Assembly (NCBI RefSeq): GCF_016767715.1
Contig: NZ_CP050145.1
Span: forward strand, 4,774,001-4,838,000
From: Mycobacteroides chelonae
Lineage (GTDB): Bacteria > Actinomycetota > Actinomycetes > Mycobacteriales > Mycobacteriaceae
Direction: 5' to 3'
Length of the DNA stretch: 64,000 bases
Shown: positions 1 through 64,000 of the stretch, in pieces
How the letters are laid out: each line of letters starts with the position of its first letter
How positions within the stretch are numbered: the first letter of the stretch is position 1
Notes under the pieces: model-generated
What the model was told of the DNA's origin: nothing
The model's database searches: none
Seen by the model: the letters and a program-made list of their open reading frames with translations, nothing else
Position numbers and translations under genes: made by a program

Positions 1-1
1 C

Positions 2-1183
2 CTCAGCGAGGGCCTCGGCGACACCTCTCAGGGGCCCGACCACCGGCTCGTCGAGTTGTACCGCCGCTGGGGCACCGGCGGGTTCGGCCTCGTCGTCACC
101 GGCAATGTGATGGTTGACCGAAGCCACCTAGGTGAGCCGGGAAATGTGGTCATCGAAGACGACCGGCATCTCGATGGCCTGTCGCGGTGGGCCAAGGCAA
201 CCAAGGATGGCGGCGGCCTGATCTGGATGCAGGTGAACCACCCAGGGCGGCAAGCCAACCCGCTCGCCACGGCGTCCCAGCCGGTGGCACCGTCCGCGAT
301 CAAGATGAACGTCCCCGGGTGGCAAGCACCACGTGAACTCACCGATGACGAGATCGAGAACATCATCGACCGGTACGCGACCACGGCGTCGATCGCCGAT
401 GCGGCCGGGTTCGACGGCGTTCAGATCCACGGCGCACACGGCTATCTGGTGGCACAGTTCCTGTCGCCACGTACCAATCGGCGCACCGACCGGTGGGGAG
501 GCGACCCGGAACATCGGATGCGTTTCGTTCTCGAGGTTGTCCGCCGCACGCGTGCGGCGGTGAGCCCCGGCTTCTCGGTCGCCATCAAGCTCAACTCCGC
601 GGACTTCCAGCGTGGAGGCTTCACCGAGGAAGAGTCGCGGGCAGTCATCGCGGCACTCGCCTCCGAAGAGGTCGACCTCATCGAAATCAGCGGTGGTACT
701 TACGAATCACCGGCGATGGAGGGCAGGCCGCTGGTGACATCGGCGTCGACCCAGGCCCGCGAGGCCTACTTCCTCGAGTACGCCCGCACCGCCCGCGAGG
801 CGGCCGGTGACGTCCCGATCGCCGTAACAGGAGGTTTCCGCACGGAAGCCGCCATGTCCGACGCCATCCGATCGGGTGATTGCGATGTCGTGGGGCTCGG
901 GCGCCCGACAACTGTCAATCCCGAGTCCGCCGACAGCCTGCTAACGGCGCGTCAGGACAAGCTGACCGTTCCGGATGCTTCACTGCCCCTACCTGGCTGG
1001 CTGGCATCGACCGGCAGGGCGAAGTCTTTCCTGAGCGCACTGGAACTCCAGTGGCATAACACCCAACTGCACCGCCTGGGCGCGGGGACCGACCCGGACC
1101 CCACCATCGGCCCGTGGATCACGGCACTTCGACTCCTCAAGAACAACGGGGTCGACGCCTTTCGGAGAAGGAGAAGTTCATGA
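2..1183 (+). CDS. Old Yellow Enzyme family NADH:flavin oxidoreductase (5' truncated by window)
   Basis: FMN-dependent ene-reductase of the OYE family, expected to reduce activated C=C bonds. The open frame continues to the window edge and already reads a family-like sequence before the first possible start (TTG at 56), so the true start lies outside. Visible signatures are HPGRQ (about residue 80 of the visible part), HGAHGYL followed by the FLSP-x-TN-x-R-x-D-x-WGG block typical of the flavin/substrate pocket, and a C-terminal GLGRP loop that binds the FMN phosphate. The stop overlaps the next start (ATGA), so it is co-translated with the Ddn-like gene. The substrate cannot be inferred. Confidence 0.9.
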   Translation, partial: LSEGLGDTSQGPDHRLVELYRRWGTGGFGLVVTGNVMVDRSHLGEPGNVVIEDDRHLDGLSRWAKATKDGGGLIWMQVNHPGRQANPLATASQPVAPSAIKMNVPGWQAPRELTDDEIENIIDRYATTASIADAAGFDGVQIHGAHGYLVAQFLSPRTNRRTDRWGGDPEHRMRFVLEVVRRTRAAVSPGFSVAIKLNSADFQRGGFTEEESRAVIAALASEEVDLIEISGGTYESPAMEGRPLVTSASTQAREAYFLEYARTAREAAGDVPIAVTGGFRTEAAMSDAIRSGDCDVVGLGRPTTVNPESADSLLTARQDKLTVPDASLPLPGWLASTGRAKSFLSALELQWHNTQLHRLGAGTDPDPTIGPWITALRLLKNNGVDAFRRRRSS

Positions 1184-1596
1184 CGGACAAGACACTGCGC
1201 AAGTTCCGCAGAGAGCGCGCCATGGGCCGTTACCTGCTCAACCCTGCCGTCTCGGCCCTGACGAAGCTTGGTCTGCGCACAGCGCTCGCCTCGGAGCTGG
1301 AAACCACCGGACGCAAGACCGGCCAGCTACGGCGGGTCCCGGTCTCGGTCCAATTCGACGCGACAGGCGCGTGGGTGATCAGCCAGCACGGCACCCGCTC
1401 GGGCTGGGGCAGCAATATTGCCGCGAATCCCAATGTCCGCCTGAAGCAGGGAAACCGGTGGCGTACCGGAACCGCCCAGTTCCGGCCCGATGACGATGTC
1501 GTCGCGCGGGGCCGCAAGTTCGGGGCCGTCGGCGCGCGGGTGGTCAAGGCACTGGAGACCACCCCCATATCGGTGCGCATCGATTTCACCGACTGA
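1180..1596 (+). CDS. Deazaflavin (F420)-dependent nitroreductase family protein (Ddn-like)
   Basis: 138-aa protein of the Ddn/FDOR-A family. These small split-barrel proteins bind F420 and reduce quinones, nitroimidazoles or other electrophiles at the membrane face. The pattern LETTGRKTGQLRRVPV, then a segment ending in SNIAANPNV and a basic GNRWRTGTAQ stretch, is characteristic. A longer frame opens upstream, but the ATG at 1180 overlaps the OYE stop as ATGA and has a purine-rich GGAGAAGGAGAAG just before it, so it is the preferred start. It sits between two redox or isomerase genes, which suggests a shared small-molecule reduction pathway. Confidence 0.85.
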   Translation: MTDKTLRKFRRERAMGRYLLNPAVSALTKLGLRTALASELETTGRKTGQLRRVPVSVQFDATGAWVISQHGTRSGWGSNIAANPNVRLKQGNRWRTGTAQFRPDDDVVARGRKFGAVGARVVKALETTPISVRIDFTD

Positions 1597-1614
1597 GGAC
1601 AAGGAATACGCGAT

Positions 1615-2043
1615 ATGCCTCTCTACCAGTGCATAACACGCGCGGAGAGCCTCACCGACGAGGTGCGGCAGACCATCGCCCAGGAATTCACACGTATTCA
1701 CTGCGAAATCACCGGCGCTCCGGCGGTATTTGTCCACGTGGTCTTCAATGAATACCAAACAGGCCACCACTATCTGGCGGGAAAACCGGAAAGCGACACC
1801 ACCTTCATCGCAGGCACTATCCGTTCAGGGCGTTCCCTGGAACAACGTCAACAATTGCTCCGTGAACTCTCGTCCGCCTGGCACGAGCTGACGGGCCAGC
1901 CGGAGGAGGAACTCGTCCTGAGCATTTCCGAACAGGACGCCTCCGCAGTCATGGAAGCCGGGCTCATTTTCCCCGAGGCAGGCGCCGAGGCCGCCTGGTT
2001 TGAGCAGAACCGAGAGAAGCTGGGCTTCCTTCTCAACCAGTAG
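1615..2043 (+). CDS. Tautomerase superfamily protein, cis-CaaD-like
   Basis: 142-aa tautomerase-fold protein. Met is followed directly by Pro, the N-terminal catalytic proline of the superfamily once Met is removed. The length (about 140-150 aa rather than about 62) matches the fused cis-3-chloroacrylic acid dehalogenase-like group. Counting Pro as 1, His28 and the pair Arg69/Arg72 sit where cis-CaaD has its His28 and Arg70/Arg73, with a one-residue offset. It follows the Ddn-like gene by 18 nt and has a purine-rich leader (GAGGACAAGGA). The reaction may be hydration, dehalogenation or keto-enol tautomerisation; the sequence does not decide. Confidence 0.8.
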   Translation: MPLYQCITRAESLTDEVRQTIAQEFTRIHCEITGAPAVFVHVVFNEYQTGHHYLAGKPESDTTFIAGTIRSGRSLEQRQQLLRELSSAWHELTGQPEEELVLSISEQDASAVMEAGLIFPEAGAEAAWFEQNREKLGFLLNQ

Positions 2044-2056
2044 GCCCAAACCTTCC

Positions 2057-2088
2057 CAATGGCACACTTGCGCACTTTTGTGCCATTG
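2057..2088. promoter_or_regulatory. Perfect 10-bp inverted repeat, probable operator
   Basis: CAATGGCACA at 2057-2066 is repeated inverted as TGTGCCATTG at 2079-2088 with a 12-nt spacer. It lies between the tautomerase stop and the MpaB-family start, with no T-run after it on either strand, so an operator fits better than a terminator. The TetR encoded at 3049, in the same operon, is the likely ligand. Confidence 0.6.
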
Positions 2089-2104
2089 AGTTAGCGTGGT
2101 GCTC

Positions 2105-3052
2105 ATGGTTGATCAGAGCGCCATCACCCGTCCCGTCAGCCTCGACGAGGGGCTCCGGGAAGCAATCCCCATGCCCGTAGAAGACCCTGCGGACGACTCC
2201 GTGGAAACCCCGCGGCTGGGCGCCGACTCCCTGGTGTGGAAGTTCTACGGGGATGTCCGTGGCGTACTCGGCTTTCAGCGGCTCGCCGGCACCGAGAACT
2301 GCATCGAACAGCTGGGTAAGGCGGTCGAGGACCATTCGGTGATCTTCACCGACACCCTTGGCCGCGCACGCCGCTCCGGGCCGCCCATCATGAAGACCAT
2401 CTACTCGGCGGACCCACAGAAGTGGGGGCGGATGGTGCGTGATTTCCACAAGCCGATCACCGGAACCATCAGCGACGGATCGCGTTACCACGCACTCAAT
2501 CCCGAGCTCTTCTATTGGGCGCATGCGACTTTCGTCGATCAGGTCTTGTACATCACCGACACATTCATCCGGCGTCTCTCCTACGCCGAGAAGGTGCGGA
2601 TCTTCGAGGAGAGCAAGGTCTGGTACAGCCTCTACGGGGTCAGTGCACGCAATCAGCCGCAGACGTACGACGAGTTCGTCACCTACATGGAGGGCATGTT
2701 CGACCGGTTCGTGCCGACAAAGACGATCCTCTACGCGACGGGTTACATCCGCCAGGGCGTGCCCGGGCCCAAGCAGATTCCCAAGCCGCTGTGGCGTCTG
2801 CTGTCGGCGCCACTGAACGCCTTCATCCGGACGGTCGTCGTCGGAACGCTCCCGCCGCAGATGAAGCAGGTCTGCCGACTGGAGTGGAGCGACGAGAAGG
2901 AACGCAACTTCCAGCGCTTCGCCACGGTCATGCGCGCATTGAACCCGTTGTTCAACAGGCTGCCGGTGCGGGCGCTGTACCTGCCGTGGGCGTCCGAGGG
3001 CTGGAATCGTGAAGGAGTCGACCCCCGCCCGCTATACAACCGGGCGGCATGA
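2105..3052 (+). CDS. Oxygenase MpaB family protein (DUF2236)
   Basis: 315-aa protein of the MpaB/Lcp-like DUF2236 family, heme or metal oxygenases related to mycophenolic-acid MpaB and latex-clearing protein. The internal order DSLVWKFYGDVRG, LGRARRSGPP, HKPITG, YHALNPELFYWAHATFVD is diagnostic: the conserved HxxI and WxHATF region carries the cofactor-binding residues. A GTG at 2096 is also in frame; the ATG at 2105 is preferred, and a 10-bp inverted repeat lies just upstream. It overlaps the following TetR by 4 nt (ATGA), so the two are co-translated. Substrate unknown. Confidence 0.85.
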   Translation: MVDQSAITRPVSLDEGLREAIPMPVEDPADDSVETPRLGADSLVWKFYGDVRGVLGFQRLAGTENCIEQLGKAVEDHSVIFTDTLGRARRSGPPIMKTIYSADPQKWGRMVRDFHKPITGTISDGSRYHALNPELFYWAHATFVDQVLYITDTFIRRLSYAEKVRIFEESKVWYSLYGVSARNQPQTYDEFVTYMEGMFDRFVPTKTILYATGYIRQGVPGPKQIPKPLWRLLSAPLNAFIRTVVVGTLPPQMKQVCRLEWSDEKERNFQRFATVMRALNPLFNRLPVRALYLPWASEGWNREGVDPRPLYNRAA

Positions 3053-3630
3053 CCACACTCGTGGGGGTGACCAGCGCCCCACCCACCGATGCCGTACTCG
3101 ATGCCGCGCGCATTGAGTTCGAGCGGCACGGTATGCGCCGCGCCAACATGGACGCCATCGCACGTCGCGCCGGGGTGAGCCGCCGCACCCTCTACCGTCG
3201 CTTCCCCACTAAGGAAGCGCTGTTCGAGCACCTCATCGAGGCAGAGAGTCTGGGCATCTTCGGCCAGCTCGCCGTCGCCGCCAACGGCCAGGATGCCCAG
3301 GGCGCCATCGTCGAGTGCTTCACGCTGGCCATGCGGCTCATCACGGAAAGCCGGCTGGCGGGCACCATCATCGAGAACGAACCGGAACTCGTCATCGGCC
3401 TCAACACGCCTTCTGGCGAGAAGGCCATTGTGCGAGCCAGCGCGCTGGTGGCGTCCAGCCTGCGGCACAGCGGCGCCACAATGCCCGATGACGCGGTGCT
3501 GGCGGTGTCGGAAATCCTTGTGCGACTGGTTGGTTCCCTGCTCACCAACCGCGCCGGCGTACTCGATATCACCGATACCGTGGCGGTACGGCGGTACGCA
3601 CAAACCTATCTAGCTCGATTGGTCTGGTAG
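3049..3630 (+). CDS. TetR/AcrR family transcriptional regulator
   Basis: 193-aa regulator. The N-terminal helix-turn-helix is clear (DAVLDAARIEFERHG, then IARRAGVSRRTLYRRFPTKEALF, about residues 12-60). The C-terminal ligand domain is not recognisable. Its start overlaps the MpaB-family stop, so it is made with the enzymes it probably controls. The inverted repeat at 2057-2088 is the natural candidate operator for feedback control of the last two genes. No terminator is evident after it; the next gene is 52 nt away with its own ATG. Confidence 0.9.
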   Translation: MTTLVGVTSAPPTDAVLDAARIEFERHGMRRANMDAIARRAGVSRRTLYRRFPTKEALFEHLIEAESLGIFGQLAVAANGQDAQGAIVECFTLAMRLITESRLAGTIIENEPELVIGLNTPSGEKAIVRASALVASSLRHSGATMPDDAVLAVSEILVRLVGSLLTNRAGVLDITDTVAVRRYAQTYLARLVW

Positions 3631-3682
3631 TACTACTCGTTCAGAAACCGACCTTGAGTCGGCATCTGACTAAACTGCCTGC

Positions 3683-4321
3683 ATGGCGACACGGCGGCAG
3701 ATGTACGCAGAACAGACTCGTTCGGACCTTCTGGATTCCGCGCGCCGGCATTTCACGACGACCGGCTACAACAGCGTGACCGTCGACGACATCGTCAGCA
3801 GCATCGAAGTCAGCAAGGGCACGTTCTACTACCACTTCTCCGACAAGCAAGCGATGTTCAGCGCCCTGCTCACCGAATGCCTGACCGAGACCGCCGATAC
3901 CGTCACCACGGCCATCCGCCTCCTGGACAAGCCCGGCGCCAACGGCCCGCAGGTCGCCGCCACGTCAGCATGGGTGTACCTGTCCCGATCGCGTGACGAC
4001 AGGACCTACCGGGAGCTCATGCGCCAAGCGCCGATGGTCCTCGGCGAGGAGACCTACCGCCACATCGACGAGACCATCGTGCTGCCTCCCTTGGTCACAC
4101 TCATGGAGACTCTTGCCGCTCGTCATGAACTGAAGGCCGGCGTGCACACCCATATGGCCGCCCGGATGCTCATGACCATGTTTGTCACCGCCAACAGCAT
4201 CATCGCCGAATCCGATGATCCCGCAACAACAATGACAGAAGTCGCCGATACGATCGCCACCATGTTCAGCGGGATCGTGCTCGGAGACGTCCCGCTGTCG
4301 CGGGCCGCCGCTAACGGATAG
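3683..4321 (+). CDS. TetR/AcrR family transcriptional regulator
   Basis: 212-aa TetR-type repressor with HTH at about residues 12-58 (RSDLLDSARRHFTTTGY ... IVSSIEVSKGTFYYHFSDKQAMF). The C-terminal half is helical with a Met/Thr-rich last third. The gene converges on the SRPBCC gene and overlaps it by 11 nt. The perfect 22-bp palindrome at 4892-4913, just upstream of that neighbour, is its most likely target. The region before its own start holds only a weak 5-bp inverted repeat (CCGAC/GTCGG). Confidence 0.9.
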   Translation: MATRRQMYAEQTRSDLLDSARRHFTTTGYNSVTVDDIVSSIEVSKGTFYYHFSDKQAMFSALLTECLTETADTVTTAIRLLDKPGANGPQVAATSAWVYLSRSRDDRTYRELMRQAPMVLGEETYRHIDETIVLPPLVTLMETLAARHELKAGVHTHMAARMLMTMFVTANSIIAESDDPATTMTEVADTIATMFSGIVLGDVPLSRAAANG

Positions 4322-4865
4322 CCAGGAACAGGAGTGTGCGCAGGAAGGGGCGCACCGCGAACGCCGTCCAGCGCAACGGGAACCATCCCACCCACTTCGG
4401 AGTGAACGCAACTGTCCAGCGCACCAGCACCTTGTTCCCATCAGCGGCGAGCTCCCAACGCTCACCGAATGCCTTGAGAACCAAGGGAACCGAAACACCG
4501 GTCCCGATCGCGACCAGCTTGAGGCCCTCTTCGCTGTGAACTACCTTCTCGGTGATCGCGAACAGTGGAGTGCGAGTCACCACCTGGTCACCCGATCTCA
4601 CCGGGCCGGACACAAAGGGAATCGTCTCCAGGTAGCCGCCCTCGGAGACCTGAGTCCACACCCGCTCGACGGGCCCCGGCACGGTGACCTGCGCGGTGAC
4701 AGCGAACGATGCCCCCTTGTCGAAAAAGTCGGTGTCCGGCATGGTCACCCCGAAGCGTCGCGGCCCGCTGTCGCCGGAAGCCAGGGCGAAGAGCACCACA
4801 GCCCCCAGCAAGCCCCCGAGGGCCAGCACTCCCACGACGATCCCGATCAGCACCGGAGTGGACAT
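4311..4865 (-). CDS. Membrane-anchored SRPBCC-domain protein
   Basis: 184 aa: one N-terminal membrane segment (about residues 5-28, VLIGIVVGVLALGG core), then a START/polyketide-cyclase-like SRPBCC domain (QVTVPGPVERVW, GERWEL, RWTVAFTPKWVGWFPLRW). Such domains bind hydrophobic ligands. Two C-terminal hydrophobic stretches (WVGWFPL and LRTLLFLAI) may contact the membrane. It begins 27 nt downstream of a perfect palindrome, so it is probably repressed by the convergent TetR at 3683. Ligand unknown. Confidence 0.8.
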   Translation of the reverse strand: MSTPVLIGIVVGVLALGGLLGAVVLFALASGDSGPRRFGVTMPDTDFFDKGASFAVTAQVTVPGPVERVWTQVSEGGYLETIPFVSGPVRSGDQVVTRTPLFAITEKVVHSEEGLKLVAIGTGVSVPLVLKAFGERWELAADGNKVLVRWTVAFTPKWVGWFPLRWTAFAVRPFLRTLLFLAIR

Positions 4866-4891
4866 GGTCCTCCTTGAGTACGAGTTGCCAT

Positions 4892-4913
4892 TAACTGACT
4901 CGCGAGTCAGTTA
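4892..4913. promoter_or_regulatory. Perfect 22-bp palindrome, probable TetR operator
   Basis: The sequence from 4892 to 4913 is its own reverse complement over all 22 bases, with half-site TAACTGACTCG. It lies 27 nt upstream of the SRPBCC start codon, in the position of a core promoter. Size and symmetry are typical of TetR-family operators. Confidence 0.8.
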
Positions 4914-5101
4914 GCAAGCTAGCCCTCCTACCAGCACCCACAGAAGCGCAATCGCACAAGTTCGTGACCGAGGCCAGTCTGAGGCGCCCATTTCTTGTGA
5001 CCCAACCCCGTATCGCTACCGGCGGCCGCACGCAAACTTGCGTCGACAATTCGGGTAGCTCTACTCATGTTCTATCGGGCCTCAGCTGCCACCGTGGTCT
5101 C

Positions 5102-5392
5102 ATGAGCACATCGGAGCCCACCGTCCGCGCCTCCACGGCGTACTACGTTCAGTCCGCAATCGCCTTCGCGGTCGCATTCGCCTCCACGCTGGGCGGCATC
5201 GTCTACCTACCGATATCACCGTGGCCCCGCGCGTTCCTCGCGGTGTGCACCCTGTTCTTGGTCACCAGTTGCTTCGGGCTGGCCAAGGTCATCCGGGATA
5301 CCCACGAGTCACAACAGGTCCGCAACCGCATCGACGAGGCGCGCATCGAGCAGATTTACGCCGAGCACAACCCGCTGAAACCGGCGATCTAG
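5102..5392 (+). CDS. YiaA/YiaB two-helix family inner-membrane protein
   Basis: 96-aa membrane protein with two predicted transmembrane helices (about residues 15-38 and 45-65), a short basic loop, and a charged C-terminal tail (RNRIDEARIEQIY). This fits the YiaA/B two-helix domain. The open frame starts much earlier (4964), but the leader is not protein-like and the ATG at 5102 opens the conserved part. Its end overlaps the convergent HMG-CoA lyase gene by 4 nt. Function of the family is unknown. Confidence 0.75.
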   Translation: MSTSEPTVRASTAYYVQSAIAFAVAFASTLGGIVYLPISPWPRAFLAVCTLFLVTSCFGLAKVIRDTHESQQVRNRIDEARIEQIYAEHNPLKPAI

Positions 5393-6291
5393 TTCAGCAC
5401 CCGATCACCGGCACGCAACAAGGCACTAGGCACCTCGTGCCCGACGACCGATTGCACCACCCGGGCGGCCGCGATCGCGGCTTCGAGGTCCACATCGACG
5501 CCGATACCGCTGTCCCGCAGCAGATACACCAGATCCTCGGTGGCGATGTTGCCGGTCGCGCCCGGCGCGAACGGGCAGCCACCGAGTCCGCCGATCGAGG
5601 AGTCCAGCCGCGTCACTCCGGATTGCACAGCGGCGTACGCGCTGGCCAAACCAGATCCACGGGTGTTGTGAAAATGTGCGCCCAGCGGTGCATCACCGAC
5701 GATGGGCCGCACCGCCGCAACGAGATTCGCGACGCGGCGCGGTGTCGTAGTGCCGATGGTGTCGGCAACGGCGTAACGGTCCACCCCCCAATCGCGGGCT
5801 CGGCGCACGATGTCGAGCACTCGATGTTCCGGGGTGGGCCCGTCGAAGGGGCAGTCCCATGAACAGGCCACTATCACCTCCACCGTGGCATTGGCTTCAC
5901 GGGCGAGCGCCACGATTTCCTCGATGCGCGCGGTGGCCTCGGCGCTGCTAGCGCCGACGTTGGCTCGACTGTGTCCATCGGATGCCGACACCACATACTC
6001 CAGCGAGGTCAGTCCCGCCGCCAGGGCACGCTTGGCGCCATTGGGGCTGGCGATGAGGGCAGAGAATTCGATATCCGGGTGGTTGTGCAGCTGCGCCGAC
6101 AACTCGGCGGCGTCGGCCAGCGCGGGCATCTTGGAGGGTGAGACGAATGCGGTGGCCTCCACCTCTCGCACCCCTGTCGCCGCTATCGCATCGAGCAGTG
6201 TCAGCTTGTCCGCCAACGAGATCGGTGCCTCAAGCTGAAGTCCGTCCCGCAGCAGGACCTCGCGGATGGTGACGTGGGCAGGCAGACTCAT
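5389..6291 (-). CDS. Hydroxymethylglutaryl-CoA lyase (DRE-TIM family)
   Basis: 300-aa class I aldolase-type enzyme that cleaves HMG-CoA to acetoacetate and acetyl-CoA, as in leucine degradation. The DRE-TIM signatures are present: VLLRDGLQLE near the N terminus (metal and catalytic Asp), GAHFHNTRG (metal-binding His-x-His), and GGLGGCPFAPGATGN near residue 232 with the active-site Cys. The start overlaps the CoA-transferase stop (ATGA), so the two form one transcript. Some homologues act on related 3-hydroxy-3-methyl acyl-CoAs. Confidence 0.9.
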   Translation of the reverse strand: MSLPAHVTIREVLLRDGLQLEAPISLADKLTLLDAIAATGVREVEATAFVSPSKMPALADAAELSAQLHNHPDIEFSALIASPNGAKRALAAGLTSLEYVVSASDGHSRANVGASSAEATARIEEIVALAREANATVEVIVACSWDCPFDGPTPEHRVLDIVRRARDWGVDRYAVADTIGTTTPRRVANLVAAVRPIVGDAPLGAHFHNTRGSGLASAYAAVQSGVTRLDSSIGGLGGCPFAPGATGNIATEDLVYLLRDSGIGVDVDLEAAIAAARVVQSVVGHEVPSALLRAGDRVLN

Positions 6292-7487
6292 ACGACCCCC
6301 TCGGCCCGCAACTTCTCGATATCCGCGGCGCTCCTGCCCAGCAGTCCCCCAAAGACGTCCTCGTTGTGCTGGCCGGGCCGGGCCGGGCCGGCGTTGCGGA
6401 CACCGCCTGGCGATTCGGACAGCACCGGGACAACGCCGGGCCCCAGCACCGACCGGTCGAGCCGTTCATCGAAATGTTCGACGAGCATCTCTCGGGCCTT
6501 GAGCTGTGGGTCCTGCACCACATCGGCGACGGTGTTGATAGGGCCTGCGATGACACCGGCCGCACTGAGCACGTCGATGATGTCGGCGGGTAGATGCCCA
6601 GCCGCCCATTCGGCGATGATCGCGTCGAGTTCATCCTGATTGCGGCCCCGCGCAACGTGATCGACAAAGCGCTCATCAGTGCTCAGCTGCGGCTGATCCA
6701 TCGCTTCGCACAGCCTGCGGAACACGGTGTCTTGATTGGCCGCGATGACCACCCAGCTGCCGTCCGCGCTCTGATAGATGTTCGATGGCGCAATGCCCTC
6801 CAGCCGGGTTCCCGACGGACCACGCACCACCCCACCCACGTCGTAATCAGGAATGGTGGATTCCTGCACTGCCAAACAACTCTCGGTCAGTGCCGTATCG
6901 ACGATCTGTCCGCGACCGGTGATGGTTCGCCGGTACAGCGCGGCCAGCGCACCCTGGGCGGCGAACATCCCGGCAAGGGTGTCACCGATCGAGAGCGCCA
7001 TCCGGGGCGGCGGACCGCCCGGAAAGCCGTTGAGATGCCGCAACCCACTGGCGGCCTCGGCCACCGAGGCGTATCCGGCCTTGTGCGCGTCCGGACCGGT
7101 CTGCCCGTAACCGGAAACACGAACCAAGACGATGCCCTTGTTGCGTTCGGCCAGAACGTCGTAGCCAAGGCCCCATTTCTCCAGGGTGCCGGGCCGGAAG
7201 TTCTCGACGATCACATCCGACTTCTCGACGAGATCGAGGAACAGCGCGCGTCCGGGCTCGGTCCGCAGATCCAGAGTGATGGCCTTTTTGTTGCGTGCGT
7301 GCACCGTCCAGAAAACATGGTGCCCATCGACCTCGGCCTGCCCCCACGTCCGCAGCGGATCCGGCGCACCGGGCGGCTCGATTTTGAGCACCTCGGCGCC
7401 CATATCCCCGAGTAACCGCCCTGCGAAAGGCCCGGCGATCAGGGTGCCCAACTCCAGCACCCGGATCCCATCAAGAGCACCCGTCAT
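6288..7487 (-). CDS. CaiB/BaiF family class III CoA-transferase
   Basis: 399 aa from the ATG at 7487. Family III CoA-transferases move CoA between carboxylic acids through an aspartyl-CoA anhydride. N terminus IRVLELGTLIAGPFAGRLLGDMGAEVLKIEPP is the usual opening; the catalytic Asp is probably in MALSIGDTLAGMFAAQGALAAL. An in-frame GTG at 7511 would add eight residues that do not belong to the family profile. Pairing with HMG-CoA lyase suggests activation of a branched dicarboxylate (itaconate, HMG or similar) before cleavage. Confidence 0.9.
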   Translation of the reverse strand: MTGALDGIRVLELGTLIAGPFAGRLLGDMGAEVLKIEPPGAPDPLRTWGQAEVDGHHVFWTVHARNKKAITLDLRTEPGRALFLDLVEKSDVIVENFRPGTLEKWGLGYDVLAERNKGIVLVRVSGYGQTGPDAHKAGYASVAEAASGLRHLNGFPGGPPPRMALSIGDTLAGMFAAQGALAALYRRTITGRGQIVDTALTESCLAVQESTIPDYDVGGVVRGPSGTRLEGIAPSNIYQSADGSWVVIAANQDTVFRRLCEAMDQPQLSTDERFVDHVARGRNQDELDAIIAEWAAGHLPADIIDVLSAAGVIAGPINTVADVVQDPQLKAREMLVEHFDERLDRSVLGPGVVPVLSESPGGVRNAGPARPGQHNEDVFGGLLGRSAADIEKLRAEGVV

Positions 7488-7527
7488 CCCAGTGACGCTA
7501 CCCCGAACCACATGACCGTCAGCATCG

Positions 7528-7549
7528 TGTAACCACTGGCACTACTTCT
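7528..7549 (+). promoter_or_regulatory. Candidate ECF sigma-factor promoter motif (copy 1)
   Basis: TGTAACC at 7528 opens a 22-nt block that matches the block at 8863-8884 in 16 positions. It ends 60 nt before the sigma-factor ATG. Two similar blocks before two genes of one sigma operon fit autoregulation. Assigned by comparison within this window only. Confidence 0.4.
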
Positions 7550-7609
7550 TCAGGGGCAGACATCCGCCTGTCTCAGAAGAACGCTTTGGGGACGGGACAT
7601 CCGACGGTG

Positions 7610-8164
7610 ATGACGCAACGTGATCCCACCGCCCGGCGCGGCCTGCGGGCCGTTCCGGCAGGTAGCGACCACTACGCGGACTGGCAGTCCGTGTATCAGG
7701 ACAACGCTGTCTGGGTGTACCGCACCATCTACGCCCGGGTGGGCAACAAACCCGACGCCGAGGACCTGACGGCCGAGGTGTTCCTGGCTGCGCTGCGCCC
7801 GCTGCGCCTCACTGTGACGAAAGCCGAGGTGCGGGCCTACTTGCGAACGATCGCGCGCACCGTACTCGCCGCGCATTGGCGCGAGACGCTCGGCCGTGAG
7901 ATCACCACGATCCCGGATATGCAGGACATCGCCGATCTCCCGCCCGAAGCCGAAGAGTCCATCAGCACCGCGCCACAACACGCGAAGGCCGTCTTGGACG
8001 CGCTCCCGGCCAACTATCGTCGAATTCTGGAACTGCGTTTCCTGCAAAGCTGTTCGATCAAGGAGTCCGCCGCCACGATGGGTGTCACCGTCGCCAATGC
8101 CAAAGTGCTGCAACATCGAGCACTGCGCCTGGCCGCCCAAATCAACGAACAGGATCTCTCATGA
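7610..8164 (+). CDS. ECF-type RNA polymerase sigma factor
   Basis: 184 aa. Region 2 lies at about residues 30-75 (VWVYRTIYARVGNKPDAEDLTAEVFLAAL), region 4 at about 125-175 (LPANYRRILELRFLQSCSIKESAATMGVT, then a helix with KVLQHRAL). TTG 7586 and GTG 7607 are alternative starts; the ATG is chosen. The next gene begins inside its stop codon (ATGA). No separate anti-sigma gene follows; the Rieske protein's cytoplasmic N-terminal part occupies that place. Likely role: switch on exported redox proteins in response to envelope or metal/redox stress. Confidence 0.9.
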   Translation: MTQRDPTARRGLRAVPAGSDHYADWQSVYQDNAVWVYRTIYARVGNKPDAEDLTAEVFLAALRPLRLTVTKAEVRAYLRTIARTVLAAHWRETLGREITTIPDMQDIADLPPEAEESISTAPQHAKAVLDALPANYRRILELRFLQSCSIKESAATMGVTVANAKVLQHRALRLAAQINEQDLS

Positions 8165-8856
8165 ACCCGCGCGGGCTGCGCCACTACATCGACGACCTGC
8201 TCCGGGGTCGCCGGCCCAAGCCATTTCGGCCCGACGACTTCGAAGCAGCACAGATCCGGACCGCAATCGAATTGCGCGCGAGCCGTCCCGGTGATGACGC
8301 TCCCAGCCAGGAGTTCCTCGCGGGCCTGCAGGGTCGCCTGGCCGAGCAGATGGGCGAACCGCCCTCTACCGCCGAGCAAAGGCGACGGCACGCTCCTACC
8401 CGCCGAACAGTCCTCGTCAGCACCTCGGCGGCCGCGGCCGCCGCTGCGGTGGCCGTCACCACGGACCGTCTGATCAACCAGAAGCCCGAGGTCAACCCTC
8501 CGCAAGCCTCGGACGAGATCGTCCCCAACGCCGGGAGTTGGCAGCGCGTGGCCGCCAGTAGCGCGGTCCCCGAAGGCGGAGTGCATCCGTTCGACCTCGG
8601 ATTCGTCAACGGATTCGTGCGCCGGGTGGGCGGTCAGATCGAGGCGGTATCGGGTGTCTGCACCCATCAGGGGTGCAAGCTCTGGTTCGACGGAGCACAT
8701 GACCGATTGCAATGCCCTTGCCATACAACGTCATTCGCCACCGACGGGCGGGTCATCACCCACCAGCTACCCATCGCCCCCAAGCCGCTGCCCACGTTCG
8801 AGGTGCGCGAGGCCGACGGTCATATCGAGGTGTTCGCACCCGACCGCCCGGTCTGA
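8161..8856 (+). CDS. Tat-anchored Rieske [2Fe-2S] protein with an extra N-terminal cytoplasmic domain
   Basis: 231 aa. Residues 1-80 are hydrophilic and charged. Then PTRRTVLV and an Ala-rich membrane segment (about 80-105) resemble a Tat signal-anchor. The C-terminal domain is Rieske: CTHQGC with Cys-x-His at about 162-164, and CPCHTTSF about 16 residues on, together giving two Cys and two His ligands for [2Fe-2S]. The N-terminal part has no HxxxCxxC zinc anti-sigma motif. Its position directly after an ECF sigma gene (4-nt overlap) is the usual anti-sigma position, so a sigma-binding N terminus joined to an exported redox centre is plausible but inferred. Confidence 0.85.
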   Translation: MNPRGLRHYIDDLLRGRRPKPFRPDDFEAAQIRTAIELRASRPGDDAPSQEFLAGLQGRLAEQMGEPPSTAEQRRRHAPTRRTVLVSTSAAAAAAAVAVTTDRLINQKPEVNPPQASDEIVPNAGSWQRVAASSAVPEGGVHPFDLGFVNGFVRRVGGQIEAVSGVCTHQGCKLWFDGAHDRLQCPCHTTSFATDGRVITHQLPIAPKPLPTFEVREADGHIEVFAPDRPV

Positions 8857-8862
8857 TCCGGC

Positions 8863-8884
8863 TGTAACCCCCGCCGCTATCTCT
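8863..8884 (+). promoter_or_regulatory. Candidate ECF sigma-factor promoter motif (copy 2)
   Basis: TGTAACC at 8863 opens a block resembling 7528-7549. It lies in the 78-nt gap between the Rieske and cupredoxin genes, 50 nt before the cupredoxin ATG, and could be an internal promoter for the last three genes. Confidence 0.4.
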
Positions 8885-8934
8885 GTGCGGTGGTCCGCGA
8901 CTCACGGCGGACTCCTCCATGGAAAGGGGCCCAC

Positions 8935-9384
8935 ATGTCGATGTCTCGACGGCGTTGCACCGCACTGGTTGCGGCAGCAGCGATCCCATTAGCAGCATGC
9001 GGCGGCGGTAGTAGCGGAAGATCCGATGCGCCGCTGTCGATCGTTTCCGATGCCGGCGGTGCTCCCGGGCTATCTGGGCCCGGCATGCCCGGCGCCATGG
9101 CGCCGCACGGCAGCACTCCAACGGCACCCGCGCCTGTCGGGCCCGCTGTCGACATCGAGAACTTCGCGTTCAATCCCGCCACCTTGACGGTGCCCGCAGG
9201 CACCACCGTCACCTGGACCAACAAGGACGAAGAACCGCATAACGTGGTGTCCGAAGATGGCACCTTCCGGTCTCCGGGGATGGACGCCAAGGGGACCTTC
9301 TCGCATCAATTCACCAGGCCAGGTACTTACCAGTACGTGTGCGGCATCCACCCCTTCATGAAGGCCACGGTGGTAGTGCAATGA
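8935..9384 (+). CDS. Cupredoxin-domain lipoprotein (plastocyanin/amicyanin-like)
   Basis: 149 aa. An N-terminal signal ends in LAAC, a lipobox with Cys at about residue 20, so it should be anchored outside the membrane. A Gly/Pro-rich linker leads to a type 1 copper domain. NFAFNPATLTVPAGTTVTWTNKDEEPHN provides the first His; YVCGIHPFMKATV provides Cys, His and Met. All four blue-copper ligands are present. GGAAAGGGG 8 nt upstream supports the ATG at 8935. Probable electron carrier working with the adjacent Rieske protein. Confidence 0.9.
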   Translation: MSMSRRRCTALVAAAAIPLAACGGGSSGRSDAPLSIVSDAGGAPGLSGPGMPGAMAPHGSTPTAPAPVGPAVDIENFAFNPATLTVPAGTTVTWTNKDEEPHNVVSEDGTFRSPGMDAKGTFSHQFTRPGTYQYVCGIHPFMKATVVVQ

Positions 9385-10313
9385 CCGACGAACGGGATCC
9401 ACAGAGCATGAGCCGGCGCCAGCTGATCCGGCACACCGCGTGGTTCGGCGCTGCGGTCGCATTGACAGTGTCCGGCGGAGAGGTGATTTCGCACGTTGCC
9501 GGTTCTACCGCTCCAATCAGCAGCTCTCGCCCGGCGCTGCGGTTCGCGCAGATCAGCGACAGCCACATCGGGTTTACGGGCAGCGCGAACGCCAATGTCG
9601 TCGACTCGTTTGACCATGCGATCGGCCAGATCAACAACCTGGACTACACCCCGGATTTCATCATCCACACCGGAGATCTCACACATCTGGCCACCGACGA
9701 ACAGTTCGATCAGGTCAAGCAGATGATGTCCGATATCGACACACCACACGTCTTTACCGTTCCAGGGGAACACGATTCGGTTGACGATGCGGGGCAGAAA
9801 TACCGTGGCGTGTTCGGCGGCGGTACTCGCGGCGATGGGTGGTACAGCTTCGATATCGGGGGCGTCCACGTAATAGGACTGGTCAACACCCTCAACCTGA
9901 AGAAGCTCGGCCACTTGGGTGGCGAACAGCTCGAATTCATCCGCAAAGATCTCGCACCGTTGTCGGCGGACACCCCGATCATCGTGTTCAGCCATATCCC
10001 GCTGTTCGCCATGTACCCCGAATGGGGTTGGGGTACAGATGATTCCGCGCAGGCACTGAGCTACATGAAGCGATTCGCGTCCGTGACATGCCTCAACGGG
10101 CATGTACACCAGTTGTTCACCAAGACCGAGGGAAACATCACCTTCTACAGCGGCACGACGACGGCGTACCCCTTGCCTAAACCGGGCGACGGTCCAGCTC
10201 CCAAACCTGTCACGCTGCCTGCCGGCCAGCTGCACGAAATCCTCGGCATTCGGGAGGTCAGCTACGTCAAAGGTGGCCAGACCCTTGCGATCAAGGAAGA
10301 CAAGCTGACATGA
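9381..10313 (+). CDS. Tat-exported calcineurin-like metallophosphoesterase
   Basis: 310 aa from the ATG that overlaps the cupredoxin stop (ATGA). SRRQLIRHTAWFGAAVALT near the N terminus is a twin-arginine signal. The metallophosphoesterase motifs follow in order: ISDSHIG (D-x-H), HTGDLTH (GD), PGEHD in place of the common GNHD, FSHIPLF, and NGHVHQ (GHxH). It should act outside the membrane with two metals. The GEHD variant replaces the usual Asn with Glu, possibly altering metal or substrate choice. Translationally coupled to genes on both sides. Confidence 0.88.
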   Translation: MTDERDPQSMSRRQLIRHTAWFGAAVALTVSGGEVISHVAGSTAPISSSRPALRFAQISDSHIGFTGSANANVVDSFDHAIGQINNLDYTPDFIIHTGDLTHLATDEQFDQVKQMMSDIDTPHVFTVPGEHDSVDDAGQKYRGVFGGGTRGDGWYSFDIGGVHVIGLVNTLNLKKLGHLGGEQLEFIRKDLAPLSADTPIIVFSHIPLFAMYPEWGWGTDDSAQALSYMKRFASVTCLNGHVHQLFTKTEGNITFYSGTTTAYPLPKPGDGPAPKPVTLPAGQLHEILGIREVSYVKGGQTLAIKEDKLT

Positions 10314-10750
10314 ACATCGCATATCGTCTTGCTCTGGCAGTGTCGCTGGCTGTCAGCGGGTACTCCCATGCTCACTTGTACACGCATGGTTATCAACAGA
10401 TTCCGGGAATCGGGCCTGCCTTCCTCGTGCAGGCCAGCGCATTCTTCACGTTGGCCGCACTGATCACGGCAGGCGCGCCTGAGTGGATGGTTGCAGCCGC
10501 CGGTCTGGGTTCGGTGAGTGCGCTCGTGGCGTTCGCGTTATCGCGTACCGTCGGCCTCTTCGGATTCTCCGAACGCGGCTGGAATCCCGCACCTTATGCG
10601 GTGATCAGCGTGGTCACAGAGCTGGCCGCCGTCGCCCTGGCGGGTGTGCTGTTCGCCAAGTGCGTGCGGCGGCCAGCTCCGGCAACCCCGACGTCCCGGA
10701 CGGGGTCGCTATCGCAACCGGTGACTACTTCGTGGTGTAGCCACCGTTGA
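10310..10750 (+). CDS. Small integral membrane protein, last gene of the sigma operon
   Basis: 146 aa with about four hydrophobic segments (roughly residues 5-22, 40-58, 62-80, 95-118) and a hydrophilic tail. A His-rich loop (SHAHLYTHGY) follows the first helix and could bind metal or heme. The start overlaps the phosphoesterase stop (ATGA); the end overlaps the convergent SDR gene by 26 bp. No family recognised; it may be a membrane partner for the exported redox proteins of this operon. Confidence 0.75.
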   Translation: MNIAYRLALAVSLAVSGYSHAHLYTHGYQQIPGIGPAFLVQASAFFTLAALITAGAPEWMVAAAGLGSVSALVAFALSRTVGLFGFSERGWNPAPYAVISVVTELAAVALAGVLFAKCVRRPAPATPTSRTGSLSQPVTTSWCSHR

Positions 10751-11498
10751 TCAGGATGGTCTGCCCGGTGATCCACCAACCGTCGCTGACGAGGAACCGG
10801 ATGAACGGAGCGATGTCTTCGATATCGGTCAGTCCGGTCTTCGAGAACGGCGAGAGCGCGGCGGCCGTCTTGTGGTACGCCACCGCGTCTTCACCTTCCG
10901 CCGGGTAGAAGAACGGGGTGTCCATCGGACCCGGGCCCACGGCGGTCACCGAAATGCCGCGCTCCCCGAATTCCTTCGAAGCGGCGCGAGTGAAGTGCTC
11001 GACGGGCGCCTTGGTCCCCGCGTACGCCGCGTAGAACGGGGTATACGCACCCAGCAGCGACGTCACCAGCGTGACGATCTTGCCGTTGTCGTTGACATGC
11101 TTCCCGGCCTCCTTGAGGAACAGGAAAGCAGACTTGGCGTTCACCGCGCTCGCGGAGTCGTACTCCTCCTCGGTGATCTCGGTGAACGGCTTCTTGATGA
11201 CCTTGCCGACGGTGTTGATCGCGATGTCGGGACGCCCAATCGCTTCAACGGTGTCTGCGAACAGTTTGCTTACCGCGTCCCCGGTGGTCAGGTCTCCCTG
11301 GAACGCCACTGCCTTCGCTCCGGCCGCTTGGAGGGCAGCCACCGTCTCATCCGCGGCATCCTTGCTCGACGGGCTGTTGTAGTGGATCGCGACCGCACCA
11401 GCGCCGTTGGCGACCAGATCCCGGGCAATGAGACCACCTAGATTCTTGCCGCCACCGGTGATAAGAACAGTCTTGCCCTTTAGTGAATGATCTGTCAC
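10725..11498 (-). CDS. Short-chain dehydrogenase/reductase (SDR)
   Basis: 257-aa classical SDR. The nucleotide-binding loop is TGGGKNLGG rather than the usual TGxxxGIG, and the active site reads YAAYAGTK (Tyr and Lys at about 155/159). The C terminus DGWWITGQTILINGGYTTK is typical. NAD(P)-dependent alcohol/ketone oxidoreductase of unknown substrate. It diverges from a LysR gene across about 140 bp, the standard layout for a LysR-controlled target. Confidence 0.9.
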   Translation of the reverse strand: MTDHSLKGKTVLITGGGKNLGGLIARDLVANGAGAVAIHYNSPSSKDAADETVAALQAAGAKAVAFQGDLTTGDAVSKLFADTVEAIGRPDIAINTVGKVIKKPFTEITEEEYDSASAVNAKSAFLFLKEAGKHVNDNGKIVTLVTSLLGAYTPFYAAYAGTKAPVEHFTRAASKEFGERGISVTAVGPGPMDTPFFYPAEGEDAVAYHKTAAALSPFSKTGLTDIEDIAPFIRFLVSDGWWITGQTILINGGYTTK

Positions 11499-11568
11499 TC
11501 GAGTATCTCCCTCTAGTACGTTGTGGCCTTGTCATTGCGGGTGGGCTCCACGATCGCCCATATCTCCA

Positions 11569-11579
11569 TACGAATCGTA
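11569..11579. promoter_or_regulatory. Short palindrome in the SDR/LysR divergent region
   Basis: TACGAATCGTA has 5-bp arms around one base, between the divergent SDR and LysR genes. It could be the core of a LysR box; the assignment rests only on position. Confidence 0.35.
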
Positions 11580-11640
11580 GGTTTAGGTAGCACAAGGGAA
11601 AACCACATTATTCTTGTATAAACACAATCAGGAGTTGTCA

Positions 11641-12651
11641 TTGCAGATGAGCGCGACAGCAGAGGGTAGTTCACTGGTCAATTTGCTGGATTCCCGGCGA
11701 TTGTTTCAGTTCGTCGTGGCCGCGGAAGCCCCGACGCTCGCGGCCGCGGCGGCCGAGCTGTTCATCACGCAACAGGCACTGTCGTCGGCGATACGCCAGC
11801 TCGAGCGCGACCTCGGCGTCGCGCTCTTCTCACGCGCGCAACGCAGCCTGCAACTGACCGATGCCGGCCACGAGCTGTACACCGGTGCAAAACCACTTCT
11901 AGCCGGAATACGCGTGCTGGCCAATGCGACACGAAACCACTCGAATCCCCAGCGGGCCTTTGTCATCGGACACTCTCCGGCGATTTCCAGTGAGGAGGTC
12001 TACCGGATCATTGAGCCGACGGTCATCGCGGATCCCACAGTGTCGATCACCGTCCGACAGGTCTTCCCGAGCACCATCGGTGATGGCCTCCTGGACGGCT
12101 CACTGGACTTGGCCCTACGGCGCGGGGTGGATATGCCCGCAGATTTGGCCACCGACACCCTGCTGTATCAGCCGTTGCGTATCGCCGTCGTGCGCTCTCA
12201 CCCCCTTGCCGCCCACGATCGCATCGACATCACGGAGATCGCCGAGCACCCCATCGTGGTGTGGGCTCCACCTCGACACTCGTACTACACGGACTTGCTG
12301 GTTTCACATTGCCGTCGAAGCGGTTTCGAACCCCAATTGCTGGTCAATCCGGTGCAGGGCACTCCGCCGCATACGGCCGTGCTGGCCCACCCCGATCATT
12401 GCGCGTTCGTCACCGATGACCCCGGCGCCGTCTACCACGGCAAGGTGAAGGTGATCGAGATCGCCAATCCCCCATTGGTTCCCGTTCAGGCGGTCTGGCT
12501 CCCGCATTCAGTGTCGAGCGTCCGTAACAGGCTTTTCGAGAATGCCCGTGGTGCAACTGTTGTCAGCGCGGGATCGCAGTTGGAAGATGGAGACATCCGG
12601 GCAAGCATTCCGAGTCCCTCCCATGTCGCACACGCATCGGATGTTCAGTGA
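11641..12651 (+). CDS. LysR family transcriptional regulator
   Basis: 336 aa from the TTG at 11641, placed 6 nt after a GGAG ribosome-binding site; the ATG at 11647 is the alternative, and the frame opens at 11614. The LysR HTH is clear (RRLFQFVVAAEAPTLAAAAAELFITQQALSSAIRQLERDLG), followed by a LysR substrate-binding domain. It likely controls the divergent SDR. Its last 29 nt overlap the next gene, so read-through of the phosphoribosyltransferase is expected. Confidence 0.9.
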   Translation: MQMSATAEGSSLVNLLDSRRLFQFVVAAEAPTLAAAAAELFITQQALSSAIRQLERDLGVALFSRAQRSLQLTDAGHELYTGAKPLLAGIRVLANATRNHSNPQRAFVIGHSPAISSEEVYRIIEPTVIADPTVSITVRQVFPSTIGDGLLDGSLDLALRRGVDMPADLATDTLLYQPLRIAVVRSHPLAAHDRIDITEIAEHPIVVWAPPRHSYYTDLLVSHCRRSGFEPQLLVNPVQGTPPHTAVLAHPDHCAFVTDDPGAVYHGKVKVIEIANPPLVPVQAVWLPHSVSSVRNRLFENARGATVVSAGSQLEDGDIRASIPSPSHVAHASDVQ

Positions 12652-13273
12652 TCGCCAGGACGCGGGCCGCGTACTGGCAGGCATCCTTGCGCCGTACCGG
12701 GAGCAGGATGTGGTGGTGCTCGCGTTGCCTCGCGGCGGAATACCGGTGGGGCGGGAGATCGCGACAGCCCTGAATGCCCCGTTAGAGGTGCTGGTCGTTC
12801 GTAAGCTCGGCGTACCCGGACACGAGGAGTACGCGATGGGTGCCATCGCCAGCGGCGGAGAGGTAGTCGTCGACGAGGGCATTGTGCGCACCATGGGGAT
12901 CAGCCAGGAACAGCTTCGAGCCGTGACCGCCAGCGAGCGTCGCGAGCTTGCCCGGCGCGAACAGCTGTACCTGACACATCGCAGTATCGAAATCGAGGGC
13001 AAGACAACCATTCTGGTCGACGATGGCGTCGCCACCGGGGCCACGATGCGGGTCGCACTGCTCGTGATCAGGCGAACATCGCCGGCTCGGGTGGTGGCGG
13101 CCGTTCCTGTTGCACCTCGATCGGCGTTCCACCGATTCAATTCCCTGGTGGACGATTTCGTGGTCGCCTGTTGTCCCTCTCCATTCCAGGCAGTGGGGGA
13201 TGCGTACGAGGACTTTCGTCAGGTCTCCGACGAAGAGGTCCGTGCCCTGCTCTCGCCGCAGATCACCAAATAG
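12623..13273 (+). CDS. Phosphoribosyltransferase-domain protein
   Basis: 216-aa type I PRTase fold. The PRPP-binding loop ILVDDGVATGATM is perfect, and LALPRGGIPVGREIA is the N-terminal phosphate loop. This is the family of stress-associated PRTases often found with erythromycin-esterase or dienelactone-hydrolase domains, not a recognisable purine or pyrimidine salvage enzyme. ATG 12623 overlaps the LysR gene; ATG 12641 is an alternative. Substrate unknown. Confidence 0.85.
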   Translation: MSHTHRMFSDRQDAGRVLAGILAPYREQDVVVLALPRGGIPVGREIATALNAPLEVLVVRKLGVPGHEEYAMGAIASGGEVVVDEGIVRTMGISQEQLRAVTASERRELARREQLYLTHRSIEIEGKTTILVDDGVATGATMRVALLVIRRTSPARVVAAVPVAPRSAFHRFNSLVDDFVVACCPSPFQAVGDAYEDFRQVSDEEVRALLSPQITK

Positions 13274-13299
13274 TCCGGTCGGGCGCATACCGTGGTGCC

Positions 13300-13728
13300 A
13301 TGCGCCTGGTTGTGATGGCAGTCCTCCCCCTCGCCCTCCTGGTGGGCTGTGGCGACGGCGGGCTCGATACGCCACGAGCAGCAGCCGATACCTCGGCGAC
13401 TACCCCGACCGAGGTCGCGCTTCCCGCTTCATCTGTCGTGTTTGAGGACGACGCACGAATCCTCGACAGCCGTCCGATGACATTCGACACGTGGAGTCGG
13501 TCCCCCGACGGCACGGCCGTGATCGTGCACTTCACCAGCGGCACCCCACAGTGCCACGGCGTGCACGCCACCGTCCGAGAGACCGACGACGCCGTCGCGG
13601 TTGCGTTGCGCGGTGGTACGCCGCCGGAGGCCGCAGGCAAGGCCTGCATCCTGATCGCCGTTCAAGGCAGCCTCGCCGTGCCACTGGCGACCCCTCTCGG
13701 CGACCGAAGAGTTCTCAGCGTCTCGTGA
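13300..13728 (+). CDS. Putative lipoprotein of unknown function
   Basis: 142 aa. A 17-residue signal (RLVVMAVLPLALLVGC) ends in a lipobox with Cys at about residue 18. The mature part has two further Cys (SGTPQCHG and GKACIL) that could form a disulfide. Start ATG at 13300, 26 nt after the PRTase stop; a longer frame (13171) would overlap the PRTase heavily. No family recognised. Confidence 0.75.
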   Translation: MRLVVMAVLPLALLVGCGDGGLDTPRAAADTSATTPTEVALPASSVVFEDDARILDSRPMTFDTWSRSPDGTAVIVHFTSGTPQCHGVHATVRETDDAVAVALRGGTPPEAAGKACILIAVQGSLAVPLATPLGDRRVLSVS

Positions 13729-13731
13729 CTG

Positions 13732-14769
13732 TCACTTCACGGGGTCGTGTTTAAAGCTCACCCTGACGATGCCGTGGTCTCCGGTACCAGTCTCCCGATG
13801 ATTCTCGAAGTTGAGATGATCGTTGTTGATCAGCAGCCCTTCGAAGAGCCACACCCGCTTACGGCTGTGGTCATAGAACTGCTCGCTCACCATCACGTGG
13901 TCGAGCGACTCCCGCAGATCTTGATGCACGTGGGTGTAATACACGTCGCGGGTATCCCGGTACTCCTGCAACGTCTGCGCCGAATAAAGACCAAAATCAC
14001 TGCCCCCCTGCGAGTCTCCGACGAGATAGCGGGGCTGGCTCGTCAGGATGTTGGCCGTGTTGCTCTCCTTGCCGTCGTTGATATCGCCCAGTACGACGAC
14101 CGGAGTCTCCGTGTCGCGCATGACACCGTTGAGCAGCACCCGTACGGCTACCGCCTCGGCCGTTCGGCGGATGGTTGAGATCCCATCGCCCAGCGCCTGC
14201 TGATGTGGCCGATACGTCGCCGAGGACTTCTTGTACCAGGCCTCCTTGCTGATCTGCGTCGGCAGCTTGGACTTGAGGTGCACCACAAAGATTTCCGTGG
14301 CCGGTTCGTCGTCGCGCAGCTGAACCTGAAAGTTCAAGACCGGCCGGGAAAAGCTCTTGATCGAGACGTCGATGACAGGTGCCTGGGGATCGGCCGGGTC
14401 ATCCCTGGATTCAAGCCGCACCGCCTTGGGGAAGTCGGTTATCCATTTGGGCTTTCCGGTGAGGAGGCCCTTGCGCACCAACGCGGCGCAGGTAATCGAG
14501 GTTCCTACCGCCGGAGTGGCCAGGACGTCGTACTCGTCGGCCAGGCCCTGCGGATCTACCGCAAGGACCGCCTCCAGGGCACTTTTGCTCCACACTTCCT
14601 GCAGGCCGACGATGTCGGCGCCGAGAGTCCCCAGTTGCCATGCCGCCCATTCGGTCTTGCGCTTGAACTCCTCGGGAGTCCATGGCTTCGACGTGGCATA
14701 GAGCGGAGTGTCTGCGTCCTGCAGGTTGTACATGTTGAACGTCGCGACGCTGAAGGTGGTGCGGGCCAT
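13732..14769 (-). CDS. Endonuclease/exonuclease/phosphatase family protein
   Basis: 345 aa. Signatures of the EEP superfamily: FSVATFNMYNL (metal Asn), GLQEVWS (metal Glu), VLGDINDG (catalytic Asp-x-Asn), and near the C terminus HVMVSEQF and GTGDHGIVRVSF (Asp-His). No signal peptide is visible, so it is probably cytoplasmic. The start is the ATG at 14769; an in-frame TTG lies nine bases upstream. Substrate could be DNA, a phospholipid or a small phosphodiester. Confidence 0.85.
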   Translation of the reverse strand: MARTTFSVATFNMYNLQDADTPLYATSKPWTPEEFKRKTEWAAWQLGTLGADIVGLQEVWSKSALEAVLAVDPQGLADEYDVLATPAVGTSITCAALVRKGLLTGKPKWITDFPKAVRLESRDDPADPQAPVIDVSIKSFSRPVLNFQVQLRDDEPATEIFVVHLKSKLPTQISKEAWYKKSSATYRPHQQALGDGISTIRRTAEAVAVRVLLNGVMRDTETPVVVLGDINDGKESNTANILTSQPRYLVGDSQGGSDFGLYSAQTLQEYRDTRDVYYTHVHQDLRESLDHVMVSEQFYDHSRKRVWLFEGLLINNDHLNFENHRETGTGDHGIVRVSFKHDPVK

Positions 14770-14924
14770 GCTCGTCAAGGTATTCCGCGAACCGTCGAAC
14801 GTCGAGAGTATTCACCCGGTTGCCACTCATCAGTCACACCCGAACGCTCACCGACCGCGAGCACGCCAGGTGGGGTTCTCGTGTTGTTTCCTGTCCCGCC
14901 ATGTTCCGTGGCTAACTTCCAGCC

Positions 14925-15584
14925 ATGGACATGGGTCTGGCGCCCTCGGACGTCATGGATCCGATGTATTGGCTGGGCGAGGGCGGACTATTCGGCGGCG
15001 CCGTCCTGGCCGGCGTCATAGTCATCGTCTTCATCGAAACTGGCTTACTGTTTCCCTTCCTGCCCGGTGACACGCTGTTGTTCTCCGCGGGGCTGATTGC
15101 CGCTCAGCCGAATTCCCCTGTCTCGATCCAGGTGCTGGCGCCATGCGCGGCGTTAGCGGCCCTACTGGGAAGTCAATGCGGGTACTTCATCGGACGCCGG
15201 CTCGGCCCGGCATTGTTCAGAAAAGAAGACGCACGTTTCTTCAAACAGCGGTATCTGACCGCCTCTCGAGAGTTCTTCGACAGACACGGACCCAAGACGC
15301 TGCTCGTCGCGCAGTTCATCGGCGTGGTCCGCACCTTCACCCCGGTCATCGCCGGAATGTCTGGCATGAGGTATCCAATTTTCTTGCTGTACAACGCTAT
15401 TGGTAGTGCGGCATGGGGTGTCGGGCTGACGACGGTCGGCTACTTTCTGGGTAACGTCGCCTTCGTCGGTGAGCATCTGGACGTCTTCATCCTGGTGATC
15501 GCCATCTTGTCGACGCTCCCGGCCGCCGCCACAGCGGCCAAGGTGTACTTGGAGAAGCGGCGCGCAGTCACCGACAGCGGCTAA
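14925..15584 (+). CDS. DedA/VTT family membrane protein
   Basis: 219-aa DedA protein, a family implicated in undecaprenyl-phosphate and phospholipid recycling. Hallmarks: IETGLLFPFLPGDTLLF (re-entrant loop with acidic residue), a GYFIGRRLG segment, and the VVRTFTPVIAGMSGM motif containing the functional Arg. About five membrane helices. The end overlaps the convergent CGNR gene by 4 nt. Confidence 0.9.
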   Translation: MDMGLAPSDVMDPMYWLGEGGLFGGAVLAGVIVIVFIETGLLFPFLPGDTLLFSAGLIAAQPNSPVSIQVLAPCAALAALLGSQCGYFIGRRLGPALFRKEDARFFKQRYLTASREFFDRHGPKTLLVAQFIGVVRTFTPVIAGMSGMRYPIFLLYNAIGSAAWGVGLTTVGYFLGNVAFVGEHLDVFILVIAILSTLPAAATAAKVYLEKRRAVTDSG

Positions 15585-16201
15585 GCACCCGTCGAGGTTT
15601 GGCGGTCGTAATGCCGCTTCACCCGCGCACGGTTACCGCATTTCGGGGTGCACCACTCGCGACGGGGATGTTCCTTGACGAAATAGAGCACGCAGTGCGA
15701 CGACAGGCAGGCCCGCAGCCGGTGACGTTCCGGGCCACCGAAGAAGTCGATCGCCTGACGCGCGATCAGACCGACCGTCAACCGTGCTTGCGATCCGTGG
15801 GCCGTCGCCGCCCTGCTGGGTTCTCCGCCCACCGGCCATACCAGCTCTGCCCGAGCACGAGCAAGCGTGTTGATCATGGTGACGGCCTGGGTGTGCGTCA
15901 TGCCCGATGTCGGCGGTCTCGGATCTGCGGTGACCTCCGCGGCCAGACACCGTAGGGCGTCACGCAGAGCCCGCAGATCGTCGGCGATGAACTGGGCATC
16001 CTCCAGCGAGAAGGCAATAGTGTGCGCCCCCGATTCGGCCAGTATCCGATCCGCCATAGCCTCGAGCCACGCATGCACAGGCTGATCGCCCTCCAGAGCA
16101 TCCATTACCTCTCCGCGCCCACCGCGGACGGTGTTCATCAGCTCCACGGGGAGCGGCTCACCCAAGATGGCGGCGATAGTGCCCGACGTGCTCGTTTCCA
16201 T
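15581..16201 (-). CDS. CGNR zinc-finger (ABATE-domain) transcriptional regulator
   Basis: 206 aa. The N-terminal part matches the stress-associated ABATE domain by position and composition. The C-terminal CGNR finger is explicit: C(L)SSHC ... REWCTPKCGNRARVKRHY, with four Cys for zinc and a basic DNA-contact end. The inverted repeat at 16226-16256, just upstream of its start, is a natural auto-operator. Confidence 0.85.
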   Translation of the reverse strand: METSTSGTIAAILGEPLPVELMNTVRGGRGEVMDALEGDQPVHAWLEAMADRILAESGAHTIAFSLEDAQFIADDLRALRDALRCLAAEVTADPRPPTSGMTHTQAVTMINTLARARAELVWPVGGEPSRAATAHGSQARLTVGLIARQAIDFFGGPERHRLRACLSSHCVLYFVKEHPRREWCTPKCGNRARVKRHYDRQTSTGA

Positions 16202-16225
16202 GCCACGACCTTATCTCTCCTAATG

Positions 16226-16256
16226 GATAGGACCACTTGTAACCATGTGTCCTATC
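16226..16256. promoter_or_regulatory. 8-bp inverted repeat upstream of the CGNR regulator
   Basis: GATAGGAC (16226-16233) and GTCCTATC (16249-16256) are exact inverses, 23 bp apart start to start, about two helical turns. It lies 25 nt upstream of the CGNR gene start on the minus strand and about 80 nt upstream of the secreted-protein gene on the plus strand. Confidence 0.55.
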
Positions 16257-16336
16257 TAACAGTGCAGAGGAAATACCGCCTAATGTTTAAAGGTTCCTCT
16301 AAGCGTTAGAACTTTCCGACGGTGGAAGGAACCGCC

Positions 16337-16651
16337 ATGAACACCCAGATCACCTCATTCACCCGGTCGGCCATCCGATCGGCAGTTTCGTTCATGGTGG
16401 CGCTGGCCGCACTCGGGGCGATGGCCGTGGCCTCATTCGCAGTCACCGCACAAGCCTCTGCGTCCGCCGGGGGCGGCTCGTCGGCCGCCGACACCGTGAA
16501 CCAACTACAGGCGCAGGGTTACACGGTTCAGTTGAACGGCATCGCAGACACACCACTATCGGAGTGCGTGGTGACCGGTGTCGAAGGACTGCGCGGCGCC
16601 ACCGCTTTCTCCACGGTCTACGTCGACATCTCCTGCCCCATCCACAACTGA
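16337..16651 (+). CDS. Small secreted protein, paralogue of the gene at 41436-41738
   Basis: 104 aa. A long N-terminal signal (about residues 1-43, ending AQASASA) leads to a 60-residue mature domain with DTVNQLQAQGYTVQLNG, SECVVTGVEG and VYVDISCP. Two Cys, probably a disulfide. The minus-strand protein at 41436 has the same order (a DSVINDLKSNGYRVIV block, SQCTVQGV, and a closing Cys), so they are paralogues. AAGGA lies 6 nt before the ATG. Function unknown. Confidence 0.8.
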   Translation: MNTQITSFTRSAIRSAVSFMVALAALGAMAVASFAVTAQASASAGGGSSAADTVNQLQAQGYTVQLNGIADTPLSECVVTGVEGLRGATAFSTVYVDISCPIHN

Positions 16652-16670
16652 AGACACGCTACAGAAGCTA

Positions 16671-16712
16671 ACGCGGACTGCCCCCGGTCGAATGGCCGTG
16701 GGGAGTCCGCGT
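16671..16712 (+). terminator. Intrinsic terminator after the secreted-protein gene
   Basis: ACGCGGACT (16671-16679) pairs with AGTCCGCGT (16704-16712); inner G/C bases extend the stem. A short TTT follows on the plus strand. Confidence 0.65.
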
Positions 16713-16876
16713 TTGACGTATTCGGTTGTCTTGCTTAATCGAACAGGCCGGTGCTCGAGATTATTCCGGCCCCGGCTGACTGACTTATCACAGGTGATGA
16801 CGGATTGCAGCCGATAGCGCTCACGTTATTAGAAGCATCGCAAGTAGATCTTCAAAAGCATTGGAGCACAGACAAA

Positions 16877-17161
16877 ATGACCGCTATCACCGCCACCTCG
16901 CAGGCAATCTCCACTAACGCTCGCCGCGTTGTCGCCGCGGCCGGCATCGGTCTCGCGATCCTGGTGCCCACCTTCGCCGCGATCGAATTGGCAACGGCCC
17001 CCACCTCCGCTCTGGTCGCTGGCGCCGGTAACAACGGCTCAGGGGGCAACAACCGCGACCACGCCCGGCTGGGCACCGGCCAGTACACGATGAACACCTC
17101 CGGCCCACAAATGCGGTACACCCCTCCCGCTAGTGGCCAGTACATCGGCGGCATCAACTAG
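16877..17161 (+). CDS. Small secreted protein of unknown function
   Basis: 94 aa. Hydrophobic signal at about residues 15-45, then a Gly/Asn-rich stretch (GAGNNGSGGNN) and a Tyr/Pro-containing tail ending YIGGIN. The frame opens at 16805, but the ATG at 16877 has GGAG upstream and starts the signal sequence. It is followed by a strong 13-bp hairpin. No family recognised. Confidence 0.7.
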   Translation: MTAITATSQAISTNARRVVAAAGIGLAILVPTFAAIELATAPTSALVAGAGNNGSGGNNRDHARLGTGQYTMNTSGPQMRYTPPASGQYIGGIN

Positions 17162-17170
17162 TCCGTCGGA

Positions 17171-17220
17171 AACACTAAGGGCCCCTTCCGGAATAACCTC
17201 CGGAGGCGGCCCTTAGTGTT
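17171..17220. terminator. Strong hairpin between convergent genes, bidirectional terminator
   Basis: AACACTAAGGGCC (17171-17183) pairs perfectly with GGCCCTTAGTGTT (17208-17220). It separates the small secreted-protein gene from the convergent DUF3237 gene and can serve both. Confidence 0.85.
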
Positions 17221-17255
17221 GTTCGGCGCTAAGCCCGATTGGGACTAGGGCAGGA

Positions 17256-17735
17256 TCAGCGGACTTCGAAGTACTCATCGTGGTAGACACCTGTTCCCGC
17301 CGCACCATCACCCACGACAACACCGCGAAATACTGCGTGCACCTTGTTCAACCAGCGGTACTGGTCACTGCCGGTCTCGAAATGTGCATGTCCCCGCAGG
17401 ATCGCCCCGGCCGAAAAACCTGCCGACATATCGCACCGGCCGTGGCCGTGTATGTAGATCACCGCACCATCAGCGGTCCGCATTGTTCCTCGATAATCTG
17501 CGGTACCTGTCCCTTCCGGCCCGATAACGAACCAGTCGGCATTCGCGCCGCCGAGAGTCTGCGCGGAAATCCCTCGGCCCTCCAGCTTGCCCTCCGGGAT
17601 TTCGATAACCACTCGGGTGCCGGCCGGCGTGGCGGGCAGTACTACGTACTGAGCCACGTGCCAGACACCGCGGAAAAGCGGCACCAAAGAGACGCCCTCG
17701 TCAACACCCGGCAGTTTCTCCTCGAACGTCAGCAT
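17256..17735 (-). CDS. DUF3237 domain protein
   Basis: 159 aa. The opening MLTFEEKLPGVDEG, the GTRVVIEIPEGKLEGRGISAQTLGGANADW block and the C-terminal VHAVFRGVV and YHDEYFEVR fit the DUF3237 beta-barrel family, whose members accompany aromatic or steroid catabolism. The frame could start at 17801, but that would run through the operator; ATG 17735 is preferred. It is divergent from a TetR gene with a clear operator between them. Confidence 0.8.
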   Translation of the reverse strand: MLTFEEKLPGVDEGVSLVPLFRGVWHVAQYVVLPATPAGTRVVIEIPEGKLEGRGISAQTLGGANADWFVIGPEGTGTADYRGTMRTADGAVIYIHGHGRCDMSAGFSAGAILRGHAHFETGSDQYRWLNKVHAVFRGVVVGDGAAGTGVYHDEYFEVR

Positions 17736-17756
17736 CACTGACCTCCATTCGGTGAA

Positions 17757-17780
17757 TTTACCTTGCCGCATCAAGGTAAA
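17757..17780. promoter_or_regulatory. TetR-type operator, 9-bp inverted repeat
   Basis: TTTACCTTG (17757-17765) and CAAGGTAAA (17772-17780) are exact inverses around a 6-nt centre. A third half-site, TCAAGGTA, lies at 17798-17805 close to the TetR start. The divergent gene pair shares this region, so both genes are probably repressed by the TetR at 17816. Confidence 0.8.
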
Positions 17781-17815
17781 CCCAATACTTTGAGCCGTCA
17801 AGGTAGAATGTGTCG

Positions 17816-18451
17816 ATGGGCCAGCCTCGAACTCGCCGACGCCCCGATGAGGCGAAGTCGTTGATACTCAAAGCCGCTGAGGCGCTTCTTGTCGAGGCCG
17901 GTCCGCACGCCGTCGAGGTACGTGCCGTCGCCAGCCGAGTCGGCATGACCGATGCGGGTGTCGCTCACCACTTCAAGAACCGCGACGGTCTGCTCGTGGC
18001 ACTGCTGCATCACGGCGGTACCCGGATCCGCGATGCGGTCGCGAACGCCACTCACGATTGGGTCAGTCGCGGAGCACAGGTGTCCGAGTTGGTGGACTGC
18101 GTCGCAGATGTCTACGAAGACGGCTACGGGGAGTTGGCCATCGCCCTTCACGCTGCGGGGTGGCGCGATGACGGTGCCGGGCTACTCAATCCCGTCGTCG
18201 ACACCCTGCATGCCGCCCGGAAATCATCGTACGGTCGCCGACCGCCGCGCGATGACACGCGTCTTGCCGTCGCCGCCCTGCATCAGGCGCTGGCGACCGA
18301 AGCTGCTTACGGCGCGGCGTTTCGCCGTAGTGCCGGCATTCCCGAACCAGACGCGAGCCGAGGCCGCCAACAACGGCGGTGGTGGGTACGCACCCTCATC
18401 ACGGTTCTGGACATCGATGAGACGCTCTCAACAACGGCCAGCGGTCGCTAG
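17816..18451 (+). CDS. TetR family transcriptional regulator
   Basis: 211 aa from ATG 17816; a GTG at 17810 is in frame. HTH at about residues 15-58 (ILKAAEALLVEAG, then VASRVGMTDAGVAHHFKNRDGLLVALL). It sits 10 nt downstream of a repeated CAAGGTA element and diverges from the DUF3237 gene. Its 3' end overlaps the convergent SDR by 4 nt. Inducer unknown. Confidence 0.9.
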   Translation: MGQPRTRRRPDEAKSLILKAAEALLVEAGPHAVEVRAVASRVGMTDAGVAHHFKNRDGLLVALLHHGGTRIRDAVANATHDWVSRGAQVSELVDCVADVYEDGYGELAIALHAAGWRDDGAGLLNPVVDTLHAARKSSYGRRPPRDDTRLAVAALHQALATEAAYGAAFRRSAGIPEPDASRGRQQRRWWVRTLITVLDIDETLSTTASGR

Positions 18452-19236
18452 GGCAGGATCGAATCCACGTACCCGCCGTCGGCACGAACCGCAGCGCCCG
18501 TCGTGGCGGATGCGAACTGGGAGCTGAGGTAGACGACCAGGTTGGCAATCTCTGCCGGTTCGATCAAACGCTGCAGTAGCGACTGAGGCCGATGCTTCTT
18601 CATGAATTCACGCTGCGCCTCGTCCCAGGGCAGCGACTTGTCGACAAGCTGATAGACGAAGTCCTCCACGCCCGCGGTGTGCGTAGGTCCGGCGATGACG
18701 GAGTTGACCGTGACCCCTGACCCAGCCGCATCCTTCGCGAATCCTCGGGTGACCCCCAACAACGCAGTCTTGGAGACGCCGTAATGGATCATCTCCTGCG
18801 GGATGACAATCGCAGAGTCACTGGCGATTTGAATGATGCGACCCCATCCAGCCTCGATCATCCCCGGCAAGTACACCCGGATAAGGCGCACGGCAGACAG
18901 CACATTCACCTCGAAGTAGTTCCGCCACTGTTCATCGGTGATCTCACGTGCCGGTACAGCACCGAAGATGCCCAAGTTGTTGACCAGGATGTCCACCTCG
19001 GGGAGCTGCTCGCGCAGCAGCTCCACTCCCTCGGCAGTCGAAACGTCCGCGGCGACTCCGATGACACTGCCGTTCTGAAGCCCAATCTCGGCGATCGCTT
19101 CGTCCACGCGGTCCTGCGACCTCCCATTCACCACGGCCCGCGCACCACTGGCGGCAAGCTGCCGCACAATTTCCAGTCCGATGCCCTGTGTGGAACCTGT
19201 TACTAGCGCGGTCTTACCGGTCAGGTCGATGTTCAC
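18448..19236 (-). CDS. Short-chain dehydrogenase/reductase
   Basis: 262 aa from the GTG at 19236. Classical SDR: TGSTQGIG cofactor loop, NNLG in place of NNAG, catalytic IHYGVSKTALLG with Tyr and Lys, and a C-terminal GAAVRADGGYVDS. The frame extends to a GTG at 19260, but those eight residues lie partly within the 30-bp repeat at 19246-19275 and are not SDR-like. No ribosome-binding site is obvious. Confidence 0.88.
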   Translation of the reverse strand: MNIDLTGKTALVTGSTQGIGLEIVRQLAASGARAVVNGRSQDRVDEAIAEIGLQNGSVIGVAADVSTAEGVELLREQLPEVDILVNNLGIFGAVPAREITDEQWRNYFEVNVLSAVRLIRVYLPGMIEAGWGRIIQIASDSAIVIPQEMIHYGVSKTALLGVTRGFAKDAAGSGVTVNSVIAGPTHTAGVEDFVYQLVDKSLPWDEAQREFMKKHRPQSLLQRLIEPAEIANLVVYLSSQFASATTGAAVRADGGYVDSILP

Positions 19237-19245
19237 GTATTCATT

Positions 19246-19275
19246 GAAGTCGCACCGCACCCGAGTTCATTCCCG
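19246..19275. repeat. 30-bp direct repeat, left copy
   Basis: Matches 20340-20369 in 29 of 30 positions and in the same orientation (core ACCGCACCCGAGTTCATTCC). It lies just upstream of the SDR start. With the right copy it brackets a 1.06-kb block holding the SRPBCC-like and GNAT genes. Confidence 0.85.
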
Positions 19276-19298
19276 AACAGCCTGATTGACTGAAGACC

Positions 19299-19877
19299 AT
19301 GATCCGGTTGCATCGCCCGCGGGTCCGCTGGACCGGGCGCAGCGTCATCCCCACCTGGCGAGTCAGAAATGTTCACGAACGGCTCTTCCCCGGAACAACG
19401 CTTGACGATGTCTCACCCTTGTTCGCAACCCTCGGCACACCGGCGGATCGGTTCTGGCCCGGAACCGACTGGAGCCCAATGGTTCTGGATCGGGCTGCCT
19501 CCAAGGGAGCGCACGGCGGACACGGAGGAATCCGTTACACCTGCACCGCCCATCTCCCCAATCGACTCGTCGAATTCACCTTTGACGATGTCAATGGGAG
19601 GGCCGTCGATGGCCGTCACGTCTTAGAGGCGGTGCCCCGGCGCGCCGGAACACTGGTGCGGCACACCCTCGATCTCGAATGCAGTGCCAGCGATTGGATC
19701 GAGCTCAAGACTCTCGTCGTCCCAGCGCACGACGCGGTTGTCGAACAACTTCTTGACAACATCGAACGCTCCATCACCGGGGCCGTCACGCGTCCACATC
19801 GATGGGGACTTCGTGTGCTGTTGATTCGTCGGCTCTTTGGCCTACCAACGACAATGGCGCCATGGTCGGACACGTGA
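19299..19877 (+). CDS. Hypothetical protein, possibly SRPBCC-like
   Basis: 192 aa, no signal peptide. N-terminal RNVHERLFPGTTLDDVSPLFATLG, central RYTCTAHLPNRLVEFTF, and LVRHTLDLECSASDW suggest a ligand-binding SRPBCC-like fold, but this is only a resemblance. The C-terminal basic segment (RLFGLPTT) ends in the start region of the GNAT gene, which overlaps it by 16 nt. It lies in the block bracketed by the 30-bp repeat. Confidence 0.65.
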   Translation: MIRLHRPRVRWTGRSVIPTWRVRNVHERLFPGTTLDDVSPLFATLGTPADRFWPGTDWSPMVLDRAASKGAHGGHGGIRYTCTAHLPNRLVEFTFDDVNGRAVDGRHVLEAVPRRAGTLVRHTLDLECSASDWIELKTLVVPAHDAVVEQLLDNIERSITGAVTRPHRWGLRVLLIRRLFGLPTTMAPWSDT

Positions 19878-20311
19878 TCACCCTGGGCGATCCGGTCGAT
19901 GTCGCCGCATTACGTTGGCATTGGGCACAAGAAGACCTTCAAGGCCACCACATCGCCGAGACACCGCCGCCTGAGTTCGTGTCTCAAGTCGCGTCCTGGA
20001 TGATTTCGCGCACCGTCTGGAAGGCGCACTACCAGGGGCACGCCGTTGGAATGGTGTGCGTGACTACGCATGAAAGGATGCCCAGTCCTAGCCCTCGATC
20101 GGCAGCAAGCTGGGGATATCTAGGACACTTGTACGTCTTCCCATCCGCGCGAGGTCGCGGCGTCGGCGAAGGACTCATTCAGACCGCACTTGCGGAAGCC
20201 GAGCGTCGACACTACGCCAAACTCGTTCTCTCCCCGACCGAACAGTCGATGCCCCTCTACCGACGATCCGAGTTCACAGATACCCACACCATGATGGTGT
20301 GGCGGCAATAG
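19862..20311 (+). CDS. GNAT family N-acetyltransferase
   Basis: 150-codon gene overlapping the previous one. The acetyl-CoA binding motif A is clear: LGHLYVFPSARGRGVGEGLIQTAL (the R-x-x-G-x-G type loop), followed by a helix and SMPLYRRSEF, the usual motif B region. The substrate is not predictable. The gene ends just upstream of the right copy of the 30-bp repeat and the 20345 hairpin. Confidence 0.85.
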   Translation: MVGHVITLGDPVDVAALRWHWAQEDLQGHHIAETPPPEFVSQVASWMISRTVWKAHYQGHAVGMVCVTTHERMPSPSPRSAASWGYLGHLYVFPSARGRGVGEGLIQTALAEAERRHYAKLVLSPTEQSMPLYRRSEFTDTHTMMVWRQ

Positions 20312-20339
20312 GCCTCAGCGCCGACACGGAGGCCCAACC

Positions 20340-20369
20340 GAAGTCGGACCGCACCCGAGTTCATTCCCG
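20340..20369. repeat. 30-bp direct repeat, right copy
   Basis: 29/30 match to 19246-19275. This copy forms the left arm and loop of the terminator hairpin at 20345-20380; the left copy lacks the second arm. Confidence 0.85.
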
Positions 20370-20380
20370 GGTGCGGTCCG
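20345..20380. terminator. Strong bidirectional terminator hairpin
   Basis: CGGACCGCACCCG (20345-20357) pairs perfectly with CGGGTGCGGTCCG (20368-20380) around a 10-nt loop; TTT follows on the plus strand. It lies between the GNAT gene and the end of the mmpL-like gene and can end both. Confidence 0.85.
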
Positions 20381-20448
20381 TTTCACTCAGACATTCCACC
20401 TCGGAAGCTGGATCTCCCTCACGCAGCTGCACTCAACAGCAGTCATCT

Positions 20449-23280
20449 CTAAACAGCGGCAAGTTGGGCTGTCGTATCCGACTCCACTCGGTGAATTCGC
20501 TGCGGCCACCAAAACCAGCGACCCATGATCGCGGCGATCGCCGGAACCATGAAGGAGCGCACAACCAGCGTGTCCAGCAGAAGACCTATACAGATAGTGG
20601 ATCCCACTTGCCCAACAGTCCGTAGGTCGCTGACAACCATGGCCAACATCGTGAAAGCGAACACCAGGCCTGCAGTGGTTACAACTCCTCCAGTACCACC
20701 CATAGCTCGCACCAGGCCTGTTTTGATTCCGGCACCAACCTCCTCCTTCAGCCTGGAAATCAGAAGCAAGTTGTAGTCAGATCCGACCGCCACCATGATG
20801 ATGAAGGAGATTGGAAGAACTAGCCAATTCACATCCTTACCCAGGATATGTTGCCAAACCAGGACCGAAAGTCCGAATGCTCCCGCGAAAGAAAATACCA
20901 CTGTTCCGAGAATAACAATCGCGGCGGCAAAACTTCGAATAATCACCAACATAATCACGAATATGAGCGCAAGAGTTGCGATCGCGGCAACGGCCAGATC
21001 GTACCAGGCACCCTGCTGAATATCCCAGAAATTTGTTGCCGATCCACCAATGTATACATCCGAACCTGCCAACGTGGTGCCTTTTACAGATTCGCGAGCA
21101 GCCGCGTAGATAGCCTTAGTGCGCGTTATCCCCTCCTGAGACATAGCTTCACCTTGATGCGTAACAATGAAGCGCGCAGATTTTCCATCCGGAGAGACAT
21201 AGAACTTCAGGTCAATTTGAAAATCTGGATTGTCGAATGCTTCCGGCGGCAAGTAGAAGAAGTCATCGTTCTTGGCTGCGTCGAAGCTGCGCCCCAGGTC
21301 TCGCATGTTTCCACCGAGTTCAGAAATCTGGGGCATCAATCCTTGGAAGGTGCTCTGCATTGTAAGCAGTAACGTCTGCATACGAGACGTATTATCGATC
21401 ATTCTCCCGAATTGATCGGCTATCTGCGGCAACACAGACGCCATGACTCCGGAGCTTGTTACCGATTTGTCGATCTCGTCCACCATCTTGTCTAGGCCGT
21501 CCAAGAGATCAAAGGTGGACCGCAAGGCCCAACAGATGGGGATTTCGGCGCAGTGTTGCTCCCAATAGAAATAGTTGCGCAACGGCCGGAAGAAGTCATC
21601 TACATTCGCAAGTTGGTCACGCATCTCTCCGGCGATGGCGCGCATTGACTTCGATGAGTCGTGACCTAATGCCGCGGCTGCGGCCTGCTCGTTGGTTAAC
21701 GCCTGCATACGACGAGTGAGAGCGATCATATTCGTCAGCGTGTCTGACATTTCTGTCATGTCGGCCATTCGGTCGTCTATGAAACGAATATTCTCGCCGA
21801 TCTTACTGCCCATGTACCCGAGTGAGAAGGGTAGGGAGCTATGTTCCATCGGGATTCCCAGCGGCCGGGTAACACTTTGAACCATGGCAACTCCCGGCAC
21901 GCGAAATACATTCTTGGCTACCCGATCGAGGGCGAGCATGTCGGTCGAATTTCGTAAATCGTGATCCGACTCTATGAGAAGCATCTCAGGTGACAATTTG
22001 CTCTGCGGAAAATGCCTGTCCGCAGCCTGATAACCAAAGTTGGAAGGAGTGTTGGTGGGCTGATGCTCCCTTTCGTTGTAGCTGATTCTCAGCGTCGGCA
22101 AAGTAAGAACTCCAACGAGCACAGCCGCGGCGCTCGCGATCAGGATCGGCACAGGCCATCTGACGACACTGGCGCCCACTCGACGCCAACGCCGAGTCTT
22201 TATTGGCCGCTTCGCGTCAAACCACCCAAAGCGACTTCCCACGGTCAAAAGTGCAGGCCCGAGGGTGAGTGCCGCAACCACAGCAACCATCAGGCCCGCG
22301 GCGCACGGTATGCCCATCGTGCGGAAGTAGTTGAGTCTGGTGAAGCTCAGACAGAAGGTCGCACCGGAAATCGCCAGACCTGATCCCAAAATCACATGCG
22401 CTACCCCGCTAAACGCCGTGTAGTAGGCCGATTCTCTATCCTCGCCGCGAGCACGGGCTTCCTGATACCGGCCGATCAAGAAGATCCCATAGTCGGTGCC
22501 TGCGCCGATGACCAGCGACACCAGCATCGAAGTAGTGAACGCCGAGACCTGAGTTACACCAACATGTCCGAGAAGGGACGCGATGCCGCGACTCGCCATT
22601 AGCTCAATAATGACCGTCGCTAGCACCATCAGTGCCGTAGCCGCGGATCGGTACACGAAGATCAAAATGACCGAAATCATCACGATCGTCGCCAGCATCA
22701 TCCGGTTCAAACTCAAATCGGCACTACGAAGCGAGTCCGTGGCGAGCGGCGCCGCCCCCGTGACATACGTTTTCAACCCTTGAGGATGGGTCGAGCTATC
22801 GACTATTTTTCGAACAGAGTCAATCGATTGGTTGCCAAGCGCGGCACCGGAGCTGCCTGCCAGGCGAATGAGAACGTACGCAGCCTTGCCGTCAGCGCTC
22901 TGGTTCGCCGCAGCGGTTGTCGGATTTCCCCAGAGGTCCATGACGTACTGCACGTGCTCTTTGTCCGCCGAAAGACGTTCCATCAAGTCGCTGTAGTAAC
23001 GATGCGCGGTGTCGTCCAGCGGATTTTCGCTCTCCAGCACGATCATCGCGACGCTGTTTGAATCCGATTCTTGGAACGCCTCTCCGATTCGCACCATGGC
23101 GAGGGAGGATGGCGCGTCGTCGGGAACGAGCGGCACCGCACGTTCTGCGACGACTTCCTCTAACTGAGGCACCGCACCGTTTACCGCGAGCACAATCAAG
23201 ACCCACAGCACAATGATCGGCAGGGACAACTTTCGGACGATTTTAGCGAACAGCGGTCGCTTAACATGACTGTTGTTCAT
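20449..23280 (-). CDS. MmpL family RND transporter
   Basis: 943 aa. Inner-membrane RND pump that exports lipids, siderophores or drugs. One N-terminal helix precedes the first porter loop; a multi-helix bundle contains GTDYGIF (about residue 262), and a second GSDYNLLLI (about 834) carries the other Asp-Tyr pair used in proton relay. The second extracytoplasmic loop has the long helical insertion (MTEMSDTLTNMIALTRRM) typical of MmpL4/5-like members. ATG 23280 overlaps the MmpS stop. Base composition looks less GC-rich than the neighbours. Cargo unknown. Confidence 0.92.
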   Translation of the reverse strand: MNNSHVKRPLFAKIVRKLSLPIIVLWVLIVLAVNGAVPQLEEVVAERAVPLVPDDAPSSLAMVRIGEAFQESDSNSVAMIVLESENPLDDTAHRYYSDLMERLSADKEHVQYVMDLWGNPTTAAANQSADGKAAYVLIRLAGSSGAALGNQSIDSVRKIVDSSTHPQGLKTYVTGAAPLATDSLRSADLSLNRMMLATIVMISVILIFVYRSAATALMVLATVIIELMASRGIASLLGHVGVTQVSAFTTSMLVSLVIGAGTDYGIFLIGRYQEARARGEDRESAYYTAFSGVAHVILGSGLAISGATFCLSFTRLNYFRTMGIPCAAGLMVAVVAALTLGPALLTVGSRFGWFDAKRPIKTRRWRRVGASVVRWPVPILIASAAAVLVGVLTLPTLRISYNEREHQPTNTPSNFGYQAADRHFPQSKLSPEMLLIESDHDLRNSTDMLALDRVAKNVFRVPGVAMVQSVTRPLGIPMEHSSLPFSLGYMGSKIGENIRFIDDRMADMTEMSDTLTNMIALTRRMQALTNEQAAAAALGHDSSKSMRAIAGEMRDQLANVDDFFRPLRNYFYWEQHCAEIPICWALRSTFDLLDGLDKMVDEIDKSVTSSGVMASVLPQIADQFGRMIDNTSRMQTLLLTMQSTFQGLMPQISELGGNMRDLGRSFDAAKNDDFFYLPPEAFDNPDFQIDLKFYVSPDGKSARFIVTHQGEAMSQEGITRTKAIYAAARESVKGTTLAGSDVYIGGSATNFWDIQQGAWYDLAVAAIATLALIFVIMLVIIRSFAAAIVILGTVVFSFAGAFGLSVLVWQHILGKDVNWLVLPISFIIMVAVGSDYNLLLISRLKEEVGAGIKTGLVRAMGGTGGVVTTAGLVFAFTMLAMVVSDLRTVGQVGSTICIGLLLDTLVVRSFMVPAIAAIMGRWFWWPQRIHRVESDTTAQLAAV

Positions 23281-23714
23281 GCGGACAGCACCGTGCAAGA
23301 AACGGCCGCATGGTCGGCGGACACCGTACGTTCAGACCGCACTAAACCGTTGACTCTGATACGGCATCCCACGAAGTTGCCGTCGGTCTGCACCATGATG
23401 CTTGCGACCGCCGAGGTCTCAACCGTTGTTTCCAGGTGAGACCACGGCAAGGTGACGATATCGACCTGAATCGGAAGTGTCTTTACGTCTAGATAGTTCA
23501 AGGTTCCCGATTCCTTCAAGTCTCCGAATACTTCGTATGTAATGTTTTTCGGGTTGAACTGAACAATTTCCGAGCCGATACCGGCGACCGCCGTCGACGG
23601 ATCACGACCCACGCCGAACCTCCCACGTACCTGCCACACCGATATCCCGGCGACTATTACCACGCATAGGACAACCAATCCCAGCCACGCCCGTTTGAGG
23701 AACGAAAACAACAT
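23277..23714 (-). CDS. MmpS family accessory protein
   Basis: 145 aa. One membrane helix (about residues 8-27) and an extracytoplasmic beta-rich domain with ITYEVFGDLKESGTLNYLD, the TLPWSHLETT strand, and two Cys (VGCRIRVNG, AVSCTV) that form the family's disulfide. MmpS proteins work with the cognate MmpL in export. The gene starts the mmpS-mmpL unit; two CsoR-like boxes at 23861 and 24105 lie upstream with no gene between. Confidence 0.9.
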   Translation of the reverse strand: MLFSFLKRAWLGLVVLCVVIVAGISVWQVRGRFGVGRDPSTAVAGIGSEIVQFNPKNITYEVFGDLKESGTLNYLDVKTLPIQVDIVTLPWSHLETTVETSAVASIMVQTDGNFVGCRIRVNGLVRSERTVSADHAAVSCTVLSA

Positions 23715-23860
23715 CTTGATTGCCTCTCACAGTTAGCTTGGAATCACCGATTAACTCTCTTAACCGACCCCACCGCCGCACTCGGGAGGCCGACGTACAC
23801 GATTGGCCGGCACTCCTTCTTCCTGGTTTCCGGAAGAGTGAGGCCGACCCACCCACGGAA

Positions 23861-23885
23861 CCATATACCGGTAGGGGGTATATGG
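23861..23885. promoter_or_regulatory. CsoR-like operator, 9-bp inverted repeat
   Basis: CCATATACC (23861-23869) and GGTATATGG (23877-23885) are exact inverses. The inside (ATACC ... GGGGGTAT) resembles G/C-tract CsoR boxes and the three other copies in this window. It lies about 150 nt upstream of mmpS. Confidence 0.6.
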
Positions 23886-24104
23886 CAAGCATCCCTTCTG
23901 CCGGAGTGGCTAGTTCGTGCATCAGGCTCATATCTCACGTCCACGCATCGCGTCGAAGGCCCGACACATACCTCGCGCTCGTGTCGCCGGCACCCGGAAT
24001 ACCCTGATATCCAGCGTAAATAGCCCTGGCGAGCGACACCAAACGGATGCCATCGGGTCGATAGGCAGCCCCAAGAGGTGAGGCCCGAGCCTCGAGGTGG
24101 AAGT

Positions 24105-24153
24105 CATACACCCCTTTTGCATACCCCTATCGGGTATGCAAAAGGGGTGTATG
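24105..24153. promoter_or_regulatory. 22-bp perfect inverted repeat containing a CsoR-like core
   Basis: Arms 24105-24126 and 24132-24153 are exact inverses around CTATC. The centre reads GCATACCCCTATCGGGTATG, matching the CsoR-type boxes before the HMA gene. No T-run follows on either strand, so a plain terminator is unlikely. It lies between the copper operon end and mmpS. Confidence 0.65.
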
Positions 24154-24336
24154 TGCTCGAGGTGACAAGGACCGTGACATCCATCGAGTGCATGCCGCGC
24201 ACCGCGGATTATCCGCCTCAAACGCCCCGAACCGATCTTCTGACCTACCGTTCATTCGCGGCACCACGGCATAGGATTCGGCGAATTTGGCATTGCTGAG
24301 GCGCGAAGGTAATCGGCCGCAGGCACAGTGGTAAAA

Positions 24337-24367
24337 GGGTCAGGAACTCTTGTCGAGCTCCTGACCC
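24337..24367 (-). terminator. Intrinsic terminator of the copper operon
   Basis: GGGTCAGGAACTC (24337-24349) pairs with GAGCTCCTGACCC (24355-24367) with one G-T pair; a TTTT run follows on the minus strand. It lies 40 nt after the Cys-rich peptide stop. Confidence 0.8.
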
Positions 24368-24406
24368 TGAGCGTTGAGCTAGCTAGAACTACTCGTTCTT
24401 ATTTCT

Positions 24407-24547
24407 CTATCTGTTGCCGTCCCCGACCTCGACACTGCCATCACTGGTCGATTCGTCTGCCTTGGCGTCCTCGGAACCGCCGCAACAGCACGACGAGCCG
24501 GACACGGTTTCAGTGTCAGAAATTCCCTGCTCACTATTTTCGGACAT
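24407..24547 (-). CDS. 46-aa acidic Cys-rich peptide (unannotated type, possible copper ligand)
   Basis: Small open frame found by reading the gap after the P-type ATPase. ATG at 24547, TAG at 24409-24407. It is strongly acidic with a single cluster SGSSCCCGGSED at about residues 17-27; no other Cys. A purine-rich GGAGAAGGAGAGG lies about 10 nt upstream, and an intrinsic terminator follows 40 nt downstream, so it is the last gene of the HMA/ATPase operon. The Cys triplet could bind Cu(I) as a metallothionein or delivery peptide, but it does not look like mycobacterial MymT. No signal peptide. Confidence 0.7.
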   Translation of the reverse strand: MSENSEQGISDTETVSGSSCCCGGSEDAKADESTSDGSVEVGDGNR

Positions 24548-24594
24548 CTTATTAATACCTCTCCTTCTCCTATTTTGGACCGCTGATAGCGTCT

Positions 24595-26856
24595 TCAGAC
24601 GGAAATGCTTTTGAAACGGCGCAGACGAAGGCTGTTTCCCACTACGAACACACTCGAGAACGCCATCGCAGCACCCGCCAGCATGGGATTCAACATCCCC
24701 AGCGCAGCAATTGGAATTGCGGCGACATTGTATGAGAAGGCCCAGAACAGATTGGACTTAATGGTGCTCAATGTCCTACGAGACAGTCGAATGGCGTCAA
24801 CAGCACTGCGTAGGTCTCCACGTATCAACGTGATATCAGCAGCTTCAATCGCGACATCCGCACCCGTACCCATCGCCAGTCCGAGATCGGCCTGCGCAAG
24901 CGCCGGGGCATCGTTGACGCCGTCACCCACGACCGCCACAACCTTGCCCTCAGCCTGCAACCGAGTGACCACGTCCAACTTGTCCATGGGGAGTACCTCG
25001 GCGATGACTTCCTCGATACCGAGTTCGGCAGCAATCTGCTGTGCGACCGCCGCGTTGTCCCCCGTCAACAGAACGGGGGTCAAGCCCAGGCGGCGTAACC
25101 CGGCTACGGCTTCAAAACTGGTTGGCTTCACGGTGTCGGCGACCACCAGGAGCCCACGGACCTGCCCGTCCCACCCAACGACGACAACCGTTTTGCCTTG
25201 ATGCTCCGCGCGGGCCTTGGCCTTCGCCAGTTCCTCGGTCAGGGCAGGCAGCGAATCTGCCAGAAACGACTCGCGCCCCACCAGGACAGCGCGCCCGTCG
25301 ACTGTTCCCCGCACGCCCCTTCCCTCTACGTTCGTGAACTCGACGGGTGTGGGTAGGTCTGGGATCTCGTCCGCGGCGGCCCGCGCAATCGCCTGCCCGA
25401 TCGGATGCTCCGAGGCGTTCTCGAGTGCGCCCGCCAGTCTGAGCACCTCGGCTCGGTCGGTACCCGGCGACGCCAGCACCTCGATGAGGGTCATCTTCCC
25501 GGTCGTCACGGTCCCCGTCTTGTCGAGCACCACGGTGTCGGCTTTGCGCGTGGACTCCAACACCTCGGGTCCCTTGATCAACACACCCATCTGGGCACCG
25601 CGTCCGGTGCCGACGAGTAGCGCCGTGGGCGTGGCGAGGCCGAGGGCGCAGGGGCAGGCGATCACGAGCACCGCTACGGCAGCCGTAAAGGCTGCGGATA
25701 CCGGGAACCCGGCCCCGAGCCACGCGCCGAGGGTCATAGCGGCGATCATGATCACGATCGGCACGAACACACCCGAGATCCGGTCCGCGAGGCGTTGCAC
25801 ATCCGCTTTGCCGGTCTGTGCGAACTCGACCATTCTGGCCATTTGAGCCAGTTGTGTATGCGTGCCCGCTCGGGTGGCCCGCACGACAACCTGCCCGCTG
25901 GTGTTCAGCGTTCCGCCTGCGACAGCGTCACCCTCGGTGACTTCGACGGGGACCGACTCCCCCGTCAACATCGACGCATCCACGGCAGAGACGCCGGACA
26001 CCACTTCACCGTCGGTGGCGATCTTTTCACCTGGGCGAACGACGAATAGATCACCCACAGAGAGCTCCTCAACGGGGATCTTGGTCTCCACTCCGTGGCG
26101 CAAGATCGAAACCTCTTTTGCGCCGAGCTCAAGCAGCGCTCTCAATGCCGCGCCGGCTTCCCTCTTGGAACGCTTTTCGAAGTATCGACCTGCCAGAACG
26201 AAGGCGGTGACCCCCACCGCCGCCTCAAGGTATATGTTTGCTGCGCCGTCGGACGGTCCTATAGTCAGCTCAAACCGGTGTGTCATGCCGGGTGTGCCAG
26301 CAGTGCCCAAAAACAACGCGTACAGCGACCACAGATATGCGCTGATCGTGCCGACCGAGATCAACGTATCCATCGTCGCGGCGCCATGACACAGGTTGGT
26401 CCATGCCGCTTTATGGAACGGCCAACCCGCCCACACGACGACAGGCGACGCCAGGATGACCGAAGCCCATTGCCAGTAGGTGAACTGGAGGGCAGGCACC
26501 ATCGCCATGGCAATGACCGGGACGGCCAACATGAGGGCGCCAAGCAGCCGGGTACGCAAGGACACCAGCTCCGCGATGGCGCCGCTGGGCTCGCCACCCG
26601 ATTCTGGGCGATGCACAGCCGGTACCACCAGCGACGCGGTGTAACCGGTCCTTTCTATCTCGGCGAGCAGTAACGCCGGGTCGTATCCCTCCGGCGCCGA
26701 CACTGTCGCCTTCTCGGTCGCGTAATTGACCGTGGCACTTACGCCGTCGAGCCTGTTCAACTTGCGCTCGATCCTGTTCGCACAGGACGCGCATGTCATC
26801 CCACCGATATTCAGCTCGACATCATGGGCCTTAGCCGGATGTAGCGACGCCGTCAT
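24595..26856 (-). CDS. Copper-type P1B heavy-metal translocating ATPase
   Basis: 753 aa. One N-terminal HMA domain (GMTCASC, Cys22 and Cys25), then eight predicted helices. The membrane metal site is ACPCALG (about residue 400); phosphorylation site DKTGTVTTG (about 442); SEHPIGQ (ATP-binding His); LLTGDN (about 600); [10 protein letters not shown]. The last helices carry SYNVAAIP and an MAFSS motif, the pattern of Cu(I) P1B-1 pumps. GAGGAGAAG precedes ATG 26856. It exports Cu(I) from the cytoplasm, receiving it from the HMA protein encoded two genes upstream. Confidence 0.95.
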
Positions 26857-26895
26857 GACTTCTCCTCATAGTTCCTGTGCTGCCGACGATTTCGA

Positions 26896-27864
26896 TCAAT
26901 GACCACCGGCGTGCGCGTGACCGTGCGTTTCGCTTGGCTGCGCCGTCCCGTCGCGCTTCGAGGCGTCAACAATGAATCGGGCGGTGTGGACTTTCCCCTC
27001 AACCTGGAAGTCCAGGTACAGCAGATACCTGCCGGCCGTCGGGGCGTTCGCCGCAAATGAGATTGAGGGACCGCCGTGCTGGTTCGCGGCCGGCTCCGCA
27101 CCTTCGGGATGCACGTGGAGAAAGGCCAGATCCCCGTCACGTAAGGCGATGAGATGCCCGAAGGCGCCGAGGTACGGCTGCAAGGTGGTCACCGGATGTC
27201 CGTCCCGAGTGACAGTCATCGTCAGTTCCTCGGTGGCGCCCGCAACCAGTTCACCGCGGAGTTCAACGGTGAAGCCCGCGACATGATCGACGGTTCGCGC
27301 ACTGCTGGATCGCACAGGAGCGAAGTCCCCAGCGACCTCCACCGTGCGGCCAAGCGTCATCTGGCCCGTTCCCGATCTGTCGCCGGGCCGGAAGTCGACA
27401 AACACTCGGTAACTACCAGCCGCGTCCCATGTCCACGGCACCGTCCAGATCCCGGTAGCAGTGTCCAGGCTGGGATGCACGTGCCGGAAGTTCTCGCCGT
27501 CGGAGCGAACCACGATCAAATGCAGCTGCTTTTGGTGAGTATCGGCAAAATCGACGACCGGGGCCCCATCTGCCCCCAAGATCTTTAGCCGCAGATCACC
27601 GGGCTTGCCCGCGGTGGCCGGAGCCTCCACCGCCGCGAGTACGTATCCATCGCGGCTCAACGACAGCCCTTGCAAACCGTCGGCCGAACCATGTTCCGCC
27701 GACGCGCCGTGCCCATTCATCGTGTTCCCTTCTGCCATGTGTCTTGTCGTGCTCCAGCTCTGGACCGCGTTCTCGGGGACTACCGCCGCGGCGACGGCAA
27801 ACGCACAGCCGAAACCCACTCCCAGTACCGCGGTGAAAACAGCGAGTCGTCCCGCCGCGTTCAC
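26896..27864 (-). CDS. Membrane-anchored or secreted protein with His-rich tail in copper operon
   Basis: 322 aa from a GTG that overlaps the HMA stop (GTGA). One N-terminal hydrophobic segment (RLAVFTAVLGVGFGCAFAVAAAVV) would place the rest outside. A His/Met stretch (HMAEGNTMNGHGASAEHG) follows. Two beta-type domains each contain a His-x-His pair (NFRHVHPSLD and AFLHVHPEGA), and the C terminus is HGHAHAGGH. These are plausible extracytoplasmic copper ligands. A much longer frame (to 28407) is only readthrough in the HMA gene's antiframe. Family not recognised with certainty. Confidence 0.82.
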   Translation of the reverse strand: MNAAGRLAVFTAVLGVGFGCAFAVAAAVVPENAVQSWSTTRHMAEGNTMNGHGASAEHGSADGLQGLSLSRDGYVLAAVEAPATAGKPGDLRLKILGADGAPVVDFADTHQKQLHLIVVRSDGENFRHVHPSLDTATGIWTVPWTWDAAGSYRVFVDFRPGDRSGTGQMTLGRTVEVAGDFAPVRSSSARTVDHVAGFTVELRGELVAGATEELTMTVTRDGHPVTTLQPYLGAFGHLIALRDGDLAFLHVHPEGAEPAANQHGGPSISFAANAPTAGRYLLYLDFQVEGKVHTARFIVDASKRDGTAQPSETHGHAHAGGH

Positions 27865-28073
27865 GCGACTCGGACCGCCGAATAGCCGGCGACGGATACC
27901 GCCGCCACGACGTCTGCACCGTCGACGTGCTCGGCCCCTCTCACGACGAGCCTGCCGGTCTTCGCGCTGACGTCGACACTCTCCACGCCGTCGACCTCGC
28001 CGACCTCTTCGCGGATCGATGTCTCGCAATGCCCGCATGTCATCCCCGTGACCTGATACTCGCTCGAGTACAT
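27861..28073 (-). CDS. HMA-domain copper chaperone (CopZ-like)
   Basis: 70-aa single-domain HMA protein. The metal loop is GMTCGHC with Cys13 and Cys16; the rest follows the beta-alpha-beta pattern (VDGVESVDVSAKTGRLVV). It should carry Cu(I) to the P1B ATPase in the same operon. ATG 28079 is also in frame, but GAAGGG lies 6 nt before ATG 28073. It is the first gene after the CsoR-like boxes. Confidence 0.92.
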   Translation of the reverse strand: MYSSEYQVTGMTCGHCETSIREEVGEVDGVESVDVSAKTGRLVVRGAEHVDGADVVAAVSVAGYSAVRVA

Positions 28074-28089
28074 TGCCATCCCTTCGCCA

Positions 28090-28108
28090 GATACCCCCTC
28101 CGGGTATC
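28090..28108. promoter_or_regulatory. CsoR-like operator, promoter-proximal to the HMA gene
   Basis: GATACCC (28090-28096) and GGGTATC (28102-28108) are exact inverses around CCTCC, 17 nt upstream of the HMA start. Matches the CsoR-type box layout. Confidence 0.7.
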
Positions 28109-28125
28109 CATTCAGGTGGCGACTG

Positions 28126-28140
28126 TACCCCTATGGGGTA
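28126..28140. promoter_or_regulatory. CsoR-like operator, distal to the HMA gene
   Basis: TACCCCTATGGGGTA is a TACCCC/GGGGTA inverted repeat around TAT, followed by TATAAAG. It lies 53 nt upstream of the HMA gene and 59 nt upstream of the divergent amidohydrolase gene. Confidence 0.7.
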
Positions 28141-28198
28141 TATAAAGCCAGCGACGTGTCCGGGCGGGTGAACTCGTCGGTGCGTCAACCGAAGCACA

Positions 28199-29131
28199 AT
28201 GACCAACCCGGGCAGACCGATTGATATAGATGGGCGTATGCCCGAATCAGCGTTCGCCCCGGAGCCGGTCAGACAGATCTGGCAAGAGCTCGGTGTCCCG
28301 GGGATCGTGGACGTGCACACCCACTTCATGCCCAAGCCCGTCATGGACAAGGTGTGGGCGTACTTCGACTCGGCGGGGCCTCTCATCGGGCGCCCCTGGC
28401 CGATCACCTACCGCACCGAAGAGTCCCAGCGGGTACAGACGCTGCGAGAGTTCGGCGTGCTCCGGTTCACCTCGTTGATCTATGCCCACAAGCCGCAGAT
28501 GGCTGCCTGGCTGAATCAGTGGGCCACCCAGTTCGCGGCACAGACCCCGGACTGCGTGCACACCGCCACCTTCTTTCCCGAAGCCGGCGCCATCAACTAC
28601 GTGCGCGAGGCTATCGAGGCTGGCGCGGGCGTCTTCAAGGTCCACATCCAGGTGGGGGCGTTCTCCCCCATCGATCCGCTGCTCGTCCCCGTGTGGGGGC
28701 TTCTCGAGGACGCCGCTGTTCCGGTGGTGATCCACTGCGGCTCCGGACCGGCGCCGGGCGAGTTCACCGGGCCCGAGCCAATCCGGGTGCTGCTCAAGCA
28801 GTTCCCCCGCCTGCGCCTGATCATCGCGCATATGGGTATGCCCGAGTACTCCGACTTTCTCGATATCTCCGCGCAGTACGAGGAGGTACGTCTCGACACC
28901 ACCATGGCCTTCACCACGTTCTCGAATGAGAAGGCGCCGTTTCCGGAATCCGCCTACCCGCGACTGATAGATCTCGGTCACAAGATCTTCTTCGGCAGCG
29001 ACTTTCCGAACATCCCCTACGGATATGCCGAAGCGGTCACCGCGCTGCAGGTGTTGCCCGGTGTCGACGATAACTGGATGCGCGATGTCCTCTACCGCAA
29101 CGGCGCCACACTATTCCGTGTCGACGGCTAG
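28199..29131 (+). CDS. Amidohydrolase family (amidohydrolase-2/ACMSD-like) metal hydrolase
   Basis: 310 aa, TIM-barrel hydrolase or decarboxylase. Metal ligands: VDVHTHF (H-x-H) at about residues 38-44, VIHCGSG (His), IIAHMGMP (His), and FGSDFPN (Asp). No lysine-carbamate motif is visible, in keeping with the ACMSD-like group. ATG 28199 is used; ATG 28238 (MPESAFAP) is an alternative that would remove a poorly conserved leader. It is divergent from the copper operon and overlaps the convergent FAAL gene by 4 nt. Confidence 0.85.
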   Translation: MTNPGRPIDIDGRMPESAFAPEPVRQIWQELGVPGIVDVHTHFMPKPVMDKVWAYFDSAGPLIGRPWPITYRTEESQRVQTLREFGVLRFTSLIYAHKPQMAAWLNQWATQFAAQTPDCVHTATFFPEAGAINYVREAIEAGAGVFKVHIQVGAFSPIDPLLVPVWGLLEDAAVPVVIHCGSGPAPGEFTGPEPIRVLLKQFPRLRLIIAHMGMPEYSDFLDISAQYEEVRLDTTMAFTTFSNEKAPFPESAYPRLIDLGHKIFFGSDFPNIPYGYAEAVTALQVLPGVDDNWMRDVLYRNGATLFRVDG

Positions 29132-30789
29132 ACGAGCGAGCCCGCCCGATAGGCCTCCCGGACCATGAGCCGCTGACGTTTTCCGCTCGTGGTCCGGGGA
29201 ATGGTTCGCGCCGGTACCACAACCACCTCATCGAGGGAGAACCCGAAGGCGGCACGCACACCCCCGGCGATACGTGTCCGAAGTTCCGCATACTCGTCGA
29301 CTGGCGCGCGGGTCCCGACGACGGCGATCACCGACTCACGGGCCCGCTGTTCGTCACGCAAGGAGAAGACGACAGATACTCCACCGGCACCGGACATATT
29401 GTCGATCTCCCGCTCGATGTCGTAGGGCGGGAAATTGCGACCACGCACGATCAGCATCTCCTTGTGCCGGCCCACCACGAACAGTTCGCCATCGGTGAGA
29501 AAGCCGCGGTCGCCGGTGTCATGCCATCCACCCACAGGCGTGGCCACTCCCCCGTCTGCGGTGAGGTAGCCCGCCATCACCGATGGCCCCCTCACCTGAA
29601 TATCGCCGACCGTACCGTCTGATGAGCGCGCACCGTCTGGGGCGACGATCCGAAGTTCCAGGCCATCGACCACCTTCCCGCAGGAGACCACGGGCTCGCC
29701 GTCATCTGGCCCGCGCCCAATTCGCACCCTGCCGAAGGACAGCGCGTCAGGCATACAGGCTTGCAGCGCAACGGTTGTCGCGAGCACTGTTTCGGCCATG
29801 CCGTAGCACGGCACCAACACATCGGTCCGCATCCCCAGCGGTGCAAACCGTTCGGTAACCTCGCGCAGCACCGAGAACGCGATGGGCTCGGCGCCGACGT
29901 AGGCGTGACGCAGTGACGACAAGTCCACGTCTGCTATCGAGCCGCCACGCGAGATCGCCTCCGCCACTGCTCGATACGCGAACGGTGGCCCTGCGGTGTG
30001 TGTGGACCCGTGCTGGGACATGTGCCGAAGCCAGGACACCGGATCCCGCAAAAACCCCATCGGGGTCATCACACCGATCCGAAGGCCGTAGAGCAGCGCG
30101 GCCAGCACCTGGATAAATCCCATGTCGTGGTAGAACGGCAGCCAGCTGAACACTCGGTCCCGCCCGCGTAATGCCTTTGTGCCGTATGCGATTGCCGTGG
30201 CGTTGTGCACCACATTGCCGTGCGTCAGCAGTACGGCTTTAGGGGCCGACGTGGATCCGGAAGTGAGCTGGATGTGGTGGACGTCGCTGGGATCGGCACG
30301 CGAGCACCGCTTCCAGTCAATCGGTTCAGCATCAGTCAGCTCGTCATACATCACGACCAACGGGTGCGTGATCGCCACCTCTATCCGTGGCTGTGTGATT
30401 ACCATGGCCGGGTTCAGCACCCCCAGCGCCGCAACCAGATGCGCCACTCCTGCAGATTCCGGTCGCGACGGCGTCGGAGGCGGTGCGATCGCGCACGGTA
30501 CCGCGCCCAGCAAGAGCACTGCCAGCAGCGTGGTCAGGTACTCCTCGTCGCTCACCGCAATCATTGCCACCCGGTCGCCACGGCGAAGACCCCGCGCAGC
30601 CAGCGCCGCAGCACGAATCCTTATGGCATGAACCAGGTCTACCGCCGTGAGGGTATACAGATGGCGGCGCGAGTCGTAGAAGTCGATCTGCTCCAACTCC
30701 GAGCGCAGCAGCGCGGCGTAATCGATCGCGCCGGAGGCCAGAGCCGGAGCATTAGCCTTCGCATGCCGACTGATTGCTATGTCACTCAT
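29128..30789 (-). CDS. Fatty-acyl-AMP ligase-like AMP-binding protein
   Basis: 553 aa of the ANL superfamily. LTSGSTSAPKAVLLTHGN is the ATP loop; FSWLPFYHDMGFI is the motif shared by fatty-acyl-AMP ligases; then YGMAE, HDTGDRGFL and the lysine near TSGKRQR. FAALs make acyl-adenylate and load it onto a carrier protein. The ACP gene lies immediately upstream and overlaps (ATGA), so that ACP is the probable acceptor. It is the last gene of a seven-gene operon. Acyl substrate unknown. Confidence 0.9.
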   Translation of the reverse strand: MSDIAISRHAKANAPALASGAIDYAALLRSELEQIDFYDSRRHLYTLTAVDLVHAIRIRAAALAARGLRRGDRVAMIAVSDEEYLTTLLAVLLLGAVPCAIAPPPTPSRPESAGVAHLVAALGVLNPAMVITQPRIEVAITHPLVVMYDELTDAEPIDWKRCSRADPSDVHHIQLTSGSTSAPKAVLLTHGNVVHNATAIAYGTKALRGRDRVFSWLPFYHDMGFIQVLAALLYGLRIGVMTPMGFLRDPVSWLRHMSQHGSTHTAGPPFAYRAVAEAISRGGSIADVDLSSLRHAYVGAEPIAFSVLREVTERFAPLGMRTDVLVPCYGMAETVLATTVALQACMPDALSFGRVRIGRGPDDGEPVVSCGKVVDGLELRIVAPDGARSSDGTVGDIQVRGPSVMAGYLTADGGVATPVGGWHDTGDRGFLTDGELFVVGRHKEMLIVRGRNFPPYDIEREIDNMSGAGGVSVVFSLRDEQRARESVIAVVGTRAPVDEYAELRTRIAGGVRAAFGFSLDEVVVVPARTIPRTTSGKRQRLMVREAYRAGSLV

Positions 30790-31091
30790 GCCTGTTCGCG
30801 GCGTTTCGCCTTATCGCTAAGACGCTGACGGATGAGCACTCCGATATCGCCCACCACCGTGAACGCGAAGGCTTCCTCTTCGGGAATGAAGACCGAGAAC
30901 CTATCCTCCAGCTCGTTCATCAACGCCATCAGCACCACGGAGTCGACGGGTAAGGCGAGTAGCGGCGAATCGACGTCGACCGCCTCAAGATCGACCTGCA
31001 CCAGATCCTCCGCGGGAAGCAGCCGGGTCAAGGCATCTCGAAGCGCACCGATGATTTCCGTATCGTCTGGGAGCGCAACGGTTTCGGTCAT
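30786..31091 (-). CDS. Acyl carrier protein
   Basis: 101-aa carrier protein. The phosphopantetheine attachment is in LLALPVDSVVLMALMN, with Ser in the DS(V) motif at about residue 50. Acidic helices surround it. ATGA overlaps tie it to the ABC ATPase upstream and to the FAAL downstream. It should carry the acyl or peptidyl intermediate of the cluster. Confidence 0.9.
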   Translation of the reverse strand: MTETVALPDDTEIIGALRDALTRLLPAEDLVQVDLEAVDVDSPLLALPVDSVVLMALMNELEDRFSVFIPEEEAFAFTVVGDIGVLIRQRLSDKAKRREQA

Positions 31092-31774
31092 TTTTCCTCT
31101 TTCTCCAGCAACACGCCATCTTCGAGGTGCAGCACCCGATCAGCGATCCCGGTGAGGCGCAGATCGTGTGTCACGATCACCACCGCCGCACCTTGAGTCC
31201 GGGCGGCATCCGCGAGTTGTTCGGCCACCTTCTTCCCCGTAGCCGAATCCAGGTTCGCGGTGGGCTCATCGGCCAGGACCAGCCCTGGCCGCGCCACCAG
31301 GGCGCGTGCGGCAGCGACGCGCTGCTTCTCTCCGCCCGAGAGCGCCGGTGGGCGATGGCCGGTCCGGTGCCCCAATCCCAGCTCGGTCAGCACTTCCCTA
31401 GCCCGTGTCATCGCGGCATCCTTCTTGACCCCGGCATAGCGAAGCGGCAGAGCCACGTTCTCAGCGCTCGTCAACGCGTTGAGCAGGTTGTATTCCTGAA
31501 ATAGGAAGCCCAAGCGCTCCAAGCGGATTCGTGATCGCTCCCGTTCGCCGAGCTCGCCAACGTTCTGTCCATCGATCCGGATGTGCCCCGAATCCGGGGT
31601 TAGCAGAAGACCCATGACAAGAAGTGCGGTGGTCTTTCCTCCACCGGAGGGGCCGACGACCAGAACCACCTCATGGGGTTTGACCGTCAGATCCAGACCC
31701 CGCAGAGCACGCACCGCGGCATCACCGGCGCCGTACTGGTGTTCGACATTCTCAAGTTGCAAAACAGGATTCAT
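31088..31774 (-). CDS. ABC transporter ATP-binding protein (MacB/LolD-type)
   Basis: 228 aa from ATG 31774; the frame extends upstream through the permease gene but is not coding there. Walker [10 protein letters not shown], signature LSGGEKQR, Walker [10 protein letters not shown], and the H-loop VTHD are all present. The Gly-x-Gly-Gly-Gly Walker variant is normal for this group. Together with the FtsX-type permease it forms a mechanotransmission-type exporter. RBS (GGAGGTG) lies in the 5-nt gap and the end of the permease gene. Confidence 0.92.
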
Positions 31775-31779
31775 CGAAT

Positions 31780-32886
31780 TCACCTCCGGAAGGCCTGAGC
31801 AGGGTCGATCCGTGTGACCCGCCGGACCGGGATCAATGATCCGATGATCGCCATGACGCCCGTGGCGGCCGCCATCGCGGCGAGCATGGCGGGCGTGACC
31901 TCCACCATGACGTCGCCCATTCGGTCCTTCAGCAGAAACTGCACCCCATAGGTGACGCCCGCGCCCAGCACATATCCGAGTCCGGCGATCAAGGCGGCCT
32001 GGGTAATCACAGTGCGGCACAGCTGCGCCGGACGCACACCCAGCGCGCGCAGCACTCCGAAATCACCCATCTGCTCTGTGGTTACCGCGAGCACGGTCAG
32101 GCCCACCAGCGCCACCCCGACCAGCGCGGCGATCCCGATCATCGTCTTCAATGGTCGTCCGATCATCGAGATCACAATCGCCCGGCTGTTCTCGGCGAAC
32201 GTGTCGGAGGTGAGTGCGTCCATTCCGGGGGCCGACTTGCGGACCGAATCCGCGACCTGGTCCGTGCTGAATCCCTCGGCCGGTTGAACCAGGAAGTAGG
32301 ACACGCGATTTCCCGCACGCAGTAGACGCGTTGCATCGGGCAGCGAGATGAACGCATAGAAGTTGCCCACGGCGGCCGTTTGGTTCGACAACCCCACAAC
32401 CGTGAAATCACCGTCCACGAGCTGCACCGTGTCGCCAACATGGATCTTGTTCTTCTTGGCGAGGACACGATCGAGCACGACCTCGCCAGGTCCCGCTACG
32501 TTGCGCCCCTCCGACAATGACCACGGGCCGCCCACACCGGTGGCCGTGTCGTATCCGACGACGAAGTACGCGGTGTGCCCGCCGTCATGCACGAAATCCG
32601 ATGGGAGCCCCAGAATCGGTTCGGCGGACTGCACACCAGGGACCTTCAACAGCCGGTCCTTGCCGTCAGCGGGCAACCACGACACCGCGCGGAACATCTG
32701 GGAAACTCCGGGCTGGGCAACCCACACCGCCCCCTTGGAGTGGTCGATGTAAGTGGTGACCTGATTCGTGGTTCCCACGAAGATGCCGGACATCACCAAC
32801 ACCAGGATCACCGCGACGGCGACCCCGATCACCGAAAGGACAAATCGGGCGCGCTCTGCGACAAGGTTCTTGACGGCGACGATCAT
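31780..32886 (-). CDS. ABC transporter permease, FtsX/DevC-like
   Basis: 368 aa. Four membrane helices: one N-terminal (about 15-38), three in the C-terminal third (about 245-355), with a large extracytoplasmic domain between (MacB/DevC type). C-terminal PVRRVTRIDPAQAF is the usual FtsX ending. Its start overlaps the cysteine desulfurase stop. Likely exports or extracts the product made by the cluster. Confidence 0.9.
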   Translation of the reverse strand: MIVAVKNLVAERARFVLSVIGVAVAVILVLVMSGIFVGTTNQVTTYIDHSKGAVWVAQPGVSQMFRAVSWLPADGKDRLLKVPGVQSAEPILGLPSDFVHDGGHTAYFVVGYDTATGVGGPWSLSEGRNVAGPGEVVLDRVLAKKNKIHVGDTVQLVDGDFTVVGLSNQTAAVGNFYAFISLPDATRLLRAGNRVSYFLVQPAEGFSTDQVADSVRKSAPGMDALTSDTFAENSRAIVISMIGRPLKTMIGIAALVGVALVGLTVLAVTTEQMGDFGVLRALGVRPAQLCRTVITQAALIAGLGYVLGAGVTYGVQFLLKDRMGDVMVEVTPAMLAAMAAATGVMAIIGSLIPVRRVTRIDPAQAFRR

Positions 32887-34073
32887 CGGACCATCCCACC
32901 GGCCATGTCGCGCAACCTGTGTACGGCCCGAGTAGTAACCGCGACGACCCTGTCGACATCATCCGGTGACACGTCAGGCCCCATCGAGATCCGCACCGTG
33001 GCCCGCGCCTGGTCCTGGGTCAACTGCATCGCTTGCAGCACATGAGAAACCGAGTCTTCTCCAGCGTGACAGGCCGATCCGGTGGATACATAGATGCCGT
33101 GCATATCGAGATCGTCGGCGAGGGTGTCGGCGCGAATTCCGTCAAAGCGGACGCTGATTGTTTCCTCCAGCACCGGCTCTGTCACGTTGAGATGCACACC
33201 GCCAACGGCGCGGAGCCCATCGAGCAGCTGCTCGCGGCGGTCGCGCATGCCCAGCCGGTAGCCCATCGAGACAGAGCTCAGACACGCGTCGGCCGCGGCG
33301 GCCATGCCTAGCGCACCGGGCACGTTTTCGGTACCCGCGCGCAACCGGTTCTCCTGCGGTCCCCCGCGCATGACCGGCAACAGCTGATGTCCACCGCGTA
33401 CCAGTAGCGCACCCATTCCCCGTGGTCCGCCAAACTTGTGCGCGGAGACCGAGATCATTGTGGCACCAATGCTTGTCAGATCAAGCTTGCCGGCTGTGTG
33501 CACGGCGTCCACGTGGAATGCTGAACCCGACCGTGCGGCGATCTCGGCTATATCCCCAACCGGCTGGATGGCACCAGTCTCGTTGTTCGCGTGCATCACC
33601 GAGATCAGCCGCGTCTCGCGGCGCAACGCACGAGCCACCTGCGCCGCATCCACATGCCCGGTCGGCGCGGGATCGACGAAGGTCACTTCCACACCCAGGT
33701 CCTGCAGCGCGTGAGCATTCGCCAGGACTGCCGGATGCTCGATCGATGAGGTCACCAGGTGACCCTGAAACCCCACAGCCGCAAAGGTTCCCCATAGTGC
33801 CAAAGTGTTGGCCTCGCTTCCGCCGGAAGTCAGCACCACCTCCTCGGTATCGGCGCCGAAGAGCCTGGCAACGGTCTGGCGGGCATCGCTGAGGGCGTCC
33901 GCGGCGTCCCGCCCCGCGCTGTGTCGGCTCGACGGATTTCCGACTAGCCGGTGCCCGCTCAATATCGCCTGTGCGGCACGTGGATGCAGGGGTGCGGTGG
34001 CGGCGTAATCCAAGTAGATCTCTGCCGGCGCTATCTGCGCGGGTGGACTAAGTACCGGGGAGGGCGCTGACAT
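32883..34073 (-). CDS. Cysteine desulfurase (NifS/IscS family)
   Basis: 396-aa PLP enzyme that moves sulfur from cysteine to an acceptor. YLDYAATAPLHPRA start, HANNETGAIQP, catalytic lysine in VSAHKFGGPRGMG (about residue 215), and the persulfide Cys in STGSACHAGEDSVSHVL (about 340). It overlaps the IscU-like gene by 26 nt. In a cluster with ACP and acyl-activating genes it may provide sulfur for a product rather than only for Fe-S assembly. Confidence 0.93.
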   Translation of the reverse strand: MSAPSPVLSPPAQIAPAEIYLDYAATAPLHPRAAQAILSGHRLVGNPSSRHSAGRDAADALSDARQTVARLFGADTEEVVLTSGGSEANTLALWGTFAAVGFQGHLVTSSIEHPAVLANAHALQDLGVEVTFVDPAPTGHVDAAQVARALRRETRLISVMHANNETGAIQPVGDIAEIAARSGSAFHVDAVHTAGKLDLTSIGATMISVSAHKFGGPRGMGALLVRGGHQLLPVMRGGPQENRLRAGTENVPGALGMAAAADACLSSVSMGYRLGMRDRREQLLDGLRAVGGVHLNVTEPVLEETISVRFDGIRADTLADDLDMHGIYVSTGSACHAGEDSVSHVLQAMQLTQDQARATVRISMGPDVSPDDVDRVVAVTTRAVHRLRDMAGGMVR

Positions 34074-34449
34074 CTTCGTGAATTCCGTTGCGGTAGTTGT
34101 TGGCTAGGCGTTGTGCGACATCGGCGCCCAGGGCGGCGACGTGCTGCTGTTCCGGCGAGAGGCCCCCCGACCATTCCGCGACCTGCACCGCTTCGATCGC
34201 GGCGATCGTTTCCACCGGCATGCCGGTGAGCCGCTCGGTGAGGATGGACGCGACCGCCAGGGAAGCCGAGCATCCGTAGGCCTCGAAGCCGATCTGACTC
34301 ACGGTCTCGCCCTGCACCTGCGCGGTCAGCAGGATCTGGTCCCCGCACACCGGGTTGCCAATGAAGGCCGAAACATCGGATTGCGCAAGGCGGCCCGAGT
34401 TGCGCGGGTTGGTGAAGTGATCGACCACCGTCGGACTGAACCGGGGCAC
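34048..34449 (-). CDS. IscU/SufU-like scaffold lacking the C-terminal Cys
   Basis: 133 aa, GTG start in a TAGTG overlap with the LuxE-like gene. NPVCGD carries the first Cys (about residue 27) and YGCSASLAVAS the second. Canonical IscU has a His-Cys pair near the C terminus; the aligned region here reads QQHVAALG, so the His stays and the third Cys is Val. This is unusual for a cluster-building scaffold. A longer upstream frame would run through the previous gene. Confidence 0.82.
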   Translation of the reverse strand: MPRFSPTVVDHFTNPRNSGRLAQSDVSAFIGNPVCGDQILLTAQVQGETVSQIGFEAYGCSASLAVASILTERLTGMPVETIAAIEAVQVAEWSGGLSPEQQHVAALGADVAQRLANNYRNGIHEDVSALPGT

Positions 34450-35582
34450 TAGGCGTCCGCCAACTCGCACTCGGAAACGACTTCCCGAGAGTCGATGTAC
34501 TTTTCGATACTTACTGCGCAGCAGCCCAATTCGGCGCCCTGGCGTCGCCGCCGGAACTTCACGGTCTGGCCGGTACGGCCGCACGGACAGTCACCCTCGT
34601 CTACCTCGCCCACGTCGTCGGAGAGCAGGAAGCCGGGATACGCGGTGTTTAGCGCGTCAAGGATCGCTATTCCGCCGGTCTTACCGGGTTCAAGCTCGAC
34701 GGACGCGTCGGTGACGTCGCGGATCGAGATGTAGCACCACGGCGGCACATGTTTGCGTTGATGCTCGCACTCGATGGCGAGCATGTTGGACTCAATCATG
34801 CCGTACATGTCGCGGATGCGGGTGCGGTCAATGCCCAGCATGCGCTGTGCCTTTTCGTTGAAGTCGTCCCGGCTGATCGAGTTTCCGGTGTACTGCTTCC
34901 AGCCGCCCAGCATGATGATCAATGAGTCGGGGTCGAGGGTGAGCGGAATGTCCTCCAGCTCCAGGTACTTGAGGAATCTGGCGATGATGAACGGCGGACC
35001 GATCAGGTGCCGGGTCATCCGGCCATCCCAGCTCCGCAGCTGGGCCAACGCCTCCTCGGGGTCGAAGGAGTACTCACGCACGATGTAGCGATGGTCATCG
35101 AGCATGCCGGTGAGAAGGTTGAAGATCTTGACCATGCCCATCTCGGGCACTTCGGCGGTGGATGGGCACAGGAACAGGCCCGCGCCCTGGGAGATACCGA
35201 AGAAGTCCCGGTATCCACCGAAGATTCCGACCGATGCCCGGGTGACGGTCGTCGAATCGCGCCGCGCCACCGATGGCACACCGCTTGTGCCGGTGGAGCG
35301 GATCTCGATCTCTACATCCTCAAGGCCGCAGGTCATGAGGACGTGCGCGCCAGCCTGTTTGAACATGCTGACGGGAAGCAGAGGGATGCGCTGCAGGTCA
35401 GCCCAGGCGCGGATGTCACTCGGGGCGAGTCCGGCGGCGTCGCACTGGGCGCGGTAGAAGCCGTTACGTTCGAAGTGCAGCGCGAAGGCCTGACGTACCA
35501 CGTCGGTGAGCGACTCTCGCCAGTCGTCCCGCGCAACCCGGAGGGCTTCCCCCGGCATCCCGAGCATGGTGACCAATTCCAC
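34449..35582 (-). CDS. LuxE/acyl-protein synthetase-like protein
   Basis: 377 aa. The family includes LuxE, which activates an acyl group as AMP and transfers it to a Cys of an acyl-carrier or reductase. STGTSGVPS is the AMP-binding loop, and YGMIESN is the middle motif. The C terminus has a zinc-like CPCGRTG and ELGCCAVSIEKYID. GTG 35582 follows AAGGAG by 7 nt; it opens the seven-gene operon. Family assignment is by motif order and length. Confidence 0.82.
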   Translation of the reverse strand: MELVTMLGMPGEALRVARDDWRESLTDVVRQAFALHFERNGFYRAQCDAAGLAPSDIRAWADLQRIPLLPVSMFKQAGAHVLMTCGLEDVEIEIRSTGTSGVPSVARRDSTTVTRASVGIFGGYRDFFGISQGAGLFLCPSTAEVPEMGMVKIFNLLTGMLDDHRYIVREYSFDPEEALAQLRSWDGRMTRHLIGPPFIIARFLKYLELEDIPLTLDPDSLIIMLGGWKQYTGNSISRDDFNEKAQRMLGIDRTRIRDMYGMIESNMLAIECEHQRKHVPPWCYISIRDVTDASVELEPGKTGGIAILDALNTAYPGFLLSDDVGEVDEGDCPCGRTGQTVKFRRRRQGAELGCCAVSIEKYIDSREVVSECELADA

Positions 35583-35692
35583 TGCGCATCTCCTTTGACT
35601 GCCTAGCCCACACAGGGCACCGGTGGAGTGGTCGAATCATCGTGAGGAAAAGTTCCCGCAGAGTTTCGGGCTGTTATGGAAGAGTCCGGGCC

Positions 35693-37237
35693 ATGGCTGA
35701 TGAACCAATGCGCGCTGATCACGCTGAGCTATTGAGGCGACGTGCGCTTACCGAAGACGCGGCTCGCCCCGATGCAGTTGCCCGCCGCCACGCGGGCGGC
35801 GGCCGCACCGCGCGCGAGAACATCGCCGACCTGGTCGATGCGGAGTCGTTCGTCGAATATGGCCGATTCGCTATCGCTGCGCAGCGCCAGCGACGGGACA
35901 TCGCCGACTTGATCGCCCGCACACCCGCCGATGGTCTGGTGGCAGGGACCGCACGGATCGCGGGTCATCCGTGCGCCGTGCTGTCCTACGACTACACCGT
36001 GCTCGCCGGTACGCAGGGGGCGCTTGGACACCACAAGAAGGACCGGCTGTTCGATCTCATCGAGCGCATGAAGCTGCCGACGGTGTTCTTCGCCGAGGGC
36101 GGCGGCGGGCGTCCGGGCGATACCGACTATCCCGTTGTCTCGATGCTCGATGTACGTGCGTTCAAGTTGTGGGCCGCGCTCTCGGGCGTGGTGCCGCGGA
36201 TCTCCGTGGTCAAGGGCCGGTGCTTTGCGGGCAATGCCGTGATCGCGGGTTGCTCGGATCTGATCGTGGCAACCAGAGACACGTCCATCGGCATGGGCGG
36301 TCCGGCCATGATCGCTGGCGGCGGTCTCGGCGAGGTACACCCCGACGAGGTCGGGCCGCTGTCGGTGCAGTCGCCCAACGGGGTGGTCGACGTTGTCGTC
36401 GACGACGAAGAACAGGCCGTCGCTGTGGCCAAACGGCTCATCGGGTACTTCCAAGGGGCAGTGGAGCCAGGACACGCAGCGGACCAAACCGTCTTGCGCA
36501 CAATGATTCCCGAACGTGCTCGGCGAGCCTATCCCGTGGGGCCCATCATCGAGACGCTCGCCGACGAGGATTCGGTGACATTTCTGCGAGAGAAGTTCGC
36601 ACCCGAGATGATGACGGCACTCGCACGTATCGAGGGCCGTGCCATCGGGATCCTGGCCAATAATTCGATGGTGATGGCGGGAGCGATCACCGCGGCCGCA
36701 TCGGATAAGGCCGCTCGTTTCCTGCAGCTGTGCGACGCATTCGGGTTGCCGGTTCTTTCGTTGGTCGACTGCCCGGGATACATGGTGGGTCCCGCGGCGG
36801 AGGCCGATGCGTTGGTGCGGCGCGCCTCGCGCATGCTCGTCGCCGGAGCGGCACTTCGCGTACCGCTCGTCTCAGTCATCCTGCGCCGAGGGTATGGCCT
36901 TGGCGCGCAAGCTATGACCGGCGGCAGCCTGCACGAACCACTGCTGACGGTGGCTTGGCCCGGCGCACATCTGGGACCCATGGGCTTGGAAGGCGCGGTG
37001 CGTCTGGGGCTGCGCAAGGAGTTGGAGGCCATACCCGACGAGGCTGCCCGGGAGGAAGCGGTACGTCAGGCCACCGCGGCGGCACAAGAGAATGCCAAGG
37101 CGCTCAACGCTGCTCAGATATTCGAGATCGACGATGTGATCGATCCTGCAGAGACGCGATCGCTCATCGCCTCGACATTCGCCGCGGCCATGCGAGAGCC
37201 GCTGCCGCCGCGCAAATCCGTCGTCGACACCTGGTAG
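35693..37237 (+). CDS. Acyl-CoA carboxylase carboxyltransferase (beta) subunit
   Basis: 514 aa, AccD-type. GGRTARENIADLVDAESFVEYG opening, FFAEGGGGRPGD, RCFAGNAVIAGCSD, GIGMGGPAMI-type oxyanion region (SIGMGGPAMIAGGGLG), and YGLGAQAMTGG near the C terminus. It transfers CO2 from biotin to an acyl-CoA; a biotin-carrying partner is not in the window. Diverges from the LuxE operon over 110 bp. Start ATG 35693; the frame opens at 35642. Confidence 0.9.
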   Translation: MADEPMRADHAELLRRRALTEDAARPDAVARRHAGGGRTARENIADLVDAESFVEYGRFAIAAQRQRRDIADLIARTPADGLVAGTARIAGHPCAVLSYDYTVLAGTQGALGHHKKDRLFDLIERMKLPTVFFAEGGGGRPGDTDYPVVSMLDVRAFKLWAALSGVVPRISVVKGRCFAGNAVIAGCSDLIVATRDTSIGMGGPAMIAGGGLGEVHPDEVGPLSVQSPNGVVDVVVDDEEQAVAVAKRLIGYFQGAVEPGHAADQTVLRTMIPERARRAYPVGPIIETLADEDSVTFLREKFAPEMMTALARIEGRAIGILANNSMVMAGAITAAASDKAARFLQLCDAFGLPVLSLVDCPGYMVGPAAEADALVRRASRMLVAGAALRVPLVSVILRRGYGLGAQAMTGGSLHEPLLTVAWPGAHLGPMGLEGAVRLGLRKELEAIPDEAAREEAVRQATAAAQENAKALNAAQIFEIDDVIDPAETRSLIASTFAAAMREPLPPRKSVVDTW

Positions 37238-37930
37238 CTATTCCCCTGTCGCTATGAAATCGCGTTTTCCATACTGAATAGTGGCGTTCTGCCAACGGGC
37301 ACCGGCCGCATCCACGAGGCGATGCGCGGTGCTCACATCCTTGACGTCGGCAATCAGGATCAGCCACCCGTCTTCGGTGATCGACCCACCGACCAACGCC
37401 TCCCGCGCGGATGCGTCCGCCGCGAGCGCGTCGTGGAACCGCACGCGGTCGACGCCCGGAACCTCCACAGCCACAGCGTTTATCTCCGCATCTCCGGCCG
37501 GTAGGTATTCGAAGGTGAGCACCGATTCCTGACCGTACTGCCGCCGCACCTGCTCACCGATGCGTTGCAAGTCATCGCGATCCACGCACGCGAGTTCGAA
37601 CGCGCGCGACCGCTCGTAGGTCATGTGGTTGTTGTCCTGAGACCAGTACACGCCGTCAACCGGTGTCGACCGCACCGGCAGCACCAGATTCTGAGCGGAT
37701 ATCGCGCTCACCTGGAGCGAAAAGTCATCGAGGGGATCCAGCAGACGCCCATCGGCAGGATCGGTGATGACCGCGGTGTTGTTGGTGGCGAAGAGCTCTG
37801 CCTGAGGCCGGGCAGCATCACCCGGAACACATGCCTGTGGGTCGGCGTGAGCGAACCCCGCAGGCGGCCCGCCCAAGATGAGCATCAGCGCCGCAATTCC
37901 GATCGCGAACACGCGGGTCATCCGGTCCAT
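37238..37930 (-). CDS. Secreted protein of unknown function
   Basis: 230 aa with a signal peptide (MTRVFAIGIAALMLILGG ... AHAD, cleaved about residue 30). ATG 37930 or 37921. Two Cys (ACVPG, ELACVDR). Mature domain: alternate polar/hydrophobic, no recognised family. Its stop abuts that of AccD (37237), so the pair are convergent. It is divergent from the SoxR-box promoter. Confidence 0.75.
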   Translation of the reverse strand: MDRMTRVFAIGIAALMLILGGPPAGFAHADPQACVPGDAARPQAELFATNNTAVITDPADGRLLDPLDDFSLQVSAISAQNLVLPVRSTPVDGVYWSQDNNHMTYERSRAFELACVDRDDLQRIGEQVRRQYGQESVLTFEYLPAGDAEINAVAVEVPGVDRVRFHDALAADASAREALVGGSITEDGWLILIADVKDVSTAHRLVDAAGARWQNATIQYGKRDFIATGE

Positions 37931-37965
37931 TATTCAGACACATCACCCCTGACGGAAGTACGGAT

Positions 37966-37996
37966 TTGACCTCAAGCGCGCTTGAGCTCCTAGGTT
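37966..37996 (+). promoter_or_regulatory. SoxR-type promoter with 19-bp spacer
   Basis: TTGACC (37966-37971) and TAGGTT (37991-37996) are separated by 19 bp, longer than the usual 17. Between them CTCAAGCGCGCTTGAG (37971-37986) is a perfect palindrome that matches the SoxR box (CCTCAAG...CTTGAGG). The predicted start point (about 38003) is only 2 nt before the ATG at 38005, so the transcript is nearly leaderless. Confidence 0.82.
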
Positions 37997-38004
37997 GTGG
38001 ATCC

Positions 38005-38424
38005 ATGACCTCGATCCACGATCCGGCCGTCCGGCAGTTCCTCGATTCGACTCCCGCTCTGGTAGGGCAGCTGGGATATCTCGGAAACGACGGACGGCCG
38101 CTTGTGCTGCCTATCTGGTACCGGCTCAACGAGGACCACCTGCAGTTCGTCACGCACGTGAGCACCCTGAAAATCCGTTCTTTGCAACGTGATCCGCGCG
38201 CGGTAATCACCGTGGCCACGCCAGCAGAGCCCTACCTGTATGTCCAGGTTCAAGGGGAAGCCCACGTGGAACCCGACACCTCGAAAGTTCGAGACACCCT
38301 GATCGACATCACCACCCGGTACCTGGGAGCCGACCGTGCCGACGCGTACGTGGACGAGCACCACAGCGCGCCCGGCGAGGCGCTCGTGCGCATACATCCC
38401 GTCCGTGTCCACGCCGCTCTCTGA
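38005..38424 (+). CDS. PPOX-class F420- or FMN-dependent oxidase/oxygenase (pyridoxamine 5'-phosphate oxidase-like)
   Basis: 139 aa split-barrel flavin/deazaflavin-binding protein. The N-terminal QLGYLGNDGRPLVLPIWYRL, KIRSLQRDPRAVITVAT and the YVQVQGEAHVE block are characteristic. These enzymes reduce or oxidise small molecules with F420 or FMN. It is the first gene after the SoxR-type promoter, with the Hod-like dioxygenase 18 nt downstream. Frame opens at 37966, but the promoter shows ATG 38005 is the start. Confidence 0.88.
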   Translation: MTSIHDPAVRQFLDSTPALVGQLGYLGNDGRPLVLPIWYRLNEDHLQFVTHVSTLKIRSLQRDPRAVITVATPAEPYLYVQVQGEAHVEPDTSKVRDTLIDITTRYLGADRADAYVDEHHSAPGEALVRIHPVRVHAAL

Positions 38425-38442
38425 CACTCGGGAGGAGTCACG

Positions 38443-39237
38443 ATGTACACCATCACCGTCAATGGAGCGCAGCTCACCTTCGACGATCAAGGCCTGGACA
38501 ACGGACCCGCCATCCTGCTGCTCACTGGCTGGGGGCACGACCACCGTGCGTATGACGAGCTACTGCCCTACCTCGTTCCCCACCACCGCGTGATCCGCAT
38601 GGATTGGCGCGGCCACGGTATCGACCGCACACCCGCAGCCGACTTTGGTCTTACGGAACAGGTTTCAGATGTCATCGGGCTGCTTGATGCCCTGAGCGTG
38701 CAGTCGATCGTCCCCGTCGCTCATGCCCATGCCGGGTGGACCGCGCTTGAGATAGCCGACCGTCTCGGGACCGGGCGGGTGCCAAGCCTCGTGATCATTG
38801 ATCTGATCATGTCAGCGGCTCCTGCTGAATTCCTCAACGGCATAAGAGACTTTCGTGATCCGCAACGCTGGCAATCCAGTCGCCTCGACTTCCTCCGAGC
38901 GTGGCTATCCGGCAGCGACAATGAAGCCGTCAACCGGCACATCCGTTCCGAGATGGGCGGTTTCGGGTTCGACGTGTGGGCGCGAGCCGGACGAGTCATC
39001 GAAGATGCCTACACCACGTGGGGCTCACCCATGTCGCGAATGGAAAAGCTGGCCGAACCGCGACGCGTTCATCACATCTTCTGCAACCCCGAGCACACTG
39101 CCTACGATGATCTTCACCAAGAGTTCCAATCCCGCAATCCGTGGTTCAGCTACGTTCGCCTGCGCGGCACGACCCACTTCCCGCAGCTGGAGTTACCCGC
39201 ACAAGTCGCAGCGGAGATCACGCATCTGCTCTCGTAA
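38443..39237 (+). CDS. Hod/QDO/AqdC-like cofactor-free 2,4-dioxygenase (alpha/beta-hydrolase fold)
   Basis: 264 aa, like QDO in length. Alpha/beta-hydrolase fold with LTGWGHDHRAY, RMDWRGHG, and an EQVSDVIGLLDAL helix very close to Hod from Arthrobacter. The nucleophile elbow reads PVAHAHAGW: Ala95 replaces the Ser of Hod (PVSHSHGGW) with both flanking His kept. Asp120 and His245 (TTHFP) are in place. Hod, QDO and AqdC cleave 3-hydroxy-4-quinolones (including the Pseudomonas signal PQS) with O2 and no cofactor. 18 nt after the PPOX gene; AGGAG precedes the start. Confidence 0.82.
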   Translation: MYTITVNGAQLTFDDQGLDNGPAILLLTGWGHDHRAYDELLPYLVPHHRVIRMDWRGHGIDRTPAADFGLTEQVSDVIGLLDALSVQSIVPVAHAHAGWTALEIADRLGTGRVPSLVIIDLIMSAAPAEFLNGIRDFRDPQRWQSSRLDFLRAWLSGSDNEAVNRHIRSEMGGFGFDVWARAGRVIEDAYTTWGSPMSRMEKLAEPRRVHHIFCNPEHTAYDDLHQEFQSRNPWFSYVRLRGTTHFPQLELPAQVAAEITHLLS

Positions 39238-40026
<789 letters not shown>

Positions 40027-40123
40027 TCACAACGCTACGAAGTCGCGCGGAACTTGTCCCGCCTATCGGGAACAGTGAGCGACAACACCAATTACGGGGT
40101 GGCGCCTATGGATTGGAGGTTCC

Positions 40124-40633
40124 TTAGATCGCGACGGCGTCTGCTTCAGCGGGGGCCTCGTCGGCGGGAGTCGGCTCGGCATCAGGCGCGAGGACCGACG
40201 CGGGGATCACCTCGGGACCTTCCCCATGAGCGGGCACATCCAGCGGAGCGGCCTCACCCTCATTGTCCATCGGCAGGTACATGTGCCGCTTGAACTGCGC
40301 CTGGTAGGCGCCGCCGCCACCGATCTTGACGCCACCGCCCTCGCCACTGGACACCGCAGTGCCGTCGGGCAGCGTGACAGCGGTGTGACCGCCGTTCCAG
40401 CCAATCACCAATGCACCTGGTGCGGTGCCGTACTTGAAACCACGTGCGAGGAGGGCACGCTCTTGGTTCCCCGTATTGAAGCGAGAACCGAAGGCGGGAC
40501 GATCGGTGGCGACATTGGACACCCAGGAGGCCAGACCGGAGCAGTCGGTGCCACGGGCGGAGTCTCCGCCCGAGATGTACGGCGTACCCGAGACCTGATG
40601 GATAAACGCCAGCAAAGCAGCGAGATCAGACAT
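40124..40633 (-). CDS. Lysin-like Cys peptidase (NlpC/P60-related) with acidic tail
   Basis: 169 aa from ATG 40633; the frame opens at 40690. GGDSARGTDCSGLASWV carries the catalytic Cys and GWNGGHTAVTLPDG the catalytic His. This unit resembles the peptidase half of mycobacteriophage lysins and tape-measure proteins, and a family of mycobacterial proteins with the same layout. The C-terminal 45 residues are Pro/Ala/Glu-rich and disordered. No signal peptide is visible. It may be a phage remnant or a wall hydrolase. Confidence 0.75.
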   Translation of the reverse strand: MSDLAALLAFIHQVSGTPYISGGDSARGTDCSGLASWVSNVATDRPAFGSRFNTGNQERALLARGFKYGTAPGALVIGWNGGHTAVTLPDGTAVSSGEGGGVKIGGGGAYQAQFKRHMYLPMDNEGEAAPLDVPAHGEGPEVIPASVLAPDAEPTPADEAPAEADAVAI

Positions 40634-41435
40634 GGGACGCGACGCTAACAACGAGCTTGACGACCTACCAAAATATGTGGCTTGCGTCATATTTGCTGAA
40701 AATTATGGCGAGAATTACTCTCCGCCAACGCCTTACTGATTACGGTAGAGCATGGATGAACGTTCGTCCAATCCAACAAACGCCCAGTACATGACTGGTT
40801 TGTTGAATGTTCGATGACCCTGCGCCGCAATTTGCTGTGCGCTAATCACATTGGTCACTTTTCTCACACATCCATGCATCTCTTGTATTAACGCGGGAAA
40901 TTTTCTGTTACCCATCCCACCTTTTGGGCACCCTTCGTCCCACTCTCTGGGATGGCTTGCGCGCTATCTCATTCGGCGAAATAGCCGCACGTCCCGCCCA
41001 TGAAATAGACGCGGCATGCATTTTCTTCCGGTGGTGGCCACCGTCATCCACGAATACGAGAACAAGGAGCTGCCGCCTGACGCCGAACCGCCTCTTGCAC
41101 TTCTGAATCCGCTCCCGACCCCGTGTTCGCACTCGCGAAAGCATCCGTGCGCCAGGCAACTCCAATATCATGGATGCGTACCGGACCGTATTCGACTGTG
41201 CCGCAATAGTTGCCGATGAATATCATTCATCCCACAGCACGATACGTGTCGTCCGTGGGGAGTCATGCCTCGGGCGCGCCAGCCGGGGAGACAGCGGTGC
41301 TCTCGTACGTGCGGGCCGAGTTCTCTTTCGAGAATCGGCCCGCAGTCTCAGTGCTCATCGGGGTAGTGGCGCCACGGCAGGAGGATGCTTGGCAGATCCG
41401 CTCACTACCAAGTGCCGCCACCACCGAAGGGGTGG
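40634..41435. other. About 800 bp, AT-richer, no convincing gene
   Basis: The first half is richer in A/T than its surroundings. Open frames of 60-100 codons occur on both strands but none has a ribosome-binding site with protein-like codon use. A hairpin at 40774-40805 (CAACAAAC/GTTTGTTG, with inner CAGT/ACTG) is the only structure seen. Confidence 0.6.
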
Positions 41436-41738
41436 TTAGCAAGCCAGCGTGACGTACGCGACCTTTTGTCCGGTGGTAGGAACCGTCGTCGGCTGGTTGC
41501 GCATGTTGCGTCCCGGCTGCACGTTCTGCACGCCAGACTGCTGTGACACCCCCTGCACGGTGCACTGCGACGGATGATCCGACCCCACCTTGGTGACGAT
41601 GACTCGGTACCCGTTGGACTTGAGGTCATTGATGACGGAGTCCGGGTCCGCAGCGGGACCGGCCAAGGCTGCGCCGGCTGTGGCCAGGGACAGTCCCGCG
41701 GCAGCGAGTAGCGCCGCCGCGGTCGTGATCTTCTTCAT
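41436..41738 (-). CDS. Small secreted protein, paralogue of the gene at 16337-16651
   Basis: 100 aa. Signal peptide MKKITTAAALLAAAG ... ALAG. The mature part has DSVINDLKSNGYRVIV, SQCTVQGV, a Gln/Pro/Thr-rich linker, and VAYVTLAC with the final Cys as last residue. Compared with the 16337 protein, order and spacing are the same except for the inserted linker. AAGGAG lies 9 nt upstream of the ATG. Confidence 0.85.
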   Translation of the reverse strand: MKKITTAAALLAAAGLSLATAGAALAGPAADPDSVINDLKSNGYRVIVTKVGSDHPSQCTVQGVSQQSGVQNVQPGRNMRNQPTTVPTTGQKVAYVTLAC

Positions 41739-41787
41739 GGTTGTTGCTCCTTCTGCGTCGACGAAGATGAAGCGGACTTACATCTGG

Positions 41788-42069
41788 TTACGAAGCGTTG
41801 TTTTTGTTGGTGCCAAAGGGGACGTGCGGGTTGGTGCCCAGCGGGACCAACGGGTTGGCGCCTTCATACGTCGGCTGGTGGACGCCCTGCTCATAAATGA
41901 CATCGCCCGGAGCCACGCAAGGACGCAGATCAGTAGCGTTGACACTGGTCTCGCTGGCGTAGCAGACCGGAGGAGGCGTCGGCCCCGCCAAGGCGACAGG
42001 GGCGCCCATGACAGCGACGGCTACAGCGATGCCAGCGCCGCCGACGATTGCAGCGAGTGACTTTTTCAT
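41788..42069 (-). CDS. Small secreted protein
   Basis: 93 aa. Signal MKKSLAAIVGGAGIAVAVAV ... ALAG. The mature part has two Cys (PPVCYASE, LRPCVAPG) and a Pro/Asn-rich tail with two LGTNP/FGTN repeats. GAAAGGAAA upstream. Same strand and 49 nt before the 41436 gene, so probably one transcript. Function unknown. Confidence 0.8.
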   Translation of the reverse strand: MKKSLAAIVGGAGIAVAVAVMGAPVALAGPTPPPVCYASETSVNATDLRPCVAPGDVIYEQGVHQPTYEGANPLVPLGTNPHVPFGTNKNNAS

Positions 42070-42135
42070 GTGGTGTTTCCTTTCCGCTCGGTCATCTTGC
42101 TAATGGCCTAGGAAGTGAACATCACTTGCCAAAGA

Positions 42136-42149
42136 CATCAACGTTGATG
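42136..42149. promoter_or_regulatory. 14-bp palindrome upstream of the secreted-protein pair
   Basis: CATCAACGTTGATG is its own reverse complement and lies 67 nt upstream of the 42069 start. A second symmetry, AGTGA-ACA-TCACT, lies at 42114-42126. Either could be the operator of the secreted-protein operon. Confidence 0.5.
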
Positions 42150-42314
42150 CATTCACCCTGTTCAACGGTATTAAGGTCCACCTGGTTCCCAATTTATGAG
42201 ATCCTCGGCTGATTCTCAGCTAAAACTCAGAATACCCCATGGGGGTTGGGGTCAGCGAAGGGTGGTATATAGCCGTTAACTTGCCGTTAACCAGGCGAAA
42301 CAGTCCGAACTGTC

Positions 42315-42334
42315 TAGATCAACTGATCTATAAT
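42315..42334 (+). promoter_or_regulatory. TetR auto-operator overlapping a perfect -10
   Basis: TAGATCA-AC-TGATCTA (42315-42330) has exact 7-bp arms and runs into TATAAT at 42329-42334. The start point would be about 42341, the A of the ATG, making a leaderless transcript that the TetR can switch off by binding over its own -10. Confidence 0.7.
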
Positions 42335-42340
42335 TCGATC

Positions 42341-42967
42341 ATGCGATCTAAAACCGGTCGGGAGCCGACGTTCACCGAGGTCGCCCGCCGCGATCAGATC
42401 GTCGCGTGCGCCATCGAAGTCATCGCCCAGGTGGGTTATCCGCAGACCTCGATTCGGAAGATCGCCGAGCGTGCCGGAATCGCGATGAGCGTGGTGCTGT
42501 ACCACTTCGGTTCCAAGGATGGACTCGTCGAGGCGGTGATCGCCTCCATGTACCGGTCCGGACTCGATGCGGTGATCCCCGAGGTTGATCGAGCGCGGAC
42601 GCAGACTGACAAGCTTGCGGCCTATATCCGTTCCAGTATCAGCTATTTCGACAGCCACCGGATTCAGTTGGCGGCGCTGACACAGCTCGCAGCGGGCTAC
42701 AAACCCAGCGGCGGCAGACATCTGCGCGATATGGGATTGACACCCGAGCTGACCGCGCAATTGACCCAGCTCGACCCATCAGTCATTCTCCGAGCCGGTC
42801 AGAAGTCCGGCGAATTCTCCTCCTTTCCAGTCGATTCCACTGCGATCGCCCTGCGAGGTGCGGTCAATATCGTCGTGGAGAAGATCCTGCAAGACCCCGG
42901 ATTCGATACACACGGATATACCGAGGATCTCGTGAAGATGTTCCGGCGAGTAGTGCGGAGGGTGTAG
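42341..42967 (+). CDS. TetR family transcriptional regulator, leaderless
   Basis: 208 aa from ATG 42341; the frame opens at 42239 but that would cross the promoter. HTH at about residues 20-62 (RDQIVACAIEVIAQVG ... IAERAGIAMSVVLYHFGSKDGLVEAVI). The promoter evidence fixes the start. The stop overlaps the glycosyltransferase GTG (TAGTG), so it is translationally coupled to the gene it probably controls. Confidence 0.9.
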   Translation: MRSKTGREPTFTEVARRDQIVACAIEVIAQVGYPQTSIRKIAERAGIAMSVVLYHFGSKDGLVEAVIASMYRSGLDAVIPEVDRARTQTDKLAAYIRSSISYFDSHRIQLAALTQLAAGYKPSGGRHLRDMGLTPELTAQLTQLDPSVILRAGQKSGEFSSFPVDSTAIALRGAVNIVVEKILQDPGFDTHGYTEDLVKMFRRVVRRV

Positions 42968-44199
42968 TGGCCCGTATCCTCATCGCCGCCATCGGCAGCT
43001 ACGGTGATGTCGCCCCGCTGACCGGTATCGGTGTCCGCCTACGCCAGGCCGGACACCAGGTGACAATTGCCGCGTTTGATCGCTTCAGCTCCTTGATAAC
43101 CGCTTCAGGCCTGCATTTTCGTGGCGTTGCCGAGCCGGACACACCGGCCCAGGACGCCGACGTCAACGTCACCAAGGGGCTCGCCGAGTTTCTCGCCCCG
43201 CGCGGCATGCGGTCCCTCGGCGCCGCAATAATCAGCGCCGTTCAGGACGTGACGACAGACATCTTGCTGCTGTCGCCCTTCTCTGAATTAGCAGGGCATC
43301 CCCTAGCCGAAGCGAAAGGCATTCCCTCCATAGGGATTCGGCTACAGCCCTGTTCTGCCACCTCCCAGTTCCCGCCAGCGACCCTCGGAGCTTGGTCCGC
43401 GGGCGGGGCAGGCAATCGTCTGGCATCCCGCGCCGGGGCCTGGCTTGTCGATCGCCTCTATGGCGGGGTGGTAGCCGGCTTCCGGCGAGAGCTTGATCTG
43501 CCGAAAGTATCGGCAAGTAAGTCGCGCAAGAACCGTACAGAGTCGAAATGGACTGTTCTGCACGGATTCTCGACATATGTTGTACCGCGCCCGCTGGATT
43601 GGCGGCCGGGCCTGGAGGTCGCCGGGTACTGGTGGCCGGAAACCGCTCCACAGTGGCGACCCGCCCCAGAGCTGACCGATTTCCTCGCAGCAGGTGATCC
43701 ACCGGTGTACTTCGGCTTCGGCAGCACGATGACGTCGGCTGCCGACGCTGCACGCCTAACGGAGCTCGTGCGCGGCGCGGTACATCAGGCGGGTGTGCGG
43801 GGAATCGTGCAAACAGGTTGGGCCGGGATCAATGCCGACGATGATGACATCCTGTCAGTGGACGAGCTGCCGCACAGTTGGCTCTTTCCACGCATGGCCG
43901 CCGTGGTACACCATTGCGGCGCCGGGACAACCGCTGCCGGTCTGCGTGCCGGAGTGCCCACGGTGGCCGTACCCGGCCTCGGAGATCAACCCTTCTGGGC
44001 TGCACGGCTCCGGAATCTGGGGCTCAGCACCGACACCATCCCACAACGCGCCTTGACCACTGAACGACTCTCGGAGGCCATCCGTGCGGCCACTACTGAT
44101 CAAGAGCTCAAAGATCGGGTCCGCCGGGCGGCGAATGTCGTCGGGGCCGAGGACGGCGCTGCCTACACTGTCGCAGCCATCGACCGACTATTGGGCTGA
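42967..44199 (+). CDS. GT1-family glycosyltransferase
   Basis: 410 aa, GT-B fold glycosyltransferase of the UGT/MGT type used on lipids and antibiotics. N-terminal ILIAAIGSYGDVAPLTGIGVRLRQAGH, YFGFGSTM in the second half, and HHCGAGTTAAGLRAGVPTVAVPGLGDQPFWA, the donor-sugar signature. GTG start coupled to the TetR. Related enzymes glycosylate glycopeptidolipids; substrate here not proven. Confidence 0.88.
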   Translation: MARILIAAIGSYGDVAPLTGIGVRLRQAGHQVTIAAFDRFSSLITASGLHFRGVAEPDTPAQDADVNVTKGLAEFLAPRGMRSLGAAIISAVQDVTTDILLLSPFSELAGHPLAEAKGIPSIGIRLQPCSATSQFPPATLGAWSAGGAGNRLASRAGAWLVDRLYGGVVAGFRRELDLPKVSASKSRKNRTESKWTVLHGFSTYVVPRPLDWRPGLEVAGYWWPETAPQWRPAPELTDFLAAGDPPVYFGFGSTMTSAADAARLTELVRGAVHQAGVRGIVQTGWAGINADDDDILSVDELPHSWLFPRMAAVVHHCGAGTTAAGLRAGVPTVAVPGLGDQPFWAARLRNLGLSTDTIPQRALTTERLSEAIRAATTDQELKDRVRRAANVVGAEDGAAYTVAAIDRLLG

Positions 44200-44345
44200 G
44201 GGTCGCCGCGAGTCCTAGGCAGAGGCGACCGAGGAAGTCCGCGACACCCCTCATGAGCCAGTCCACGTCATCAGCGCGGTGTGGACTCGGTCGCGGTTCC
44301 CTGGTCATGCCATCTGACTGAATTACGGAGACAGTGTTGCCGAAA

Positions 44346-44374
44346 TTGCCGGGCGGTGTCAAGAGGGACATACT
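44346..44374 (+). promoter_or_regulatory. Candidate leaderless promoter for the 44382 TetR
   Basis: TTGCCG (44346-44351) and CATACT (44369-44374) are separated by 17 bp; the start point would be at or next to the GTG at 44382. Supports the shorter start. Confidence 0.45.
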
Positions 44375-44381
44375 GGCCGGT

Positions 44382-45041
44382 GTGACGGACGAGCGACGAA
44401 CACGCGGCCGCCCACCTGTACCCATGGATTCGATCGTCGACGCGGCGCTGCGGATCGTGGATGAAGAGGGCGGCGAGGCGCTGTCGATGCGCGCGCTGGC
44501 ACGTCGGCTCGATTCCGGGACCGCGACGATCTATCGGCATTTCGAGAACCGCACCGAGCTCGTCGCACATGTCGTCGATCGAGTCTTTGGAGAGGTCGAG
44601 TTCGACGACCAGAAACTCGCGGAACTCCCCTGGCAGCGCGCGTGCATCGTCACCTCGCGTGCGTTGTTCGAGGCCATGCGGCGGCATCCGAATGTCGCCG
44701 CGTTGCTCACCGAGCAGTTGCCCGTCGGGCCGAAGGTCTTCATGCTCCGCGAACGCACGCTCGCACTGTTTGTGAATGCAGGGTTCTCCCCGGGGGATGC
44801 GGCCCGCATCTATACGACTGTGGGCCGATACGTCCTGGGCTTCGCGACTCAGCTAGGAGTGGAACATAGGAGCCGCGGCACCGATCCCGCACTCCTGATG
44901 CGTCTCGTGCAGGACCTCGACCTGGCCAACTTCCCGATGACACTCGCCATCGGGAACTCCCTGGCCGTTTCGATTGAGGATGATTTCGAGTTCGGCCTGG
45001 GACTGCTCGTCACCGGCCTGGAACATCTTCACGACAAGTAA
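44382..45041 (+). CDS. TetR family regulator (TetR_C_1-like)
   Basis: 219 aa from GTG 44382; GTG 44334 is an alternative with a GGAG 3 nt away. HTH at about residues 15-60 (IVDAALRIVDEEGGEALSMRALARRLDSGTATIYRHFENRTELV), which resembles TetR/ActR-type regulators. The C-terminal domain looks like TetR_C_1. Neighbours are the membrane protein at 45115 and the GT1 gene upstream. Confidence 0.85.
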   Translation: MTDERRTRGRPPVPMDSIVDAALRIVDEEGGEALSMRALARRLDSGTATIYRHFENRTELVAHVVDRVFGEVEFDDQKLAELPWQRACIVTSRALFEAMRRHPNVAALLTEQLPVGPKVFMLRERTLALFVNAGFSPGDAARIYTTVGRYVLGFATQLGVEHRSRGTDPALLMRLVQDLDLANFPMTLAIGNSLAVSIEDDFEFGLGLLVTGLEHLHDK

Positions 45042-45114
45042 CCGGGCGCTCGTGGTTGACCTCAACCGAAACGAGCGCGCGGGGCCCTAACCTCTTGGGG
45101 AAAGGATGACGACA

Positions 45115-45558
45115 ATGACCAGCACCGGATACGTGCTCAGCACCGACACCGCCATAACACTTCTTGCGGCCGGGCTCATCTTCCTTCTCGCCCTCGGATT
45201 GGGCGTGTGGAAATACCGTCAGATGGTGACCAGCCCAAACCATCTCGCGCACCCGTATGTGGATACCGCGCATCGCGCCGCCCTGCTCTACGCATTCGCC
45301 ACCTTGCTCACCGCGGTATTCGTCGAGTTGAGCGGGTGGCCCAGCTGGGTAAACCTCACTGCCGCAATGGTGCTGGTCTTCTTCTTTCTCGCCGCGATCG
45401 TGAGCTACATGATTCATGGCGCGCTGCGTGACACCACCAATCAATTCGAAAAACCCAGTGCGGCAATGCACCTGGCCATGGTCTCACTCATCGCCGGCGA
45501 GATAGGTGGTTTCGCGGTTCTGCTCGCCGGATTTGCACGTGCGCAATGGTTCTCGTGA
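45115..45558 (+). CDS. Four-helix integral membrane protein of unknown function
   Basis: 147 aa with four hydrophobic segments (about residues 12-32, 55-73, 80-102, 118-140). A polar loop (HPYVDTAHRAALLY) with two His follows the first. AAAGG lies 9 nt before ATG 45115; ATG 45106 is in frame but too close to it. Probably controlled by the TetR at 44382. Family unknown. Confidence 0.7.
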   Translation: MTSTGYVLSTDTAITLLAAGLIFLLALGLGVWKYRQMVTSPNHLAHPYVDTAHRAALLYAFATLLTAVFVELSGWPSWVNLTAAMVLVFFFLAAIVSYMIHGALRDTTNQFEKPSAAMHLAMVSLIAGEIGGFAVLLAGFARAQWFS

Positions 45559-45561
45559 CAG

Positions 45562-46236
45562 TCACCACACGTACGGCAGTAAGCGATAGCGCGCCTTCTG
45601 GGCATACTCGCGGTACCCGTCCAACTGCGTGACAAGCAACTTCTCCTCGTCGTGGATGCGTACGATCAGTGCACACACGCCAGGTAGAACAAAGACCAGC
45701 CCCCAGTACGAGCCCAGCGCCAGAGGAAAACCGACGATGGTGATCACGTTGCCGGTGTACATAGGGTGGCGCACCAGCCCGTACAGGCCGGTGGAGACGA
45801 CGGTCTGATCCGCTTCGACCTGCACGGTGGAAGCGGCGAAACTGTTCTGAATGACCACGAGGCTTGTGATACCCAGTCCCACGGCCACGAGGACGTCACC
45901 CAGTACGCATATCGCCGCGGGCACCGAAGACCAGCCAAAGCGGTGGTCCAATGCGCTGAACACGACCATCGCCACCAGCGACACATACCAACCGCCGATA
46001 AGGATCTTTTGTACCGTTCGGGACTCCGCCACCGGTCCCGCGTGCTTACGCCTCTCATGCGCAGCCGGGTTGACCTGCTGCAGATACAGGGTGGGTATCC
46101 AGGTCGATAAGGCAAACACCACGAGAAAGACCCATACCTGCCAGTAGTCGAACGTTCCCGCGAGCAAGAACAGCACCAAGCCGAACACGGCAAGTTCAAC
46201 GAGCCCCAATGTCAGCACTCGTGCAATGGCTTTCAC
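45562..46236 (-). CDS. Isoprenylcysteine carboxyl methyltransferase-family membrane protein
   Basis: 224 aa with about five hydrophobic segments. The C-terminal ICMT/PEMT signature is present: GLYGLVRHPMYTGN, then DEEKLL, GYREYAQKARYRLLPYVW. These integral membrane enzymes methylate a carboxyl, sulfur or amine with SAM. It starts 10 nt after the stop of the downstream NRPS gene on the same strand, so it is the last gene of the NRPS transcript and a candidate tailoring enzyme. Confidence 0.85.
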   Translation of the reverse strand: MKAIARVLTLGLVELAVFGLVLFLLAGTFDYWQVWVFLVVFALSTWIPTLYLQQVNPAAHERRKHAGPVAESRTVQKILIGGWYVSLVAMVVFSALDHRFGWSSVPAAICVLGDVLVAVGLGITSLVVIQNSFAASTVQVEADQTVVSTGLYGLVRHPMYTGNVITIVGFPLALGSYWGLVFVLPGVCALIVRIHDEEKLLVTQLDGYREYAQKARYRLLPYVW

Positions 46237-46246
46237 AGACGTCCGA

Positions 46247-49200
46247 TCATCGCGTGGGACTGCTTGCCAGCTGCTGGGTCAAGCTTCTGACTGACGGCGC
46301 GTCAAACAGCGCAAGCATCGTGAGGTTGGCATCCAGGGCGGTGTTGATCGCGGCAACCACACGCATCGCCCCCAGCGAGTTGCCGCCCAGGTCAAAGAAT
46401 GACTCGTCGACCCCGACGCGGTCCACGCCCAGTACGTGGGCGAAGATCCCTGACAGGATCTGCTCATTCAAAGTTGCAGGGGGACAATATGATCCCGTTG
46501 TGCTACGGACTTCACCGGCCGACATCTCCGGCATCGGCACAAGATCATCGCTCCACCCGCTCCACCGCGCTCGGCCAAGCTGGTCCAGCAGTTCCAGGGA
46601 GGACAACGTGCGCCCGGGATGGGCACACATCGCCACCAACACCTGCTTGAACCTCTCGATCAGCTCTTCAATACTCTCCGCGCTGAACACATCGGTGTCG
46701 TACTGGACCCTAAGTTCCAATTCACGGCCGGACGCGGCCTGCACAGCGATCGGATAATGGTAGTAATCGCGACTACTGAAACCAGTGATAGCCAAGCCGT
46801 CGATTTCCGATGCCGTCCCGGTGTCGGTCGGATAGTTCTCATACACGAAGACGGTGTCGAACAGCCTTTCCTGGCCGGTGATGCGGTGGATGTCACTCAA
46901 TGAAAGGTGCTGATGCTCCAGAGTGTCGTTATGGGCACTTTGCAATTGGTGCAATAGATCTGAGGTCGTCGTGGTGGGAGTGATGGTGGCCCGCACCGGC
47001 ACCGTGTTGATCAACAGACCCACCATCGATTCCGCCCCGAGGACTTCGGCCGGGCGTCCCGAGACGGTCGAGCCGAACGCGACATCGCGGTGACCGGTCA
47101 CCGAACTCAGGAGCAACGCCCAGGCGCCCTGCAGCACGATGTTGATGGTGGTGTGGTGCGAACGTGCGAGCTTCGTGAGCGCACGCGTGGTCTTCGCGGG
47201 CACGCTGAACGAGTCGACGCTTCGTCGCCCGAATTGCAACTTCTGTGACGGGCCAACGAGAACGGGAGTCTCGAAGCCGTCCAGTGCCTCACGCCACGCC
47301 GCATGCGCGGCCTCGTGATCTCGCTCTGACAGCCAGGTCACGAAGCTTCGATACGACGCGGCTGGGGGCAACCGCATCCCGTGATAGCCCGCGAAGATCT
47401 CCTGCATGAGGATCGGCATCGACCAGCCATCGAGCACAATGTGGTGATTCGTGAGCACAAACCGGTGCCGATCGTCCCCGATGCGGATGAGCGCGGCCCT
47501 AAACGCGGGCTGGTCGGCAAGATCACAAACAGCGGCGCGTTCCGCGGTGCAGATCTGCTCAATCTGCTCGCCAACATCGAGATCTGTTTGATCAGCTGAT
47601 AACTCGACATACCGCCACGGCACCACAGGATCGGCGGGAATGATCTGCAACGGATGCTCGAACTGTTCGCAGAATCGCGCTGCCAGGTGCGGATGTCTTG
47701 CTACCACTGCCTGCACCGCATCACGCAGTCGGTCCGCCTCCAGCGATCCGCTCATCTCGATATCGAACTGCACCGCATACACATCATCACCGGAGCAGTT
47801 CGCGATGCCAGCGTGGAAAAGCAATCCCTGTTGTAAGGGAGTAAGCGGCAATACGTCGGCGATCCGGAACTGACTCTGCAGAGCATCGATCTGGCGCTGG
47901 CTGAGCCGAGCCGGAACGATATCCGAGGGAGTCAATCCCCCTCCACCCCTTCGCACATGCGCGCATATACCTGCCAGGGCGTCGAACCACAGCCGGTTGA
48001 TACGCATGACCGCCATCCGATCCAGAGCCGTGGGCGCCCACGTCCAGGTGGCGTTCAGGTGCGGTCCGGTGTCAGTGTCGATGGTGACCGCGTTGAGCTC
48101 CACGGTGTGTGGAAGCGCAATGGGCATTGCCCCGGCAGCTCCGGTCAATGACAAGCCGTCTTGACTGAAGCGCCACACATCTCCCGATGCGTAGGCTGCC
48201 GGAGCCCCCAGCCGCCCGAGATAGTTGAATCCGATTGCGGGGTCCGATCCCGGCAGATCCACCTCAGGATGTAGATAGCGCAGCAGACCATAGGTCAAAC
48301 CGTCAGGCAGATCTCGAAGCTGCTCCTTGGCATCTTTGATCACCGCGCCGAGCGCGGCGTCCCCGGCGACAACCTGAGTCCAGCGCAATCCACCGACCGC
48401 CAACGACACGGGGTACTTGGTAGTGAACCAGCCCACTGTGCGCGACAAGTCGATACTTCCGGTGGTTCCGCTCGTATCTGCCAACTCCTCTTGGCGTCCA
48501 TGACCCTCCACGTCGATGGCGATGGGAGCACCACCGGTACCCAAGTGCTGAGCCCACGCCAAAGCAAAGGCAATCAACAGGATCTCGTGCACGCCGGCAT
48601 GAAATGCTGCCGGCACCTCACCGAGCAGCATGTGTGTGGTCTCGGCATCCAGAAACTCGGTCAGGTACCCGGCCGTGGCGAACGTATCCTCGACCGGTTG
48701 CGGCGCCGGCAAACTCGACGGAATCTCCCCCACCTGACGCCAGGCGCCCGCCTCCCCGACCACCTCGGGGCGGCGTGCGTGTTCAGCCAGTAGCTCCGCC
48801 CATCGCTGGAAAGACGTCCCCGCCGGTGGCAACAGCACCTCCTGGCCGCCGCGCAGCTGGGTTGACGCAATGGTCAAATCCTCCAACAGAATTCGCCATG
48901 ACACCCCATCGACAGCCAAATGGTGAACGACCAGCACCAGCTGGCTGGTGCTGGTCACCCACAGCGCGCTCAGCATCACTCCCGCGGCCGGGTTCAACCG
49001 CGAACGTGCTGCCACCACTACCTCGTCGGTCAAGACATCCACCGATTGCAGACACTCGTGAGCATTGACCGAGCCCGGATCGGGCACCGTCAACGACCAG
49101 CCTCCATCCCCATCGTTCGCTGCGCGCAGCCGCAGCATGCCATGTCTATCCAGGAGAGCCTGCAACATGATGACAACGGCTGCCTCTGTGACACCTGTCG

Positions 49201-52200
49201 GTGATTGCAGTACTACGGTCTGGTTGAATTCGTCAATCGGACCGTCAATTCCCTTTAGCCACTGCATTATCGGTGTCGCGACGACCGCACCGAGTCCCTG
49301 GTCTGCTATGCCACCGGTACCGTCGGCCATCCTGACCACCCGCGCCAGCCGGGCTACCGTCTGCTGGACGAAGATGTCGCGCGGGCGACCGACCAGGCCC
49401 GCGCCGTGCGCCCGCCACACCACCTGAATGGCCGAAATACTGTCGCCCCCGAGATCGAAAAACGAATCGTCAACGCCGACCCGGTCCAAGCCCAGAACTT
49501 GGGCATAGATCCCGGCCAGGATCTCTTCGACAAGAGTCGCCGGGGCGCGGTAATGATCGATATCGGTGTATTCCGGTGCGGGTAAAGCCTTTTTGTCTAG
49601 CTTCCTGTTGACCGTCAAGGGCAAGATCGACAAGGTGACCACCGCGGCCGGCACCATGTAATTGGGCAGACACTCTCCCAGCTGAGCGCGAATCTTGCCT
49701 GTGTCTGCGGAACCGGTGATGTAACCAACCAGGCGCTTGTCTCCAGGGCGGTCCTCACGGGCGATCACGACAGCCTGCTCAACCCCCGCCAAACCCATGA
49801 GGGCCGTCTGGATTTCACCCAGTTCGATGCGATGACCGCGGACCTTCACCTGCTCATCGGCGCGCCCTGCGTACTGCAGCTGGCCGTCATGTCCCCAGCT
49901 CACCAAGTCTCCGGTGCGGTACATCCGCGAGCCTGCCGTCCCCAAGGGGCACGCCACAAACCGCGCGGCAGTCAGGCCCGTCCTGCCCACATATCCATAG
50001 CCCAACCCCGCGCCCGCCACGTACAGCTCGCCGACCACGCCAACCGGAACGGGGCGCAGCCACTTGTCCAGAACGGAGAACGCCAGATGCCCCAGCGGCC
50101 CGCCTATCGGGCTGACCGCGTCCTCGAGATCAGCGGCCGTGATCTCCCGGAACGAGGCATGCACCGTCGTCTCGGTGATCCCATACATGTTGATCAGCCT
50201 CGGCAAGACCGGATGCCGGTCCAGCCATGGCTTCAATCGCTGCGGTTCCAGTGCCTCTCCGCCGAAGACCACTATCTCGATACCGAGCTGACCCGCGGGC
50301 TCGGCGCCCATCGCGTCCACGGTTTGCAACGCGTAGAACGCCGACGGCGTCTGACTCAACACACTGACCTGCTCGTCGACCAACAAGGCGTGGAACTCCT
50401 CCGGCGACCGCACCACAGTTTCGGACACGATCACCAACCGCCCGCCATGAAGCAGGGCGCCGAAGATCTCCCATACCGAGAAGTCGAAGGCCAACGAGTG
50501 GCTCTGCGCCCACACCTGACCGGCCGACAACTCGAGATCGGCGTCCAGCGCTCGCAGCAGGCTGGTCACATTCCGATGCGGAATGGCCACGCCCTTGGGC
50601 ACGCCCGTCGTACCCGATGTGTAAATCACGTAGGCGATGTCCTCTGCCGCCGGTCCCACCGACGGCGCACCGACCGGCTGGACACCGAGGACCGGATCGT
50701 CGATGTCGATGACCACAACTCCGTACCCATCCAACCGATCCGCGAGCTCAGTGGTTGTCACGACAGCAACTGGGCCTGCATCAGCGACCACGAATTCCAT
50801 CCGTGTATCAGGCACCGCCGGATCGATCGGCACATAGGCCGCACCGGTTTTGAGCACTCCCAAGATCGCCACGATTGCCTCGACCGACCGCGAGAACAGT
50901 AACGCCACCCGCTCTCCCGGGCCCACGCCATACTGGACCAGCAGGTGCGCCAACCTATTCGACGCCTCATCCAGTTCGCGGTATGACATATGACTGCCGT
51001 CGAAACAGACCGCCACCGCGCCTGGCACACGAGAGACCTGCTGCGCGAACAAGGCTGGGATGGATACCGAGATCTCGGGCCTGACCAACTCTGCCCGGTT
51101 ACCCCAGCCGTCCAACTGTTCGAGCTCCGCCGCGTCCAGCACGTCGATCGTCGACAGTGGCCGTGTCGCATCGGAGGTCATCGCCTCGAGCAACCGTCGT
51201 AGCCGGTCGATCATGGTCCCGATGCTGCCGGCGTCGTATACATCGGTACGAAACTCGACGGTCCCCGAAATCCCTGCGGCCTGGCCTGATTCGTTCCAGC
51301 ATTCCGACAATGAGAACGACAAATCCATCCGGGCCGAGTGGGTATCCAGCGGTACCTGGCTGAGCTGCAAATCTCCCAACGTCAGTCCACCGCGAGACTC
51401 GCTGATCTGTCCGGGCACGTTCTGCCATGCCAGCATCACTTGCACCAACGGATGATGGGTCAGGGATCTGGCCGGGTTCAATCGCTCGACGAGTACCTCG
51501 AAGGGCACGTCCTGGTTCTCGAAAGCACCCAAACTGCGCGCACGTACCTGTTCCAGTACCTCAGCGACACTGGGATCTCCCGCGAGCTCCACCCGCAGCA
51601 CCAGCGTGTTCACGAAGAACCCGACCAGCTCATCCAGCGCCGGATCACGGCGTCCGGCGATCGGAAATCCCACCGCTACATCAGAACTCGCGCTGAGCTT
51701 AGAGAACAGCACTGCAAGTGCCGCCTGCACGACCATAAAACTGGTGGCGCTGTGTTCGCGCGCCAGACGATTGACGCGCTGTTGCAGATCTGCCGGCCAG
51801 TTCACATCGAGTCGGGCACCGCGTTGGTCGGCGACCAAAGGGTAGGGGCGATCGGTCGGCAGCATCAGACGTTCCGGCATACCGGCCAGTGTTTTCTCCC
51901 AGAACTCCAGCTGCCGGGAGATCCGGCTGTCGCCGTCATCGAGTACGCCCAATTGTTCACGCTGCCATAGCGTGTAATCGGCGTATTGGACCGCCAACGG
52001 CTTCCAATCGGGAGCCTGCCCCACGCATCGGCGGGCGTAGGCCACGCCCAGGTCAGTCACCAACGGCGTCATCGACCAACCGTCTGCGGCGATATGGTGC
52101 ACCACCGCCACGAGCACGTGCTCGTCGTCAGCGATGCGAAAAAGCCCTGCCTTAATTGGGATCTCGGTCGCAAGGTCGAAACTGTGCCACGCCGATTCCG

Positions 52201-54403
52201 CGACCGACTCCTCCAGCCGGTCCGCCGGCCATTCGGCGGCGTCCACGACATCCCAGCTGAATTCAATCTCTTCGGACGCCACGACCAGCTGCTGCGGTTT
52301 TCCGTCCACCGCCGGGAACATCGTGCGCAGACTCTCGTGACGGTCCACCACGTCCACGAACGCTGCGCCGAGCGCCTCTGCATCCAGCGGGCCCCGTAGG
52401 CGCAGCCCCACAGCCAGGTTGTACACCGGTGAAGGGCCGTGCAGTTGGTCGATGAACCATAGCCTGCTCTGCGCAAATGACAGCGGCAGCGACGCCGGTC
52501 GCACGGCAGCGACCAAGGGCTGCAGTCGACGATCTTCCCCACCGATCAGGAGCATCAACTGCGCGACCGTGGGGGCGTCGAACACCGCGCGCTCGTCCAG
52601 GCCCGCATCCATGGATCGGTTGAGCGCGGCGACCAAGCGCATCGCCAGCAGTGAATCACCACCCAGGTCGAAGAACGAATCGTCGACGCCTACGCGGTCC
52701 AGGCCCAGTATCTGAGCATAGATCCCGGCCAGGATCTCCTCGGTGGGACTGACCGGGGCTCGGTACTGATCGACGCTGTGATATTCCGGCGCCGGTAGCC
52801 CGTTCTTGTCGAGTTTTCCGTTGACGGTCAAGGGGAAACTCGGCAGCGCGACCACCGCGGCGGGCACCATGTAGGTCGGCAACCTGTCGGCCAGTGCGGC
52901 GCGCAACTCCACGGGGTCGGCAGTACCGATGATGTAGGCGACCAACCGTCTATCGCCCGGACGGTCCTCTCGGGCGATCACCACGGCCTGCTCGACGCCA
53001 TCGAGAACCGTTAATACCGACTGTATTTCACCGAGTTCGATCCGATGGCCACGGATCTTTACCTGCTGGTCGGCACGGCCCAGATATCGCAGTTGTCCAT
53101 CGGCTCCCCAACACACCAGGTCTCCGGTGCGGTACATCCTGGCGCCTGATTCTCCGAACGGACAGGCCACAAAACGGGTGGCGGTCAGGGGAGCCCTTCC
53201 CAGATAGCCGCACCCCAAGGCCGCACCGGCCACGTACAACTCGCCGACCACATCAACCGCCACCGGCTGCATCCAGTCATCCAGAACCGCGAATGCGAGA
53301 TGCTCCAGAGGTACACCGATCGGGCTGTCCGACCCATCGGCGTCCTCGGCGGTGATCTCACGGAACGAGGCATGCACCGTCGTCTCGGTGATCCCGTACA
53401 TGTTGATCAATCGGGGCGATCGTGGATGGTCCTCGAACCACGCCTTCAGCCGGTTCGGCTCCAGAGCCTCCCCACCGAAGACGACCACCGCCGGAGCGAG
53501 TTGACTTGCCCGCGGCCTGCTCGTGTCCACGGTCTGTAACGCATAGAACGCTGACGGAGTCTGACTCAACACACTGACCTGCTCATCAACCAGCAAGTCG
53601 TGGAACTGCTCGGGTGAGCGCACCACAGAATCCGAAACCACTACGAGCCGCCCGCCATGCAGCAGAGCGCCGAAGATCTCCCATACCGAGAAGTCGAAAG
53701 CCAGCGAATGGCACTGTGACCAAACCTGTCCCGGTAACAACTGAAGATTGGCGTCAGTGGCTCGGATCAGTCGGGTCACGTTGTGATGCGCAATGGCAAC
53801 ACCTTTCGGAACGCCAGTGGTTCCCGAGGTGTAGATCACGTAGGCGATATCCTCGCCGCTGAGCACCACCGATGTTGGCCCTTCGCCAACCGCGCCGGTC
53901 TCGGCGTTCGCCGGCACGTCACCCACATCGAGGACCACTAACCCGCGACCGTCCAGACGGTGCGCCAGATCGCCGGTGGTCACCGCGAGCACCGGCGATG
54001 CATCGGTCAGTACGAACTCCAGCCGCGCATCGGGCACCGCGGGATCAATCGGCACGTAAGACGCACCGGCCTTCAGCACCCCCATGATGGCCACGACCGC
54101 CTCGACCGATCGTGAGAACAGCAGAGCCACGCGCTGGCCCGGCCGCACGCCATGTGCAACAAGCCAGTATGCCAACCGATTCGAAGCCTCGTCGAGCCCG
54201 CGATACGACACGTGGCTGCCATCGCAACTCGCCGCCACCGCACTGGGGTGGCGCGCCACCTGCTCGGCGAACAACTCCGGAATCGACGCCGAGGTCACGG
54301 GGCGATCCAGCGCCGCACGATTACCCCACGCATCCAACTCTGTGCGCTCATATGTATCGCCCAGATCCATGGACAACAAGCGCCTGGTGGCATCGGCCTT
54401 CAC
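46247..54403 (-). CDS. Nonribosomal peptide synthetase, A-T-C-A-T-E-C-T
   Basis: 2718 aa, GTG start in a TAGTG overlap with the upstream NRPS. Order (approximate residues): A 30-530 (YTSGTTG at 193), T (Ser 583), C (HHIAADGWS at 771), A 1110-1600 (YTSGTTG at 1263), T (1653), E ([10 protein letters not shown] at 1829), C (HHIVLDGWS at 2322, DCL type), T (DLGGNSLG, 2675). Both A domains read DFWSVGMVHK at the ten specificity positions, the threonine code. The E domain implies a D-residue for the second. It begins with an A domain because its C domain ends the upstream protein. The final C-T pair has no A and there is no thioesterase or reductase. The A10 motif of the second A is NRKLDK instead of NGKLDK. 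Confidence 0.95.
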
Positions 54404-57400
54404 TATTGCTGTACCTCCCCCGTCATCGCCTCCAGCACCCGCTGGAACCTCTCGACGATCTTCTGTACCCGGCCCACACCGAACAGTCCGGTATCGAATT
54501 CGACCCGCAGGAGCAGTTCACTTCCGGGCATGGCCTGCAGGGTCAGCGGGTAGTGGTTGTACTCGCGGCCACTGACTTCGGCGATCGCCAACCCGTCGGC
54601 CATGGATGCCGCCACCGCCTCCACCGGATAGTTCTGGTAGACGAACAGCGTGTCGAACAACTGCTCGTGACCGCTGGCATGGTGTATCTCGCTGAGAGCC
54701 AGGTGCTGGTGGTCAAGGGTGGCGCTGTGCCGCCGCTGCAGATCGCCCAACAGGTCGGCAATAGTGGTATTGGGCGTGATCGTTGCCCGCACCGGCACGG
54801 TGTTGATCAATAGCCCGACCATGGAATCTGCGCCTGCCACCTCCGCCGATCGCCCCGAGACCGCAACCCCGAATGCGACATCGTGCCGGCCCGTCAGCCA
54901 CATCAGCACCTGCGCCCACGCAGCCTGCAGCACCGTGTTGACAGTGGTGTGTTCCGAGCGCGCCAATTCGGTAACGGCCCTTGTCGTCTCGGCAGGCAGC
55001 CGGTACGTCTCGGTGGCACGCGGTCCCGGCGTGGTCCTGCCCCGGGGCGCGACCAGCGCGGGGGTGTCAAAACCGGCAAGCACATCACGCCAGGCTTGCC
55101 GCGCGCCCTCGATGTCTCGATCAGCCAGCCACGTGACGAACCTGCGGTACGACCCGGCAGCAGGGAGACGCTGCCCGTAGTAGCTCGCGAAGATCTCCTG
55201 CAGCAGGATGGGCAGCGACCAGCCGTCGAGCACGATGTGGTGGTAGGTCAGGACGAATCGATGCGCGTTATCGGATAGGCGAATCAAGGCCGCCCGGAAG
55301 GCGGATTGCTGGATCAGGTCGCAGACCGATACACGTTCGGCGGCGCACAGCTCCCGCAGTCTCGTGTCGATATCCGTTCTTTCCGTGCGCATATCAACGT
55401 ACTGCCAGGGCACACTGGGTTCTGCCGGGATGATCTGCACCGGTTCGTCGAACCGTTTGTCGAAGCGGGCCGCCAGGTTGGGATGCCGGTTGATCACCGT
55501 GCATACCGCCTCGCGTAACCGGTCAGAATCGAGCGGGCCCGTCACGGTGACATCGAGTTGCATGGCATAGACGTCGTCCTGGTTTCCGCGAGTCGCGTTG
55601 GCCTGGAACAACAGTCCCCGCTGCAGGGGTGTCAGCGGCAGCACATCGGCGATCGGATGATCTCGAGCGAGCTCATCGATCTCCAGCTGGGTAAGCCGGG
55701 CGGGGGTGATGTCGGACGGTGTAAGACCGCCGCCGCCACCACGCACATGTGCGCAGATCCCGGCCAAGGCGTCGAACCATAGCCGGTTAAGTCGGCCGAC
55801 CTGGGAGTCGTCCAACGCCGAGGGAGCCCATGTCCAGTTGGCATAAAGACTTGGACCGAAATCTGTTTCGACGGTGCTCGCGTTGAGTTCCAGCGTGTGA
55901 GCCAGCGGCATGGGTATTGCGGCAGCCGCGGCGGACACCGCCGCGCCGTCGGGACAGACCTGCCAGAGCTCTGAAGTGGACACGGACTGCGCGGTGTCGG
56001 CCGCACCAAATCTGCCGAGGTAGTTGAATCCGATGGTCGGATCCGACCCGGATAGGTCAACGTCCGGATTGAGGTAGCGCAGCAGTCCGTACGTCATGCC
56101 TTCGGGCAGCGCACGCAGTTGTTCCTTGGCGTCCTTCACCACCTGCCCGAGCGCCTGATCTCCGGCCACGATCTGTTCCCAGCGCAACCCATCCACGGAT
56201 CGTCCGACCTGCCCCGCAACACTCAATGCCACCGGGTACTTGGTGGTGAACCAGCCCACAGTGCGCGACAGATCGACGTTGGGCCCGGTGTCCCCCAGTT
56301 CCTCGACGCGGCCATGTCCCTCGACATCGATGGCTACCGGCAAGGTGATACCCAGGAACTCCGTCAATGCCAACGCATACGCGATGAGCAGTATGTCTTG
56401 AACCCCGGCGTGGAACGCTGCCGGAACCTCACCGAGGAGCGCGCGGGTCGTCTCAACATCCAGTGACTCCGTGAGATGCCCAGCGGCAGCGTACGTGTCC
56501 AGGCCGGCCCGCACCGAGGGCAGTGCCGACGGCGTTGCCAGCACTCGGCGCCAGCGATCGGCCTGGTCCACAACGGTCTTGGCATGCGCATGATCGTCGA
56601 CCAGTGCGGCCCAGCGGCCGAAGGAGGTTCCCGTTGTCGGCAGCGTGACGGATTGCCCATGACGATGCTGGGCCCAAGCGATGTTGAGATCTTCAAGCAG
56701 AATCCGCCAGGACACCGCGTCGACGGAGAGATGATGAATAGTCAAGACCAGCTGGTTCGTGGATGTCACCCATAGCGCGCTGACCATCTCCCCGGCAGAC
56801 GGATCCAACCGCGACCGAGCTGCCGTCAACGCCTCGTCCGACAACGCCTCCACGGAACTCAGATGCGCTGATAATGAAGGCTTTTCGGGAACATGAAGAG
56901 CCCAATCCTGCTCATCGTCAACCTGCACGCGTAGTCGCAACATGGCGTGCCGGTCAAGCAGGGCACCCAAAACCATCGCCACATCGGACTCAGTGACTCC
57001 CCGTGGTGCTTGGATCACTACCGTCTGGTTGAACTGGTCGATCGGGCCGCCGGTCCTTTCGACCTCACGGAGCCACCGCATGATCGGAGTCGCGGGCACC
57101 GGCCCGATACCCTCGTCCGCCGGGACCACGTCGTGGCTGGACAATCCGACGACCTGGGCCAGCCGCGCCACAGTCTGTTCCACGAAGATGTCGCGCGGGC
57201 GGCATGTCACACCGCACGCGCGTGCCCGGGCAACAACCTGCATGGACAAAATGCTGTCTCCACCCAGGTCGAAGAACGAGTCATCGACTCCAACTCGATC
57301 GAGCCCGAGCACTTGGGCGTAGATGCCTGCCAGCGTGTCCTCGATCGCATCGGCCGGGGCACGGTACCGATCGATGTCCTGATACTCCGGCACCGGCAAC

Positions 57401-60400
57401 GCGCGAGTGTCCAGCTTGCCGTTCACCGTCAAGGGCAACGCGTCCAGGACGACGATCGCGCTGGGGATCGTGTATCCGGGAAGGTCGTCTGCCAATCTAC
57501 TTCGGAGTGCAGCCGAGTCCACCGCACCCTTCTCCGATTCGGTGACATAGCCGACAAGCCGCCTGATACCTGGTTGGTCCTCACGGGCGACCGCCACCGC
57601 CTGAGATACCTCCGCCAGGGCGGACAAAGCGGCCTGCACCTCGCCGAGCTCGATGCGGTACCCGCGGATCTTCACCTGATCATCGGCGCGCCCGAAATAC
57701 TGCAGCTGTCCATCGGAACGCCAGGTCACCAGATCGCCGGTGCGGTACATACGCGCACCGCGCTCGCCGAATGGGCAGGCCACAAAGCGTGATGACGTCA
57801 GCCCCGGCCGGCCCAGGTAGCCGCAGGCCACACCATCACCGGCCACATACAACTCGCCGACCACGCCGATCGGCACCGGACGTAACCACTCGTCGAGCAC
57901 GAACAGCGCCGAGGTCGCAACGGGCGCACCGATCGGCGCGGCACCCGACCCGGCTTTCAACGGTGCACTCATCGACGCGTACACCGTGATTTCGGTGGGG
58001 CCATAGGCGTTGATCACCGTCCGCCCAGGTGCCCAGCGATCCACCACCTCACCCGGGCAGGCCTCACCGCCGAGAAGCAGCGCAATCGACTCCAGCCCAT
58101 CCGCCGGCAATGACCCAGCCGCAGAGGGAGTCTGGGTGAGCACGTTGACCCGCTCGCTGACCAACAGTGCGTGGAATTCCTCGGGTGCACTAACGACGGA
58201 CTCGGGCACGATCACCAGACGTGCGCCATCGAGCAACGCGGCCCAGATCTCCCACACCGAGAAATCAAATGCGTAGGAATGACACTGAGTCCACACCTGG
58301 TCGGGCGGCAGGCAGGCGGGCGTCGAGCGCGCCAGGTGGGTCAGATTGTGATGCGTGACGGCCACACCCTTGGGTACCCCGGTGGTTCCCGAGGTGTAGA
58401 TGAGGTAGGCGATGTCCTCGGGAGCCGCGGCCCGCAGCGCATTACCAAGTTCGTCGTCCGCCAGGGTGTCATCGAGATCGGACATATCGCCGACATCGAT
58501 GACCACCAACCCGCGACCGTCCAACCGCTCGGCCAGACCGCCGGTGGTCATCGCGACGACGGGCGCCGCGTCGGCCAACATGAACTCCATCCGGGCCGCA
58601 GGCGCCGCCGGGTCGATCGCGAGATATGCCGCACCGGACTTCAGTACTGCCAGCATGGAGACGATCGCTTCGGCGGATCGCTCCATCAGCAGTGCAACGC
58701 AACCTCCAGGCCCTGCACCCTGCGTGATTAGCATGTGTGCCAAGAGATTTGCAGCGCTGTCGAGTTGCCGATATGTCATCGAACGTACGCCGTCGGTGAT
58801 CGCGACCGACTCGGGTGCGCGCGTCACCTGCTCGCCGAACAACTCGGGGACCGACACCGGGGCACTTCCCTTTCGGCACAACATCGCTCGGTTACCCATC
58901 ACGTCAAGGCGAGCGTGTTCCTCACTATCAACCACATCGATCGATGACAGATGCTGATCCACATCGGCGGTCATCGCCACCAGCACCCGTTCGAACCGAT
59001 TGATCAGTGTTTCGATGCTGGCCCGGTCAAACACATCGGTGCGGAACTCCACCGTCCCGCCGATCCCGGCAGGATCACCGGTGTGCGTGCGGCGTTCGGC
59101 CATGGAGAAGCTCAGATCCATGCGGGCGGTCTGGGTGTCCGCCGCCATCTGGGTCACCGTTAGATCACCGAGTGCCAGTCCTGGTCCGGTCTCGCCGCCA
59201 CCTTGTCCGGGGACGTTCTGCCACCCCAGCGCCACCTGGACCAGCGGGTGGTGGGTCAATGACCGAGTGGGATTGAGCCGATCGACGAGCACTTCGAAAG
59301 GCACGTCCTGGTTTTCGTAGGCAGCCAGGCTCCGTCCTCGCACCTGGGCAAGCAGCTCTGCCACCGTCGGATCACCAGTCAAGTCCACCCGTAATACCAG
59401 GGTGTTGACGAAGAATCCGATCAGCTCATCGAGAGCGGGGTCGCTGCGCCCCGCAATCGGGAATCCGACGGCGACATCAGTGCTTCCACTGAGCTTGCCC
59501 AGCAGTACCCCGAGGGCGGCCTGCAGCACCATGAAGCTAGTCGCGTTGTGTTCCCTTGCCACCCTGGCGATCTGCTGCTGTAGCGTGACAGGCCAGTCCA
59601 GGGAAACGGTGTCACCCCGCTGGTCCGCAGCCGGCGGGTAGGGCCTGTCGGTCGGCAGCTCGATGCGCTCGGGCATGCCCGACAGCGCCTCCTGCCAGTG
59701 CGCCAACTGCGTCGCTATGCGGCTGCCACCGTCATCAAGATCACCCAGTTCGGTGCGCTGCCACAGCGTGTAGTCGACGTACTGGACCGCCAAGGGTGCC
59801 CATCCGGGGGCCTGTCCCGCGGACCGGCTGGCGTAGGCCACTCCCAGATCGGCCACCAGCGGCGTGATCGACCAGGCGTCCGCTGCAATGTGGTGTACGA
59901 CTGCGGCCAGCACATATTCGTCACCGATGATGCGGAAAAGCTGTGCTCGCAATGGTATTTCGGCGGCCAGGTCAAATGTGTGGCGCGCCGCCTCACCGAT
60001 GGCCTCTTGCAGTTGACCCGCCGACCAACCGGTGGCATCGACGACGTGCCAGCCGAACTGCGCGTGCTCGGATGGCAGGATCCGCTGCTGCGGCACTCCC
60101 GCTGCCGCCTGAAACAGGGTACGCAGGCTCTCGTGGCGGGCCACCACATCGGCCAGCGCCGCGCTCAGCGCGTCGACATCCAGATTCCCGCTGATCCGAA
60201 GAGCCGTCGCCATGTTGTAAACCGGTGAGGGCCCTTGCAATTGGTCCAGGAACCACAACCGAGACTGGGCAAACGACAGTGGAACCTCCGCGGGACGCTC
60301 GACCGCGACCAACGGGGAGACGGTGTGCGACTTTCCGGCGATGCGCGGTGCCAATTGGGCCACGGTGGGCGCCTCGAACACGGTACGCACCGAGATGGCG

Positions 60401-63400
60401 GTATCTAAGTCGGCGTTGATCGCGGCGATCAGACGCATCGCGGACAGCGAGTCCCCACCCAGATCAAAGAAGGAGTCGTCGACTCCGACACGTTCGACGT
60501 CCAGCACCCGTGCGTAAATTCCGGTCAGGATCTCCTCGGTAGGAGTGCCGGGCGCACGGTAGCGATCGATGTCGTGATACTCCGGTGCGGGCAAGGCGCG
60601 GGTGTTGAGCTTGCCGTTGGTGGTCATCGGCAACGTCTCGAGTACGACTACCGCAGCCGGAACCATGTAGGCCGGTAGCTGCTCGGCCAACTGGGTGCGC
60701 AACTTGGCAGGGTTCGTTGTTCCGGTTACGTAGCCGACCAGACGCTTGTCTCCGGGGCGGTCCTCTCGTGCGATCACCGCTGCGCGCTCGACGCCGTCCA
60801 ACCCCGCCAATACCGTCTGGATTTCGCCGAGTTCGATGCGGTATCCGCGAATCTTGACCTGCTCATCGGCACGGCCCACGTACCGCAGTTGCCCGTCGCC
60901 GTCCCAACGCGCCAGATCACCGGTGCGATACATCCGCTGCGGCGCCGTTCCCGCGCCGACAAAAGGGCACGCCACAAAGCGTGAGGCCGTCAAACCGGTC
61001 CGGCCCACATACCCGACGCCCACACCCCGACCAGCGATGTACAACTCGCCGACCACACCGGGTGGTACCGGACGTAACGCGCCGTCCAGCACGAACATCG
61101 CCGCGCCCTGGACCGGCACACCGATCGGGGGCGCCCCCGTGCCGACCGCCAAAGACGCTGTCCTGGAGGCACAAATTGTGGTCTCGGTCGGCCCATAGGC
61201 GTTGACCATCAGCCGTCCAGGTGCCCAGCAGTCCACCACCTCACCCGGGCAGGGCTCACCGGCCACCAACAAAGACACCGATCCCAAGGACTCGGGCGCC
61301 AGCATCGCGACGGCCGAGGGGGTCTGGCTCAACGCGCTGACCTGTTCGTCCACCAATAAAGAGGTGAGGTCTTCTGGTGATCGCGTCACCGGCTCCGGCA
61401 CGACCACCAGCCGGCCTCCGTGCAGCAGCGCTCCCCAGATCTCTTCGACCGATGCGTCGAAGGCATATGAGTGCCACTGCGTCCAGACCCCGCCCGCCAG
61501 GAAGGTTTCTTGTGTCCCTAACAACTGGGTCACGTTGTGGTGCGTGATCGCAACGCCTTTCGGCACGCCGGTGGTGCCCGAGGTGTAGATGATGTAGGCG
61601 ATATCGTCCGGGCTGGGTGCCTGTCGTATCGACTCCGCGGCAGGGGCGACGCAATCAGCGCTATCGCAGATGTCCATAACCACTAGGTCATAACCGGCCA
61701 TCCGATCGGCCAGCCCCGCTGTTGTCAGTGCGGCGACCGGTGCAGCATCGACGAGCATGAACTCGATCCGCGCGTCGGGCAGCGCCGCGTCGATCGGCAG
61801 GTACGCGGCCCCGGTCTTGAGCACAGCCAGCATGGCAACGATCGCTTCCGGGGAGCGCTCCGCCAGCAGCGCTACACATCCGCCCGGTCGCACACCATGT
61901 GTGGTGAGGCGGTGCGCCAACCGATTTGCGGCATCGTCGAGTTCCCCGTAGGTCATGCCGCGTCCGTCGAAACTGATCGCGACAGACTCCGGCGTGCGCA
62001 TGGCCTGTTCGGTGAACAACGCCGGAATTGACATCGGGAGCGGTGCCGGGGCCGCCAAAACCGCCCGGTTGCCCCAGTCGTCGATACGGGCGTGTTCTGG
62101 CTCGTCCAGCAGATCAATGGCCGAAAGTCGCTGGGCGGGATCGGCTGTCATCGCCGCGACGACTCGCCGCCACCGTTCGACCAGTGTTTCGATGCTGGAC
62201 GTGTCGAACACGTCGGTGCGGAATTCGACCGCACCGCCGATACCTGCGGGTTCACCGGCCTGGGTCCAGCGCTCTCCCAACGAGAACGTCAGGTCCATCC
62301 GGGCGGTCTGGGTGTCCACGGTCAGCGGGGAGACCTGTAGATCACCAAGACGCAGTCCGCCAGCAGGGCCGGTGTCTTGCCACGGTAGGTTCTGCCAGGC
62401 CAACGCGACCTGCACGAGCGGGTGGTGGGTCAGGTTCCGGACGGGATTGAGCCGCTCCACCAGAACCTCGAAGGGAACGTCCTGATGCTCATACGCTGCC
62501 AGGCTGCTCTGCCGCACCTGCGCCAACAACTCTGCCACGGTGGGGTCACCGGCCACATCGACGCGCAGCACCAGGTTGTTGACAAAGAATCCCACCAGCT
62601 CGTCCAGTGCCGGGTCGCGGCGTCCGGCAATCGGGAAGCCCACGGCCACATCGGAAGTTCCGCTGATCCGGGAAAGCAGCACGGCCAGCGCGGCCTGCAT
62701 CACCATGAAGCTGGTCGCTCCGTGCTCACTCGCCGCCGCGCGCACTTGCTGCTGTAATTCGGCCGGCCACTGGACCAGCACGGTGGCGCCGCGCTGATCG
62801 GCTACCGGCGGATAGGGCCGATCGGTGGGCAGCGCCACTCGATCAGGGAGACCCGCCAGGGCGTCTTCCCAATAGGACAACTGCGCGGCGATGGCACTGT
62901 CGCTGTCGTCGAAATCGCCCAGCTGCGCACGCTGCCACAGCGTGTAATCCGCATACTGCACCGCCATCGGCTCCCAATCGGGAACTGCGCCGCCGCATCG
63001 GCTCGCGTACGCCACGCTCAGATCACGCACCAGCGGGGTGAGGGACCATCCGTCAGCAGCAATGTGATGTACCACGGCCACCAACACGTGCTCGTCCGCG
63101 GTAACGCGGAAAAGCGTAGCCCGCAAAGGAATTTCGACGGCGAGGTCAAAACTGTGACAAGCCGCGGATGCCACGGCCTCGTCCAGTCGGCTCGGCGACC
63201 ACGTCGTGGCATCAACGACATCCCAGCCGAACTCTGCCTCGTCCGCGGGCATCACCACCTGCCGAGGAACTCCATCGGGCGCCTCGAAGCGTGTGCGGAG
63301 GCTTTCATGTCGGCCGATCAGGTCTGCCAGCGCCGCACCCAGTGCACTGGTATCCAGGCACCCATGTAGCCGCAGACCCACCGGCATGTTGTAAACCGGT

Positions 63401-64000
63401 GAGGGGCCTTGTAGTTGATCGACAAACCACAATCGATTTTGGGCGAACGAGAGTGGAATGACCGAAGGACGATCTTGCCTCACCAACGGCTCCAGCCGAC
63501 CCGTGCCCGCACCGATACGTGGGGCCAACTGGGCAACGGTGGGCGCTTCGAAGACCGCGCGCGCGGAAAGATCGGTATCCAGGTTGGCATTGATCGCCGC
63601 AACCAGACGCATGGTGGAGACCGAATCGCCGCCGAGGTCAAAAAAGGAGTCGTCGACTCCCACACGTTCCACATCGAGGACGCGGGCGAAGATTCCGGCG
63701 AGAATCTCTTCGACCGCCCCTGCTGGAGCCCGATATTGCTCGGCATCCTGGTAATCCGGTGCCGGTAATGCCCGCGTATCAAGCTTGCCGTTGACCGTCA
63801 TCGGCAATGTCGCCAGGGACACCACCGCGGCGGGCACCATGTAACCCGGCAGCCGATCGGCCAACGCGTTGCGTGCGGTGACCGCATCGGCGCTCCCGGT
63901 GATGTAACCGACCAGGCGCTTGTCTCCGGGGCGGTCCTCGCGGGCGATTACCGCCGCCTGCTCCACGCCCGCCAGCGCGGCCAGTGCCGACTGGATTTCA
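54403..64000 (-). CDS. Nonribosomal peptide synthetase, (A)-T-C-A-T-C-A-T-E-C, 5' part outside the window
   Basis: Frame is open to the window end; the apparent first codon (GTG 63966) is internal to an A domain. About 3198 aa visible. Domain landmarks: tail of A1 to about 63760; T1 (Ser near 63625); C (HHIAADGWS about 63060); A2 (YTSGTTG about 61575); T2 (60455); C (HHIAADAWS about 59885); A3 (58390); T3 (57260); E ([10 protein letters not shown] about 56725); C, DCL type (HHIVLDGWS about 55235) at the very end. Read by alignment to GrsA, A2 gives DAESLAAICK and A3 DFWTLGAVYK; neither is a code I can assign. The E domain makes residue three D. The protein ends on C and the next begins on A. 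Confidence 0.95.

Follow-up and report, generated by a model that had tools for sequence, protein, structure and literature searches.

The 64,000-nucleotide stretch of Mycobacteroides chelonae DNA analysed here (the window) contains a compact promoter that leads into two closely spaced genes on the same strand (Table 1). A perfect 16-bp palindrome, CTCAAGCGCGCTTGAG, lies within the promoter and overlaps the -35 element, with the final C of TTGACC common to both. The coordinates of this palindrome and of the 19-bp spacer that surrounds it, which formed the starting point of the original prediction, hold on re-checking. The first gene has its ATG only 8 nt downstream of the -10 element, and, judged by this geometry, the mRNA would be near-leaderless at its start.

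Table 1 Features of the M. chelonae locus and of related sites elsewhere in the genome (window positions; entries beginning with G000 are genome positions)
Feature	Position	Strand	Basis or remark
Carboxyltransferase gene	35642-37237		
230-aa protein	37238-37930	-	No family over cut-off; divergent from the operon
Promoter	37966-37996	+	-35 TTGACC 37966-37971; 19-bp spacer 37972-37990; -10 TAGGTT 37991-37996
SoxR-type operator (predicted)	37971-37986	.	Perfect 16-bp palindrome
PPOX-class F420-type oxidoreductase, FDOR-B-like, 139 aa	38005-38424	+	PF01243, TIGR03618
HQD, Hod/AqdC-type cofactor-independent alpha/beta-hydrolase-fold dioxygenase, 264 aa	38443-39237	+	phmmer, residue mapping, tree
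SDR gene	39238-40026		
TetR-type regulator gene	42239-42967	+	3 kb downstream of the operon
TetR-type regulator gene	44334-45041	+	5 kb downstream of the operon
SoxR	G000:C1:2349253-2349666	-	171 bits against a cut-off of 116.9 (TIGR01950)
MFS pump gene	G000:C1:2349697 (L034)		SoxR-type promoter
MBL-fold protein	G000:C1:2502162 (L035)		SoxR-type promoter
VOC protein, toxoflavin-lyase-like	G000:C1:3105707 (L036)		SoxR-type promoter
FMN reductase	G000:C1:3764792 (L037)		Weaker box, three mismatches
Cupin, quercetinase-like	G000:C1:4080709 (L032)		SoxR-type promoter

The two genes and their neighbours

For the product of the first gene, PF01243 gives 39.5 bits, and TIGR03618, the NCBIfam model for the F420-dependent PPOX class, gives 88.5 bits, above its curated cut-off of 79.05. 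The protein is predicted to belong to this class (FDOR-B). Its closest solved structure by sequence, 3f7e, is a remote match (30.6 bits, E = 2.8e-6) and represents MSMEG_3380, an FDOR-B1 enzyme with strong quinone activity (PMC8498797). Both the family and the position of this near-leaderless gene had been anticipated correctly, whereas the accompanying label of 'PPOX oxidase' is better replaced by the safer name 'reductase-type', given that the TIGR03618 cut-off is passed.

The second gene begins 18 nt past the PPOX stop codon and is preceded by a ribosome-site-like stretch, GGGAGGAG. Searches with phmmer align its product with AqdC of Mycobacteroides abscessus (6ra2/6rb3; E = 2.2e-103 for 6ra2), Hod of Arthrobacter sp. 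Rue61a (2wj3; E = 2.6e-69) and QDO (E = 3.9e-52), and the best solved match outside the HQD family reaches an E value of only 1.6e-8. Sequence identity is 57.5% to AqdC, 41.5% to Hod and 56.4% to P0016, a protein assigned to N. farcinica by its label only. The catalytic His-Asp dyad is kept as Asp120/His245, equivalent to Asp126/His251 of Hod, and Hod residues Trp36, His38, His100, His102 and Trp160 correspond to Trp30, His32, His94, His96 and Trp154, respectively. AqdC shares with the window protein the dyad, the active-site Trp and His residues, and an alanine at the nucleophile elbow (Ala95 here, Ala96 in AqdC), where Hod carries Ser101. The missing catalytic serine could be taken as the mark of a dead enzyme, a reading that we rejected because AqdC naturally has alanine at this position and the nucleophile is not essential (PMC10548524).

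In a phylogenetic tree, the window HQD and proteins P0002-P0008, six of which carry a mycobacterial label or no label, form one clade (support 1.000) that is separate from AqdC. Thus, E values, dyad and tree agree with the original prediction of a Hod/QDO/AqdC-like gene 18 nt after the first. These data support membership of the HQD with AqdC and Hod, and cleavage of a 3-hydroxy-4-quinolone ring with release of CO is the predicted reaction. No second HQD was found in the M. chelonae genome, where the next matches have E values of 8.7e-9 or weaker.

The unit is flanked by the gene for the 230-aa protein and the carboxyltransferase gene on one side and by the SDR gene on the other. At the corresponding locus of M. 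franklinii (L042), the 230-aa gene is absent and the box comes after the carboxyltransferase gene. Elsewhere in the window, a glycosyltransferase gene (EryCIII/GT28-like, plus strand) sits between the two TetR-type genes, 3-6 kb downstream of the operon, and a row of genes on the minus strand (29128-35582) encodes an AMP-binding enzyme, an ABC transporter ATPase, a cysteine-desulfurase-like class-V aminotransferase and a LuxE-like acyl-protein synthetase, resembling a small biosynthetic cluster. An NlpC/P60-like label for the open reading frame at 40124-40690 was dropped because no Pfam family was found.

The layout differs from that of the aqdR-A-B-C cluster, as had been predicted. Genes resembling aqdA or aqdB are not found among the neighbours of the PPOX-HQD unit, and TetR-type genes, the class to which AqdR belongs, appear only 3 and 5 kb downstream, so that the PPOX gene rather than aqdA, aqdB and aqdR accompanies the dioxygenase gene. 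When the HQD-linked FAD monooxygenase of another actinobacterial locus (L095), and not AqdB itself, was used as the query, the best match in M. chelonae was 31% identical. On these two observations, we rejected an aqd-type pathway at this locus.

A related possibility is that the operon is expressed constitutively or under some other control, and that the HQD serves the catabolism of quinolones or flavonol-like carbon sources. Indeed, the Hod and aqd pathways are catabolic, with Hod acting in quinaldine degradation (PMC8961568), and SDR, carboxyltransferase and TetR-type genes are all present in the vicinity. However, the scanned neighbours include no recognisable linked pathway, the half-sites of the box are better conserved than their surroundings, and pump and VOC genes elsewhere in the genome have promoters of the same type (see below). 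We therefore regard a purely catabolic operon as improbable.

A SoxR-type promoter and its conservation

Palindromy by itself was dropped as evidence because the window holds eight perfect 16-bp palindromes. By contrast, the 5.06-Mb genome holds 4 matches to the pattern CTCAAGNNNNCTTGAG, where 0.2 would be expected from the single-base composition of the window, and the reversed control matches once genome-wide. When three or fewer mismatches are allowed, the complete promoter-type pattern is found at six places and its control at none; each of the six copies has a start codon 6-8 nt downstream. The perfect score of the window site is not independent evidence, since the pattern was designed around that very site. 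The window box is a CCTCAAG-type palindrome in the 19-bp spacer between the -35 and -10 elements, as in SoxR targets. Compared with the E. coli SoxR box given in PMC4411124, it has the same base at 13 of 18 positions, and only the four bases in the centre and the final one differ.

The M. chelonae genome encodes one SoxR protein that passes the curated TIGR01950 cut-off (Table 1), and so the proposal survives one of the refutations named in the original prediction, the lack of a SoxR homologue in the genome. This protein combines a MerR helix-turn-helix domain with the CxxCxCx5C [2Fe-2S] motif, carried as CIGCGCLSMTKC, and aligns with 2zhg, the structure of E. coli SoxR, with an E value of 2.1e-38. 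Divergent from soxR is an MFS gene (PF07690 over the cut-off; DHA2 efflux model TIGR00711 below it) that begins 6 nt after TTGATCTCAAGTGCACTTTAGCTCATAGCGT, in the same architecture as that of the window promoter. Furthermore, the 16-mer of the window recurs unchanged within the divergent soxR/MFS promoter of Segniliparus rugosus (G103:C2:749596-749626). The M. chelonae soxR locus also matches soxR-mfsA of Stenotrophomonas maltophilia in its TTGACC element, 19-bp spacer, SoxR box and divergent soxR and MFS genes; in that species SoxR control was demonstrated by EMSA and mutants, and the portion of the report available to us describes no HQD or PPOX target (PMC4411124). The presence of a SoxR in the genome and of this promoter architecture between soxR and its pump gene support the original assignment of a SoxR-type box, and the palindrome is very probably a SoxR operator.

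We also considered whether the box might be used by another MerR-family regulator. A 19-bp spacer is common to MerR-type promoters, and the genome contains 12 matches to MerR_1. In addition, a look-alike site with three mismatches (two in G100) lies beside a gene for a 218-224-aa MerR-type protein in four relatives. However, among the listed sites only soxR adjoins a good promoter-type box (in M. chelonae and in Segniliparus), and the remaining 11 MerR_1 matches of M. chelonae all lie away from the listed boxes. We rejected the look-alikes because in M. chelonae the corresponding stretch, which has CATCAAG/CTTCACC ends, runs into the beginning of its MerR-type gene. Given also the resemblance of the window box to the E. 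coli SoxR box (PMC4411124), control by a different MerR-family protein seems quite unlikely.

Seven loci besides the window carry the PPOX-HQD unit, six of them from a related-locus search and one (L038) from a sample of the genus. The carriers are Mycobacteroides franklinii, two Mycobacteroides sp., two Mycobacterium sp., Segniliparus rugosus and the L038 genome, such that six of the seven are mycobacterial and one is Segniliparus. The PPOX and HQD genes are adjacent on the same strand at all seven, separated by 11-37 nt, as expected if they constitute the two-gene unit envisaged by the original prediction. A promoter-type box with 0-2 mismatches precedes the unit in all eight genomes found to carry it, including that of M. 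chelonae; four relatives have one mismatch and another (G102) has two, mostly within the half-sites. Across the eight loci, mean pairwise identity is 0.91 for the ten half-site columns, 0.54 for the four central bases, 0.82 for the -35 element and 0.88 for the -10 element, compared with 0.33 for the 60 bp upstream and 0.72 for the 60 bp downstream, which are mostly coding. The operator is therefore conserved phylogenetically in the window and at the seven other loci.

The most distant carrier, Segniliparus (L044), has -35 and half-site sequences equal to those of the window, whereas its -10 element is equal at half of the positions and AGGAGG occurs in a leader that is longer than that of the window. 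Its PPOX protein is 55% identical to that of the window. The HQD frame in this draft genome is interrupted (L044 6001-6845), for which a sequencing error and a real loss are alike possible.

Each of the seven other unit-bearing genomes also encodes a SoxR over the cut-off. Taken alone, the presence of SoxR in all eight carriers is weak evidence, because SoxR is common in the genus (62 of the 98 genomes sampled), and we rejected co-occurrence as a strong argument on this basis. The PPOX-HQD unit, however, is rare. HQD genes are present in two of 98 genus genomes, counting that of M. chelonae, and in three of 397 genomes of the order (at a stricter threshold, with at most six candidates scored in the genomes shown). 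PPOX orthologues of at least 78% identity occur in four of 198 genus genomes (G000, G050, G527 and G567). The coordinates in G527 and G567 match those in the HQD-bearing G102 and G098 and, if these are the same genomes, all four PPOX carriers also bear an HQD.

Other actinobacterial HQDs (P0009-P0021) were also found, and genomic context outside the eight unit loci was covered for L095 and L096, two loci from the order sample. Neither has the box within 1400 bp upstream, where the best match has eight mismatches, and these HQDs were rejected as SoxR targets. The HQD gene of L095 adjoins one for an FAD-binding protein of the PF01494 type.

A predicted SoxR regulon

The eight unit-bearing genomes contain 54 listed promoter-type sites, compared with one control match. 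We examined 49 of these, setting aside four MerR-adjacent look-alikes (G098:C19, G099:C16, G100:C2 and G101:C20) and a PPOX site of G100 read in reverse. Of the sites examined, 45 lie ahead of a gene from one of seven families: PPOX-HQD, VOC and MFS (eight sites each, one set in every genome), cupin and FMN reductase (seven each), MBL-fold (six) and a second PPOX (one). Of the remaining four, three are unclassified (L134, L135 and L138) and one adjoins the second soxR gene of G098 (L081/L045). This tabulation measures recurrence rather than independent function, because the reference proteins were taken from genes behind such sites. In Segniliparus rugosus, the listed sites number three and belong to PPOX-HQD, VOC and soxR/MFS. 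The FMN-reductase box, with three mismatches in each case, is present in all seven mycobacterial genomes (L037, L130, L131, L133, L136, L137 and L140) and is not among the sites listed for Segniliparus.

Two individual sites add to this picture of the relatives. In M. franklinii, a second and different F420-type PPOX gene (L092; G101:C5:207163), whose product scores 153.6 bits against the TIGR04023 cut-off of 85.6, has a SoxR-type promoter with two mismatches. The second SoxR of G098 (G098:C14) has its own divergent box.

Several of the recurring families resemble enzymes that act on rings. The only solved relatives of the VOC protein with E values below 0.001 are the toxoflavin lyases TflA/TxDE (3pkv and 3oul; E = 8.2e-10 and 7.7e-9), a remote relationship (41.5 bits) that spans residues 11-190 of 223, for a gene located elsewhere in the genome and outside the window unit. 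All three Mn-ligand positions are kept, in that His57, Glu112 and Glu137 align with the ligands His60, Glu113 and Glu138 of toxoflavin lyase (PMC3143149). The cupin has quercetin 2,3-dioxygenase as its best solved match (E = 2.1e-7; best stretch alone 20.3 bits), and the MBL-fold protein has glyoxalase II (E = 2.2e-4). Quercetin 2,3-dioxygenase also removes CO from a 3-hydroxy-4-oxo ring. These matches are remote, and they hint at the kind of protein and not at its substrate.

Since 45 of the 49 sites precede seven recurring families, the most suitable reading of the PPOX-HQD operon is that it belongs to a conserved set of predicted SoxR targets made up of efflux and ring-attacking enzymes. 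In this predicted regulon, PPOX-HQD is one of about six targets, and the compact defence unit of the original prediction would probably not stand alone.

Small SoxR regulons of pumps and small-molecule-modifying redox enzymes are likewise found in S. coelicolor and Pseudomonas aeruginosa, and such sets of transporters and modifying enzymes have been predicted for non-enteric SoxR proteins in general (PMC4146615). For these two species, the text available to us names transporters and redox enzymes, including a monooxygenase, as targets, with no HQD, PPOX or toxoflavin-lyase-like VOC among them (PMC4146615), and their inducers are endogenous antibiotics.

Inducers and substrates

On the basis of the promoter anatomy and the regulon, we consider it likely that PPOX-HQD is a SoxR-controlled operon through which the cell answers redox-active compounds with export and destruction. 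Without stress, SoxR carrying its [2Fe-2S] cluster would occupy the palindrome, which lies in an over-long spacer of 19 bp, and the promoter would be used poorly. A redox-active small molecule would oxidise the cluster, and oxidised SoxR would then distort the spacer such that RNA polymerase can use the TTGACC and TAGGTT elements. The near-leaderless mRNA would yield an F420H2-type PPOX reductase and a cofactor-free dioxygenase, which would cleave a 3-hydroxy-4-quinolone-like ring with O2 and thereby release CO. Acting with the co-regulated pump, VOC, cupin and MBL-fold proteins, these enzymes may export and chemically destroy redox-active or co-produced heteroaromatics made by neighbouring organisms. 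It is only operon linkage that connects the PPOX protein and the HQD to one substrate.

Actinorhodin, pyocyanin, toxoflavin and plumbagin act as inducers of the SoxR targets of S. coelicolor, and paraquat does not (PMC5288332). By analogy, pyocyanin, toxoflavin or quinones, rather than paraquat, are the predicted inducers in M. chelonae. Toxoflavin, quinones and flavonols are also candidate cues or substrates, because other enzymes of the regulon remotely resemble toxoflavin lyase and quercetinase.

The original prediction pointed to a more specific opponent, Pseudomonas. In the form assessed here, phenazines of Pseudomonas aeruginosa would trigger SoxR and the signal PQS would be destroyed by the HQD, as quorum quenching or as detoxification. 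The similarity of the HQD to AqdC and to the N. farcinica-labelled P0016 is consistent with this idea, given that PQS is cleaved by AqdC and by an N. farcinica HQD (PMC8961568), that pyocyanin activates S. coelicolor SoxR (PMC5288332) and that aqd-bearing M. abscessus strains lower PQS in co-culture (PMC5332414). However, M. abscessus has its own PQS-inducible cluster for this pathway, with the partners AqdA and AqdB and the TetR-type regulator AqdR, in place of the F420-type PPOX and SoxR-type promoter found here (PMC5332414). Moreover, aqdA/aqdB-like neighbours and a close match to the FAD monooxygenase of L095 are both lacking in M. chelonae, and the remaining enzymes of the regulon point at other compounds. 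A defence directed at PQS is plausible in principle, and we hold it to be a doubtful account of this operon.

Returning to the broader SoxR response to redox-active compounds, we tentatively suggest a further possibility in which Mycobacteroides and Segniliparus possess a SoxR 'ring-destruction' regulon against foreign redox-active heteroaromatics, comprising a sensor, a pump and several ring-opening or reducing enzymes. PPOX-HQD could then constitute an undescribed two-step route, in which reduction with F420H2 would generate or preserve a compound whose 3-hydroxy-4-oxo group is free, ready for ring opening by the dioxygenase.

SoxR regulons and HQDs are each already known, and we found no report linking SoxR with an HQD in an open-licence literature library. 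The genome paper for strain Rue61a, the source of Hod, mentions soxR, with no link to hod in the text available to us (PMC3534580). If the proposed control is real, a ring-cleaving dioxygenase would join the pumps and modifying enzymes of SoxR regulons, and an HQD would have acquired a redox-stress trigger instead of induction by its substrate. Our analysis names a small, conserved set of genes for joint testing, and with it the testable idea that non-tuberculous mycobacteria may sense the redox-active pigments of their competitors and answer by degrading signals or toxins.
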